From Porphyra umbilicalis (taxonomy: Eukaryota; Rhodophyta; Bangiophyceae; Bangiales; Bangiaceae), in the NCBI GenBank assembly GCA_002049455.2, contig KV918892.1, positions 1 to 64,000 on the forward strand: 64,000 nucleotides of DNA, in the 5' to 3' direction. The notes under the pieces are model-generated. The model did not search any database. It was not told where the DNA came from and saw only the letters and a program-made list of their open reading frames with translations. Shown in pieces: positions 1-64,000 of this stretch (within the stretch, counting starts at the first letter, position 1; each line of letters opens with the position of its first letter). The position numbers were made by a program, and so were the translations under genes.

Positions 1-2
1 GC

Positions 3-823
3 GGCGGCGGTCGCCCGCCGCCGCCCCCGCCGTGGGTGGTGGAAGTCGGCGGGCGCGCCGACGCGCGGCGGCCGCCGTCGCGCTCCGACGCTGCGTTTGC
101 GGCGCGCTCCGCCGCCTGGGCGGCGGGCGTGGCGGACGTGGTCGTTGCGCTCGTGCGGGCGGCCGACGCGGGGCGCGACGCGGCGGGGCTGCCGGATGTT
201 CTGCCCCCGTTTTTGGCCGAAGTCGCGCGCGCCGCGGGCGCGTCGCCGTCGGCGGCCGCCGCCGCCGTCGCGGGCGACGGCGGCGGCGGTGGGGGCGGCG
301 GCGGCGGCGGCGGCGGCTCCTTCCGACGCCGCACCGCGCTGGTGCTGGCGGTGCGCGACGCCGACGGCGGCACCTTTCACGACGATGCGGCGGCAGCGTC
401 GCTGCGCGCCTCCCTCGACGCCGTGTGGGCGGCGACGGAGGCGCCCGCCGTGGCCGACGGGGGGCGGTTGGGGGATTGGCTCGACGTGGCCGTCGTGCCG
501 CTGCCCCACTATGTGCACGCGCGGGGTGGCTGGGAGGCGGCCGTGGCGGACCTCGCGACGCGCCTCCGCCTCCCCGGCGGGACCCGACCCCCCGACGTGG
601 TTGCCGACGCGGCGGATGGGGCGTGCCTCCGCCGCCCGGCGTACAGCAAGGGCATCCCAACGGCGGGGCTGGTGCGGTACAGCCGCGCCGCGTGGGAGGC
701 CACCGCCTACGCGCCGGCGGTGGGGGGGGGGGGGGGGGATGGGGGGGGGGAGCAGCAGCGTCGGCGCCTCGGCGGCGGCCGCTTCGCGGTCCGCGTGGAG
801 TGGGGGCAGCGGGCGGCGCGGGC

Positions 824-854
<31 letters not shown>

Positions 855-1741
855 GCGGCCACGCACCGACGGGTTGGTGGATGAGCTCGACGGGGAGGGC
901 GGGGAGTGGGGCGGTGCCGACGCCACCGGCCGACCGTTTGGGGAGGCGGAGGAGGGGGGCGACGGCGGGGACGACGACCGGTGGGGCGCCGCCGGTGGGG
1001 ACGGGGGGGAACTCGCCGCCACCTTTCACTGCGACGCCGCGTTTGCGGCCGCGCTCGCCGCCGCGGGGGCGCACCACGGGGTGCTCGGGCGCGCGCTCGG
1101 TGCGGCCGCGTCGCCGCTCGACGGGCTCGGCGTTGCGCTCGACGCCGTTTGGGCGGAAGCCGCCGCCGCGTTCGAGGACGCGACGGCCGACTATGCCGAC
1201 ACGGGTGTGGCGGCGCGGAAGCGCGGTCAGCTGCTCGCGGCGCTCGACGTGGGGGGGCAGGCGCTGTTTACGGCGCAGCTGCGGCTGTTGCGGGAAGCCG
1301 CCCTGGCCGGCTATGTGGCGGCCACGACGGAGGGGGGGGGGTCAGGGGGGGGCGCCCCGCCCCCACCGCATCGGCCCCTGCGGGCGGTGGCGGCGGACGC
1401 GGGGGCGACGGCGGCGACGGCGCAGACGCAGACGGCGCAGACGACGCAGACGCAGACGACGCAGGCGCGGAAGGGGCGTCGCGCCCCTCGACGCCGCGGC
1501 CGTCCCCCGAAGGCGCCTACCTCGCCGCCGACGCGGCCTTTTGCGCCGGCGCCGCAGCGGCGACGCGCCCGGGCAGCGGCTGGTCGTCTGCGGCGACGCG
1601 CGGCGACCTCCACGCGTCCATGCAGTCCCTCGCCGCCGCCCGCCGCCGCGTCACGGCGGTGCGGGTGGCGGCCGCCGACGCGGCGGCGGACGTGGGGCGC
1701 TTCCTCGGGCTGCAGCGCGCAAAGCTGGGGGCCATCCAAGA

Positions 1742-1774
<33 letters not shown>

Positions 1775-1964
1775 GTCGGCCGGAGCGGGCGTGTGGCACG
1801 GGGGGGTGGCGGTGCGCCCGGGGGGGTCCCCACTCAACGTGTCGGTGGGGTACCAGGGCGGCCGCACCGCCGTGCAGGTGTCCCTGGTCCCAGACGACGC
1901 GGCGCACTGTACGTTGATGGGGGGGGGGGGGGGGGGTCAGCGAGGGGGACCCGATCCCCGGTGA
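3..1964 (+). CDS. RHD3/Sey1-type dynamin-like GTPase, 3' part
   Basis: Large GTPases of the RHD3/Sey1/atlastin group fuse ER tubules. The frame is open at the window edge, so the start and the P-loop lie outside. The reading DAAFAARSAAWAAGVADVVV followed by a GRDAAGLP stretch matches the region after G3 in RHD3. ALVLAVRDADGGT at about 340-380 carries the Arg-Asp motif that replaces the usual G4 motif in this group. LGDWLDVAVVPLPHYVHARG and KGIPTAGL also fit the end of the GTPase domain. A helical-bundle-like part follows (FHCDAAFAAAL, then YADTGVAARKRGQLLAALDV, near 1025-1320). The best reading changes frame around the G runs at 721-740 and 1331-1350. The final part ends at a TGA at 1962-1964. 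I did not see the C-terminal membrane hairpin of the family, so the 3' end may be wrong or the protein divergent. The family call is from memory. Confidence 0.6.
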
Positions 1965-2268
1965 CGCGGAGCGGGCGGGGCGCGTGCGTGTGGAGGGGTG
2001 AGTGGGGGCGGCGCGGTGGTGGCGCCGGTCGCCGACCGACGTCCATGACCCGTCCTGGTCGGGCAGAGATGCAGGGGCGACCAAACTAACACGCTCCGAG
2101 CTGTGGCTGTGGTCGGCTGGGTGTCCTGGGTGGCGCTGCCTCCTCGCTGTGACGGGGCGGGGGCGAGCGCAGACTTGGGGCCGACCGGCTTCACGGGCGT
2201 CGGGCCCGGAAACTTGGGCGTCTCGTACCACGCGACCCTGTGAGGGCGCCGCGCCGCGCAACGGCGGT

Positions 2269-2314
<46 letters not shown>

Positions 2315-2522
2315 CGTAGCGGCGGCGTTTAAACGCCGCCGCAAACGTTTGCGGCGGCGTGCCGCCGCCGCCCCGCCGTTGGTTCTCCGTGGCGGCGGGG
2401 GCTCAAATAGGAGGTCCCCGCCCCGTGTGGCTGCCCCTTGTCCCCCTGCCATTGTTTTGTCGGTTGCGGGCGTGCCGCGTCGGTCCCCCCCCCCCCCCCC
2501 TCGCCCCCCCCCCCCCCCCCCC
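1965..2522. other. Intergenic stretch between convergent genes
   Basis: This gap separates the 3' ends of the GTPase and methyltransferase-like genes. Apart from a GGC microsatellite and a short GCCGCCGC-rich inverted stretch just after it (about 2325-2372), I see no coding signal. Confidence 0.5.
2270..2314. repeat. (GGC)n microsatellite
   Basis: About fifteen uninterrupted GGC units, followed by GTAGC and more GGC. It lies in the convergent intergenic gap. Confidence 0.95.
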
Positions 2523-3329
2523 CTACCAGCGATCCCGCATCTGCTGCACGTCGTACACGAGCAGCTGCTTGCGGCGGCCGCGGGTGCCCCGCGCGAGCCC
2601 CCCCACCACCCGCGCGCTCGCGCCAAAGCGGAAGGGCGGGCCGCGCACGTTGAGCAGCGGCGCGTCGGCGCGCGCGCGGTGGCCGCCGTGGCGCCCCCCG
2701 TCGGTGGGGACCCCCCCCCCCCCCCTGGGGGCGCGCGCTCCCCCCCCCCCCCCCCGGCCCGCCCGTCCAGCTGCCGACGGCCAAGCGGCGGCTGCCACTC
2801 GCGGCGACGCGCGCAAAAAAGGCATAGGCGGTCGCCGGGGGGAGGTCGTCCAGCCCCGCCCACGCCCACACCACGTCCGCGGGCGGCAGGGGCGCCGCCC
2901 AGTAGGGGACCCCCCCCGTCGCAACGCCCCCCGGCAGCGCCGCGGCGGCGGCGACCGAGGCAGCGGGCAAGCCGGCTGCCCCTCCCCCCCCCCCCCCCCC
3001 CCCCCCGCCGCCGCCGCGCCGCCGTCGACGCACGTGTAGGCAAACGCGGGGCGCTCGTACGCGACGCGCGCGAGGAGGGCGGGCATCCACGCCGCGTGCG
3101 CGCCGCAGGGCACGTCGAGGAGGGAGCGCGCAGACGTGGTCACCAGCAGCCGGTAGAGCATAAAGGAGAGCGCCGTCACGTTGGTGCCCCCAACCACGTC
3201 CGTCGGGTGGAGGAGGCGGCGGGTGATGTGGGGGGGGGGGACGCCCCGAAAGGGCGCGACGGGCTCCGTGGGGTCCTCCTCGGGGGGGGGGGGGCGTCTC
3301 CAGACGGTGGGGCCCCACCGGCCGCGGCC

Positions 3330-3372
<43 letters not shown>

Positions 3373-3822
3373 CCGCCCGGCCGACGGGCGCCGCGTCGGC
3401 CGCGTCGGGCCCGAGCAGGTCCCGATTGTCCGTCTCGGGCAGGTCCGCCAACCGCTCGTCGACCGCCCCGCCGTCGGCCGCCGCCGCCGCCGCCGCCGCC
3501 GCGGCCGAGGCGGGGGCGGCCACAGTCGTCCCCCCCCCCCCCCACCCCCCCTCCGACCGTGCCGCCGCCACCGGCGGTGCCACCCCCCCACCCGCGAGCG
3601 CCCCCACCGGCGGTTGGCGTGTACCCCCCCCCCCCCCCCCCGCCCCCCCCTTTCCCCGCCGCACCCTCCGCACCCGCCGCCGCCACCCGCCGCTGCCGCG
3701 CGGCGGCCGCCGCCGCCGCCGCCGCCGCGCGCAGCGCCACCTCCTCCGCCTCGGCGGCCGCATCATCAAGCACCCCCTTCTCCTCCGCCTCGAGGCGCCC
3801 CGCGCGGCGCCCCCCCGCCGCC

Positions 3823-3853
<31 letters not shown>

Positions 3854-4172
3854 TCGCGGGCGCCGACGGGGCGGCCGCGGTCGCGGCGGCGCCGCGCACG
3901 CGTCCCCCCCCCCCCCCCCCCCCCCCCAGTGCGTCGCCAGCGACGTGGAGGTGCGGTCCCCCCCCCCCCCACCCCCCCCCCACGCCCACAGCCCCCCCCC
4001 CCCCCGGCGGCGGGGGGTCCCCCCCCAGCAGCAGCGACGTGAGGAAGAGGAGCCCCCCCGCCGCCGCCACCCGCCGTGCGGCGGTGGCGGCGCGGCAGAG
4101 GGCGCGCCGCGCGACCGCGCGGGTGGCGGCGGGGGGGGGACGACCCCCGCCGCCCGCCGGGGGGGGCGCCCC

Positions 4173-4206
<34 letters not shown>

Positions 4207-4216
4207 GGGGGGGCAT
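2523..4216 (-). CDS. Membrane-anchored class I methyltransferase-like protein
   Basis: The protein is probably an S-adenosylmethionine-dependent methyltransferase of unknown substrate. Near the middle (about 3060-3190) it reads NVTALSFMLYRLLVTTSARS followed by LLDVPCGAHAAWM. DVPCG is a typical motif I for binding the cofactor. AYTCVDG follows as the next strand. Further on DVVWAWAGLDDLPPATAYAF and GSRRLAVGSWTGG resemble motifs IV and V, and the end (LLNVRGPPFRFG ... LLVYDVQQMRDRW) fits the last strands of the fold. An N-terminal hydrophobic stretch (AAGGLLFLTSLLLGG, about 4040) suggests a signal anchor, so the catalytic part would face a lumen or the outside. The stop at 2523-2525 is clear. 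The start is uncertain: I chose the ATG at 4214-4216, which needs frame changes in nearby G runs. The region between anchor and catalytic core is Ala/Gly-rich filler broken by homopolymers. Gene limits are approximate. Confidence 0.55.
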
Positions 4217-4925
4217 GGCGCGCCCCCCCGGTGGCCGCCGGGAGGGGGTGGTCGGCAGCCGCGTGGCGGGGGGGGGGGGGGGTGGGAGGATGGGTGGGGG
4301 GGGGGGGGGGGGGTGGAACAGAGGCAGCGGCGCGCGGGCGTAGGGAGGGGGGGACGTCCAACAAGGGGGGAGGTGCGGGAGGGGGGGGGGGAGGCGGGGG
4401 GGGGGGAAGCGCAAAGACGACGGGAACGGGGTGGCGCCGAGCGGCGTGTGCGGCCGGGGGGGGGGTGTGGCCGGGAGAGCCGCTGGGGACGCGGGCGCCC
4501 CGAGCGCGGCCGGCGCGGCGAGCCCCCACCGCCCGGTGCGGGGGGGGGACACCCCCGCCGCCCCGCCTGCCGCGGGGCGCGCCGCCCCCCCCCCCCCCCC
4601 GCCGCCCCGTCGCCGCCACGGGCTGCCGCGGCGGCGGCGCGCCCTCACACGCCGCGCGCCGAGGCGGGAGGGACGGCTCCCTCCGGGGCCGCCGTGACGG
4701 CGGCGCGCACCGACCGCCGCCGCCGTCGCCGCTGCCGCCGCTGCGGTGGCGCGCCCCGCGGGCCGACGCGGCCGCCGCCGCCGCCGCCGCCGCTGCCGCC
4801 GCCGCTGACAATCCGCCGCCGGCGCATGGCGTCGGCGGGGGGCGCGCGGACCGAGCGGGGAGGCGGTTGCGCGGTGTTTTTGGGTGGTGGCGGGGGCGGG
4901 CGTGGTGGGCTCGTGGCGGCGGCAA

Positions 4926-5195
4926 CCCGCGCCGGAAAATAATCGATGGGACGGGGACGCGCGCGGCGCGGCGGTGCGAGGGACATCGTCCTCGGTCTCT
5001 GACGCTTGAGGCGGGCCCGGTTGTACGCGCCGGTGCGCCATGCGCCGACGCTGTGGCTCATCTGGTCACGGCACCTACTTTTCGGTGCAGATCTCCGCCG
5101 CATATGCTCTGTCCGACGGCTCGCTGCCAACTCTGGTATCGATTGAACCGCTCATCCGATTGCCGCGCTACGCGCTGCAACTCCTTGTCTGTATG
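4926..5195. other. Upstream flank, no gene seen
   Basis: Transition from GC-rich to ordinary composition upstream of the methyltransferase-like gene. No convincing frame or repeat was found here. Confidence 0.4.
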
Positions 5196-5498
5196 TGTGG
5201 CGCCTTACGATAAGATCCTCATTGTTTGCGCGAGCTTCATTTTTGACTTAGACACACCGTTCGACTCAGCTCATCGAGATCTGTCCTATGAGGCTATCTC
5301 CACGTCAATATGACCGAATACCAAGAACTGATCGTGACATGCATTCTGGCATATTTCTCCTCGACTTTGAGAATCGGGCTTGACGGCCCCGTACGGGGGG
5401 GTTTCTGAGAGACTTTAGAATTGTAGAAAACTTCAAGCGGCCATATCTCGGTTTGACCGATCTCAAGAAAAATGAGGATCTTATCGTAAGGCGCCACA
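5196..5498. mobile_element. 303-bp MITE with 28-bp perfect terminal inverted repeats
   Basis: Both ends carry the same 28-bp inverted repeat beginning TGTGGCGCCTTACGA (5196-5223 and 5471-5498, identical). The interior has no long frame. Related ends occur at 55716-55743 (28 of 28) and, inverted, at 61958-61985 (26 of 28), so this is a dispersed family. TGTA directly follows the right end and also occurs 2 bp before the left end, so a clean target duplication is not proved. The superfamily is not assigned. Confidence 0.8.
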
Positions 5499-6784
5499 TG
5501 TACATACTGTACAGTACCGTAGCACGCCTCGTGCCGCTCCTTGACACTGGCCGTTGCCATCGCGCGGCCCGTACAGTACTCGGCCGCCGCGGCGCCGCCA
5601 CGCGGCCGACGCCGGGTGGCTGCCCGAGCGCGGGCGGTACCCCTGCGCGCCCCTAGCCGCCCCCGCACGCGGACGCCGTGCACGCTCGCCACGCCGGCTT
5701 GACGACGCAACGGGCGCTCCCGGTCGTCTGCGTGGCACGAGCGGCGCGGGCCCGTCGAGCACGGGGCGGCACGCCGCAGCGTCTGGCGGGCGCGCGCAGC
5801 AGCGTCTGGCGGCGGCGCGCCGTCGCGTCTGGCGGCGGCGCGCCGTCGCGTCTGGCGGCGGCGAGCGGCCGGCCCCTCCCCTGCGGCGGTCGCCTGTGGT
5901 CTGCCGGCACACTGCCTCCCAGCCGCCAACGCTCCGTGGGCGCCACGGCGCGGGGCTCGGCGGCCACGCCGATGCGCGCGCCGCCCGCTATCGTGCCGCC
6001 GCTGACCGCGGCTCCACGCGCGGCGCCGACAGACGCGCTGGGCGCCGTCTGATTCGCGCCGAGTGACACGCGCACGTCGTGCCCACGGTGGACGGCCGCG
6101 CCGGGCGGCAGCAGGTGGCAAGGATTCCTTGCCGGCGGGGCGAGATTGATTGTTGTTGTTTCCTGTCGAGCACGGCGGCCCACACCTGACCCCAGCCGTC
6201 CCGAACCCTATGTCCCACACCCGGTCCGTGAACCGCTTGCTTGGCAGCGTTACTACCCAAGCGGGTCGCTCGCCCGCGGCGGCCGATCTTTTTTTTGGTG
6301 GAGGCGCTCGGCGGACCCACCGCCCACGGCTGCGGTGTGGGGCGACGCCGCGACGGTCGGGGACAGAGAGGGGGTGTGGTGGTCGACGCTTGGCGCTGTT
6401 CCGCCGTCACCACGCAGGGTGGCGGAGCCGTGCAAGCACGTGCGCCGCACAGACGTACCGCACAGCCTTCCCTAAGGCGCATCCTACCTAGAATGGCTGC
6501 TGGCGACGTCTGCTTCCAGTCTATGCTTGCGCGCGCCGCCTCGGCCCTGTCCGCTGCAAGCCGCGTCCCGGACCGCTGCAACGGCGCGGCGTGCGGTCGC
6601 CCGTCTTAAGAGTCACCCTCTTCCAGCGTTTCGGGCGCCTCCCCACCCCTTTCTCTTGCGTAGGTACGGCTCTGCTCGATGGCTCCTCCCCGGTGCTCTC
6701 CCCACCCCACCCCACGGTCTTGTTCTGCGAGCAGGCGGCGCTCACTGTGCCCGCCCCCCCTCCCCAACCAGTTGTTTTCCCACA
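5499..6784. other. GC-rich intergenic region
   Basis: No credible gene. Frames here are Arg/Ala-rich by-products of composition. It contains short GTACAGTA motifs near 5509 and 5570 and a tandem repeat at 5775-5870. The last 150 bases before 6785 are pyrimidine-rich and may be the promoter or leader of the next gene. Confidence 0.4.
5775..5870. repeat. Short GC-rich tandem repeat
   Basis: About four copies of a roughly 24-bp unit containing GCGTCTGGCGGCGGCG. The first copies are less regular than the last two. Confidence 0.75.
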
Positions 6785-7570
6785 ATGGAGGCATTCCTCG
6801 CAGACCCCAACGCGCGCGCGTGGCTCCTCGCCGAGTGGCGCGGCAAGCCGTCCACGTCGCCCACCGGCCTCGGCGTGCACGTGACGCCGCAGGTCCGCAC
6901 CGCCACCCGCGTGCACGCCCTGACCGTCTCCGACTGCCTCCGAGGCGCCCGCGATGGAACCCCCGGGCGGTCGGTCGTGGAGGTGCGGGTGGCAACCCAG
7001 CGTGTGCCGGGCTTCCTCCTCGGCACGGCGGTAGAGGTGGAGCGGTCGGCGCTGCCGGCCTCCCTCCTCCGCCTGTTGCCCGCTGACGGCGCCGCGGCGG
7101 CGGCGCCGACGGCGGATCCCCGCGGCGGCGCCTCGGCTGCGACCGTGTCGGCCGCCACGGCCGCCGACGCGCTTGCCCTCCCCGCCGTCGGCACGCGGCG
7201 GTGGGTGGCAACGACAGTTGGGGACGCCGCGACGGCGGCATGCAGCAGCGCCCTGGTCGCTGCCCCGCTTTGTGGCGGCAGCCCCGCCTCCCCGACCGCC
7301 TCCCTGTGCGAATTTTGTTGGGCGCCCACCCTTGCCGGCGGCGTGACGGTGCGCCTCTGGCGGTGGCCCGCCGGCGGCGCGCCGCCATCGATCCGCGTCG
7401 TGACCTTTAGCCGCGTCCGCCGCGGGCAGCTTCCGACGCCCGCCGCCATTTGCAAGGTCGCCATCGTATCACCGGCGACGGCGGCGGCGGCGACGGCCGC
7501 CAATGGTGGCAGCGGCGGTGGCCACGGTGGCAGCCGAACGCGCAAGCGGCCACGCGAGGCGCTCCCTTGA
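6785..7570 (+). CDS. Unrecognised 261-residue protein
   Basis: I do not recognise a family. An ATG in context CACAATGGAG opens a single undisturbed frame of 261 codons, ending in TGA at 7568-7570. The protein starts MEAFLADPNARAWLLAEWRG and has balanced composition in its first 100 residues, unlike random GC-rich frames. An Ala-rich linker follows at about residues 100-130. A second more ordinary block includes LCEFCWAPTLAGGVTVRLWR and GQLPTPAAICKVAI. The tail is Gly/Ser-rich and ends in a basic cluster, RTRKRPRE, a possible nuclear signal. No signal peptide or membrane span is visible. Unlike its neighbours it has no G/C runs longer than six, and its frame is intact, which supports a real gene. 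Confidence 0.6.
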   Translation: MEAFLADPNARAWLLAEWRGKPSTSPTGLGVHVTPQVRTATRVHALTVSDCLRGARDGTPGRSVVEVRVATQRVPGFLLGTAVEVERSALPASLLRLLPADGAAAAAPTADPRGGASAATVSAATAADALALPAVGTRRWVATTVGDAATAACSSALVAAPLCGGSPASPTASLCEFCWAPTLAGGVTVRLWRWPAGGAPPSIRVVTFSRVRRGQLPTPAAICKVAIVSPATAAAATAANGGSGGGHGGSRTRKRPREALP

Positions 7571-9914
7571 GACGCCGTCGGATTACCGCAATTTTGGCCA
7601 GGAAAGCGCATCCCAATATGGGCGACACAGCCGGGCTACGAACACCTCGTCCGGCCTTTGCCTATGAAACAGGCAAAACCACACACCCCCCCGCATACCA
7701 ACAAAAACTTCATAAGAAGAGCTTTCTGGCCATGTATGTTTTATGCTTTGATGCCCAGCCACACCATAGTGGCGGTGGCTCGCTCTTGATGCCCGGATTA
7801 CCCTGGTGCCCTCTTGTTGCGCCCACCGTCGATGCCCCCCAGGCATCAGCCAGCGACACCACCCACCTGAAACTCTTCCTTGGTCCAGTGGGAGCCTGTT
7901 AAATACAAGAAACCCAGCGGGGAGGTGGCCGCTTGCCCGGAGGTGGGTCCTTTGTGGCTTCAAAGGCAGCCAAAATCCATTCTTCGGTACCTGCCCACTG
8001 CACAGGCAAAAGCCAGAGGCTGGGCAGACCGACTACCTCAGCTGGGCTACTATGACTCTATGAGAGTGCCTCCGTGCATAAATCCTGGTAGCAACCCAAA
8101 AGCATGTCTGTTCTATGGGGGGGAACTGGCCCCGTCGGGTCCCGCATGCTCACCAGGGATGGTCCCATAAAAACTGAACCAAAAAGAAGCTAGACCTCCC
8201 CCTACCCTGGTTGTCTTCCCAATGACCCCAGCACCCTAAAGAGCTGCCACACCCAACTCTGCTGGCCGACAGGTGGCTCCCATCCTCCGGACAACCAGCG
8301 GACGCCGGAAGGGCGTCATGGCCCGCTTTGCCGGCCTCGCTCATGTCAATGGGGGGTTTTTCCAGTTGACATGATGACTTCAACTGCCTTATGCATGCCT
8401 TTAGAGAGGGGTAGAGGCCGGCCACGGCTCATTGTGCAGGAGAGCCAGCTGTAGGAGGTCGTTTTCCACCGAAGAAAAGCTTGTCGGCATGACATGCCGA
8501 CCAAGACATTGTCTTGGTTGTTTAACACGTACGTGGTTCACAGCAGCACCTCTCAATTTTGGATATCCAGAATTTTGTCGCGGTTGTCATATTTTCCAAC
8601 GTGTCAAGACGTGTCACGACCCAAAAGTCCACCCTCGACAAGGTTTACGCCCGATGATTGGCTGCAGGTGCTTTGAAAAGTCCACGTGGCTCCATGCTCG
8701 TGACCTCCCGGCACCTCGACCGCCACTCGACCAATTGTGTGGCGGCGCGCACCCCGGAGGACCGTCACGAGCCAATCGACCAGCCACGCCCAGTTAAGAC
8801 ACCCCTGAGGCGGACATTAGGATTGCCGGCCATTCATTGGCCAGATTGGTAGGTGTCAGACACTTTTCACTTGTCCAGCGGTTGGAACCAGCTTTCTGAA
8901 GACGTGTCCCAACCGTAGCTGGCAGCAGGCGCATCAGGGCGTCTCAGGGCATTCACAGCACACGTGTTTCTTCCAATATGTGACAAATCGAAAGTCTACC
9001 TCCTGAACCATGCGAATCGCATCGATCTGGAGCCAGCCGGATCGCCATCACGCTCGTTGCAGACCGGGCCATGTTGAGCACTATGATGACTCTGGATGAT
9101 CTTCTTTCTTGGATGAGCCTATGATCGAAGGACGGGGGGGGTAGTAGCTTGGGTTCTATCATACGGATGGGGTACGAGGTGACATCAATGCGTCAAGGTG
9201 GGACAATCTTTTCATCAGAGGTAGCGTGAGAAGAGCAGCAGCTACAAGAAAACGAGGACGTCAAAAGTGGGTTGCAAACCACGTAGCATTGTTCACCACG
9301 AGCTTCTCTATCATTGTACGTCACGATCAGTAACAGAAGTATCTGCTTTTTACCTGCTTTTTTGCGCTTCTTATGTGTACGCCTCTTGGTACCGTGGAGA
9401 GGGTACGAGTTTCACGTGTACGCTGTAATGATGCAACGTGTCCGCATCCTAATGTCCGCCCTTATCTGGGCGTGCAGCGACCGTCACACGGCGCGCACGC
9501 GACGTGCCGCCGCATCGCCTCGGCGGCGCCCGCGCCCGCGCGCGCTCCCCCCCCCGCCCCAATCGCCCGCCGCCGGATCCCGCGCCCACACGTGCCGCCC
9601 GTCCCCCCGCCGGCAGCCGTCCCGTATCCCTCCCGCAGCCGTCTCGTCTCTGCCTGTAGCCGCATCGTCTCTCTGCCCGTACCCGTCTCTGCCTGCAGCC
9701 GTCACCCGACGCTCCTCCCGCCCATCCCCGTCTCGCCTCCCGCCCACATCCGCTTCGGCCGCTGTCCCCGCGCGTCCGCGTGGATCCCTCGCTCCCCCCC
9801 CCCCGCCTCCTTGTCGTCCATGGCGCCCCCCCCCCCGGCGGTCCTCACTCGATCGGCGGCCGAGTTTTCCCCCTCCCCCCCCCCCCCCACGCGGCTCCCC
9901 CCCCCCCCCCCGGC
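7571..9914. other. Long non-coding region of ordinary GC
   Basis: Composition drops after the TGA at 7568-7570 and stays mixed to about 9480. No long frame or recognisable repeat family is seen, apart from paired hairpins at 8483-8517. From 9480 it becomes GC- and then C-rich, with long C runs near 9800-9910 that probably form the leader of the carrier gene. Confidence 0.5.
8483..8517. repeat. Two adjacent perfect hairpins
   Basis: GTCGGCATG-A-CATGCCGAC (8483-8501) is followed, sharing one base, by CCAAGACA-T-TGTCTTGG (8501-8517). Each has a one-base loop. No repeats of this pair were noticed elsewhere. Confidence 0.85.
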
Positions 9915-11062
9915 ATGAAGCTCGCCGGCGTCACCGTCCAGTCCAAGAGCGGCGTGTCGAGCACGCTGCCGACCCCCCCCCCCCCCCGGCGCCCCCCCCC
10001 CGTGTCGGCGACGCGACCCGCCCCCCCGGTCGGCCTCATGGTCGCCGACGTGGTCGCCGGCCTCTCCGCCTCGGCGGCCGCCATTGGCGTGACGTACCCC
10101 CTCGACACGCTGCGCACGCGGGCGCAAGCGTCGCTCCTCTCGACGACCGTGCCGACGACGCAGTTGGCGGCGGGGTGGACGTCGGCCGCCGCCGGCGCCG
10201 TCGCCACGTCGACGGCCAAGGTGCTCGTGCGGACGGCCACGGGCGGGGCGCTGCCGGCGCTGTCGAGCCTCGTCGCCTCGGCCGTCGGCGTGCCGTTTGA
10301 CGTGGCCAAGACGCGCGCGCAGGCGGGGGTGGGGCCGCCCAAAGCGGCGGCCGCCGCCGCCGCCAATGGCCTCGTTGCCCGCTGCTCGGCGGCGCTGCCG
10401 GGGTGGACGGCCACCCTCGCGCGGGACGTGCCGTTTGCGGCGGTGGAGGTGGTTGGCCTCCTCGCCCTGCGGGCGGTGCTGGTCCACCGCGCCGCCTCGT
10501 CGCGCCGGCAAGCGGCGGCATCGTCGACGGGGGCGGGTGGGGCGGGCGCCGCCGCGCCCGCGAGCGGCTTGCGGCCGCCGGCCGCCGGCGGGCTGTTTGG
10601 CCCGCCCGCGGGTGCCGCGTCTGGGTGGGGCATGGTCGCCGGCGGGGTGGCGGTGACCGCCGCCGCGGCGGCGATCACCACCCCACTCGACGTGATCAAG
10701 ACGCAGCTGATGGCGGCCAAGCGGCCGGGCGGCACGTGGCGGTCGGTCGGCAAGCGGACGGTGGATGTGGCGCGGAAAAAGGCGGGCGTCCGCATCCTCT
10801 TCAAGGGCGTCGGCCCGCGCACGGCGGCGGCCGCGTTGGCGCCGCTCGTCTTTTTGGGCGTCTTTGGCGCCGTCCGCCGCACCGTGGGGGGGCGCTGGGG
10901 GGGGGCGCGACCGGCGCCGCCGGCCCGGGGGGGGTGTACACGCGCGCGCAGGAGGAGGCGGCCGAGGCGGCGGCAACGCCGACCGTGCGGGCGACGGTGG
11001 AGCCGCCAAGGGCGGTCGGGCGCGGCACGGCGGTGACCGGGTGGAGGTTTTATGAGCGCTGA
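9915..11062 (+). CDS. Mitochondrial carrier family protein, possibly SAM-carrier-like
   Basis: Members of this family exchange small metabolites across the inner mitochondrial or plastid membrane. The protein has the three-fold repeat with one signature per repeat: YPLDTLRTRAQ, VPFDVAKTRAQ and TPLDVIKTQLM, each with Pro, acidic and basic residues in the right places. The third repeat continues with LFKGVGPRT and a hydrophobic LAPLVFLGVFGA helix, typical of the last transmembrane pair. This last part recalls S-adenosylmethionine carriers, but the substrate is inference. A Gly/Ala/Ser-rich loop (about 10500-10620) enlarges the space before repeat three. I chose the ATG at 9915, the first in frame after long C runs. 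The frame appears to shift at the G runs around 10886-10907, after which VYTRAQEEAAEAAA runs to a TGA at 11060-11062. Confidence 0.8.
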
Positions 11063-11772
11063 GCGCCTCGGGGGGGTCGGTGGGGGTGGGGGGCTGTGGG
11101 GGATGAGCAGAGGGTTGAATGGGGGTCTCGGGAAAAACCCGCGCGCGCGCGTGGACAGAGTGCTCGTGGGATCGCCACTGGTGGGTGGGTGTTACGCTTG
11201 ATGCCGCTTGCACCCGTCCGTCGCCAGACCGCCTGGAGGGTGCCCGCCAAAACACACGCTTCCCCGCACCCGTCTGCCTGCGCGGGGAGGTAGCGCCGCG
11301 CCAACTCGGCCGCGGCGGCGCAGCACCGTCAACGGGCGCGCGCGGGCGGGGGGGCCCACCCCAATCTCGCGCGCGGTTGCGCGGTGCATCCTGCTGCCGA
11401 CCGCACCCCCATTGGGCGCGGGCCGCCCCCCGGCCGAGAGTGCGGGCGACCCCAAACGGCCGCCAAGTCGCCCGCGCGCCGCGCGGCAGCGCCGCGGCGG
11501 TGCCCCACCCGCGCCGCCGGCGCACGGCCGCCCACGACGCTGCCGGCGGCGGGCCAGAGGGTCCCCAGCGCCCCCCTCCCCGCCCCACACACGCCCCGGC
11601 GCCGACGCGCCGCCCGCCGCCCCGGCAAGCACCACGGCCGGCGCGGCACGGCGGCACGGCGGCACGGGGCGCGGCGCGTCGGTCGGCGCCGCCGGCAGCG
11701 CGGCGCCGCACCCCACCGAGCGGCCGCCCGGCGCGTGCGCCCCCCCCCCCCCCCCCCCCCCCCCCGGGCGCC
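11063..11772. other. Convergent intergenic region
   Basis: Gap between the 3' ends of the carrier and JmjC genes. It is GC-rich and lacks a frame with protein-like composition on either strand. Confidence 0.45.
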
Positions 11773-12461
11773 TCAAAACCCAAACGTAAACGGCTTGGGC
11801 GGCGGCGCCCGGGGCGCCCCCCCCCCCCCCCCCCCCCCCGTCGGCCGCCCGCCCGCGGCGCGCCGACCCGCCGAGCACCTCCCACAGCGGCGGCGGGCGC
11901 TTGCGCCCCCCCCCCCCGCGGGCGCCGGGCCCGCCCCGCCCGCACCGGGCGCCCCGGCGGCGGCGGCCGCCGCGGCACCGTCTGGCGGTGCGCCCCCCCC
12001 CGCGTCGACACCCCCCGCCGCGCCGTCTGCCGCCGCCGCACGCCCCGCCGCCGCCACCGCCGCCCACACGTCTGGGCGGCGCTTGCAGAGGGCGGCGTCA
12101 AAGGTTTCGGCCAGGTCCCCCCCCCCCCCCCTGCTCCCCCCCCCCCCCCCCCCCCCTCCCCACGCCGCTCACGTCCCCCCGGCGGGTTGTCAAAAAGTGG
12201 CGCACCCGCCCGACGTTGGCGGCCGACACAAAGTTTTGGGTGACCGCCACCGTCCAGTCACCCACGTTGAGCACCGCGTGCCACCAGCCCGACGGCACAA
12301 ACATCACGTCGCCGGGGTGGCAGGTGCCTTGGAGGGCGCCGGGCGTTGCCGCTGCGGCGGCGTGGTAGGTGGACCACCACTCGAGGGGGGTGAGGGGGGA
12401 CACCACCGACGTGCTGCTGACGGGGCCCGCCGGCGGCGGCGGCGGCGGCGTGGCGGACGTT

Positions 12462-12492
<31 letters not shown>

Positions 12493-13956
12493 GTGGCGTC
12501 GCCGCCGCCGCCGCCCCGTCGGTGGCCGTGGTGGTGGTGTGCACGCCCGGCGGGGGGGTGCCCGGCGGGAAGAGCACCCACCGCTTGGTGCCGGCGAGGA
12601 CCCCATTCCACGCCGACGTGCCGTTGGGGTCCGTGTGGAAGGTCGAGCCGGACCGCCCGGGGCCGGCAATGAGCCACCGGTAGTCGGGCCGGTTGCGCCG
12701 TGGGGGGGTGGGGGGGGGGAGGGGCCCCCCGCCGTGCGCGCGTCGGCGCCATGGGCGTGGCCGGCGGCGGTGGCGGCCGCGTCGGCGGCGGCGGCGGCGG
12801 TGGCACCTGCCGGCGGGGCGCGTGGCGCGGGCGCCTCGGCGCCACCGCCGTCGGGCGGTCCGCCGCCCCCGCCGGCCGCCGCGCCCGCCGGCGCGTCGGC
12901 ACTGGCGCACCCGCCGGCGGTGCCCCCACCAGGGCAACCCCCCCCGCTGGCGGTGGGCGGGTCCCCCCCCTGGCCCCCCCCCCCCCCCCCCCCCCCCTCG
13001 TCGAGCACCTCAAAGAGGTCCTCCTCAAAGATCCGCGGCACGCGGTAGGCCGACGCCATCCCCCCCCCCCCTTTTCCACAAAGGCGCGGTCAAACAGGAC
13101 GAGGAGCTCATCATCGTCGGCGGCGGCCGCGTAGGCCACATAGTCGGCGAGCGGCAGCTCGTACCCCCCCACGTGGAAGCGGGTCCCCCCCAGCGGGCGA
13201 GCAACCCCCGGCGGTCCCCCCAATCCACGCCCCCCACGCCGAGGGGCATGCCGCCCACGAGCACCACGGGGGTGTTGGGGGCCTCAAAGCGGCGGCGAAA
13301 CGCCGCCGGCGTCAGCATCGCCGCGTCGACGCGCGGCACCGAGTCGCCGACCAGCCAGGCCGCCTCAATGGGCGCCCGCGCGACGCGGCGGGCGTGGAAG
13401 AGCACGTCCGAGTAGACCGACCCGCAGTCGACGGCCACGCCGGGGCGCGCCCACGACGCGCGCCACCGGCCGCCGACGGCGGGCGCGGGGCCGGGCGCGG
13501 GGGCGGGCGCCCCTGCACCCGCACCCGCCGGCGGCGGGGGGTCATCCCCCCCCTCCTCGAGGGCGGGGGCATCACCCCCCCCCCCCCCCCCCCCCCCCCC
13601 AGTCGACCCCCCCGCCCCCCGCACCGCGCCGCGGATGTAGGTGCCCCGCCAGCCGCCCGCCCAGCCGAGGACCCCCCGCGTCAGGTGGAGGCGGCGGAGG
13701 ACGAGGGCGCGCCACAGGCTGCCGACGCGGGAGGCGGCGTGGAGGGTGCGCGACGCCCCGCCGACGGCGTCGAGGTCCGACCCCGCCGGCAGCGCGCCGA
13801 GCACCCGCAGCAGCAGCGCGTCGGGGAGGGCCCCGAGCGCCCCGAGGTCCGCCCCCCGCCGGCAGGGGGGGGCCCCGGGGAGCAGCGCGTTGCCATACGG
13901 CTGCACGTCGCGGGGGGGGGGGGGGGGGGGGAGGGGGGGGGGTCCCGTACCGTCAT
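11773..13956 (-). CDS. F-box and JmjC domain protein, JMJD6/JMJ22 type
   Basis: This is a 2-oxoglutarate and Fe(II)-dependent oxygenase with an N-terminal F-box. Related proteins act as histone arginine demethylases or lysyl hydroxylases in the nucleus. The F-box is seen near 13720-13850 (LGALPDALLLRVLGALPAG, then SRVGSLWRALVLRRL). Next come VPRVDAAMLTPAAFRRRFEA and NTPVVLVGGMP, the usual lead into the catalytic fold. FHVGGYELPLADYVAYAAAA and YRVPRIFEEDLFEVLDE follow. The core has GSTFHTDPNGTSAWN (metal-binding His and Asp), GTKRWVLFPPG (Lys for 2-oxoglutarate), and PSGWWHAVLNVGDWTVAVTQ (second metal His). All metal ligands are present. The tail reads ETFDAALCKRRPDVW, then Gly-rich filler, and ends in PKPFTFGF. 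Start: ATG at 13954-13956, reached through a G run. The best reading moves between frames at several G/C runs (about 13050, 12965, 12140, 11900). Confidence 0.8.
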
Positions 13957-14634
13957 GGGCACGCCGCAGGGTGGGGGGGGGGGGGGGCGGGCGGGCAGCG
14001 GCGCCGCGGCGGCGGCACCGGGCGGCCGCGGCGGCGGGCGGCGCCGCCGCCCCGCGGTGGTGGGGGTGCGGGAGCGCGCCGCGGGTTCGTCAAGGCCACA
14101 CGGGGGCTGGGTGGGGAAATTTTTTCTTGGCGCGGGGAGGCGGCTGGGCAGACCGCGACGGGGCGACGAGGAGGCGGCACGTGCCAGAGGCGGGCGGCTC
14201 GCTGTGGCGTGCGGGGCGGCGACGGCGGCGGCGGCGGCGGCGGCTCGGCCGACGGCGTCGTCGCGGACGCGACCGGGGCGCGACCAGAGGCGGGATCAAG
14301 CCGATGTGATAGCCTAATACCTCCAGTTCTTTGGCTGGTCAGTGCGAGGATCAATTCTATGATACATAGGCAATGCCCTGCAATCGCAGTAGCAATCCGG
14401 CCAAGGAACGGGATTGCTCGATGGATCACTGCACATCGCGAAATTGAGGAAAACGAGCTTTAACGGATCGCTTCCGGGTTTCTCTGCACTTCTGGTCATG
14501 ACATTCTATTTGGTGCTGGTAACAGATAACGTGCACTCAACTTCTCGACCTTCGTGCAGCGATCTGCTTTGTGATATTTTTAATACAGGTTGATAAGGAT
14601 AGGTAGACACTTCCTGAGACATCTTGCAAGCGAT
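13957..14634. other. Upstream flank with sharp composition change
   Basis: GC-rich to about 14300, then abruptly AT-richer. The change probably marks the edge of the inserted retroelement region. No gene was found. The last 17 bases are the start of a 30-bp sequence repeated at 38304-38333. Confidence 0.4.
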
Positions 14635-16927
14635 TCAATAAGGATCGTCATCCCGTTGGACCGCGACGTTAAGGGTCTCGACTGGAGTAGCCACCGAGGC
14701 CTCGTCGACGTGACGCCGGATCATCGAGTTGATGAGCTCCAGGTAAGACGTGACCTCGCCGGGGTTACCCGCCCGGCGAGTTGGCATAACCATCATCACC
14801 TCTGACTTGAGAGGTTCCTTCGTGAAGTCTTGAAGGATGTAGAAGGCCTCGCCTTCGGAGATGTTGTTGTCGTCACAGGCCTTGGCAAACTTGCGCAAGA
14901 ACTCGAATACCTTGGCCGGGGGGGAACCATCCCACTCGTCGTTCACCCCGAGGGACTGAGCCACCTCTTTCTTGCACCGGCCCAGAGTACGGGCCTGGCG
15001 CCGCGTGTAGGCAACCGACTTGTTGTCTAGCGCGTAGGTCTCACAATCGAACATCACCCGGTAGTACGGGTGGTTCACCGCAATCTTGGGTGGCACCACC
15101 CGAGTTGGTGGTGTCGGGGTGGTTCGAGTAGGCCACCCCTCTGCCTCCGGACCGGTCGCGGAGGAGAGTTGCGTCGGGAACCCCAGATCAATACCCCGGG
15201 GTAACTCTCGCGCCGCTCCCCCGCCTTGCTCACCCTCCGCCGAGTCAGGAGTCGGTTGGGCCCTCGGGTCAATACCCCGAGTGCCCTCCCTCACCGTCGA
15301 CGGCGTGGGGGTAGCACGGAACGCACCAAGTAGGGCCGCAACAGCTGACTCGTCCCCCGAGCGGGAGACTTCAGTGGTCGACGACGACGACGAGTCGTCG
15401 CGTCGGCGCCGACGAGAAGAGCGTCGGGCTCGGCCCCGCCGCTCAGCGAGCCTGGGCGTAGAGCCCCGCAACATCGTAACTAGCGATCGGGTAACTTCAG
15501 ACCGAACGACCTCGGCCACGGTGTCTCGCCACTCGAGACCCTGGCCATCCCTGGCACCCCGTGAGCCTGGGGGAGCACGACTAGAGCTCCCGCCTGCAGG
15601 ATCCCGTGCCGATTCTGGCATCGCCCCCCCCTCCCAAGCACCGAGAGGGGATTTCTCACCGGGCCCGAGGGCCGGGGGACCGATACCGTGGGTTCCGGCG
15701 CTGTGCTCAAGCGCCGGGGCACCCTTGGCACTCCGTGAACCTGGGGGAGCACGACTAGAGCTTCCACCCGCAGGTTCCCGTGCCGGTGGTGGCACAGACC
15801 CACCGCCCCACGTGGTAACGTCGGGCAGCTGTCCTGCGCCGAAATGAGTGCCAGCACCCGACAGGACCGCCTCGGGGTGAGTACTACCCGAGGGGGCGCC
15901 TGTCGGGGGGCGAGTCCCAGTCGGATCGAGGCCCGGGGGCAGGGGCTGGAACAAAGTCCGCTCCCTGCGGGCACCCGCATCTGTGGTGCCGGCACTGGTG
16001 TGGCGATCGTCAACCGACGATCCTCCTCCGGGGGGGGTAATCTCATCCGCCCCGGCACCAGGCACCTAGACACCAGGGGGGTCTCCATTCCCCCCCCCAT
16101 CGGCCATCGACCCGGCCGGACTCAGCGAATCCTGGCGTTGCGGGGCGCCGCCCGCAGCGCCAGGCACCAAGGGGAGGAGGACCAACTAGGTTCCCCCCGA
16201 GGCGGGTTGGCGCACCGCCACCACCCCGAGGAAGGTTGAGTTGCCTTCCTCCCCAGCTGCTCCACCAAATGTGACAACACGCTCAGCCCACCCCACCCAG
16301 TTGGGGGGGAGGGCGAGCCAAACCGTGTCGCCGGGTAGTCCTGTCGGGGAATATCCGCCCCGGAAGAAAACTCCGAAGAGCACACACGCACGGCGTCGAC
16401 CGGGGGAAGGCGCCCCGAGCGACAAACACGAGTTGTGTGACCGGAAGTTTACTTGCCCGCGTCGAAGGCCTCGAGGCGACACTCACGCCTCACCCTCTTA
16501 TCCCATCCGTTCCCCTCGGACCCTCGGAAAACCCTCCTCAGACACCCTCAAAGGACCCTCGGAAAACCCTCCCCTCAGAGCCCACGGGGCCCATAACCCG
16601 GAGGACGGCCGAAGCTTCGAATACCGCCTTGAGTAGAGGCGGGGGAAGGGTGCTACGTGACACCCTCGCGGCGCCCCGGGGTCAGGGGCGCGGAGTAACC
16701 TAAGTCGATAATCCAAGTCGGGTTTACACAAAATTAGGCCCTTAAGTAGGGGCCCGCACGGGGGGTTACGAATGCCAGGGAAGTATTGGGATTGCGGTTG
16801 AGGTTGGTGAGCCACGAGGTGACCACAAGTGGGTCGCCAACGGAACAATTGGAAATATGTGGTAGTGGGGCATATTTCCGAGGAATCTGGTTCCCCGAGT
16901 GTGGGGGCCATGTGACGGACCGTCACA
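14635..16927 (-). mobile_element. LTR retroelement fossil: gag and putative 5' LTR
   Basis: The element is read on the minus strand. A putative LTR of about 658 bp spans 16270-16927. Its outer end is the palindrome TGTGACGGACCGTCACA and its inner end is also TGTGAC-type. Directly inside is a TTTGGTGGAGCAG stretch like a primer-binding region. A gag-like frame of 476 codons covers 14635-16065. It has a Pro/Ser/Gly-rich first half with a near-duplicated block and a helical capsid-like second half. The gag frame looks whole. No protease, reverse transcriptase or integrase region and no second LTR were seen, so the element is incomplete. Superfamily is unresolved and age cannot be set with one LTR. 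Confidence 0.65.
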
Positions 16928-17399
16928 GTCCCAGCGTGGGGTCGTGAGAGCTCACCCCTCGCCCCTGGACGGGATGCGTTCGAACAGGGCGCCGCCCTGT
17001 GGCCGACCCCGCGCGGATGCGGTGAGCAGCTCGTCGGGTACCATGGCTGTCAGGACGACCGCCGGACTGACATCGAGCCGACAAATGGACGCGCTGTCGC
17101 TCTGGGAGGAGAGGCCCAAGCGCCCGGAGTTACAGAGAGCGTTCTGGGTCACCCCGGAGGACATGCCTCAGGCACAGTGGCAGAGGGCCACCCGGGACCA
17201 CTGGACGCTTGACGCACCGTCAGCGGCGGGCACTGCGGGGACCGGCCTGCATCGTGTCGGCGGCGTAGCAGCCCAAGGGCTGTGGCGGCTGGCAGCCGAC
17301 ACCGGACGCCTGCGCCACTTGGCGCTGGTGTTCCGAGACGCCGCGGAGGAGACGTCCACCGCGGCTTAGAACGGGATTCCGGTTCCAGGGGGTAGTTGA

Positions 17400-19990
17400 G
17401 CCGTTGCCAACGCTCTCGCAGTGGCCCAGGGGCCCTCTGCCTCGTCCGCGAGCGCGGGCGCGCCGGCACCACCGGGACCCGGGTCGGGGACGTCCGGGGG
17501 GCGTCCTCCGGCGGGGGGCCTCGCGCCGGGGCCCGTCTTGATGGTGGCCGCCAGCCATTCCGCGCGCCCTACGCGGTCGCAGTCGAAGCGGGCTGCTGAT
17601 AGGCGTCACCCGAAGAAGGTCTCCTCCCGAGGGCGAGTAGAGTCCGTTGGGCTCGTCCTCCGACCCCAGTGGGGCGGACTCGATGGACAGCAGCAGCAGC
17701 TAGCGCCCGCAGCGCGCCCTGGTGCAAGCGGCGCTGCGCGCTTTCCGACGGGAGCAGCGGGAAGATACAGTGGTCGACCCCAGCTTCAACGGAATCCTGT
17801 CGCCGAAACGGTACCGGTTCTCACAGCGAGGAGGCCGCCTGCACCTCCCGCGAAGCAACTTCAGCGCGCCAAGGACACCCATGCCTCGCGGCAGCTCACG
17901 TACAAGCGCGCGGTCCGCGCCCTGCTCAACGAGTACCTCGACGGGAACGACCTGGCGGACCACCTGCAATCGCTCATGCAAGCGTCCCAAGAGAAGTGGG
18001 AAGACGAGCACGAGTTCGCGAATCGCATCCTCGATGCTAACCTCGCCCTGGGCTCGGTCCTGCAAGAGGCCCAACTGAAAAATATTTTCCTCAAAGGAGT
18101 CGGACTAAAACTCCGGGCTCTGAGGCGGGACATCAACACCAGGGGCTTATGAATTTGCCGATTCTCCGACCACTTCGATATACTCAACATTAGCATTTTT
18201 GAAGCAGATAAGAGTTTTGCCGCAGTTTCTTGATTACGGATGGGACATGTATCCGAAACCAAAAATAGTAGGCTATGAATAAGAATAGGGGTTCTATTCA
18301 GAGTACATCAGATTCTGCAACGACTCCGTCAGATAGGAAGTACTAGCGATGCTCATTGCCAAGAGAAAACGAAGAGCTAATTGTGGTGGAGTGTGTGAAC
18401 GCGACCTAAGCGAGACCACAACAAGCTGTGACCTCGCGACAGCGATTGCCAGACAAGACGCCCGAGCATCGTTTTCAATTTTGCTATCTTGGTTAGCCTT
18501 CATGGCTGCGAAAGGTTATGAGTCGTACAGGCAGCCCGTCAGCTGCCGCGTGCGACGAAAGACGAAAAATCGCCCAGTTTGCCACTCACCTTCGCCGTCG
18601 ACGATGTGCCCAGAGTTGGCTCACTGCTGTCCAGTATTTGTCCAACATATTACTGCCTGTCTCGTTCCAGATTCGAGCGTTCGGAGCCGCCTCGCCTGTG
18701 AAGTCACCTGAGGTAGTGGAATGCCCTCGCTTGAGGACTGGTAAGTCATTGTGCTTTTGCTTATCCGCTTCAGAACCATTAAAACGGTGGTGCCATTCAG
18801 ATGAGAATACGCATAATCTGGCTTGTTTTTCAGGAATCTGAATTTACCCGAGTATATCTATCCATTATATCAGAGTGCCATTTAATCACGTAATCCCTTG
18901 ATCAACACCCAGGGCCGGACCTTCCCCAAGCTACAAAAGTTCTTTGCCAAGACGGAAGCGGCCACCCGCGAGGCGCGGGGGATCAAGCTAAGGGCCAAAT
19001 TCAAGGGGGGCGCCTCTCGCTCCGCAGGCGGCGAAGAGCGGGAGCCCCATCGGGCCCGGCTGGCGGCGTCCGTGGTTCTCCCGGTGGGAGCCGAATCTGC
19101 CGCGGCTGCCCTATGTGACGGATTCCGGAACAGAGGCGGAACGGGCCGAGTGGGCAGCAGTACTGGTCGCGTCGGTTGCGGCCCCTGAGTAGGGGTCGCC
19201 GGGCGAAACCCCGGTACTACCGGTCGACAGTACGCCGCACGCGTCGGAGTGGCAACAGCAACCCGCGTGGGGCGGAAGCCGGGAGTTGGACCCCATCTGC
19301 ACTGGGGTGGCACGCGGACGCGGCACCCTGGCGCCGGGCACCCCGGTCCCTCCGCGCGTGGGTACCGTGTTCCCGCATTCGAGCCGCCCTCTCAGGCTCC
19401 CTTGAGGCGGCCCCCCCCCGCCGTGCGGTGTCGGAGGTGGCGGTGCGCCCGAGTCGGCCCCCCCGCCGCGGCGGCGGGGGGCCTGCTCGTTCTGTGGCCA
19501 CCTGGCGCACTGGGTGTGGGAGTGCCCCGCCCAGTCCCGCGAAGTGCGGGCGCACGGTCGCGCGCTGCGCGAGGCCGTCGCGGCGCACTGTATCGGGCAG
19601 GAGCCCGCACCGCCACCACCCCTGCCTCTGCGCGCAGGACGGCTGGTCGCGCCCCTGCCGCCGGCCGCTACCGCCAACGGGTCCGCTCCGCCGGGTACAG
19701 CCGCGCTCGTCCACGACGTCGAAATGGATGACCGGGCGTACCCGGACGCCGCGGAAAACGAGGGCGAAGACGTCTTCGCGGAGTGCGCTGCGGGAGACGA
19801 CGAAGCCCGCTTCGGCAGCCGGACCGCCGCCCCGGACGTCACCTCGGCCACCTCCGCCGCTGCCGGTGGGCAGCCCCCCCAACGACTGGTGCCCCTCGTG
19901 GTGCGGGTCTGCCGACCGCCTGCGCCGGCGGCCACGACCTGGGCGCTAGAGCGCACACTTCGCGTGGTTCCGCCCCCCTACCACGAGGGA
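17400..19990 (+). mobile_element. Second LTR-retroelement gag fossil, opposite strand
   Basis: A gag-like region on the plus strand, unrelated at a glance to the one at 14635-16065. Its first part has a helical capsid-like segment (about 17880-18150). A zinc knuckle of the CCHC type lies near 19480-19530, and an acidic tail follows. It is broken, with a few interruptions, one of them a separate AT-richer insert at about 18150-18893. No LTR or pol was recognised. It looks older than the neighbouring gag. The outer limits are approximate. Confidence 0.6.
18150..18893. mobile_element. AT-richer insert inside the gag fossil
   Basis: About 740 bp of clearly lower GC than its host element. It is flanked by an imperfect direct repeat of about 16 bp (ATCAACACCAGGGGC-like left, ATCAACACCCAGGGCC right), consistent with a target duplication. 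No terminal inverted repeats, A-tail or protein were recognised, so its class is unknown. Confidence 0.5.
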
Positions 19991-20366
19991 GTCCAGCGTG
20001 CACGTCCGCGACCAGCGGTGCTCTGCGTATGGTGCTCGTCACGCGGATGTAGCGCCCACTCGTGTATGTGCATGCGTAAGAACACACGTGTGCACGAGAG
20101 GTGTGCAGCGCTGCACGCGCACTGCGGCAGCGCGCCGCGGAGGTCGCGCGTGTGTGCCCCGCGTTTGGTGATGTGGGCCCGCCCACCGCGGCTGGCGGCA
20201 CGCCGGTCGAGTGTGGCTGCTGCGGGGGGGGGGGGTGTCAACGCCCGCAAGTTCCAAGCATCTTTAAGTGCTCTACAACAAATATTGCAGTGCTCACGTT
20301 CGCCCCAGCATCCGCCGTTTGCGCGTGCCGATCCAAAACTTCGGTCACCGCCACATACAGGCACCT

Positions 20367-20540
20367 ATTGCTGTCTTCCCAATTTTGGCCGATGCCGTCG
20401 ATGTCAAGAGGGGTGATCAACTGTGCGAAACAGTTTCTCAGCCATCCATTCAGCCGGATAAAGACGTTCGACCAATGGGCAGTTGACCGAGACCCTGTCT
20501 TGACTTCGACCACATCGGCCAAAATTGGGAAGACAGCAAT
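20367..20540. repeat. Long inverted repeat (42-bp arms)
   Basis: Arms at 20367-20408 and 20499-20540 pair almost perfectly; each begins ATTGCTGTCTTCCCAATTTT when read inward. The 90-bp centre is unrelated to either arm. This is either a small foldback element or the two ends of a MITE. No target duplication was found. Confidence 0.85.
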
Positions 20541-20722
20541 ATGAAGCCACCTAACATAAGAATCTCACGGATCGAGCGACACCCCCCCCACTGGAGCTCA
20601 ATTTGGGCGATTTTCAAATTGACAGAGCAGCCTTGATTCGGTCTCAGCGAGCCCCCCCCTCAGTCTCTCGATTTCGCAGGTGCGTTGCTCGAATGAGATC
20701 ATTCCGAATGGGGCTTGTGGCG

Positions 20723-20845
20723 TACCCCTCTCAGTCGCTCAATTTCTGCGGTAGCTCAATCGAGCGACCAGCCTGGAATGCCCCTCATCGAAACCTCCCC
20801 TCAGTCGCTCAATTTCTGAGGTAGCTCAATAGAGCGACCACCTCA
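20723..20845. repeat. 70-bp tandem pair
   Basis: Two copies, about 70 bp apart, of a block with TCAGTCGCTCAATTTCTG followed by GGTAGCTCAATNGAGCGACCA. A more diverged copy may precede at about 20660. Confidence 0.7.
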
Positions 20846-23263
20846 GGTGCCTGGTCTGGGGCACCCTTCTCAGATGTTCGAATGAGGACCATGTGGGGGA
20901 GAGGTCTTTTTCTTTGGGTGTGTGCACTATCCGTCCGACACCAATTCTTAGCAACTGGACTCTGATGAAGGCTTAATCTTATCCCCACCGGAAAATAAAA
21001 ATATGTCTCACCTCAGGAGAGTCTGGCGGGGTCTGCGTTTTTTTCCATTTCCGCTGGGGCGCTTCCGTTCTTCTACTGGAAAATGCACACAAGAAAATGT
21101 CAGCACCAGTTCTTGACACAATGATATCTCATATGAGAACGGCTCGGAATCGCACATTACAGTCAGAAAAACTTAGTATGAACGGAGTATTTGATCATCT
21201 GGAGCCCCGAGTTTCCATCCTTGTGTCGCCTTCGACCACACGAAGGAGCTGTGTGGATAGCGAAGGGAGCGCGTGTAGCTCGTGACGCTTCGCAGACAAG
21301 GGGCACATGAGTTGTCGAGAATCCTCTAGGGTCATGAGACTCAGAGGGTTGCTAAAACAAGACTTTGGGCGGGGGTCGAGGATAGAGCAGGGGGGAGGGA
21401 GGGGGGGAGGCGGGGGGGGAAGGCTGCAGGCCAAGGACAGACGTGGAGACGGGGGGCGCACGGGTGGGGGAGGAAGGGGGGCGGATGGGAAGGGAGGAGG
21501 TGGGTTGGGGGGGCTCAGGGGCTATCAGATGGACGATAAAATGATGAGTAAGCCTGTGCTGACACGCAGGGAACTGGGACAGGGTTGTGCTGTGGTGACA
21601 TGAAGGGCGGGGGATGGGGGGGGCGATGGGTAGCCCTGGAAAACTCGCGCAGTACAATGTGACAACGAAACTCGGGCTCCAGAGCCTCTCTCATGTGCTG
21701 ACCACACCTCTTCGTTGACCTTGGCCGAGAAATCGGCCCATACAGCCACTACGGGGCTCCGGGGTGCATCGGAGTGACTCGACATCCGGATCCCTGCGAC
21801 GAACGCGGGCGGGAGCAAGACGCTCCGATCGGAAATCACTGGAAGGGCTCTGTGGACGCGGAATTGCACCGATCCGGCCATGTACTTTTTCCTGCTCTTT
21901 TCCAGGGAAACACGCTGCTCTCGTCCAGAAGTGCTCCGTTTGAGGCGCACAAGGCATCGTTGGAGAGCTGATGCGTTCACGAGTCCAGTGGTGTGACTCA
22001 GACCGCGCTGATATGCTTTGTTTATTTTATAAAAAAAACAGGGAACTGCGCCGTAGGCGGTTCCGGAGCATCCCAAGGAACCCGATTTCATATGTAAACA
22101 CTGTGGATTTCTCACACAACCCCGATTCGCTAAGAACTGGTGCAAGTGTCAAGAACTGGTGACAGACGGATAAGAGTCAGAGCCAATATCATTGGTCCCC
22201 GCTCATTTTATTGGCATTGGGGAAGGTTCGCTGGGGGCCACCCCGCGTTCTACGGGAGCCCCAAATGTGATCGGGTCGGCAACGACCAATACACCGCAGA
22301 CCGCCGTGCTATTTTCTCACGCCTCGACGTCACAGCGACGTGCGTGCGCCTGCACATCCCCCGTGCGCGCCTCGCGCGACACCATTTCTAAGCTCCTCTC
22401 GTGCTCTTCCCCCCCCCCCCTGCAGGTCGTCTTTAAGACACGATATCCACCCGCACGTCCCTTTTCGCGCGCCCCCCGCTCCTTCCCGCGACAACTCAGT
22501 TTGTCTTCCCCCTAGCGGCGGCTCTCTGGGGCGTCGTGCCCAACTGTACTTTGTCGCCAGCCCCCCTGGCCTAAAACCCCGCATCGGCAGCGCCCCTTCA
22601 CCTCCTTTCAGATACCTGGCTTATGTGCCTCCACAATCCTTGATTCTCTTCCCCGTTAGCGCCCGTCACTGCTCGAGTACGAAATGATCCATACCCGCAG
22701 CCACCCCTGTTGTCCCCCCCAGGAGCCCTTTGTTCTTGCCCTCCCCTCCTTTTGTATCCGCAGCGACCCCGATTGATGTCCATTGACTCCCCACCTTTCC
22801 CCCACTACGACCGCCGTCCTTCCCCGCTCAGCGCCACATCTGCAACATTACCACAATGGTTTTTCCTGCACGGCCTGCTCCACGTTTTTGCCCAGCCATA
22901 CTCAGGGCGGACTTCCCCCCCCCTGCCTCTTCTCTGCCTTGCGCCGAGTGCACTTCCCCCCCGGCGTCAATCTCCCACTCCCCCCACGCACGATCTCTTC
23001 GCCGCTGACATGACACAGAATCCGTGTACAGAATCCTCGCTCGCGCCGCCCCCTCTGTTCGTCGCCCCCGCCCACTTTTTTGGAGTCTATTCTTTCTTCC
23101 CTCCGTCTTATACCCGAGTGTTCCTCCGTCCGCGACTCGATCTCGCCCGTCGGGCCACTCGTGCGCGTTCGTCACGATGCTGTTGGAAGACAGGGACGCG
23201 GTGTATCAGAGCCTTGAAGATGGCGCGCCAGTAACCCGACGAGAATGTAATGACAGGCGAGTG

Positions 23264-23403
23264 CAGTGAGTCCTTGCTATCAGATCGGGGGTGATTTGAC
23301 CAGATCCTTGCATATTTTGATACTTACCCCTCTCCAGGTCCCAGAAACGCATGTCATTTCGGAAACGATCTTATGCCGGCGATCTTATAGCGGGAACTCA
23401 CTG
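23264..23403. mobile_element. pogo/Tigger-like MITE, 140 bp
   Basis: Terminal inverted repeats of 24 bp start CAGTGAGT and continue to GCTATNAGATCG, with 20 of 24 matching. The right end is followed by TA and the left is preceded by TG, fitting the TA target duplication of pogo-like elements with one change. The CAGT start and the CGCTATAAGATCG pattern are typical of the group. A Tigger transposase gene lies 8 kb away, but the ends of that element are not the same. Confidence 0.65.
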
Positions 23404-23586
23404 TACTGCCCTAAAATTGAACATGCCTGATTAACCCACAAAGAAACCAAAATGTGTGTTCCCGAAAGCCTTGATTGCTTCAGGATGTAAATTTTCTCGT
23501 GGCGTAGTACTTGTCGCAAGTGAAAATAAAAGCAACCCACAAAGCCAGTTGCCGAAGCTCTCTACAGTGATATTGCACTTATATGT

Positions 23587-23620
23587 CATTCACTTGGAGA
23601 GCATGCTCTCCAAGTGAATG
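23587..23620. repeat. Perfect 34-bp palindrome
   Basis: Perfect 17-bp arms with no spacer, starting CATTCACTTGGAGAGCA and centred on GCATGC. Nothing around it is coding. Confidence 0.95.
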
Positions 23621-24056
23621 GCCCCCGCAGCCTCTGGACCGCGATCTCGCACGGTAAGAGGGGGCTACATCTGTGACGTTCCCCTTTTAATTAAATGTAT
23701 AGTGACTGTATTGGCGCCGTGCCCGCCTGTCCGCACTCGTACGTAATTTTGGTATTCGATTGATTTTGAAAGGAGCCACTTTCGAAAACTGTCATTTTTG
23801 AACGAATCTGTCATCTGGCAGGACCTCCTCCGATTGATCGCTAGGGGGGATGATTTGCATGCCCAGTCCCATAGAGGCCGATTCTGAGGACGCTCCGCCA
23901 CGGCCCTACTAAAGCGACACACGCACGGAGAAACGTAAAAAAAAGAAAGCCCTTGCGAGAAGAGGTCAAAAGGATACATCCTGAAAGTGAGTGTCTTTGG
24001 TGGCGCTTTCTTCACCCTCATCAACTGCATTCCATGCTTTCTCGGTTCGACCCCAC

Positions 24057-25389
24057 CCTACGGGGACAGAACCGCGATCTAACCGCGATCTTCTGAAAAA
24101 CGGGCCCTGCAGCGGCACGGTCCTCCACTTGGAGTGGCTTACATCCAGGTGACCTCTCTCAGAAGGTTCCCTCATAGAACTCCAGCTCAGCGTTGCAGAT
24201 GGCTCTGAAATCGTCCTCTGATTGGGCGAAAGCACCATTGATTGTCTGGTCCGTGCAGGTGCTCCCACGACTTAACCTCGACACCGACTCGCCGTTGTCC
24301 CCTTGCCATCTCCCCTCGACGTCGTCATGGTAGTGCACCGTTGCCGGTTTGCGTGCGCACGTACGACCGCATCTGACCTCTTTTATACATTGTTGAGTAC
24401 CGGTAATCCTTTCAATGTTCTTTACGTTTGGCGACAGGGGGCATCGGGGGGAGTGCGGGGAACCGCAACCGATTGTGGGTGGAACTGTGATATCACCAAC
24501 CCCATCTGGATCTGCTGTGTGCTGCGGGGCAAATCATCTTTTGCGGCTTTTTCTAGTACCTACCGGTACCTGCTTCGCTTCGTTTGTTTGGGAGGGGGCG
24601 GGGGGGGGGGGATGGTCGTGTTTGTGAGTGGCGACGCGACATGTCACTGAATGAGGGGAGTGTTGTTAGTGTCTGCAGCCGACGTTTGAGTGCTGTGGCG
24701 TCTGCTGTTTGGGTTCTGCTCGCATTATCAACTACACGCCGTGGGTCCGAGGGGAGTGCACTGCTGTTGGTGTTTCTGCCTCTACCTGGCGTCTAACCCG
24801 CCTCTCCACGCGCTGCTCTGTTTTTGTGCATGCAATTGGTGCATTCTGTGTGCTCGCCTGTTCTCTCCTTGGCCAGGATAGTGAAGCGGGGAGGACGTGG
24901 GGGGAGTGTGGGACGGGGTGATGTGTTGAGGAGTGTTTGTGAAGAAGAGCGTGGGTGCGGGTGGGAGTTGAGCACATGAGAGGGCTGTTTTTCGGCCCTG
25001 ATGTGTATTAGGGGAGGCCAGGAGGTGTGACGTGTATGGTTGGGCTTCTTGGTCGTTGCCACGGCTATGACGCTCATGCAGCGGCGGTGGTCGCCGTGAC
25101 GACGGCCGTCTTCTTCCTGCGTGGCCTCGGCGATGGCGGTCGACGAGCAGCAGTAGCGTCAATAAATATTGTACGGATCAAACGCACCACAGGCGCAGCC
25201 GGGGATGCCACCCACGAGGGCCCTGACAGCCAATCATGTGGTTGTTCTACTGTAGTTGCGTCTGGTGAGGGCGACTGTGAGCCAATCAAAGTCCAACAGA
25301 TCGCGGTTTGATCGCGGTTTCACCCCTAGCCCAGCAGCGCTCTGAGTATGACAGCGATCGCGGTTTGATCGCGGTTCTGTTCCCATAGG
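24057..25389. mobile_element. 1.33-kb non-autonomous element with 34-bp inverted ends
   Basis: Left end 24057-24090 and right end 25356-25389 are inverted repeats matching at 31 of 34 positions. Each begins CCTACGGGG or CCTATGGGA and contains a dimer of AACCGCGATC. A further copy of the dimer lies 60 bp inside the right end (25296-25319). The interior has no long frame and is G/T-rich. No target duplication is visible. The CCTACGGG start resembles the ends of the element at 48838-50170, suggesting one superfamily. Confidence 0.7.
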
Positions 25390-25822
25390 ATAGGGCCAGC
25401 TGATCGCACCTCCGATGCGGGGCTGGTTGGGTGGGCCGGCGAGGTTTTTGGGACGCGTGATCCGAGCGCTGACCCCGTCCCACGCCTAGTTAAGACCCAG
25501 TGTTCCTGCTCTTCTGGGTTTTCAAGCGAACTGCGGCCCTGGTTTGGCTCCTCCCTCAAATACGACTGCTCATTGGTCACAAGGGGAGGTGTCAGATCCC
25601 GCAAATAAAGTTTCAAGCGGATTACAACGTGGAAAAGGTCATCCGCTCTCATTGGCCTTCAGGGGACGGTGTGGATGGTCCGTTTTCAAGCTCCTTTCGC
25701 AAAAATTCGACATGCAACGAGGTGGCGTCAAGCCTGCTCCGACAGACACGGAAGAGACGCACACAGCACAAGGACAAATACAGCGACACCTCCGAGAGTG
25801 GTTATGCCCTCGAAGCGCTCCG

Positions 25823-27768
25823 TGGCTCATTTCTTGCGCTGTGCGCCCTTGTGCAAGAACCGTTGCCTCCTGAACACGCTCGTTGACCAGAAAAAAGATA
25901 GTTGAGCGAGAATCATCTGCATACATGAGGCCGGTATCTCGCGGGAAGTGGTCCGATCCATAAACGGACTTCAGATTCTGCCTCCTCACGTCCCACTTGC
26001 CCAGAAAAGTGTAGGGGGACCTGCTGGAAGAGTTCCATCACGCTGGCAGACCCCCTTAACCGTATTTCCTCCTGGTGGTGTTGGGCAGTCTGGAGACAAT
26101 CGAGCATAACTCTGGCTCTGCTTGTCCGTTTGCGGTGTTCTTTGGCTCATTTTCTTGCGCTGTATGCCCTTGTGCAGGAACATTCCACTCCAGCGTATTC
26201 CTATTGACCAGAAAGAAGATAGTCGAGGGAGCATCATCTGCACACATGAGGCCGGTATCTCGCGGGAAGTGGTCCGATCCATAAACGGACTTCAGATTCT
26301 GCCTCTTCACGTCCCACTTGCCCAGAAAAGTGTAGGGGGACCTGCTGGAAGAGTTCCATCACGCTGGCAGACCCCCTTAACCGTATTTCCTCCTGGTGGT
26401 GTTGGGCAGTCTGGAGACAATCGAGCATAACTCTGGCTCTGCTTGTCCGTTTGCGGTGTTCTTTGGCTCATTTTCTTGCGCTGTATGCCCTTGTGCAGGA
26501 ACATTCCACTCCAGCGTATTCCTATTGACCAGAAAGAAGATAGTCGAGGGAGCATCATCTGCACACATGAGGCCGGTATCTCGCGGGAAGTGGTCCGATC
26601 CATAAACGGACTTCAGATTCTGCCTCTTCACGTCCCACTTGCCCAGAAAAGTGTAGGGGGACCTGCTGGAAGAGTTCCATCACGCTGGCAGACCCCCTTA
26701 ACCGTATTTCCTCCTGGTGGTGTTGGGCAGTCTGGAGACAATCGAGCATAACTCTGGCTCTGCTTGTCCGTTTGCGGTGTTCTTTGGCTCATTTTCTTGC
26801 GCTGTATGCCCTTGTGCAGGAACATTCCACTCCAGCGTATTCCTATTGACCAGAAAGAAGATAGTCGAGGGAGCATCATCTGCACACATGAGGCCGGTAT
26901 CTCGCGGGAAGTGGTCCGATCCATAAACGGACTTCAGATTCTGCCTCTTCACGTCCCACTTGCCCAGAAAAGTGTAGGGGGACCTGCTGGAAGAGTTCCA
27001 TCACGCTGGCAGACCCCCTTAACCGTATTTCCTCCTGGTGGTGTTGGGCAGTCTGGAGACAATCGAGCATAACTCTGGCTCTGCTTGTCCGTTTGCGGTG
27101 TTCTTTGGCTCATTTTCTTGCGCTGTATGCCCTTGTGCAGGAACATTCCACTCCAGCGTATTCCTATTGACCAGAAAGAAGATAGTCGAGGGAGCATCAT
27201 CTGCACACATGAGGCCGGTATCTCGCGGGAAGTGGTCCGATCCATAAACGGACTTCAGATTCTGCCTCTTCACGTCCCACTTGCCCAGAAAAGTGTAGGG
27301 GGACCTGCTGGAAGAGTTCCATCACGCTGGCAGACCCCCTTAACCGTATTTCCTCCTGGTGGTGTTGGGCAGTCTGGAGACAATCGAGCATAACTCTGGC
27401 TCTGCTTGTCCGTTTGCGGTGTTCTTTGGCTCATTTTCTTGCGCTGTATGCCCTTGTGCAGGAACATTCGGCTCCAGCGTATTCCTATTGACCAGAAAGA
27501 AGATAGTCGAGGGAGTATCATTTGCACACATGAGGCCGGTATCTCGCGGGAAGTGGTCCGATCCATAAACGGACTTCAGATTCTGCCTCTTCACGTCCCA
27601 CTTGCCCAGAAAAGTGTAGGGGGACCTGCTGGAAGAGTTCCATCACGCTGGCAGACCCCCCCAACCCTATTTGCTCCTGGTGGTGTTGGGCAGTCTGGAG
27701 ACAATCGAGCATAACACTGGCTCAGCTTGTCCGTTTGCGGTGTTCTTTGGCTCATTTTGTTGCGCTGG
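25823..27768. repeat. 321-bp satellite, six copies plus a partial
   Basis: Units start (at TGGCTCATT) at 25823, 26143, 26464, 26785, 27106, 27427 and 27748 (partial). The first unit is diverged and one base shorter, the middle units look nearly identical, and the sixth has a few changes. The period is a multiple of three, so the same short frames recur in each unit on both strands, but each is closed by stops; I do not call genes. The graded divergence, oldest at the edges, is what unequal exchange produces. Confidence 0.95.
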
Positions 27769-28046
27769 GTATTGTCTTTCAGGAAGCGCTACCATACGAG
27801 CATCCACGGTGCCCATACAACAGATAGCTGTGTGGAACCTGCTTCTGAGTACACGTGACATCTCAAGCGCGGGAAGTTCTCCGACGGACGTTCTGTGTCC
27901 TGATTATGACTCGGCATACCCACTGTAACGTGACTCATGTCAGAGAAGCGTCTGAAAACGCCCATGGCTTCCAGCAGACGCTCACGAGCATGTAGTTGTT
28001 TAAACGTGTCAAGCAATGTGGAAAGAAGACCGAGGTCAACAATACT
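27769..28046. other. Flank of the satellite
   Basis: No gene called. A minus-strand reading (GTVDARMVALP, near 27790) vaguely recalls a DDE transposase strand but is too short to support. Confidence 0.3.
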
Positions 28047-31000
28047 TTAAGCCTGTGCACCCTTTTCGTGCTCTCGCTCGAGGTACGCGCCTACGGTCGT
28101 GCCCGCCTCCCCGGATATCCCAGCAACCCACTGCTTGCGCTTCTTCTCAGCTTTGCGGTTCTCGGCCAAGCACGCCGGCAACCGTGGCTTGTTCTCGCGT
28201 CGTCGCTTGTCGCCAGGCTTGGTCGCCTTGCGCGGCCCTGCCTTGGCTGCTTTCCGCGACGGCGAGTAGCGAGCCAGTACGTCAGACCCCGCCTCCCGCG
28301 CGAGTGCCATCGCCCGCATGAACGCCGCGGCGCGCTCCAACTCCGTGGCGCTGGGGTACTTAACCGCGTTCTGGCCGTAGCGTCCGTGCCAGGCCTCCAG
28401 GCCCTGCTCCCCGTAGAGCCCAATACTACCAAAACGCTCAAAAACGTCTGGAGCGTGGCACATGAGAATGTGCAGCTTGGGAGAGATTTAGAGCCATGGA
28501 AAGCTGCCCTTCAGAAGAACGACCATCGACAAGGTGTCGGCACGGAACTGCGCGGCCTCGTCCGCAGGGATGATGGCGGCGCGGTTCAGCGTCTTGCGCA
28601 CGTGGTTCGACAATGACCACGCCCGCTCGAACGCGGCTAGGTGGGTCTCCGAGACCTTCCCCTTGAGCGCGACGCACATGTCGGCGCTGTTCTCGCCGAT
28701 CGTATGGCAGTCTCGGCCAATAAACAGCCCGCCGTGGTATGACGTCGGCCGCACGCGCACCTTCTCGTGCAGGAGCTTGACCAACTCCGCGGCAAAGGCG
28801 GCTCCCGCCTGCCGTCCAGCAACAGCGCCGTCACTCGCGCGCCGGCACACCATGACCATCTCAATGGCCAGGCGCAAGTACCGATGAGTAACTCCTTGGG
28901 TGGTGTGCAGGGGAATTGGCACAATTTGTCCCGGGTTGATCGCAAGTAGTGGGCTTCTCACAACCGAGCAGTGGTGCTCGGAAGTGCCGGGCGCGCCCAC
29001 AGTCGGTGCGGCGACGTCAGCCACCATACGACTGGCAAAGTGAGTAGCCTCTCGCAGATGCCAATCGACCCCAACGTCCTGCAGCGTACCATAAGCCACA
29101 TCAAGTAGGGCCTGCGCCTTGCTGTGCCCCCTGGTGCTCTTGCATCCCAGACAGGGTTGCGTCGCGCTGGCCCCGTTGTGACCTAACACGTCGCACTGTG
29201 CCGCGTAGTCACTCCCAAGAAGCAGCCGCACCGGCCGGCGCTCGCCCCGCACCCAGACCCCGTCGCGCAGTAGAGCGTCCACCTGTGGCCGGTGCGTTTC
29301 TAGCATCTCCGCCAAGTCATCGTAGTTGTCCGTCTGGCAGGGACACACCCCCGCCAAAATGGTGTTGGAAGGGCTATTGGGGTGGGCTTGGTTGATAATT
29401 GTCGCGACAATTTTCACCGTTCCCGGGTCGCCGCCCTTGTCCAGACCGAGTGTGACTTGCACATCCCGCACCGAGGGCGGAGGCGAGCCGGGCAGGGTCG
29501 GCAGTTCCGCCGCGCCGGCAGGCTCCTGCGCTGCATTCACGGCGCCGCGAACAGGCCGTTCGACAAACCGCCCGGCGGCACAGAGAGCTGACACCCTCTC
29601 TTGTATGGCTGCCGTAAGGGAGACGAGGTGGGCGCCCGAGCCGGTCACAATAACCTGCTTCCCAGGTAGGGAGGATAGCTCCCGGCGCGCTGCGCGCAGC
29701 GCCGACAGGCTGGCCAGGTCCCTGCCGGCTCCCCCGAGAGCCAGGCGCCAACGGTTGAAGCAGATGTGGCTCATCGACAGGGCTGACACAAGGCCCACCT
29801 GCTCGGCAACGGACAGGCGCACAGAGGTGCTCGTCGGGCGCGTCCTACCCCGCTGCGTGCGCGCTACCCTTTTGGGCGCCACGCCAAGTAGCCGGCGCGC
29901 AGTTGCACGGCGCTTGTTGACCTGACTGGTCTTCACCACAGCTTTCCTTGGCGACAGCTGCCTCTTGTAGACGCGCACGCGCCCGTTCTTGTGCTTCACG
30001 CGGATCTCGGGGCGCTCGCCGGGCAATAAAATTGCATTGGCAATGGCCTCCAGGACCGACTTGTCGCCCTCGCCGGCGTAATTACCAGCCAGAAGGCCGT
30101 CAAGGAATGTCTGGCAATCGGGGAATGCCGGAGGCTGGGTTGCCGTACTCGGCGCCCCTTGACCCGAGGCGAGCTGCAGGCGTCGGCAAGCTTCCGTCCC
30201 AGGGTGCTGCTGTGCAGCCGCAGCCGCAACAGGCACGAGAGTAGCGTCACGACCCCGCTCGCGAGGTAGCGCCAGCTGAGCGGCGGATTCCCGCTCACCA
30301 GGCAGGTGGACGGTTGGCGCTGACACGTCGCACTCTGCGCAGCCCCCCCCTACCACGAGGTTGACTGTCCCCGCACCAAGAGATGCGGCGGCGAGGGGCA
30401 ATCCACGGAGCCTCGGCGCAGCCACCGAGGACCCGGCCGTCGCGTCACCGCGCGAAGGGGAGGGTGGGCGGGAGGGGAGGAGCGTCGGGGCAAGCGCCGC
30501 CGCGTGGATGAGCGGCAGGGACGGGGGGGGGGCCGAGACAGCTTTCCCGTCTGGATGGGGAGGGGTAGGATGAGGGGGGGCGCAAGGAGGAGGGCCGGTC
30601 GCCATTCGACGCGCTGTTCGCTTGCGCCTGCGATAGCATGAGTCGCACAGACCGCGGGGGGTGCCGCTGGCATCTCTGCCCAAAACACCTGCGCCCTGCT
30701 TGCACGAAACCACGGGCAGGCTGGCCACCACGGCAGGGGATGAGCCACGAGGATGTGCCTGGGCCCACTGTCGCCACTGCTCCATCCCCTTTGCTTGTTT
30801 CAGGAGCAGGCGTGTACAGTCGATACATTGGTATGCCCACACTGTGCCGCCGCCGCGGAACGCGACGACAATGTCTGCTGTGGTTGCCCTGTTTTTGCAA
30901 AAAGAAAAAGAAAGAAATAATAGAAGCGGGGAGGACACAGGGGCGACCAAGGAGTATACCCATGGACAGGGGGGGAGGATGAGTGTTGTTCCCTTCGTGT

Positions 31001-31136
31001 GCTTGGGACGTACACGCCTCCCCCGCCTCCCCCACGCCCGCCCCCCCCCCTGCACTGACCCTGGACTGACCCTGCATTGACCTGTGCAACTCCCGTGCGA
31101 CAAAACGTACGTCCGGTCTTCGTTGTCTTTCGCCAT
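28047..31136 (-). pseudogene. Probable transposon protein of an uncharacterised family, one in-frame stop
   Basis: The central part has the motifs VTLGLDKGGDPGTVKIVATI, then RLLLGSDYAAQCDVLGHNGA and CLGCKSTRGH. Proteins with DKGG, a GD/GSD strand and a CxxC just after are, from memory, common uncharacterised and probably transposon-borne proteins in corals, hydra and protists. After a single in-frame TAA at 28488-28490 the same frame continues to 28047 with PKLHILMCHAPDVFERFG and LYGEQGLEAWHGRYG, which match the usual C-terminal helices of that family. So the gene is whole apart from one stop, or the stop is read through. The first 200 residues hold a Cys-rich segment (CIDC, then GLCDSCYRRRKR), possibly a zinc finger, and Pro/Ala-rich filler. 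The start is uncertain; the upstream ATG at 31134-31136 is used. Function as a transposase is inference. Confidence 0.6.
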
Positions 31137-31444
31137 AGAGTCATTATTCGACCATCTGGTAGGGGTGCGTCGTGAAGTAGCCCTCTACCCGGGAAGAGCG
31201 TGCTCTTCTGAGCGACCCTAAAACCACTCGCAATCGGCGTGCGATCGTCGATCATTCCGACTCGTGGCATGATGTTTGGCGATCGTCGAGACTCGTGGCA
31301 CAGTCGATCGTCGATGATTGACCTCACAACCGCTGAGTCTGACACCATGCCTTGCCCAGACGACGCTGCACTGGGCCGTGCATTTGGCCGCATTTTTGTT
31401 GCGGTGCGTGTGAGCAACTCGTGTTCTTCTAGAGCTCCTTTTAC

Positions 31445-33896
31445 CTATGGTTGCTCTTCACCACTACATACCGCTCTGCACTCCTCGTCTACAGTGTCCT
31501 CTATAGCATGAGGGTCCTCCTCCAGATCCAACCAGCCCTCAACCGCAAGCTCTTGCTGAGCACGGTCGCCATCACCAAAGCAGCTCTGTGCAACCACACA
31601 AGTCCCCATCAGCTCTAGGACCTCCCTAACGTCATCTGCAATGACGCGGTTGGAGGCGCGGTAGTCGCCGTGGTCAGCCACAACGCGTGCCTCCATTTGC
31701 AGCGGCAGGATACAGGCCTTTGCCCAGCAGTGGGCAATCGCGGCCGGTGGGACGGCGGCCCACTCCTCCAGGATGAGCTCTTCCACGTCCTGGACGTGGG
31801 CTGGGGCCCCGTCTCGGACGCCCTTGATGGGCCGCGGATTCAGCGCGCGTGACGTCCTCCGACGTCCTCGGACAACCGGGGGGGGGGGGGTAGGGTGCTC
31901 CCACACGTTGGGTCGGGCGCGCAATGCCTCGTCCGCAGGCGTTGGCCCCGGCAAGCCCGTGACGTAATTGGGAGTGAACGTAAATGCGTCCACTGAGCGG
32001 GGCGGGTCAATACGGACCACAGGAGCGGCGGCTTCCGAAATGGCGGTCTCGGCCCCCGCCGCCCGCCCAGATGAACCGGCGTGAGCCTCTGCCGCCGCGC
32101 GCCGGCCTGAGAGCGGCTCAGTAGTGCTGGCCAGCAGCGATGGCGGAGCGGCCGAATCGGGCGCAGACGGCGGCACAGCACAGTTGGCGGTCGGGCCAGG
32201 CGCGGGTGCGGCGGGTGGTCCACCCCTGCGGGAAGCGGTTGATCCCGACTCGGCCGTCAATATCGGAGTCTCGAGAGCGCTTCCTCCACCACTGGGGGCC
32301 GGATCAGATGCGGCCGCACCGACCGCCGAATTTGGCCCTGGCGCATCGCTTGGGGGGGGGGGGGGGGGGCTGCGGTCCGACGGACGCGTGTGCGGCCCGA
32401 CGCGGCGACGGGCTCGAGATGCCGGGCCACTCCCCAGCACAGGGTGGGCCCAGTCGTACCCCGGCCCAGTCCACAGCCGTCGCGCCGACCACTGGACGCT
32501 CCGTCGCGGGTGGTCCACCTGGCGTTGGCCGCGCCCCCGCCGCTGCTGCCGCAACGGACGCCTCTGCAACCACCGCGTCAGCTGCTGCCGCCGCCTCCGC
32601 CGCCTCTCGTCGAACCTTTTCCTCGTGGGCCCGTAATACCAGCGCAATCAAATGCTTCTTGTAGCGGCGTTTCACAGACGCTATGACGCCAGCGTCAAGG
32701 GGTTGGTGGATGGCCGTCACATTGGAAGGAAGCGCACAAATGCGTACTTGCGGATGCGTCAGCTCCGTGTGGGCCCCGCAGTTATCAACGATGAGGATGA
32801 CGGGCTCCCTGGTCCTTGCCTGCACGCCGGCCACAAATACAGACGTAAACCACTTCTGGTAGACGACCGAGTCCATCCATGCTGACTTCTGATTGAAGTA
32901 TGGCAGAGGGCAGCTGGCTCGCGGCGGCTTATAACACAGCGGCACGGCGGCTGACCCAATGATGGCAATTGGCAGCTTGTGGCTGCCCGTCGCGTTGCAC
33001 GCCAACACGAGAGTGACTCGATCCTTCGCCTTCATCGCCTTGGTTCCGCGGGCCCGCCGCCGCTGCCCAGCTGCGATGTAAGCCCGGTTGGGTAGACACC
33101 GGAACTGCAGCCCCGTCTCATCCATATTATATATATGGTCCGGGTCATACTTGGCCAGCTCCCGCCGTATCTCCGCCATGCGCTCTTCCCCTTGTCTGGC
33201 AGCCTCAATCGCCGACCCCCCTTGCCCCCACAGCGCCACGTTCCGCATGCTGTGCCGCTGCGCCCACTTCTGGACAAAGCCCGTAGATGCCTTGAATCCA
33301 GTCACACCCAGCTCTGCCGCAATCTCCGCCGCCTTCGCCTCCAGCACTGCCAGCGTCACAGGCAGGTCGCGTCTGGCCATTGTCTGGATGCCATTATACC
33401 AAGCACGTAGAGCCTTGTCCACCGCCTCAAATCTTGATCGGCGCGCCCTCACAACGTCCAGTGGCTCTCCGCTCCGCTCTCGCGCCAGAAGTCGGGACCG
33501 CTCTCGAGGCTCGCAGATCCGTCGGGCGTTGGATAAAGAGATAGGTATATCAAAGCTGTCGACCAAACTCTGCATAGAGGTGTGGACCCCTCGGTCAAAC
33601 AAGCGGATAAACGCAATCTTGTTTCCCAAGGAGAGGGCTGTTCTCTCCTTGCGGATGAGCCCATCAGCCACGCCCGACGCCCTTGGTCTCGCCCGACGTG
33701 ATGCCGCCGATCTGGGTGGCGTTGGAGGCAGTGCAGTCTCGTGGAAGTGCGCAGCGGCGGCTGCAGTGGCAGCAGCGGCTGCAACGCTGACCGCCTGCCT
33801 CGTCTCCGAGGATGCCACGGGGAAGATCTCCTGGACGGCCGCCTCGGCAGCCGCGGCGGCAGCGGCGCGCGCAGCGCGAGGCGTCACGGCCGACAT
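31445..33896 (-). CDS. Tigger/pogo transposase (CENP-B-like, DDE_1)
   Basis: This enzyme cuts and pastes a Tc1/mariner-type element at TA sites. After an Ala-rich leader come a psq-type helix-turn-helix (SLGNKIAFIRLFDRGVHTSM) and a CENP-B-type second helix domain (LGVTGFKASTGFVQKWAQRH). The catalytic part shows IYNMDETGLQFR (first Asp), VILIVDNCGAHTE (second Asp) and AIHQPLDAGVIASVKRRYKK (third Asp region). All three acidic positions are present. A Pro/Ala-rich linker crosses a G run at about 32353-32368, where the reading changes frame. The tail then reads DVEELILEEWAAVPPAAIAH followed by CWAKACILP, the usual helix after the DDE domain. Start: ATG at 33894-33896; an open upstream stretch begins at 33977. 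If the G run is miscounted, the gene is intact and the element might be active. Confidence 0.85.
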
Positions 33897-34115
33897 GGGA
33901 TCGGGGGAGCATCGGCCAGAGAAGAAAAGGGGGGCGGGGGGAAGAAGGCATGGGGTGGGGTGGTGAGGGGGGGGCACGGTTTGCTGGACGACGGCGCGTG
34001 CTCGACGTCGGTGGGACCGTGTCGCTCAATCATGGACTGTCAATCTTGTCTGGCTCGATCGCTCAATATCAGGACGATTGAAGGAGTCTCGGACCTCGCA
34101 CGCGGTCGATCGTTA

Positions 34116-34147
34116 TTCGTTTATATAGTAGGTACTATATAAACGAA
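34116..34147. repeat. AT-rich palindrome
   Basis: Perfect 15-bp arms TTCGTTTATATAGTA around a GG spacer. It sits 24 bp inside the proposed right end of the Tigger element and upstream of the transposase gene. Confidence 0.9.
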
Positions 34148-34230
34148 CAGCACATAATTGAATAGTTACTGTATTAGTCCCACCACTGAAAGACGGCTAC
34201 GGCACAGCAATCGCCGGGGCGCATTTAGAA

Positions 34231-34769
34231 CAGGCCTCACCAAGAGTATTTCGTCAAGGGTATCACCCGAGTATTTTTTTCGGGTATATACTCGTACCCG
34301 TGAGATATTTCGACGCGTCGCCCATACTCATACTCGCGAATCGGACGTGGCCAGATACTCGCAACATCGAATGACCAAGGGTATCCGAGAGTACTACTCG
34401 TATTCTCAATTCTGCAGAAGCCGATACCCTTGACAGCGTCCCGCAGTGCGGCGCCGTCACCACGTGAGCCGCCTGACAAATAAGTACGTCACAAAATCTA
34501 AAATATACGTCCCGAAATCAACAGCTAACTGCAGGATCTAGAATTTAGTTCCAGCGAAAGGTATACGCATACCCGCGCGAATATCAAAATTGGATACTAA
34601 CAGCCCATAATGTGGCGGGTATATACCCTTGATACCCGCTCTGTCAGGTTTTGGAGATACTCATACTCGAACGGCTGAAAGTCCTTCGCACTGTCAGCAA
34701 ATACTCAGTCGCTGGATCAGAGCCGAATACCGTACTCGTGGCCAAATCTGATACCCTTGGTGGGGCCTG
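34231..34769. mobile_element. hAT-type MITE, 539 bp, with 8-bp target duplication
   Basis: Terminal inverted repeats CAGGCCTCACCAAGAGTAT and CAGGCCCCACCAAGGGTAT match at 17 of 19 positions. The element is flanked on both sides by the identical 8-bp sequence ATTTAGAA (34223-34230 and 34770-34777). CAGG-type ends with an 8-bp duplication are diagnostic for hAT elements. The interior is non-coding and crowded with GGGTAT/ATACCC and TACTCG motifs, likely subterminal transposase-binding repeats. The perfect target duplication suggests a fairly recent insertion. Confidence 0.93.
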
Positions 34770-34913
34770 ATTTAGAATCGCCTGTGGACGACGGGCGCAA
34801 CGAGGCGCGGGCAAGACGTGATCCGTCGGATCAAGTCACCGCCCACGGCTCATCCTGGATCGTCAGGCACCCCTCTCACAGAGCCTCCACAGGCCGAAAT
34901 TGAGACGTGTGTC

Positions 34914-34991
34914 ACCCCCCTCACAGGGGTCGTAGAGGCCGAAACAGGGGACGTCCCCTGTTTCGGCCTCCACGACCCCTGTGAGAGGGGT
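34914..34991. repeat. 78-bp near-perfect palindrome
   Basis: Arms of 39 bp meet at the centre GGGGACGTCCCC with no loop; few mismatches. A partial extra copy (CACCCCTCTCACAG, then GCCTCCACAGGCCGAAAT) lies just upstream at about 34868-34900. Confidence 0.9.
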
Positions 34992-35304
34992 ATTTCGGAT
35001 TGACCACTTACATTTTAGCACGTTGCAGCTTGTCTTTTCATCCTTGCCATGTAATGCTCAGACCCAGAAGAGCAGCCTTAACTAGGCGTGGTCCATGCCC
35101 ATGCGCCTTTTATTCCGCCCACCGGCTGTCTCCCTCCCACGCTGGTCGCGGGCCGTGCTGGCGCCTCCCCCTTGCCACCCCACCCCTCGCCCGACCGGCG
35201 GTCGCTCGCCACGCCCGGCCCACCGCCCGTCACGTCCGTCACGGGCACCAGCGACGGGGCGCCGCGGGGTTGGCCCCCCACCGCCACCCTGCAAGAAAAC
35301 GGCG

Positions 35305-35724
35305 TCATCGGCCGATGGTGCCATTGACGGTGGTGTTGGAGATAATGGTGGCGCCCCCGCCACGGGCAACCTGCGGCTTGCCGACATTGCTCGCCACCTC
35401 GCTCACGCTGGTGCTATTCCCGGCCACAATGTTGATCACAATCGCCCCGCCCGAGGCGATGGGGATGGCCGTCGTGGACGCCCCGGCGCTCGTGTTTACC
35501 CCAGCCCCCGGTGAGCTGGGTGCGCCGACGATCAACACCAGCACGTTGTTGGTGCCGAGGTCGTTGATCATGACGGTGCCGCCGCCGGGGACAGGGGTCA
35601 CCTTGACGCCCCGGGGGCGCACGACCTCGACGGCGGGGGAAGCAGACGTGGGGTTCATTAGCAGGGCGGCGACGGCAGCGACGGCGACGGCCAAGACGAC
35701 CACGGAGCGGTGGAAGAACGACAT
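35305..35724 (-). CDS. Small secreted protein, 139 residues
   Basis: No family recognised. The ATG at 35722-35724 opens a 139-codon frame. It begins MSFFHRSVVVLAVAVAAVAA, a clear signal peptide, probably cut after a TSAS motif near residue 29. The mature part is hydrophobic with many Val, Ile, Asn, Gly and Thr (VMINDLGTNNVLVLIVGAPS, AIVINIVAGNSTSVSEVASN), suggesting a beta-rich extracellular or wall protein. Several N-x-S/T sites (GNST, NTTVNGT) could carry sugars. There are no cysteines. A TATA-like CATAAAAG lies about 195 bp upstream (35918-35925). The frame is intact and free of long G runs. Confidence 0.65.
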   Translation of the reverse strand: MSFFHRSVVVLAVAVAAVAALLMNPTSASPAVEVVRPRGVKVTPVPGGGTVMINDLGTNNVLVLIVGAPSSPGAGVNTSAGASTTAIPIASGGAIVINIVAGNSTSVSEVASNVGKPQVARGGGATIISNTTVNGTIGR

Positions 35725-38373
35725 GGTGATGGGGGGGCGAGGTGGGGGGGGGGGCGGGACGCGTTCTGGGGGGAAGATCGTGGGCGACAGAGGCGGGCGG
35801 CCCTCGGGTCGGGGGCGGAGTGGCGTTGAGGGGCCGGTGGGAGGGTGGTGGCTGGGCAGAGCAGTGTGGGCGAGCGACGAGGGGGGCCATCCGAGGTGGT
35901 GCCCCCGCTCCAGACCACTTTTATGCGCTCTGTCGGCCAGGGCGGAAGCTCCGTGCCGGCCGGTGGGGGTGGCCACAGGGAGCCCCGTGGGGCGGCTGCG
36001 CTGTCACCCACGTGTCCCCGCGCCCACCAGTCGCGCCGCGCTTTGAATGACCGCTCACACTCGCCACCGGGCCGACAGGGGGCGCCACACACCGACTGTC
36101 CATACCCTAGGCTACCCGTCGCCGCCACCGCCGCCGCCGCCGCCCCACCCTGACAGCCGCCAAGGGTCTTGCGGTCGGCCGACAGTGCTCTTCTGTCAAG
36201 GCGCGCCCCCCCCGCCTCCCTCCTCCCCAGTGTGCACGCGTGATGCACAGAGGGCGCCCCCGTCAACTGCACCCCCCAACCACGGCGCCGCACGCAGTGG
36301 AGGGGGTCCCCGCTGCGCAAACGGCGCGCGGTGGGGGGGGAGAGGGCAGATGACGGCGGCGTCGGGGAGATTAATCCCCGTTTCTGCGGCGCACGTACCG
36401 TTGTGGGCAACAATCTCCCGGAGTAAGCCGAGCAGGGAGCCGGAATGAAACGACGGGAACGGCGGGCGGGAACTGTGAGACGTATGACACGGTCTGTGTG
36501 TGGTGGGAGGCGTGTGGCGTGCTCCCCTGCGCCCTTTCGCTGTGCGCCGGCCGTACGTACCAGCGCGGGCACTGTCCTCCCCCCTCCGCTGCACCCTCCC
36601 TCTGTGTGACGATCATACCGGCTTGGACCTTCCCCCCCTCCCGCCCCCGCCGGGGGCTCCCCGGCGGCGGCGACAGCGACGGCATGGCGCGGCGCATCCA
36701 CCCCCCCGGTCGGCCCGTGGCGCCCAGAGCGGCCTGCCTGCGGCGGCGGGCGGGGCGCCCGCACAGGGCTGCCCGCTCCCTCCCGCCTGCCGCTTGGTGC
36801 AGTGGGACGGGGGGGGGGTCCCCGGTTCTCGGCGGCGGCTCGTCGGTCGCCGAGCCGCCGACCGCCGGCCCCGGCCCGTCGGCGGCTACCAGCAGCGCCG
36901 GCGCGGCGCGGCGGCCGTCCGCGGCGGTGGCGCGGTAGATGCGGCTACGGTAGCTGCACGGCCGTCGCGGCCGCGGTGACGGGGTACGGGAACAGTGGAC
37001 AGACTGGGGGGGGTGCTGGAGGGACGGGGCCATTGCTGGTGCGGCGGGTGCTCGGTGCCCGCTGGGGCGGGTGGGCGCCCCGGTGGTCGGGAGGCGGGGG
37101 GCGGGGGTACAATCAGGACAAAGACAACAAACGTGCTCACGCCGAGACCCAACCATCGTCGGACAACCAGCACGCCGACGCCTCATGCCACTTTTCTCGA
37201 CGGCGTCTGCGCATCTCGCGATGAGTGACGCGTCCAGTCTCGATGGATGACGAGTCAAGTGCATCAAGACGAGTCTGAATCTGTGGCGCAGAGTGGGCTA
37301 CATCTAAGATTCATGTCCATGCAAGCTACAGCATCGCTCTCATTGAATATCTTCTGTGCGGACTGCATGTGTCCATTGGCTGTCTGCGTGCTGTCAGCAG
37401 AGCAGCCTGCCGGAGATATTCCTCCAGGGTTGTCAGCGTTTGGTTTGGTTTGCCAAACATGAACGGAATTCAACCTGATTCACTTGAACGCTGGAGCGTT
37501 CAGATTGAACGCAACATGTAAAAAGCCATACTTGTTCCGCGTAATACTTAGTGTGCCACGTTTAATGTAATTGAGATTGTGCTTGGGGAAGTCGGGTTGT
37601 TTGACTCGAGCTCCATCGAGTTTGAGTCGCCAAGCCGATGTAGCGTGTGCATAGCAGGCCTGCTGCAGTCCCGGCGACAGAGCCCCTCTTGCCTGCCCCA
37701 CCAGCGCGACACAATCCAAACGACTGGTACGAGCCAACGCCGGCGCGACGACGTTGACAACCGCCTGGGCCACCGCGCAGAAACGGAGACGGGGGGACCA
37801 AACAGAAAGGACCAAACACCGATACGTGTGGACGGGGCGTTGAGGGAGAGTGAATGCCCCGTTGTCCGAGAAGCAGCTTCAAGCTGTTGCTTCTGCAGCA
37901 AGTTGCTGCACGCCACGCAATCCTGGGTGCGACCACGACCCATCCATCCTCCAGCCAAAAAGGCTATGATTCACGCACACGTTAACCGCAGATGAATCGA
38001 TCAACGTAATCAGCGCCCAGGGTGCTACACAGCCGATTGGCAACAGTTGACATGAAGGAGGGTCTGGGAGCAGAACTCTCCGCGCGACTGACCTGCAGGG
38101 GTTATGGCAACGAGGCAGTCAGAGCGGCCGCACAGCGCCGGACCACCTGGCTGATCAATTTGAAGTGGTCAACGAAAGCTCCTGTCTGCCGGGGCAATTA
38201 ATCGTAAATACAACCAAGTCGTTTGTCGTTTGGTTTGGTTCGTTTCTTGAAACAACCTGATTTATCGAACCATCTGTAGATTCAACATGAACTTAAAACC
38301 CTGGACATCTTGCAAGCGATTCAATAAGGATCGGGAGCCCACCTCTGCAACGTCTCCCCTTCAGCAATTCAAG
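35725..38373. other. Intergenic, GC-rich then ordinary; no gene called
   Basis: 35725-37230 is GC-rich with only compositional frames. 37250-38300 has ordinary GC. Within it a minus-strand stretch (37480-37815) reads like protein, with HNLNYIKRGTLSITRNKYG and FLHVAFNLNAP, but its start is not clear and no family was recognised; it may be a transposon relic. Two GTTTGGTTTGGTT stretches (about 37438 and 38227), each followed by CAACCTGATT, are similar direct repeats and might bracket an insertion. Confidence 0.35.
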
Positions 38374-39721
38374 GCACGTGCGTGCAATACCCTGGCCTTC
38401 AGGGCGGTGGCGCGCTCGGCGACGCATCGACACCGGGCACGCCGGTCGGCTCCATAGCCGCGAGCGCGCACGGGGGCACGTACAGCCACGCTGCCGTGGC
38501 GGGGAGAATGTGGGGCGGGGAACGGGGTGCCGCCGCTGCCACCGCAGCGGCGGCGGCCCGCCGGCGTCGCGCGACGCCCACAGGAGGGGCTGTCACTCTG
38601 CCGCGCAGCGCACCTGCGCACGGCGGGCAGCGCGGCCGACACGGCGCACGGGCGGGCGGGTGGGACTGATCGCCGCGCGATGGAGCGCCTCCAACATCGC
38701 CGCTAGGTGGCGTCAGCAACCGCCGACGCGCCGCCGCAACAGAAGACGGCGCGCAGGCACGATCACCCGCGGGTCATCGTGGGCGCGTCGAACCCCGGAA
38801 GTCGCTGCGCACGGTCGCCGCGCGCAACTCGGGGCGGTGGGGGGGGGCAGAGGGGCAGACGCCGTCCGGGCCCTGTGACCCTTGTGGCAGGAGAGTCCTT
38901 CTCAGCCACGTAATTCTATTCGCTTGTTAGCGTCATCGCGACCCTTCCAACGCTGACACGCCCTCAGATCCCTGAGGACACGAATGCAGACTGCCACCTC
39001 TGAAACGGAGATCAAGTCCCGATATCTAAGTATATGTGTGCATCACTACACTTGGAGAGCACCCTGTCCTAAAGGCCAGGGAATTCCAGGCACGTGTGTG
39101 CAATACCCTTGCCTTCAGGGCGGTGTCGCGCTTGGCGACGCATCGACACCGGGCACGCCGGCCGACTCCATAGCCGCGAGCGCGCACGGGGGCACGTACA
39201 GCCACGTTGCCGTGGCGGGGGAAACGTGGGGCGGGGAAAAGGGTGCCGCCGCCGGCACCGCAGCTGCGGCGGCTCGTCGGCGTCGCGCGACGCCGACGGG
39301 AGGGGCCTTCACTCCGCCACACAGCGCACCTCTAATCGCGCTGCTAGATGGCAGGCCGACGGGCCGCCGCAACAGAAGCCGGCGCGCAGGCACGATCACC
39401 CGCAGGTCATCGCGGGCGCGTTCAACCCCCGTAGTCGCTGCGCGCGGTCGCCGCGCCCAACTCGGGGCGGTGGGGGGTGGTAGGGGGGCAGGCACCGTCC
39501 GGGCCCTGTGACCCTTGTGGCAGGACAGTCCTTCTCAGCCACGTAACTCTATTCGCTTTTAGCGTCCTCGCGACCCTTCCAACGTCGACACGCCCTCAGA
39601 TCCCTGAGGACACGAATGCAGGCTGCCATCTCTGAAACGGAGAGCAAGTCCCGTGATCTAAGTATATGTGTGCATCACTACACTTTGAGAGCACCCTGTC
39701 CTAAAGGCCAGGGAATTTTCT
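38374..39721. repeat. Tandem duplication, unit about 718 bp
   Basis: Copy one starts at 38374 and copy two at 39092, both with GCAATACCC then CTTCAGGGCGG, and both end near GCCAGGGAATT. Copy two is about 88 bp shorter through an internal loss. Frames differ between copies and none keeps a protein-like reading, so no gene is called. The copies differ by scattered substitutions, so the duplication is not recent. Confidence 0.85.
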
Positions 39722-39734
39722 GGCAGTCGCTACT

Positions 39735-41114
39735 ATGATGGTTGCACGTCGGTGGCTTCATGGAAAGAAAACGACGCATACTAGCGTTCCGTTTACTTCT
39801 CCCGCTCAAGGCCCCGTGCACCCCGCCCACGCGGCCCGCCCGTCCCCGCTGCCAGCCTCCCCTCCCCGTGCCTCACCGCGCAGCCGGGCCACCACGGCGG
39901 CCACCGCCGCCACAACCGCCACACACATCCCCGCCGCCGCCACCGCCACCGCCGCCAGGCACTCTTCCCCACGACGCACACGTCCAACACCGCAACCACC
40001 GTCACCACAGCGGCCACCGCGCACCCCCGACGCCACCACAGCACACCCCCGCCGCCGCAACCGCCGCCGCCGCCTCACAGCTCCCCACCCCGTTCCCCAC
40101 TGCCCACCCGGGTTGTCGCCATCGCCGCCGCCACGGCCTCATCCCCACGCTCCGAACACGGCCGGTCCCCCTTCCCCCGGTTCCCCTCCCTCGCCACCGC
40201 CATGGCCGCATCCCCACGCTCCCCCCACGCCCGATCCTCCTTCCCGTGACACCCCTCCCTCGCCACCGCCACGGCCTCATCCCCACGCTCCCCCAACGCC
40301 CGCTGCCCCTTCCCCCGGTTCGCCTCCTCCCGCTCCCCCTCCCCCTGGTCCCTCGCCCCCGCCGGCCCGTTGCAGGGGAAAGAAGGGTGAGTCGCGGACT
40401 TTGAAACGGCAGAGAGCGCCCAGCCGTGGCCGAGGGGGTACGCTGCGGGGGCGCACCCGGAGGCGGCGGCTGTCAGCAACGATCTGTGCCGACCTCCCGC
40501 CCACCTTGCCTGGGGGCGTGAGGTTCCACTCGGGCCGGAAGCCCCGGCCGTGGTTGCTGAGGGGTGCCTTTCAGATTGTCTCGAGAAACCGCATAATTTC
40601 TCCCGGCTGTGGGAGCCCGCCGACGCTTTGTTTGAGGCGCCGCTCAAGCGGCGCTATTTGCATGCAAAGGGGGCGGCCCTACATGCAGGCGAGCGGCCCA
40701 GCATGCAGGGCCGCCCCCGGCGGCCATGGCCTGCTGGCGAGAGAGGCAGAGGTGATTGTCGCGGTGGGGGAGGGGGGGGGGGGAGACGACGTGCGCGGGC
40801 GGCGACGCGAACCGGCCGTGGCGGCGGCGGCGCCCGTGGCGGACAGCACGCCGTACTGTGGCGCGTCGGCGACCACCTCCCCCCGCGCCCCCCCAGCGCC
40901 TCCCCCTCAACCACCCCCCCTGCCCCTCCCCCCCCTGTCGACGTATCAGAGGCTCCTCCAGGTGGCTCCGGGAGAGACAAATTATGGTCTAGGAGGTCTT
41001 GTAGCGACTTCCTACTCTACCTGTTGTGAGGGAGTGAACGGGATATGGTGGATCAAGACTTCTTTTCTTGCCGTGAACCATGCAGCAAAAAACAGATCCC
41101 GACACCAGGTTTAA
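39735..41114 (+). CDS. Doubtful Pro/Arg-rich frame, 459 residues
   Basis: An ATG at 39735 opens a long frame, but composition is Pro/Arg/Ala-rich throughout and no domain is seen. It includes three 23-residue repeats of the type SPPPRPHPHAPPTP (40122-40328), as in extensin-like wall proteins, but has no signal peptide. The 3' third has ordinary composition without protein features. I list it only because it is long and starts with ATG; it is more likely non-coding. Confidence 0.2.
   Translation: MMVARRWLHGKKTTHTSVPFTSPAQGPVHPAHAARPSPLPASPPRASPRSRATTAATAATTATHIPAAATATAARHSSPRRTRPTPQPPSPQRPPRTPDATTAHPRRRNRRRRLTAPHPVPHCPPGLSPSPPPRPHPHAPNTAGPPSPGSPPSPPPWPHPHAPPTPDPPSRDTPPSPPPRPHPHAPPTPAAPSPGSPPPAPPPPGPSPPPARCRGKKGESRTLKRQRAPSRGRGGTLRGRTRRRRLSATICADLPPTLPGGVRFHSGRKPRPWLLRGAFQIVSRNRIISPGCGSPPTLCLRRRSSGAICMQRGRPYMQASGPACRAAPGGHGLLAREAEVIVAVGEGGGGDDVRGRRREPAVAAAAPVADSTPYCGASATTSPRAPPAPPPQPPPLPLPPLSTYQRLLQVAPGETNYGLGGLVATSYSTCCEGVNGIWWIKTSFLAVNHAAKNRSRHQV
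40122..40328. repeat. 69-bp minisatellite, three copies
   Basis: Copies begin with TCGCC(A/G)CCGCCA at 40122, 40191 and 40260. The period is a multiple of three. Confidence 0.9.
40668..40717. repeat. GC-rich hairpin
   Basis: GGGGGCGGCCCT and AGGGCCGCCCCC flank a 26-base loop region that has two further CATGCAG copies. Confidence 0.7.
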
Positions 41115-42204
41115 TTTGGCACCCAGCGCTTCGCTCACCAGAGTTCTCCCAATGCCTCTTGTGAACACAACATTTTCCTTCCACAATCATCTGCCAGTTG
41201 GCGGAGCGTTTACAAGGTCGCTAGATGTTTTCGCGATGTGCAGTGATCCACTCCATACGCACGTGCCTGCCCGTGTCTGGCACGTGCGCCCGTCGGGCCG
41301 ACCGTCGGGCACCGCCCGCCATCTGCTGCCGCCGCGTCTTTCTTGTGGGCGGCCCCGCGTGCCACGGCGGCCGACGCAGCGTCGTGCCCGCCCTCCCCGC
41401 CCAAGACACTGCCGCTGGTGCCTGCAGGTGGGGCGGCGAGGGGCGGCCGCCCGGGGGTCGTCCCCCGCCGCGCGGCGCCACGGCGTGCAACAACCCCCCC
41501 CGCCGCGCGCCGCGTCGCCGCCGCCGCGCGGCGGCCGTCGGTCGGCGCGCCCCCCCCACGGGCGGCGGACCTGCACGAGCGGCGGCCCGTCGCAACGTCG
41601 GGGCGGCGGCACCGCCACGCGCCCATGCCGGGCGCGCCCCCCCCAGCGCCCCCACCGTCGTGCGACGCTACCCCGTTTCCCAAAGCGCCCCGCCGCGGCG
41701 GGGTGCGGCGCGGGTGCGGCGGCGGCCGTCACGGGGACCTCCCGGCGCGCGCCGCCCGCCGGCGCCCAATGCGGTCGCCGTGGGTGCGGGTGCCACTGGC
41801 GGCGGCGCGACGGCCAAAGGCCGTGCCGGCGGCCGCCGCACCGGCGGCACCGTCGCCGTGGCACTGGCGGCGGTGACGGTGGCGGTGGGGTGGGTGGCGG
41901 CCCCGAGGCGGCCGCGGCGGCGCTGCGGGGCCCCGCGTGCCGGCTGGCGGCGCCGCGGCGCTTGGCGGCGGGCCGCCGCTGCTCGGCCGGGCGAGCGGGC
42001 GGCGGTGGCGTGGGGGCGAGGCCCCCACCGTCGGCGGCGGAGGCGCTTAAAAGGTACACCCGCCGGCGGTCCAGGGGGCGCTCCTTCCCCACCAAGCACC
42101 TCCAACCCGCCGAGCCACGCCAACCGCTCCCGCCTCCTCGCCTTTTCCGACCGGTGAGCCTCTGTGCACCCGTTCGCCGTCCCCCCCCCCCCCACCGCGT
42201 CGCC

Positions 42205-43389
42205 ATGGGTGCCCGCCGCTCCGCCGCCTTTGCCCTGGCTGCCCTGGCCGGCCTGGCGGCCACCGCGTCGGCCGCGTCGGTGCCGTCGTCGGTCAAGACC
42301 TTTACGCCTGCCCACGGCAAGGCGGTGGTCGTCCACCACGCGACGGCCGCGCCGTCGGCCGCCCCGACGCCGTGCCTCATCAAGTTTGACTGCTCCTTCG
42401 ACCGCTCGGTGGCAGCGTCGTGCCCGACCGTGGTGACCGTGCCCGTCCTGTGTGGCGGGGTGGGCGGCGCCGCTCACGGGACGGTGCGGGCCAACTTTGG
42501 GGGGGCGACCTGCTTGATCAAAAAGACGGTCGTCCGGCCGTGCCAAAAGGCGGTCACCGTCGCCCGCACGTGTGTCAAGGCGTGCCCGACGCCGACGCCG
42601 ACACCGACGCCGACGCCGTGCCTCATCAAGTTTGACTGCTCCTTCGACCGCACGGTGGCAGCGTCGTGCCCGACCGTGGTGACCGTGCCCGTCCCGTGTG
42701 GCGGGGTGGGCGGCGCCGCTCACGGGACGGTGCGAGCCAACTTTGGGGGGGCAACCTGCTTGATCAAAAAGACGGTCGTTCAGCCGTGCCAAAAGACGGT
42801 CACCGTGGCCCGCACGTGTGTCAAGGCGTGCCCGACGCCGACGCCGACGCCGTGCACGGTGGAGGTGGCGTGCACCAAGGTCGTCGAGGTGGAAGTCGAG
42901 CGCAAGGTGGCCGTGCCGTGCCCCAACACCGCCCAGTTCTTCGACGCCGACGGCAAGGCGCTGGCCGTGTGCCAGACGATCCAGAAGGTGGTGGAGGAAC
43001 AAACGGTGGCCGCCACGTGCGTGCAGGCGTGCGCCAAAGCCGCCCCCAAGCCGACGGCGGGGACCCACACCAAGGTCGTGATCGTCGCACATGCGGGGGC
43101 GCCAAAGGCGGCGGCGGCGGCGGCGGTGCACGGGAAGAAGGGCTTCCTCGGCGTGCCGACCAAGGCGTGGGTGGGGCTCCTCGGCAAGGCCCTCGTCGGC
43201 CTCAAGGGCGGCAAGCAGGGGGGGGGTGCCATGCCGTCGCCGATGGGCTCACCAACGTCGCCTGCGGCGCCGGGGACTGGCGGCGTGTCGGCCGGCAATG
43301 GTGGCAATGGCGGCGAGGGCGGTGCCGGTGAGGGGGGTGCCGACGGCGGCGAGGGCGGCGCGGGCGGCAACGTGATTGCTGCCCCCTAA
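42205..43389 (+). CDS. Secreted Cys-rich protein with two 82-residue repeats
   Basis: No named family, but this is a clear secreted protein of 394 residues. It begins MGARRSAAFALAALAGLAAT and has a typical signal peptide ending near SAAS. Two near-identical modules follow, offset by 246 bp (42373 and 42619). Each reads CLIKFDCSFDR, ASCPTVVTVPV, FGGATCLIKKTVV, then a Cys-rich end (PCQKAVTVARTCVKACP), with conserved cysteines for disulfides. The modules are joined by PTPTPTP linkers, as in wall or matrix proteins. A third, diverged Cys module follows (CTVEVACTKVVEVEVERKV to CVQACAK). The tail is Gly-rich, with GGNGGEGGAGEGG. A TATA-like TTAAAAGG lies about 155 bp upstream (42046-42053). The frame is intact. 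A role in the extracellular matrix is inference from signal, cysteines and Pro-Thr linkers. Confidence 0.8.
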   Translation: MGARRSAAFALAALAGLAATASAASVPSSVKTFTPAHGKAVVVHHATAAPSAAPTPCLIKFDCSFDRSVAASCPTVVTVPVLCGGVGGAAHGTVRANFGGATCLIKKTVVRPCQKAVTVARTCVKACPTPTPTPTPTPCLIKFDCSFDRTVAASCPTVVTVPVPCGGVGGAAHGTVRANFGGATCLIKKTVVQPCQKTVTVARTCVKACPTPTPTPCTVEVACTKVVEVEVERKVAVPCPNTAQFFDADGKALAVCQTIQKVVEEQTVAATCVQACAKAAPKPTAGTHTKVVIVAHAGAPKAAAAAAVHGKKGFLGVPTKAWVGLLGKALVGLKGGKQGGGAMPSPMGSPTSPAAPGTGGVSAGNGGNGGEGGAGEGGADGGEGGAGGNVIAAP

Positions 43390-44715
43390 GCGCTTGGCAA
43401 CGGATGACCGGTGTGTCTGCCTGCCCTCCCGTCTTCACAGCGGTTGCCCATAACATGTAAACGTCTTTCATTTTTTCCTTGTTTTCTGCTTGGTTGGTAC
43501 CGCTCATCGCCGTCGCTCTGCCAGTCTCGGGCAGTGAGGTCATAATCGACCCGCCATACAGGAGGGCAGCACCGCTTGGAAAGGGCGTGGCGCGACTTGG
43601 ATGGTCGGCGCAGGCAGTCGACTCCGAGTCTGTGGCCTGCCAGAATACAAAGTGCAACCCGTGGCAGTAACTTGGGTCCAGTCTCACGTGGGTGCCCTTG
43701 TCTGCGCTTCCCCGGTCGACCGCAGTTTGGCGATGGCGCAGTCGAGCAGAGAAACCCCGCCGCCACTGGCACTGCGATCTGCCCAGTGAACGGCGCGCGG
43801 CTCGATCGGCGCCGTGCCATCAGTGGACAGCGACAGTCACGGCCTCGAGCCGGCGCGTCCCACGCGTGGAGTTGGGGACGACCGCCATGGGCACGTCCCA
43901 GCCCCACGCGTGTGATGATGGCGCGCGGCAGCGGGATCTGGCTGTGTGCCGGCCAACGGGCAGCCGCTGCCTCTGCCCGGTTCTCATGGGCTCTGAGTCA
44001 AGCACCACGGGGTGGGGCCCCAGGCTCGTGCCTTACAAACCGAGGCGATTGCGTCGAAATCACGCCGAGTCCAACCCGGGTTGGCGCCCGTTTCGACGCC
44101 CGCCTCGTGGACGACGAGGCGGGGCGGGTCGGCGGAGAAACGGATGGCCAGAGACCTCCCATTGCCTGTTGCTGAACGTTGGCCGCGCCGGTTTCTCCAC
44201 ACTACTATGGCTGTGAGCGGCGAAACGACCGATACGGCGGGCTGGGGCGGCAGAAACGGTGGGGACGACCCACCGTTTCCGCGACCGCGTGCGCCACGCA
44301 CACGAGCGGGAATGGGGCGCGCGGGCCGGGTGGGGCACCAGGCGCCGCCGCTCGCGTACACGCGAGACCGAAAGCTATCACGACGAGTGCAGGGGCAGTG
44401 ATGGCATCAGGGTGGTGAACATATGTACAAGGCCGGGCCCCTACCCCAGCACAGAGAGAAACAATACAACCACAGCACGAGTAAGAACTTGGAGGAAAAG
44501 AGGCAAGCCAAGGAAACACAGGGAGTATACATGGGGGAAAACGAGTATGGCTGCACAGGCCTTGCGCTCACGGCAGGTTAACAGACCCACCGAGGCACTC
44601 AACGGGCGCTGGTCCACAACGTCGGGGCACGCATGCACTGCACGCTGCAGTCGCACGCGTCCATCCGCCCCGTCCCGCCGCCCACCCCCCCAGCCAACCC
44701 CACCGACGCTCCGCG
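43390..44715. other. Intergenic region, no gene seen
   Basis: Mixed composition without a protein-like frame or repeat family. The 3' end of the Myb-like gene may extend into 44441-44715. Confidence 0.4.
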
Positions 44716-46268
44716 TCAAGCCCGAAACGGTGCCGACAAGCCGACGACCGCCCCCCCCCCCCCACCCCCCGCCCGCCGGCACCCAGCGACCAGCCGAGTT
44801 TGGCAATCCGCCCGCGGGGGCCGCGCCCCCCCCCCCCCCCCCACCGCGGGCGCCGTGCTGCCCCCCCCGCCCCGCCGGCCGCGGCGGCGGCGGCGGCCGC
44901 GCCTGCCGCACGCGGCGCAACGCCGGCGCCAACACCGAACCGTACCGATCCCGCACCGCCGACGCGGAGCGCCCCGACGGCAGGCGGCGGGCGACGAGGG
45001 ACCAGCGTGGGCCGACCGCCGCGTGGGCGGTGAGGATCGCCGCATCGTCGGCGGGCGTCCAGGGGGCGCCCAACAAGACGGGGCAGAGGGTGTTGACCCA
45101 CCGGGAGGCGGCGAGGAGGTAGTCTTTGCGGGGCAGCAGCGCGTCGACGAGCGACCGCGCGGCGGCGGGGGTGTTGGCGCGCGTAAAGATGAGGGCGAGC
45201 GTCTCGTCTTCGTTGGGCGTCCACGCCGCGCCAGCGGCACCGTCGGCCGACGTGGGGGGGGGGGGGGGGGGCGCGCCGCAGCGGCGGCGGCGGGTGCGGC
45301 GGCGGCGGCGGGGGCGGCTCCCGCCGCGGACGTTGGCCCCATTGGCCAATCATCCTTCTTGGCGGGGGGGTGTACGACCGCGCGCCCCCCGTCGCCGCCG
45401 CCGCCACCCCCGCCAGCGGCGCGGGCGTCGGCCGATGAGGCCGTCAGCCCCCACGGCGGGGAGCCCGCCGACGGCACGGCCCCGTGGCCAGACCCCACCC
45501 CACGTCTTGCCGCCCGCGGCGGGGAGCGCGCCGCCGACGCCCGCCGCCACGTCGGCGTCGACCCCGCGGGCGTCGGCGGTGGCCGCCCCCTGCCGACGGG
45601 CGGCAGTGACGACGACGGCGGCGGCGGCGGCGGCGGCGCCAGCGCGTGCGGCGGCGGCGGCTGCCCGTGGACGAGCCGCGCCATGGCCATGGGCGTGGGG
45701 CCCGGGGAGCTCGGCGGCGGCGACCCGCCGGCCGCCAGGAGCGCCGCGACCGTCACGCCAACGCCCGGCGGGTGCGTCGGGAGCGGCGTCCAGGCGTGTG
45801 CGGGCGCGGGGGCGCCCCCCCCCGGCGCACACCCCAGTACCCCCCCCCGCCCGCCGCCGGCGCGTCGAGCAGCCACGCGCCCACCGCCGACGGCAGCGGC
45901 GTCAAGCCCGGCGGCGGGGGCGTCAAGCCCGTCGGCCCCAGCGGCGGCGCGAGCGGCAGGGGCGGCAAGCCGGCGGGGGGGACCCCCCGCGGCGCGCCAC
46001 CCCCCCCCCGTGGGGGGACTTGGGCGAAAAGAGCAGCGGCGACCACAGGCCGGCGACCGAGGGGGGGGATGCCCCACCCCCGGGGCGGCCCCGGGACCCC
46101 ACCCCCCGACCGGCGAGCGGCGCATGTCGTCCAGCAAGCAAAAGGCCCACGTTAGGGACTCGTCAATAAGCGGCTCGGCGCCGTCGGGTGGCTCATCCAA
46201 GGGCGGCGGGAGGGGGCGCCGGCGGCGGGGGGGGGAACGGCGGTCAAGTCCAACAGCGGCACGTCCAT
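44716..46268 (-). CDS. Two-repeat Myb/SANT-like protein
   Basis: A likely DNA-binding protein of the Myb-like class, so nuclear. Two SANT-type repeats lie near 45000-45240. The first reads WTPNEDETLALIFTRAN ... KDYLLAASRWVNTLC, the second WTPADDAAILTAHAAVGPRW followed by SLVARRLPSGRSASAVRDRY. The spaced Trp residues and the RSASAVRDRY recognition helix fit the family. The N-terminal half is Ala/Pro-rich with a more ordinary segment, AEPLIDESLTWAFCLLDDMR, near 46150-46190, possibly an interaction motif. I chose the ATG at 46266-46268 (MDVPLLDLTAV), which joins that segment through a G run at 46224-46234. The 3' end is uncertain: three frames after the repeats end at 44441, 44568 or 44716, all in Gly-rich filler. 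Confidence 0.6.
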
Positions 46269-46304
46269 GCGACGGAGCCGACGGGGGGGCGGAAAGGAGG
46301 CACC

Positions 46305-46500
46305 GCGCCACGCTGATGAAGGGGGGGCGTTGCGCGCACCGGCCGGTGAGAGGTAGCGGGCGGCCGCAGGGGAGAAAGGCGTGCCACCCGGGGGGCGAAC
46401 ACGACGCCCCGCGCCACGCTGATGAAGGGGGCGTGCGCGCACCGGCCGGCGAGAGGTAGCGGGCGGCCGCGGGGGAGAAAGGGGTGCCACCGCCGTCAGC
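46305..46500. repeat. 106-bp tandem pair upstream of the Myb-like gene
   Basis: Two copies starting GCGCCACGCTGATGAAGGGG (46305 and 46411). They lie within 250 bp upstream of the proposed start, so they may be promoter repeats. Confidence 0.85.
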
Positions 46501-48837
46501 GCCCGGGCGCGGCGGCGGAGGAAGCGGGGCAGCGCCACGCGCAGCGCCGGCCGAGCCGCGGCAGCGGCGAAACGTCACGGCCGGTCGCGTGCCCCAATCG
46601 GTGGAGAAAGGGAGCACACGCGTGCGGGGGGTGCCGCGCCCCGCTCGGACGCTGCCGCCGCCGCACGGGGCACCTCGGCTTGGCCGACCCACCGCGACGG
46701 GTGCGCAGGCCCCCAAAACGGGCGGCCCCCTCCTCCACACCCGGCGACCCGTGGGCGGGCCACGCCCAAAAAAGGTCGAGGGACGCGGGAGGCGGCCGCG
46801 CCCGACCGGCGTGCAGACGGCCCCCACCCACACCGTCGAGGGCGGGGTGCACGCGGCAGCGGGGCGGCAGCCCAAAGGCGGGTGCGCAGCCAAAAAGAAG
46901 CCGAGCCGAGCGGCAGAGGCGCGAGCGGGGGGCAAGGGGACGCCGGCGGCGGAGGAAGAAACGCAGAAACGCCCGCCGACGCTGCCGACCGCGGTCGCCC
47001 TCACCCCGTCCGACGCTGCGCCGCCCCGCCGGCGGTCGGCGGGCGCGGGCGGGCGGCGCCACGCCACCCCCCGCCCCCCCGCGGGCGTGCGCGGCGCGGC
47101 GGCCACGCCGAGGTCGCGGCCGCCACGTCTGGGGCGCCCATTGCGCGGCGGGCGGGTCGGGGACAACCGGGCGGCGGGCGCGTGTCGGGCGCGGGACCCT
47201 GCCCGTGAAAAGAGTGGAGGGGGGGGGGGCGGCGACGCCGCGCGAGCAGCGGGCGGGGGCGGCGTCGAGACCCGTTGGTCTATCAGGGGGGGGGGGGCGC
47301 GGCGTATCTACGAGGACGGCGTGGAGAAAAGGGCCGCTCGGGCAGAGGCGCGGCGGCGGGGCCGTGGCGGGGAGGCGGAGAAACTCCGGCGGCGCGCCGC
47401 CACGGGTCGACACGGCACAGCGCGCTGTGCCACCGCCGCTACTGTAGCTAGCGCCGGTGCCGCTCCGCCGCTTGCCCGTGGCAAACCGTGGAAGATGTCG
47501 AGGGTGCAGCTGTCGCCCCAACGACAGAGTCGTGGCCGTGAGCGGCCGCTCGGGGATCCGTGGCACGCATGGTCGCACTGACACCACGATCGGGACGGTC
47601 AAACCTTTTGTCAAAGGAGTATTAGTAGCACCCCCGCGCAGAGCTGTAGTCACTGCCGGGAGTTGTTCAATCTATATTGCCTGAGCGTAGAGACTGCAAA
47701 TATTCCCTGGACTTTTCCCTGGACTTTAGTCTAGGGTGCTTTCTCACACCCACACGTCAAAAAAAGTCCTTTTTTCTAGTGCACGTTGCGGGAGTACTTG
47801 AAAAAACGTTTTTGGCGGTCCGTTTGGCTCCCTACGCCGTTGGAGGACGTCCCCCGGCGCTTTCTTGACTATGGGAACATGCGCCGGGGCTGTCCGCATC
47901 TTTCTGTGAAGTTGCTAGAGGTGGCGACGTCTTCATCGCCCGTACGGTCCGTGGAAGCAGAATCGTGGTTAAAAAGGTGCGTGAGGGCAGGTGCGGCGTT
48001 TACGGGGTCGTGGGGGCAGGTGGACGCGGCCACGAACGGCCATGATGTCGCAATTCCGCGGTAGTTGGGCAGAATCGGGCTCTGCGGGCCCTGTGGGAGA
48101 CGTCGGTATTGATTTTTCAAACAGGGGATCGTGTCGGCGCTGAATGCGCTGCGGCCTGCGTGGTCGCGTCCCTTCCCGCAACACCCGCGCGCGGCGGGTG
48201 GGGGCGGCGGCCACCGCCGCTGGCGGTGTTGCCGCCGCGCCTGCCGCCGACGCGGCGGTGAGCAGTGGACGACCGTGCGCACGACGCGCGCCCGCACACG
48301 GCAGCGAGTGGCGCCCGCGGCCGCGGCGGCCGCGGCCGCGGCGGTGCCGGCGGCGGCGGCGGCGGCGGCGTGGCGCCCCTGCTATTTTCTCGCTCCACCC
48401 CGCCGCCCGCCCCCCCGTGCCATCGACGGCTTCTTCCCACCCCCTCCCCCTCTGTGGCCCCACATACCCCCCCTCCCCATCCACCGCGTTGCCGCCGCGC
48501 ACGTGCGCATCGCGCAGCTCGGCCTCGAGCCTGCGCTGCGGCAAGCGACGACTGCCCAGCCAGCGTCGGCCGGTGGTTGCTCGGATGGTGGCGGCCATAC
48601 CTCGGTGGCAGCCGCCGCCCGCCACGGCGGTGGCGGCCGCTGCTGACCCTCCGGTGGGTGCGGCAGGAGCCCCTCGCGGCGATCACCTACCCCCCTCGGA
48701 CGAAGACAAAGCGCTGGTCGTCGAGGAGCATGCGGCGGCCGCTACCCACCAGTGGGCGGGTACCCCCCGACGGCAGCAGCTGCCGCTCGTGCGGGCCGCG
48801 GTGGACGCCGCGGCGGCGGTGGGCGGAGCGGCCCCTA
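46501..48837. other. Intergenic, GC-rich with an ordinary-GC centre
   Basis: 46500-47450 is GC-rich without a credible frame. 47580-48110 has ordinary composition and no gene. 48120-48837 is GC-rich again. A minus-strand reading RMLLDDQRFVFVRGG (about 48695-48735) looks protein-like and might belong to a gene cut by the insertion at 48838, but I cannot define it. Confidence 0.35.
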
Positions 48838-50170
48838 CCCTACGGGAAATGCCGGATCAAAAAAGCTCCACTTCGAGGAGTTAAGAATTCGCAAAATCCC
48901 ACTCGGCTGGAATTTGAGGGTGAGACTGAGGCCGGCTCCTCATTGGCCTGATGATCAAAAAAGCTCAATGAATGAGACTCTGGAAAGGGCCTGAGAGGCA
49001 CCCTAACGGATTGTGCGGCTGCCATTGATTCGATTGAGCGGCTGTCGTTGCTCCAGGCACACAGATCTGACGAATAGAATGCACTTATGACATCATGATC
49101 CGGGCTGGCGTCTAGGTCTGCACGAATGAGAGGGAGACACGTGAGACCCACGTGTATCACAGGGTCCATATTTGCGCAATTGTAATCGGCTACACCGACG
49201 CTGGCGCCCCGACCGCGATGCCTACCTACCTGCGCTCTTTCCGTCCCCCATACCCCCACGCTCGCCCCCCCTCCCCCCCCCCCCTGCCCCCCCTTCCCCT
49301 CGCCTCCCCACCCCATCGCCCCCCTCTCCCCTCGCCTCCCCCCCCATCGCCCCCCCCCCCCTCGGCTCCCCCCCCCCCTCGCCTCCCCCCCCCCTCGCCT
49401 CGGCCCCCCCCGAGCCACGCCGCACACTACAAGCATGGCAGGAAGCTCTTGCTACCGTCGTCCTCCTCCTCTGGGTCGGACAGCCCGTCGTCGTCGGCGT
49501 CGTCGTCGGCAGGGGTGTAATGCCTCTCCAGCGCAGCCACCTCGGCAACCGCGCCCCCCCCGTCCCCCCCATCAAGCACACCACCCCCGCCCAAAACACC
49601 AACGACCAAGTCAGCCTGCCCACCCCCCCCCCGTCCGCCACGTCCCCCTGCTGCCGCGCCCACCTCCGCGGCCCCTGGAGGTCACCGAGCGGTAATGATG
49701 GTGGGGATGATGGTTTGTGCGAGTGGTGGGGATGATGGTGACAAAAGAGTGTTGAGTGCGATTGCCGAGCAGAGACGATGCCAGTGGCGGTCAGGTTGTA
49801 GCGGTCGATCGGGAGCGGTCGCGGATGAGAAGCGACTGTGGGTGCCGGGCACGACGGCGGCGACGGCTTTAAATGGGCATGGCACTGGATCACCTGACAT
49901 TTCTCGAAGGCTACTTTGACAAATGCACTTCTACGAGGCAACCCTCGTGGGCTACATCGAATTAGATCTGACATCTGAACAGCTTACAGTTTACAGCTGA
50001 TACTCTGGCCACTCACGGTGAAGTGTGCTGCAGTGGAACACCCTTTGATCCGAGTCAGGTCTTCAACTCCATCCGAGGTGATCCCGGTTGGGTCACAGGA
50101 GCAAATGCGCGAAACTGATTGGCCCGCTCTTAGGATGTCGAGCTTTTTCGATCCGGCATTTCCCGTAGGG
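48838..50170. mobile_element. 1.33-kb non-autonomous DNA transposon, CACTA/Harbinger-like
   Basis: Ends of 31 bp, inverted, match at 30 of 31 positions (48838-48868 and 50140-50170), starting CCCTACGGGAAATGCCGGAT. The element is flanked by CTA on both sides (48835-48837 and 50171-50173), a 3-bp duplication as made by CACTA or Harbinger transposases. A second GATCAAAAAAGCTC copy occurs near 48954. The interior has a long C/T-rich block (49250-49430) and a short acidic minus-strand frame (49427-49663, YTPADDDADDDGLSDPEEED), perhaps a captured piece. No transposase is present, so it would need one from elsewhere. High end identity suggests recent activity. Confidence 0.85.
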
Positions 50171-50653
50171 CTACGCCAGCAAGCGGTGGTCACGTCGGCG
50201 ACCACCACCACCGCCGCCATGGCCGCCTTCCTCGTCTCCTTTTTTCTGATCTCCCGCTCGTACGTGCGCTCCCAAGCGGCGCCGGTCGTGCAGGTGACGC
50301 TCACCCGGGAGGCGGTGCTCGACTTGCCTATGTATCTTTCGTCGTGTGAAAACAGTTCTATCGTTTTGCAAGTCCAGGGTGTTTTCGCGAACGCGCTTTC
50401 AGTTCTGCCTGACGTAGTTCAAACGCCAATGTGCGCCGCCGTCGACCCGCCCCGGATCAAGTTTGCGGCGTGCGCCACGCCCCGTCGCCGCCGTCGCCGC
50501 GGCCGCCGCCTCCCGCCGGCAGTGGTCTCGGCGCCGCCAACGGCCGCTTGGCGCCCCCCCCCCCCCCCTCCGTTTCCCCCCCGTTCCTCCATCCCACCCG
50601 CCTCGCCCTCTTCCAAGAACTCCCTCTTGTGTTCCCCCCCCCCCTACGCCGCC
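50171..50653. other. Upstream of the Pol5-like gene
   Basis: Short mixed region. A minus-strand frame from about 50304 (EREIRKKETRKAAMAAVVVV) runs into the transposon and might be the remains of a host gene. From 50560 it is C-rich and probably the leader of the next gene. Confidence 0.3.
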
Positions 50654-52538
50654 ATGGCGGCATTGACGGCCCCCCCCCCCCCCCCCCCCCCAAGGCAAGG
50701 CGACCCACCCCCGCCTCCCGCTCCCCCCCGCCACGCTGCGCCTCTTTGACGGCCTCTCGTCGGCGGCGCCCGCGGACCGCGCGGCGAGCACCGCCGCGCT
50801 GATAACGGCGCTGGGGAGCTCCCCCCCGCCGGCGTCACCTACGCCCTCGGGCGCCTCGTGCGCGGCACCGCGTCGGGCGCAGGGTGCGCGCGCGTCGGCT
50901 TTGCGTCCGCCCTCACCGCGGTCATCCGCTCCGGTCGGGGCGCGGGCACCCCCCTCGGTGCGGTGACGCCCGATGCGGCCATGGCCGCCGTCTTTACCCA
51001 CTACAAGGCCCCGCCGTCGGGGGGGGGGGACGCCGCCGCCGCCCCGCGCGAGGCCGCCCTCGGCCGCCTCTTTGCCACCGCCGCCGTCGTGCGCGCCGCG
51101 GCCGACGGCGGTAGCGGCGGCGGCGACGGTGGCGGCGCCGAGGCGGCGGCGGGGGGGACCCCGCCGCTCGGCGCTGCGGGCGCGGCGGCGGCGGCGTCGG
51201 CGCTCGCCGCGTGCGCCGCCGCGGGCGGCGGCCGCTGGGCGCTCGGCGACGCGGCGGCGGCGGTGGCGGTGGAGCTCCTCGGGGGGCGGGGGGCGCCCCC
51301 CCCCGACGCGCCCGCCGCGGTCGCCGCCCTTGTGGGGTGGGCGGCCGCCCGCGCGGCCACGTCCGACGGCCTCGTGGTGGCGGTGGCGCTCGACGCGGCG
51401 GGGGTGGCGCCATCGGGCGGGTGGCTCGACGGCCTCTACGGGCCCCTCGGTGCGGGCGGGGGTCCGCGCCTCGCCGCCGCCCTCGGCTCCCTCACCGCCG
51501 GCGCGTTTCCCCTGCCCGGCGACGGGGGGGCGGCGGTCGCCGCGTGGCGCGCCGCCGCCGCCGCCGTGGGCGCGGGGGGGGGGGGGGGGCGGCGCTCGCC
51601 GCCCTCTGGCGCGCCACCGTCACTGGGGGGCTCCTCGGGGGCGGCGCCGCCGTGGGGGTGGCCAAACGCACCGCCGCCGCGCGCGTGCTCCCCGTCGGCG
51701 TCGTTGCCGCCGCGACGGCGGGGGGGGACATCGCCGCCGCCCTCGGGGCGGTCCTCACCCCCGCCGCCGCCGAGGCGCTGGTGGCGGCGGCGGCCGCCGC
51801 CGCCGCGGGCGCCCCGCCCGCCCCCCGGCGTGGGGGGGGCAAAAAGGGCAGCGCCAAGGGGGCGGCGCCCAAGGCCGCCGCCGCCGCCGCCGCCGCCGCT
51901 GCGGCGCGCCGCTCCGTCGCTGCCGCCGCGGCCGCCGTCGGGCCGTCGCTCGCCGACGGCGTTGGGGCGCTCCCGCCCTCGGCCGGCCGCTCGGCGGCGG
52001 CGGCGGCGGTGCTTGCGTGGGCGCTCCCCTCCCCGCCGCTGACGCGCGCGCTCGGCGGCGCGCCGCTGCGGCGGCTGGCGGCGGTGGCGGACGTGGCGGC
52101 CGTTGGGGGGGTGGTTGACGGGGTGCTCGGGCGGGCGGCGGGGGGGGGGGGCGCCGCGTCGGCGGCGGCGGCGGTGGACGTGCTCGCCGCCGCCGCGGGG
52201 GGGGGAGGGGGGGGGGGGGGCGACGAGGGGCACGACGACCGCCTCGCGGCGGTCGTTGCCGCGCTCGCGGCGGTGGTGGCGCGCGGGCGGGGGGGGGGGG
52301 GGGGGGGGGGGCGACGCCCGTGGCGGCAGCGACGGGTGCGCTCGCCGGCCGCAAGCTCCTCGGCCTCCTGTCAGAGGGGGGTGGGGGGGGGGGGGGGTCG
52401 CCCCGCTCGCGTCCGCGGCGCTCGCGCGTCTCGCCGACGCGGGCGTCGGGGGCGGGTGCGCGTCGAGCGGCGAGGACAGCTCGGCGGGCAGCGGCGGCGG
52501 CGGCGGGGGGAGCGACGACAGCGACGCGTCGACCGACG

Positions 52539-52569
<31 letters not shown>

Positions 52570-52929
52570 CGGTTGGCGCACGCCCGCCGACGTGGCGGCG
52601 GGCGTGGAAGTCGAGTGCGCGGCGCTGCTCGGGCGGCCGCCCGCAACGGCGGCGGTGCCGGCGGCGGTCGGCGACGCGTTTGGGGCGCTCCTCTCCCTCG
52701 CGCGCCTCGGGCGGGTGCTCCTCGGCGCCGAGGCGGCGGGGGGGGGGGGGGGGGGGGGGTGGGGGTGCCCCGCCGCCGGCGGGGCCGGGCGCGCCGGCGG
52801 GCAGCGCCGCCGCCGGCAGCGTCGTTGACGCAGAGTTGGGGCCGTACCTCGCCGACTTTTTGACGGCGCTGCGGGCGGCCATTGGGGTCGTGTGGGGGGG
52901 CGAGGCCAGCGGCGTGTCAGAGGGGGAGA

Positions 52930-52963
<34 letters not shown>

Positions 52964-54920
52964 CAGCGACGGTGGCGGCAATGGGGATGGCGGGAGCGAG
53001 GGCGACCGCCCGTCGGGCGGTGGCCGTCTGTCGGCGGGCGGCCACCTGCTGCGGGCCGTCCTCGCCGGCTTGTCCGTCCCGTCGGCGCCGCTGCGCGACG
53101 CCGTGGCAGAGGTGTGGCGGGAGCTGGTGGCCGCCGACGGCGTCGACGACGACGCCCTCGACGTCCTCTTTTCGGCGTTTGACGCGGAGGAGGAGGGGCC
53201 GCCCGCTGGGGAGAGCGACGAGGACGACGACGGGGAGGGCGACGTGGGGATGGACACGAGTGGCAGCGAGGACGGGGAGGACAGTGGGAGCGACGAGGGG
53301 GAGGGCGATGCCACGGACGTGGCCGGCAAGGCGCGCGCGGCGGCAGCGTCGGACGACGACGGGTCGTCAGACGACGATGACGACGACGACTGCGACGGTG
53401 GCAGCGACGACAATGTCGGCGCTGCCGACGCCAATGCCAGCGACGGCTCGACCTCTGCTGCCTCGGCCTCGGACGTGGACGCGGACGAGGAGGACCCCGC
53501 GGCGCTCGCGCGCTTTGACGCCACCCTCTCGGCCGTCCTCTCCCACGTCATGGCCAAGCGCGGCGCGCCCGCCGCCGCCGCCCGCCGCCGCCGCTCGGCG
53601 GCGGCCACCCGCGCGCGCGCCGCCGACGCGGTCGCCGTCTACGCCCGCGCCTGCCGCCGCACCCTCACCGCCGCGTCGGCGGGCGGCGCGGCGGCGGCGG
53701 CGGCGGCGGCGGCGCCCGCCGCGTCGGCCGCGACCACCACGGCCGCCGCGGCCGGGCTGCTCGGCCTCGCCCCCCGCCTCGTCACCGCCGCGGCGGCGGC
53801 GCCCGACGTGGCGCCCCGCCTCGCGGCCGTCCTCACCAAATCCGTCGCCCGCCCGCCGGCGGCGGCGGCGCGCGCCCTCGGCGGCCACCCCCTCGGCGCG
53901 CAGGCGGCGGCGGCGATTGTGGCGGCCGCGTCCGAGGCGGGGGGGGGGGGCTACCCCCGCCCGTGCGTGCCGCCGCCGCCGCCGCCGCGCGCGCGGCAAC
54001 GGCGGTGTTTGTCGCCCCCCCCGCCGACGGGGGGGCGGTCGCCGACCCGGCCGTTGCGGCGGCGGCGCCCGCCGCGGCCGTCGCCCTCTACGCCCGCTCC
54101 CGGGGCAAGCGGTGGCCCGCCGGTACCGTCGAGGCGGGCCTCTGCTCGGGCCCCCGCCCGTGGCGGCGGCCGTTGTGGGGGCCGCCGCGGCGGCGCTCGC
54201 CGCCCCGTCCACGGGCGCGTACGGGCGCGCGGCGCTCGTTGGGGAGCTCCGCCGGGGCCTCTCGGGCGCCCCGCCCCCCGTCGTCGCCGCGCCGCCCGTG
54301 TGGGCGGCGGTGCGCGACGCGGTCGTTGCCGCCGCCGCCGCCCTGTCGCCGCCGCCCGCCGCCGCCGCTCGGCGCGCCGACGGCGAGGTGGGTGGGGGCA
54401 CCAAGGCGTCGGCGGCGGCGGCCGCCGCCGCGCGCGCTGCCGACGTGGCCGCCCTGGCCGCCGCCGCCCTCCTCGGCGGCGGCGGCGGCGGGGACCGCGT
54501 CGGCCCGGGGGCGGCCGTGTGGTCGCCCGCCGCCGTGCGGGGGGTGGCCGCCCGCCTTGCCGCCGCGGCGGCCGCCGGGGGGGGCGCGGGGTGGGGGGGG
54601 GCGCTCCGCAAAGACGGCCGCAACGGCCGCGGCGTTGGCGGCGGTCGCCGACCGCCTGCCCGCCGACGGGGGGGAGGGGGGGGGGGGGCGGGGGGGGGGG
54701 AGGGGGGGACCCGCCCCCGCCGCCGCACAAGACGCCCGCGGGGAAGCGGCGGCGCAAGGCGCCGCCGCCGACGCCCGCGGCGGCCGCCGACGCTGCTGCT
54801 GCGCCACTGGCGGCGGCGACGGCGGCGGCGGCGGCGGCCGCAACGCCCGCGGGCAAGCGGCGGCGCAAGGGCGCGCCGCCGCCGGCGACGGCGAGCGCGC
54901 GCACGACGCCGTCCGCCTGA
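50654..54920 (+). CDS. Pol5/MYBBP1A-like nucleolar protein
   Basis: Pol5/MYBBP1A proteins are HEAT-repeat-like nucleolar factors needed for rRNA synthesis. The N-terminal signature is visible near 50740-50930: LRLFDGLSS, then VTYALGRLVRGTASG and CARVGFASALTAVI, matching the YALKRLVRGLASSR and GFxxALTELL block of the family. Long Ala-rich helical repeats follow, with PLRRLAAVADVAAVGGVVDG in the middle. The segment HLLRAVLAGLSVPSAPLRDA with VAEVWRELVAADGVDDDALD (about 53040-53160) fits the family's region before the acidic stretch. A long Asp/Glu/Ser region (53200-53500) follows, as in Pol5. The C-terminus has two TPAGKRRRK motifs, likely nucleolar signals, and stops at 54918-54920. Start: ATG at 50654. 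The best reading changes frame at many G/C runs (for example 51574-51590, 52200-52220, 52295-52320, 52383-52397, 52738-52760), so the internal structure is provisional. Confidence 0.6.
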
Positions 54921-56826
54921 GCGCCGCGGCGTTTGGGCCGTTTGGGGGGGGGGGGGGGGTGCCCCGCGGGTGGCGCGGTGAGGGGTACCGTGGGCGCTGT
55001 GGGTGGAAAGAGACTGCCCGTGGAGGCCGTGCGGCGCCCGACTGTTTTTTCGCGTTGCACCCGTAGCGGGCGTCTCGACCAAACGTGTGGTTGTTGCCGC
55101 GCCGTCGCACCGCCGACGTCGGCGGGCGCGACGCGACGCGCTGCGGGGGCCTCCCCCGTGGGGCCCCCGTCCACGGATGGGCCGTCCCGCTGCACGCGCG
55201 GGGGCGGTGCAGCGCGGGCTGCCGCCCGCGCGGGGTGGCCACCCCCCCACCCGCCCCGCCCGCCACCCCCGCCGACCGACCGACGCCGGCCGCCGCCACG
55301 CCCGCCCCGACGGCGCACGGGCCAGACGCCGCGCGCGCTGTCGCCGGCGCAGCGGCACCCGCCCCACGGTCGCCGCCCGAGCGCCGCGGCGGCGCGCCCG
55401 CCCCCACAACGCGTGCCGCACCGGCCGCCGCGCCAGCCGCCGACGGCGCCGCCAGCGCTGGTTGGCGTTGGGAAAAAATAGGAGACTGATCGAATAGTAT
55501 GAAAAATGAATACTGTCCAAGTAAACGACAGATTGATCGAAGTTGTCCGTCCAGAATTTGTATTTTGGCCATCCCTGTATCAGGACGTTCTCGTCATAAG
55601 AGCATTGGAGACAACGGAATATGGGTCGCGAGTCTTCTATTCCAGTCCGTGTGGGCCACTTTTATTCATGTTGTGCTGAATCAGCTTTCTGTTGTAAAGA
55701 GAACGCACTGGAATATGTGGCGCCTTACGATAAGATCCTCATTGCAATTGAGATCGGTCGAGCTGAGATACGGGCCTTTGAAGATTGTGCATCCAAAAGT
55801 CTTCCGGAGCGACCCCCTCAGTGCCCGGCGAGGGGGTTCCACGCAGCAGTCAGTTGAGCCGCGTGATCCAGGCCCCACGCCAGTGTGCGCGTGCCGCTCC
55901 ACCTCGCCACCGAGCGCACAGCTGTGACAGTCACGTCTCGACCGACACGCTGCCGAGTCCGGCGTTGTCAGCCTTTCCGTTATTGCTGGGACACCTGGGA
56001 GAGCGCGGCCACAGGTGCACCGCATCTACGTGACTGCACCGACAGCTGGGGTGTACCTCCTCGCTCTGCCGCGGACTGTTCACGTTCATTCATCGAACGG
56101 CACACGACGCGCCTTCAGTCAGGTACGATGGTAGAGGGGTCTCGCGGCTGGCACTGGTGACCAGCCGCTGTCCGCTGTCTCATGGCTCCTGGAGTTGGTA
56201 GGCACTCGGCGAGCAGTCTCTTTGGACGTCTCCTGTTGTCTTGCTGGGTGAGCAGCAGCCTCCCGGCGCCCACCGCAGGGCTCTGAGGCGGTGGTGGCGT
56301 CCTGAGATTAGCGGACTGGGTCTGGTACTGACGCCTGTCAGGGCCCCCTCCACTGCCTCACGGCTCCCGACAACCGTTTCATGTCGGTTGGCTGGCGCGT
56401 CGACCCTTCTGCTTCGATTTGAGCTGGCAGGTGCCTGCGTCGACTGCAGCTCGAGCTGGAGCTGCCGCCGTCGGCTCTGTTGCTGGGTCTTCCCCGCCAG
56501 CCGTTTCTTATCGATGGGCCTACGTACTTGTCGGACAGTTTCGCTTTTGCACCGATACCTGCCCGAGCCCAGGCTCCCGCCGTGCGCTCCGCGTGCCTGT
56601 CGGGTCGTCGGCGCTCGCGAGCCCTCCAATAGCAGGTTGCCGGCGATATCGCGGCTTATGGGTACGTGTGCATGCGTGCTCCACGTGGGATGCCTCTACT
56701 TAAGACCTGTGGGCACACAAGGGCTGCTCTGCTGCTGGCCTCTCTGCGGGATCTTGCCAACTCACCTTACCTCTATCTATCCCGCTCCACAGCTGTCCTG
56801 GTGCCCCTGCAATTGGGTGCCCGACT
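54921..56826. other. Intergenic region and leader of the split-element gene
   Basis: 54921-55480 is GC-rich without a gene. From 55490 composition becomes ordinary. A solo copy of the TGTGGCGCC-type end lies at 55716-55795. From 56160 to 56826 the strand is C/T-rich and may be promoter and leader of the gene starting at 56827. Confidence 0.4.
55716..55795. mobile_element. Solo end of the TGTGGCGCC MITE family
   Basis: The first 28 bases match the terminal repeat of the 5196-5498 MITE perfectly. The next 50 match the right arm of that element with changes (GAGATCGGTC, then GAGATA). No second end is found nearby, so this is a truncated copy. Confidence 0.75.
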
Positions 56827-59055
56827 ATGTCGTCTCTTCGGGACTGGATGACGACCAACAGGTTTGAGAAATACCTGGTTGCCTTTGAAGAGGAGATGGG
56901 GGTGCAGACGGTTTCAGACTTGGAGTTCGTCACCCCGGGCGACCTTGAGCAACTCGGCGTCATGCCAGTGCAGCGTCGGCGGTTTCAGCGGCTCGTCTCT
57001 GCTCAGTCTGTGCAGACGGCTCTTCCCGCCGCACCGCGGACGGCCCAAGGCATGCTCCCCGCTCTTCCCGCTTCACCTGAGGCGGCACTGCTCGTGGTCG
57101 CCCCTCTTTCCGCGGCACCTGCTGTAAGTCGCCCATGGGCCCCACCGATGGGGATTTCCATCGTCAACGCTGGCGCTGCCGTTTCGGGCGGGCAGACGAC
57201 CAACGACCTGCAGATGGACAAGGGCGGTGACTCCACCAAAAGACCCGCCCGCAACACCGAGTCGCCGTCGAGGTTCGGCAGGCGGGCGAACGTGCCAGAG
57301 GACCCCACACAAGACGACGGTAGCAGCGACGGTTCCGACTTCCAGATCGACCCCGAGGACGAGAGCAGCGGCACCGACTCGACCGACATCAACTCGACCA
57401 GGCGGGCGCGAAAGAGGCGCAAGTATGTGCCGGGGCCGGCTCGGCGCCTGAACCACGCCACGGTGTTGGCGGAGGGGCGGGCGTGGCGGCATCTTCCCGG
57501 AACGTACAGTAACGGCACGGTACCTACCTCTTTCGAGGCGGCATCCTCGGCGCCAGCAAGCCGCGTATCCTTCGACGCGAACGGCCGCTGCAGCTGCAAA
57601 TCCGTGATGACTTCCTTTGCGGACCGGCTTACGCCGGCTCGGCGTACAGCACGAGAGCGGCGTAAAGCGGAGAAAGACGGGGACTGCAAGGGCGCCCAGT
57701 CGGTGTACAACTACGCGCGCCTGGGGTCGATCGTCATGGACCTGCTGTTCGATGGGCAGGGCAACATGGTCGTGCACGAAAAGTGCGCGCGCGAGTTCCT
57801 CGGGGTCTCCAACGCCTGGCTCGCCCAACGCCACAAGCAGGCTGTGCAAGCGGCCAAGGCCCCGGTTGTCCTCATGACCAAGTCCGAGATTGCGTCCAGC
57901 CCAAACTCGGAGGGCCTCATCAAGCGCATCATCAGACCGGACACCTGCCTGCTCTCCGTGTCGCAGTTTTACACAAGCAGCTCGGAAAACTGGCGCTTCA
58001 AGGTGGTGGCCGTCTACTCCGACCACGCCCTCTCGGGGCGACCATCCAACCGCATGAAGTCGGCGGAGCGCGAGCTGTTTGTTGTCTTCGTGCGGGCACA
58101 CAGGACGCCAACGGGCAGGACACCCGACAAGAATGGGCGCTACCACGGGGCTGCCTACTACTTGGACGCCAAGTGGAAGGTGTTGCGAATGGCGGCGGAC
58201 AAGGTAAGCGGCGACTGTGCCCGACTCTCCTTCTCGGCCGGCTTTATAGAGGCGCTCGTGGCGTCAGGGCGTGCAAAGGTCAACGGAGAGGTGCCCCTAC
58301 GCTGGCTGAAAGAGTACTTTGGGTCCACGCTCCGCGTCGACGGCATGGCGGTCCCGTCAGAGGAGCACACAACCCTGTACCCGCACAAGACAGACGCGTG
58401 CTCAACTTGCGAGTGCCTGCGAGCCGACTTGCGGTCAGCCCGCCAGGCGATGAAACGTCATGAGCAGCAGGGCGACAAGGGCTCTCTGATCCGGCAGTAG
58501 GCCATCGCGGAGGTGAAGCGAACGATCGCAGACCTGGAGGCGGCACACGAAGCGCACGAGGATGAGGCGGCCTGCGCCGTGCAGCACCACCGCAAATGCG
58601 TGGTCAACGCCGCGAAGCGGTACGAGCGCCTGTCGGTGCTGTTCTACCAGCTGTTTCCTGCAGACGCGACGGACATGCAGCAGCCTGTGGACGTTGACGA
58701 CGCTAAGCTGGAGGCGCTCGTGTGCGCAGCCAGTGATGATTGGTTTGATTTGTCTTCAGACTACCAGCAGGACAAGTCCGTGCCGGTGTGGAACCAGTCT
58801 TCGCAGCCTGGACCCACTTACTTCATGTCGGGCCACACCCATTACGTGCACATCTTTTGTGCCGAGAGCTGTGGGTCCGCCAACGGTCGCACCCGCTTCT
58901 CCCGGAACAACGTTTACACGCGCAGCGAGATGGTGGGCGGCGCCAAGTCATCGGATGACACCCTGTCGACGCTATGCGACCTTCTACTGGGCTCGCTGAA
59001 CAACGGCGTCGATGACCCCCCTGTGTACCGGACAGGATACGGCCCCGAGCACTAG
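56827..59055 (+). pseudogene. SAM-domain protein with N-terminal part of a DUF7869-like core
   Basis: An ATG opens a frame of 742 codons interrupted by one TAG at 58498-58500. Residues 1-60 form a sterile alpha motif domain (LRDWMTTNRFEKYLVAFEEE, then LEQLGVMPVQRRRFQRLV). An acidic then basic linker follows, with NLS-like RRARKRRKY. CSCKSVMTSFADRL and VVHEKCAREFLGVSNAWLAQ match the Cys motif and 'Ck-aFl-llgIsn' block of DUF7869-type proteins, uncharacterised and probably transposon-borne. PHKTDACSTCECLRADLRSA and a coiled coil follow, split by the TAG. The end has WFDLSSDYQQDKSVPVWNQS and QPGPTYFMSG, the start of the RNase-H-like core, with a likely catalytic Asp. It stops just before the strand carrying the second Asp, which lies in the convergent gene at 59200-61236. 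Marked pseudogene because of the stop; read-through is possible. Confidence 0.65.
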
Positions 59056-59199
59056 CTCCTTCTCTTGACGTGGCGCCGTTATCACCTCCCGTGTGCATCT
59101 TGTTTGATACATCTCTTTGGTAGCTCTGATACTAGTGCTTTGTTTTCCCTTTTCGTTGTCGCGGAAAATAACCTCGGCTCTCGACAGAGAACATAGAAT

Positions 59200-61236
59200 T
59201 TATTCATGCAAGTCATCCCTCGACTTGGCCATCACCCTGGCGTGCCGCTTGATCGTGGCAGGCTCCCACTCCTGGCCGTCCTCCTGTGGCATTCTGGTCG
59301 CAATGACCGCCCAGTCCTTGAGCGCTCGCGGCAATTGTTCGTTGTACGGAGCACAAAGAAGCAGGTCTGCAAGCGGCTTTGCGTGTTGGAGCTTGACCCA
59401 TCGCATCTTCCTTGAGCGCCCCGGAGCCGGGCAGATCGCGGTACCGCCGCATCCTTCAGCGTCTTTGGCTTCCGTCACGGCTGTCGCAACGCCCGGCGTG
59501 GTCGATTGCTCCGTGGTGGCGGGCGAAATGGACGTCTGTCTCCACACGGCGCGTGCCATGCCGCTCGCACCGGTTTCGGAGACGGCGTAGTCGTCGGGTA
59601 CAAACCGGCGGGGCACGTACTTCTTGTACATCTTGGCGATCGACTCGGCCTTTGCTCCATATGGCACCTTGCTCTGCTCCAGCCCGTACGGCTTGATCGC
59701 GTCGATGGCCGCGTTGACCTGCTCAACCGTCGTCGCGGACATCCATCCCCGCTGCTCACGCCAGACTGGGTCCGCGGTGGACCGGCGAGTGAAGAGTCGC
59801 ACCCGTCGGTAAGACAGCACCGCTGGAGGTAGCAGCATCGTCTGCTTTGGGGTGTCGCTGAGGCCCCCCACCGCATCCCGCCCAATACCCCGATACGCAC
59901 CCCGGCGGAGCGCGGGGAAGACGCTCGACCGGAGCCCGCGACCAGCCGCCTTGGTGCATTCTCGCAAGAGGACATGGTCCAAGAATAGTGGTCCAGGGTC
60001 AGGGAACGCCTCAAAATTGGAGGGGGGGGAGGCGACGGGGCTCCCAAGGTCCACATGTCCGTCGTCGGCCAGGAGCAAGATGCATCGGTAGGACATGATG
60101 TGTTGAATGGGCGTGAAAACCGTTGGGGTGCCATGCTTCCATGTCCGCAGGAGCTTCTCGTTGTAGGCGCCCGCAGTCGCGTACGCGCGGAAGAGGCGCA
60201 CCAGCTGCCCGTGGTTGTACACGTCCGACCGGTTGAAGATACACGCCAAGGACCGTGCCACCAGGTCTGGGCCAAACTTGGTATGGCCCACAACCATATA
60301 AAGGACCTGCGCGCAGTCGGCAACGCCGCACGCTAGCAGCAAGCCCAGGCCCCCAAAAAAGAACTGGGACTTGTTCGTGCCCGGACATGAATCCATGTGC
60401 AGTCGAAGCTTCCGTACGAAGGGAAGCGGGACCCTTGAGCGCTGGGTGGCGCCGAGCGCACCAGGTAGCTCACCAACTGCCCGACCTCCTCGTGCGCCAG
60501 CGTCAACATTCGCAGGAGCGTCGTCGGAGACGGCGCCGCTGCGCCCCGCATCGGCCGATTCCCCAACATCTTCATGAGGAAGACCGCTGGCGTCGCCAGC
60601 CGCTTCACCGTCCGCCGCCAAGTCGAGGGCGCCGCCGTCGTGGAGCCGGTGGGCGGCAGCCGCAGCGCCGCCTAGGCGGAGCGCATCGGTCGCCCCGAAG
60701 AAACCCGCGTTGGGCCGGGGGCGAGCGCCGCTAGTCGCTTCACCGTCTGCGGCCACGTCGAGGGCGCCGCCGTTGTGAAGCCGGAGAGGGGCTGTCGCCA
60801 AGCCGTCGCCGCCTACGCGTGGAGTATGGGCCGCGCCTTCAAAATCCGCAGGGGGGGGGGAGCGGGCGCCGCCGGCAGCCCCACTGTCCTCAGCTACGCC
60901 GAAGGCGCCGCCATCGTCGAGCCAGAGAGTGGCCGCCGCCGGGCCGACGCCTCCTCGGCGGAGCTCATCGGTCGCCCGGCCAGAGGCACCGAGGGGGAGC
61001 GAGGGAGCGCCACTGGCGGGGCCACCGATCGCCACCAGGGGCAGGGTGCCGTTGCAACCAGGCCTAGGAGCGTCCGCTGCAGACAAGCTGGCCGCCCTGG
61101 AGCCAGGGCCCCGCACAGGGAGGCCCACGCCAGCCGCATACAGCATGAGAAGACCGTCGCTGCCACGCGTACGGTGACTGCCGCTTGGGGAGGCAGTGGG
61201 GGTGGCGCCCCCAGCGCCCGCGGACGCGTCCGCCAT
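59200..61236 (-). CDS. C-terminal part of a DUF7869-like core with low-complexity leader
   Basis: Convergent with the gene above; the stops are 144 bp apart. The ATG at 61234-61236 opens 678 codons without interruption. The first ~280 residues are low-complexity, with repeated LRLHNGGALDVAADGEA-type units. Then comes LPFVRKLRLHMDSCPGTNKS, which matches the 'lHaDNCxGQNKN' strand of DUF7869-type proteins. VLYMVVGHTKFGPDLVARSL matches their 'GHTKF-pD' block, and IFNRSDVYNHGQLVRLFRAY the helices after it. The domain ends with ordinary sequence and a basic tail (RHARVMAKSRDDLHE). The Asp of HMDSC and the residues of GHTKFGPD would belong to the same active site as the Asp in the other gene. The frame stays open upstream of 61236 to 61773. 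Function in transposition is inference. Confidence 0.65.
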   Translation of the reverse strand: MADASAGAGGATPTASPSGSHRTRGSDGLLMLYAAGVGLPVRGPGSRAASLSAADAPRPGCNGTLPLVAIGGPASGAPSLPLGASGRATDELRRGGVGPAAATLWLDDGGAFGVAEDSGAAGGARSPPPADFEGAAHTPRVGGDGLATAPLRLHNGGALDVAADGEATSGARPRPNAGFFGATDALRLGGAAAAAHRLHDGGALDLAADGEAAGDASGLPHEDVGESADAGRSGAVSDDAPANVDAGARGGRAVGELPGALGATQRSRVPLPFVRKLRLHMDSCPGTNKSQFFFGGLGLLLACGVADCAQVLYMVVGHTKFGPDLVARSLACIFNRSDVYNHGQLVRLFRAYATAGAYNEKLLRTWKHGTPTVFTPIQHIMSYRCILLLADDGHVDLGSPVASPPSNFEAFPDPGPLFLDHVLLRECTKAAGRGLRSSVFPALRRGAYRGIGRDAVGGLSDTPKQTMLLPPAVLSYRRVRLFTRRSTADPVWREQRGWMSATTVEQVNAAIDAIKPYGLEQSKVPYGAKAESIAKMYKKYVPRRFVPDDYAVSETGASGMARAVWRQTSISPATTEQSTTPGVATAVTEAKDAEGCGGTAICPAPGRSRKMRWVKLQHAKPLADLLLCAPYNEQLPRALKDWAVIATRMPQEDGQEWEPATIKRHARVMAKSRDDLHE

Positions 61237-62848
61237 GTCGTCTGTGAAGGCAAGTGAGGCACCAAGAGGGGAAGAAAATAGAAAGGAGAGAACGCATGGC
61301 ACTGATATCGCTGTCAGACACCGCTGCCCAACCGCGCACAGAGCGTCGACCAAAAAAGAAACATGAAGGTAGCCAGCTGTGGTCCGTGTCAGCTCTCTCC
61401 TAGTCCTAGCACCCTTATAGCGATGGCGACGTACAGAGAACAATCGTGAAGTCGATACTCGCAGCGCAGAGCGGCACGTGCGGCAGTGCACGGCGGAGCG
61501 CGGCGTGGACGATGGGGCGCACGCCTCAAGGGCGAGCGTAGCGCCACGAGCGGCAGTGCCCCGTGGAGCGTGGCGGTGCACGGAGGAGCGCGGCGTAGGC
61601 AACCCGGCGCACGTCTCAAAAGCAGCGGGGCAAATGGCAACGAGCCCCCGACTCACGGGAGTCTCCGGCAACCGCGCGCGTGAGCCCGCCAAGTGCGGAT
61701 CCCGCCAAACAGCAGGGGTGGCGCGAGTTGAGCTGCTGCATCGCGGTCTGTCGTCGGAGATGTAGCCCGCCAATGAACTCTATAATCGGTGCACTTTTCT
61801 GGGCTTTGCCTAAAGTCACTGAAATGTGAAGATTCGACTTATGCCTCTGTAATTGCCAATGCGGATCGCCCTCGCTTGCAGAAGGGGCGCCAACGGAGTG
61901 ATCACGACTCGGCGCATCTGGTGGCGGTCCTATCTCGAAAAAGACGTTCGCGCAAACAATGAGGATCTTTTCGTAAGGCACCACACATCTAACGCAACGG
62001 CACTGCAGCGACCTCTGTGCGAGCAACACCTTCCAATTGACCTCCACCCCCAGCACCATCACCCCTTCCCCCTTGGAGAGACGCCCCGGCCGACCATATG
62101 ACAGGGCGGCGGTCGATGGAGATGGGGGATGTAGTGGGCATAGTGCGAGTTTTGGATGGAGGGGCGCCGGCAGTTAAGGGCGTTGGGGGGGGGGGGGGTG
62201 ACGGCATCGGGGGGGGTATGGTGCCGTTTGACAAATGCATCTTGTACGGTGCAAGATGATGCGCCTTCTCGATACACCCCAAAAATGGAGACACAAGCGC
62301 CCGTGGTGGGCGCCAAGCCCGGGCTGAGACGAGCGGTGGTGGCACAACTAGCGCCACGTGTGTGGCCACGTGGTCCTCACCGACCGGTATTTGGCGTGGG
62401 TCGGATGACCCAGATAGCCACAAATGGGTTCCAAATGTGGGTAACGGCTGCTACGTGGCACGAAACGTGCCGTCGATCCACGCCGCCGACCCACATTTGA
62501 CTTGCCGACGCTCTCTATTCTGCACTGCGTGTTTCCTCGGAGACATGGAGCTGCATGACGTATCCGGTGTGTGCAGCGCCCCTGGGCCTTCTTTGTCAGG
62601 CATCGTCCTGATGCAGGAGGGGTCTGGGTACGATCACAGCCCGAGGGGACAGCAATTACGTTCTGGCAAGGCCACAAAAGCTTGATCACGCGACTGTTGT
62701 GCGTAGCGCACCCACCGCCTCATTTGTGCCTCATCCAACTTCATTCCAATGGTGCAGCCGCCTACGTCGCGGTGGGGCAGTAGCCTACGCTGCGGCAGTG
62801 CAGCAACGTACGTTGGGGCGCACTCGACCTGACAGCGGTGTCGGGTAC
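61237..62848. other. Intergenic, repeats and MITE end
   Basis: Upstream of the minus-strand element gene. A direct repeat of about 91 bp (GCACGG-GGAGCGCGGCGT units near 61486 and 61577) may be part of its promoter. No gene is seen. No clear terminal inverted repeats for the two-gene element were found here or before 56827. Confidence 0.35.
61886..61985. mobile_element. Solo end of the TGTGGCGCC MITE family, inverted
   Basis: The last 28 bases (61958-61985), read on the minus strand, match the family end at 26 of 28 positions. The next ~70 match the left arm of the 5196-5498 element (GTTTGCGCGA then diverging). No partner end was seen. Confidence 0.7.
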
Positions 62849-62915
62849 ACTCGTTTTCTTTTTAGTCATGGATACTCGCGTCCATCATGGACGCGATTGG
62901 AAAGAAAACGAGAGT
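62849..62915. repeat. Interrupted palindrome
   Basis: ACTCGTTTTCTTT pairs with AAAGAAAACGAGAGT, and the centre CGCGTCCATCATGGACGCG (62877-62895) is itself a hairpin. Confidence 0.8.
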
Positions 62916-63235
62916 CGGAGCGACTGGCCACCCGCGACGCGTCATTGGGTCCTCTGCTGCGCATGCTTCAGCAGAGCTGCCCCCCCCCCCCACTGGGACG
63001 CTCGCTGCCTCCCCCCCCAACTCGGACGTTCCCTGGGCCCACAGAGCCACGACGACCGACAGCCCGCTGTTGCATCCAAAAAGCCTTCCATGGTGTTGAA
63101 TAGCGCAGCTGTGACACCCCACCTCTCACCCGCGCGCGCGTCTCCCACCCCTACGCCCGTGTGCCGCCGCCCTCCTTTTCTGCACCGGTGTCTTGCCTCC
63201 CCCCCTAACGTACCCACCGGCGTGCTTCCCCCCTC

Positions 63236-63667
63236 TTGCACCCGCCCAACAGGAGGGCCGTTTTGGCCCTTCTGACCATCCTGGCCGTGGCCACCACCGC
63301 CGCCGCCACCATTGTGCCGGCCCAGCCGCTGGTTTTGTTCAAGCGGGTGGCGATGCAGACCTCCACCGACAACTCGAAGATGCCCACCTTGCCGCCGTGG
63401 TACGCAGACCTCCGCATTGAGGTCAAGATTCGAGATGACGGCTGGGTGTCCTATAAGAACAGGTCCTGTAAGCTCCTCGACCCCAAGCTATCCAAGAAGT
63501 GCACCACTGGGATGCCCAAGACGGCCAGGCTGAAAAACTGGGGAGACGGCCTGGGCTACGTCGCCCACTCGATGTCGCTGTCCAAGAACGTCCCCCCCGT
63601 CTACCTCACGACCAAATGTTGGCTCGCTCGGGTCACGAAGTGGCCGGGTATCAGCTCTCCCTTGTAG
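63236..63667 (+). CDS. Small secreted protein, 5' end unresolved
   Basis: No family recognised. The frame contains a strong signal peptide (RRAVLALLTILAVATTAAAT) and a mature part of balanced composition: PPWYADLRIEVKIRDDGWVS, SYKNRSCKLLDPKLSKKC and LGYVAHSMSLSKNVPPVY, with three spaced cysteines. It stops at 63665-63667. No ATG precedes the signal peptide in frame; the first in-frame ATG is at 63352, after the signal. The nearest upstream stop is at 63206. The bases just before the signal end in CCCAACAG, like a 3' splice site, so a short first exon with the ATG is likely. 63236 is given as a nominal start. It may belong to the same class as the secreted protein at 35305-35724, though the sequences are unalike. 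Confidence 0.5.
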   Translation: MHPPNRRAVLALLTILAVATTAAATIVPAQPLVLFKRVAMQTSTDNSKMPTLPPWYADLRIEVKIRDDGWVSYKNRSCKLLDPKLSKKCTTGMPKTARLKNWGDGLGYVAHSMSLSKNVPPVYLTTKCWLARVTKWPGISSPL

Positions 63668-63889
63668 GGGACTCCCCAAGGAGACGGGTGGAGGGGGTGG
63701 GGGTGTTGGGGGCCGGCGTCGCAAAGCGACAGCGGTCAGCACGGCGGGCCATGGCTGTGAGATGGGGTCTGTAAGCCTCGGATTGATCCAGCACCTGATC
63801 CGGACTTGATCCGGCCTGTGCTGGCCAATCGTCAGTCCTTGACCAAGAGCAGGTCGGACGCCGGGCTGGCGTACGTGGCGCAACGGGCT

Positions 63890-63965
63890 TCATCAAGGGC
63901 CGGGAGAGGGACAGGAGAGGGCCGGGAGAGGGACGGGGGAGGGACGGGGGAGGGACGGAAGAGGC
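63890..63965. repeat. G/A-rich minisatellite
   Basis: Repeats of GGGAGAGGGAC and GGGGGAGGGAC, five to six irregular units, near the window end. Confidence 0.85.
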
Positions 63966-64000
63966 GCGCTGGGCGGGCGGGCCAGTGCGCGCCGGGCTGA

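Follow-up and report, generated by a model that had tools for sequence, protein, structure and literature searches.

The 64,000-nucleotide stretch of DNA analysed here (the window) contains a terminal-inverted-repeat DNA transposon of a eukaryote with two convergent genes, A and B, which probably specify a DDE-type transposase with an active site completed by two proteins, the split being ancestral to the copies that we found. We also think it rather likely that the DDE catalytic sheet is permanently divided, with the first Asp supplied by one protein and the second and third acidic residues by its partner; both components of such a transposase would be obligate, and the division would have been stable over long evolutionary times. 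Assembly of the enzyme from two proteins is probable because the split core is an arrangement common to eight divergent copies.

Borders and relatives of the transposon

The transposon extends from position 55716 to position 61985 (6270 bp), with both genes inside. The termini are TGTGG...CCACA, their position being fixed via the 2-bp duplications of relatives. The left terminal inverted repeat is at 55716–55744 (plus strand; TGTGGCGCCTTACGATAAGATCCTCATTG) and its partner is at 61957–61985 (minus strand); the inverted-repeat arms 55713–55744 and 61957–61988 are 32 nt long and 91% complementary. Identity with the copy on contig C69 is 97.9% over 55713–61988 and ends there, and the inverted repeats are situated at those ends. 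The terminal-repeat pattern had 175 matches in the genome (with up to three mismatches) and the control had none. We observed inverted repeats outside both genes in five of the eight copies of the gene pair (C132, C69, C151, C3 and C290), while inverted-repeat pairs looked for around the C198, C28 and C484 copies were not found.

A 2-bp target duplication was present in 16 of the 18 two-ended elements in hand; it was absent in the window copy (flanks TA and CA) and in C151. Short relatives of 302–303 bp with the same ends had the 2-bp duplication in 14 of 14 cases among the loci fetched. One such non-autonomous relative, with a TG duplication, is located in the window itself (5196–5498, 303 bp). 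Since these short relatives exist, movement in trans has occurred. The border repeats, the 2-bp duplication and the non-autonomous derivatives are those of a TIR (class II) DNA transposon, and the terminal inverted repeats with the 2-bp target duplication characterize it as a transposon of cut-and-paste type. Besides the A/B pair no other transposase gene was seen within the element.

Two genes and the seam in the core

Gene A (56827–59055, plus strand) starts with ATG at 56827 and consists of a SAM domain, a middle region and a C-terminal half-core (strands 1–3 and helix 1). As in the preliminary description, the sequence QPGPTYFMSG is near the end of a plus-strand frame, with 76 residues after QPGPTYF and a stop at 59053–59055. 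A point absent from that description is that gene A of the window copy is interrupted by an in-frame TAG (58498–58500, plus strand); it is a nonsense change specific to this copy, because other copies have Q or K at this place, and on the same ground we rejected an intron edge or recoding. The SAM domain (56863–56991, plus strand) has a SAM_TNK score of 24.6 bits at a cut-off of 25; the cut-off was reached in five of five other loci scanned (C151, C3, C290, C484 and C16), and in C198 and C28 nothing aligned to the SAM part. The gene A share of the putative catalytic core (SSDYQQ...QPGPTYF...RSE...KSSDD) is at 58753–58998 on the plus strand. The Asp of SSDYQQ, presumably the first catalytic one (codon at 58759–58761, plus strand), is aligned with an invariant Asp of nine unsplit bacterial proteins; in a low-confidence AF2 model of the gene A C-terminal half (pLDDT 58, pTM 0.32) this residue sits just before the first strand. 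A sequence search of solved structures with the gene A query A3 returned no match at E-values up to 1.

Gene B (59200–61236, minus strand) converges with gene A at a distance of 144 bp. Its frame, which had been reported from inspection of the letters, does run from ATG at 61236 (MADASAG) through HMDSCPGTNKS and GHTKFGPD to a stop at 59200–59202; a variable low-complexity leader is followed by the second core half and a conserved tail. Two residues encoded here on the minus strand are invariant with the nine unsplit proteins: the Asp of HMDSCPGTNKS, presumably the second catalytic one (codon at 60391–60393), and the acidic residue of GHTKFGPD, presumably the third (codon at 60265–60267).

With regard to the initial suggestion that both halves are of the DUF7869 type, Pfam (PF25273) has a borderline match in gene B and none in gene A. 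The match in gene B (60178–60414, minus strand, strand 4 onwards) covers profile positions 59–137 of 192, with E-value 1.7e-5 and a score of 24.9 bits for the protein or 27.9 bits in the genome search (cut-off 26); scores up to 33.8 bits, at the same cut-off, were observed for gene B of other copies. All six DUF7869 matches in the genome begin at profile position 59 or 60, and in six of six bacterial genomes the best match begins at position 10–36. Joining A and B into one sequence did not extend the match below position 59, half A alone being unrecognised by Pfam. Domain positions 1–58 are absent from the gene B polypeptide and have their counterpart in gene A via profile comparison only.

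Such a comparison was made with nine unsplit relatives, IS-like bacterial proteins of 635–668 aa (e.g. Desulfocicer vacuolatum L085:4642-6645). In hhalign the gene A family aligned to columns 294–445 (E-value 3.7e-5, probability 71%) and gene B to columns 461–585 (E-value 6.4e-13, probability 98%), with scores of 49.5 and 103.4, respectively; 150 column shuffles reached at most 27.7 and 24.2. A and B are thus aligned in order to the unsplit proteins, and the seam is between helix 1 and strand 4, in the linker of the core where the break had been placed. The order of motifs is shared with the bacterial relatives (S.D..Q...P...YF, an acidic residue and K preceding helix 1, then DNC.GQNKN and GHTKF.PD); the relatives differ, however, in being single polypeptides, encoded in elements of 2.1–2.7 kb versus 6,270 bp here. 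In the AF2 model of an unsplit relative, strands and helices follow one another as expected for an RNase H-like core (b-b-b-a | b-a-b, the bar marking the seam after helix 1 and before strand 4), and the third acidic residue is in a low-confidence loop. The three acidic candidates are conserved and follow the DDE order (strand 1, after strand 4, after strand 5), with the exception of Asn for the first in C198.

Inverted repeats of 39–61 nt flank the unsplit bacterial gene in six of the seven loci examined, which is evidence for a transposase core in DUF7869, the function of this domain being unknown. The best-ranked PDB matches to the model of the unsplit relative were transposase complexes (V-K CAST/TnsB and Mos1), weak ones with E-values of 0.0036–0.015 and none at 0.001; the first four superposed poorly (TM 0.17–0.20 by query length, rmsd 15–22). 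Searches of a viral collection with the A1 profile, with the core of gene B from the window and with DNC.GQNKN as a pattern revealed no relatives, nor did plasmids have a match to the unsplit protein at E-value 1e-5. No literature on DUF7869 or its motif string was found in open PMC text.

Age of the split and competing explanations

The copies, eight on eight contigs, have identity of about 39–98%, and protein identity goes down to about 40–45%. The convergent arrangement is present in all eight and gene A stops with TAG at the equivalent place in each (five codons later in C484). Since the split arrangement is common to all copies, the fission predates their divergence; the early remark that the locus is not just a broken inversion agrees with the shared convergence and stop position.

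None of the eight copies is undamaged, each being cut or having one or more lesions in A or B; as no copy in the assembly has both genes open, the present source of both proteins was not seen. One could argue from these lesions, and from the movement in trans attested by the 302–303-bp relatives, that the lineage with the split is dead or non-autonomous and is moved by an unsplit transposase from another locus. We regard this as unlikely. An unsplit copy sought in the genome by PF25273 and by an unsplit protein was not present among the best candidates scored, and the unsplit protein query matched only gene B loci among these. Also, the low dN/dS in both halves after the split would not be expected for a dead arrangement: it was 0.08–0.22 in 16 of 21 pairs for the gene A core half (five pairs saturated) and 0.09–0.25 in 18 of 21 pairs for the gene B core (two pairs saturated, and 0.59 for C132–C69). 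With values of about 0.1–0.25, both halves have been kept under purifying selection.

The start of gene B translation bears on a second alternative, somewhat less probable still, in which trans-splicing would join the messages of the two strands into one frame and produce a single undivided transposase. Conservation of gene B starts abruptly near VPLPFVRK, and in C132 and C69 there is no ATG directly before the conserved part, the nearest one being 249 residues upstream; as no ATG is nearby, gene B in these copies is either read through the variable leader or joined by splicing. Nevertheless, the leader (60415–61236, minus strand), although less constrained than the core, is open in six of six copies examined. 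The earlier statement that gene B has an ATG and a leader of its own is backed by alignable ATG and first residues in four of the nine loci scanned; in these four copies the first ~43 residues (M...GSDGLLMLY) can be aligned, the rest being variable. Splicing is also disfavoured by the gene A stop, which is at the equivalent place in all eight copies, and by the last 17–22 codons of gene A, which look protein-coding (pN/pS 0.16–0.76, with ≤0.56 in 17 of 21 pairs).

It is quite improbable that the halves are no longer a nuclease and have taken separate roles, e.g. DNA binding or tethering for A and that of an accessory factor for B. The Asn in place of the supposed first Asp in C198 would fit such roles, as would the SAM domain of gene A, for which three of three bacterial relatives scanned had no match; yet the acidic residues are otherwise retained, C28 (a near relative of C198) has the Asp, the half-core is in most pairs the most constrained among the measured parts of gene A, and, again, the element has no other visible transposase gene. 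That the assembly is at fault, or that just one copy was rearranged, is hardly conceivable, even in a draft assembly of 665 contigs where frameshifts in several copies are possibly sequencing errors, with the same arrangement on eight contigs at such different identities and inverted repeats outside both genes in five copies.

A proposed two-protein transposase and known systems

The reading that we prefer, a transposase in two proteins, would have the following mechanism. A DUF7869-type DDE transposase would have undergone a single fission, which preceded the divergence of the known copies and left its parts in two genes on opposite strands. The gene A protein would carry the SAM domain, a middle region containing a Cys motif and, last, strands 1–3 and helix 1, the first Asp included; the gene B protein would consist of the variable leader, the core from strand 4 on and the conserved tail, and would supply the second Asp (in DSC.GTNKS) and the third acidic residue (in GHTKFGPD). 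If, as we infer, both genes are expressed, their proteins associate and the core works as a DDE nuclease by means of the named residues, then strand 4 of B would complete the sheet of A, and therefore only the pair could cut and join DNA. If this is true, a DDE active site can come together in trans from a core that is divided after helix 1, ahead of strand 4, and that has been selected over deep divergence; the enzyme would be a natural two-component (AND-gate) transposase.

Among the matches listed in open PMC text there was neither a natural split-core or two-gene transposase match nor a matching algal transposon. MuDR of maize is a TIR element with two convergent genes, of which MURA holds the whole catalytic core; the convergent two-gene layout is like that of the window element, but the MuDR core is not divided. 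To our knowledge, in two-gene transposons such as RAGL and MuDR the catalytic domain is whole in one protein.

RAG-like elements (RAGL/ProtoRAG) are TIR transposons with two closely spaced convergent genes and 5-bp duplications, the DDE core being in RAG1 with RAG2 assisting (PMC7204232); both they and the window element have a convergent gene pair between TIRs, whereas the core itself is divided only in the latter. Division of one protein into two complementary polypeptides after gene fission is described for mitochondrial cox2 (cox2a/cox2b; PMC5374615), which is an organelle gene and not a mobile-element transposase. Two different proteins are needed for one transpososome in piggyBat recast as an obligate heterodimer (PMC13405395); this heterodimer is, by the title of the source, an engineered one, while A and B represent a natural division of the core.

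The element and its convergent genes

Genes A and B, each carrying half of a DUF7869-like putative transposase core, lie within a stretch that is 97.9% identical to one on contig C69, corresponds to 55713-61988 and stops there. The termini of this stretch are inverted repeats, as are the ends of the copies on contigs C151 and C3; on C290 a 30-nt inverted pair of similar sequence encloses both genes, and the same search gave no comparable pair for C198, C28 or C484. Allowing at most 3 mismatches, the terminal pattern occurs 88 times forward and 87 times in reverse in the genome (0 in the control). We took 30 of the listed matches as loci, and the sequences then available contained 18 two-ended elements; a 2-bp duplication is present in 16 of them, including all 14 that are 302-303 bp long, the exceptions being the window copy (TA/CA) and C151. 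The window element is a transposon. The window also contains, at 5196-5498, a non-autonomous element of 303 bp that shares these ends and has a TG duplication; 13 further elements of 302-303 bp were present among the fetched loci.

Gene A is on the plus strand (ATG 56827, stop 59053-59055), with an in-frame TAG at 58498-58500 that is replaced by Q or K in other copies; gene B is on the minus strand (ATG 61236, stop 59200-59202). The motifs that the preliminary description had read in the two genes are present as it gave them. In Pfam, DUF7869 is matched by gene B (profile positions 59-137 of 192, E 1.7e-5, 24.9 bits, slightly below the cut-off) and not by gene A.

Several further repeats and frames were observed in the window and elsewhere in the genome. 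The segment immediately to the right of the element, 61984-62522, matches L032:9368-9904 at 93% identity across 540 bases, and the latter adjoins the C3 copy outside that element; the segment is another repeat, perhaps an insertion target of the transposon. Six terminal-repeat matches in one direction at G000:C138:107289-124488, spaced by 3671, 3672, 3672, 3081 and 3081 bases, form a tandem array that possibly holds element ends. The terminal-repeat variant TTTGGCGCCTTAGGATAGAATCC, repeated on many contigs of the same genome with no matching partner close by among the matches listed, perhaps marks a sister family. At 1-5300 and 50000-55500 G+C is very high (up to 82%), and both strands carry long, mutually overlapping frames of low complexity, probably not every one of them a gene.

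Copies of the pair and constraint on the halves

Queries taken from A and B, run against the assembly (83.8 Mb, 665 contigs), located the pair on eight contigs: C132 (the window contig), C69, C151, C3, C290, C484, C198 and C28. The arrangement is convergent in all eight, although gene B of C484 is truncated by the contig end. A ninth site, on C16 (L037, G000:C16:401500-411499), has the SAM part of A followed on the opposite strand by the tail of B, with the core absent, and is apparently an internally deleted relative. With C28 and C16 excluded, residues 240-742 of A are from 97% down to 45% identical to the window copy across six others, and the 21 copy pairs are ordered alike by A and by B (Spearman 0.80, the pairs not being independent). 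The terminal stop of gene A is TAG at an equivalent place in 8/8 copies, five codons further on in C484. Since the split falls at the same place in all copies, their sequences are most simply read as having diverged after it.

Every copy in the assembly is either cut or has one or both genes damaged. Gene A is open in C151 (over the aligned part) and C198 (from about residue 84 onward), gene B in C132 and C3, and no copy in this assembly has both open. The presumed first Asp is Asn in C198; it is kept in C28, a close relative.

Pairwise dN/dS (Nei-Gojobori, tblastn frames, 7 copies, 21 pairs) is 0.08-0.22 in the A core half (5 pairs saturated) and 0.09-0.25 in the B core (2 saturated), apart from the C132-C69 value of 0.59, which a frameshift in C69 has probably raised. 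It is 0.20-0.62 in the B tail (3 saturated) and 0.32-1.27 in the poorly alignable B leader (C484 excluded); pN/pS is 0.16-0.76 over the final 17-22 codons of A. The gene B ATG and about 43 residues after it are alignable in 4 of 9 loci scanned by pattern (C132, C69, C151, C3). New functions taken on by the halves would be a rival to their joining in one core.

Unsplit relatives and the predicted fold

A degenerate DxxCxGQNKN pattern was found at 49 loci of the contig collection, and reading of their frames showed the wider motif DNC.GQNKN...GHTKF.PD in 11 of the 49. By eye, the strand-1 and YF-type region stands in the same frame in 10 of the 11; L104 begins too late. These loci are bacterial by record title; most are metagenome bins, where mis-binning is possible, and L085 is an isolate (Desulfocicer vacuolatum). 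Three unsplit proteins scanned match DUF7869 (E 4.8e-14 to 2.8e-18). Seven of the 11 loci were examined for inverted repeats, and in six of them (L085, L122, L078, L102, L100 and L107; absent in L082) repeats of 39-61 nt stand on either side of the gene, at distances of roughly 13 to 420 bases. These six, about 2.1-2.7 kb long and encoding one DUF7869 protein (e.g. L085:4578-6701), resemble insertion sequences and are possibly an undescribed family of them.

Nine of the 11 proteins were aligned (A3; L079 and L104 omitted, L119 and L092 partial) as the hhalign target. The gene A family (A4, 5 sequences) matched columns 294-445 (probability 71%, E 3.7e-5), its C-terminal part (A1, 7 sequences) columns 330-444 (54%, 1.3e-4) and the gene B core (A2, 6 rows) columns 461-585 (97.9%, 6.4e-13). 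Scores were 49.5, 39.1 and 103.4; the highest among 150 shuffles for each were 27.7, 26.9 and 24.2, and reversed alignments scored 13-17. In direct alignment with the nine proteins, the window copy has in common with them the invariant residues S, D, Q, P, F, K and L in half A (17-25% identity) and those of D.C.G.NK and GHTKF.PD in half B (23-28%). As half A has no Pfam match and fusion of A to B does not lengthen the DUF7869 match, the link for half A depends on comparison of profiles, on the order of motifs and on position.

An uninterrupted gene elsewhere in the genome would have made the window copy a rearranged one; none was found among the best candidates with PF25273 (DUF7869) or the unsplit protein, and as the search scores best candidates only, absence of such a copy is not proven. 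PF25273 gave six matches, all gene B, with starts at profile position 59 or 60. A query of the last 337 residues of one unsplit bacterial protein likewise gave six, each at a gene B locus, and none extended into the first 109 residues of the query. In each of six bacterial control genomes the best PF25273 match begins at position 10-36. Weak gene B-like matches lie on C244, C7 and C624 (E 0.24-0.41). Mobilisation by an unsplit enzyme not seen in the genome is a further rival to a two-protein transposase. Separately, a weak DUF7869 match in a bacterial genome (G006:C69:11926-12168; profile positions 6-87 only, 200-aa frame) is either a fragment or a further case of a broken domain.

The AF2 model of the unsplit L085 protein (pLDDT 73, pTM 0.52) has strands 360-373, 389-398 and 404-410, helix 419-432, strand 439-444, helix 450-465 and strand 471-476, a predicted order that is that of an RNase H-like core. 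D366 is on strand 1, D445 immediately past strand 4, and D487 past strand 5 in a loop with pLDDT <50; the A/B seam lies after helix 419-432 and before strand 439-444. Foldseek placed first in PDB a V-K CAST assembly chain (E 0.0036), ShCAST TnsB (0.005) and Mos1 (0.0074, probability 0.92, and 0.015), none reaching E 0.001, with TM-scores by query length of 0.17-0.20 for these four; later matches were mixed (NurA, Argonaute proteins and others). At low confidence (pLDDT 58, pTM 0.32), the AF2 model of the window A C-terminal half repeats this order, three strands and then a helix, and puts residue 87, the presumed first Asp, immediately before the first strand (89-97); this model is not independent, because its alignment included the bacterial proteins.

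A putative transposase in two proteins

The arrangement, ends, duplications, common split, homology and constraint are established by the data above. A transposase made from two complementary proteins is the simplest account; we infer that A and B are expressed, associate and catalyse. Together they would build one RNase H-like core, A supplying the SAM domain and the first strands along with the first Asp, and B supplying strand 4 and, of the acidic residues, the second (an Asp) and the third. SAM domains in general serve self-association or tethering, and that of A may do the same. Trans-splicing of A and B is another rival to assembly from separate proteins.

Among the literature matches listed, we found none that reports a DDE core divided in nature. 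Mitochondrial cox2 is a known case of fission into complementary polypeptides (PMC5374615), and the title of PMC13405395 names a piggyBat transpososome that is an obligate heterodimer. RAGL transposons, as described in PMC7204232, resemble the window element in having two convergent genes but differ in that the DDE core is held by RAG1.
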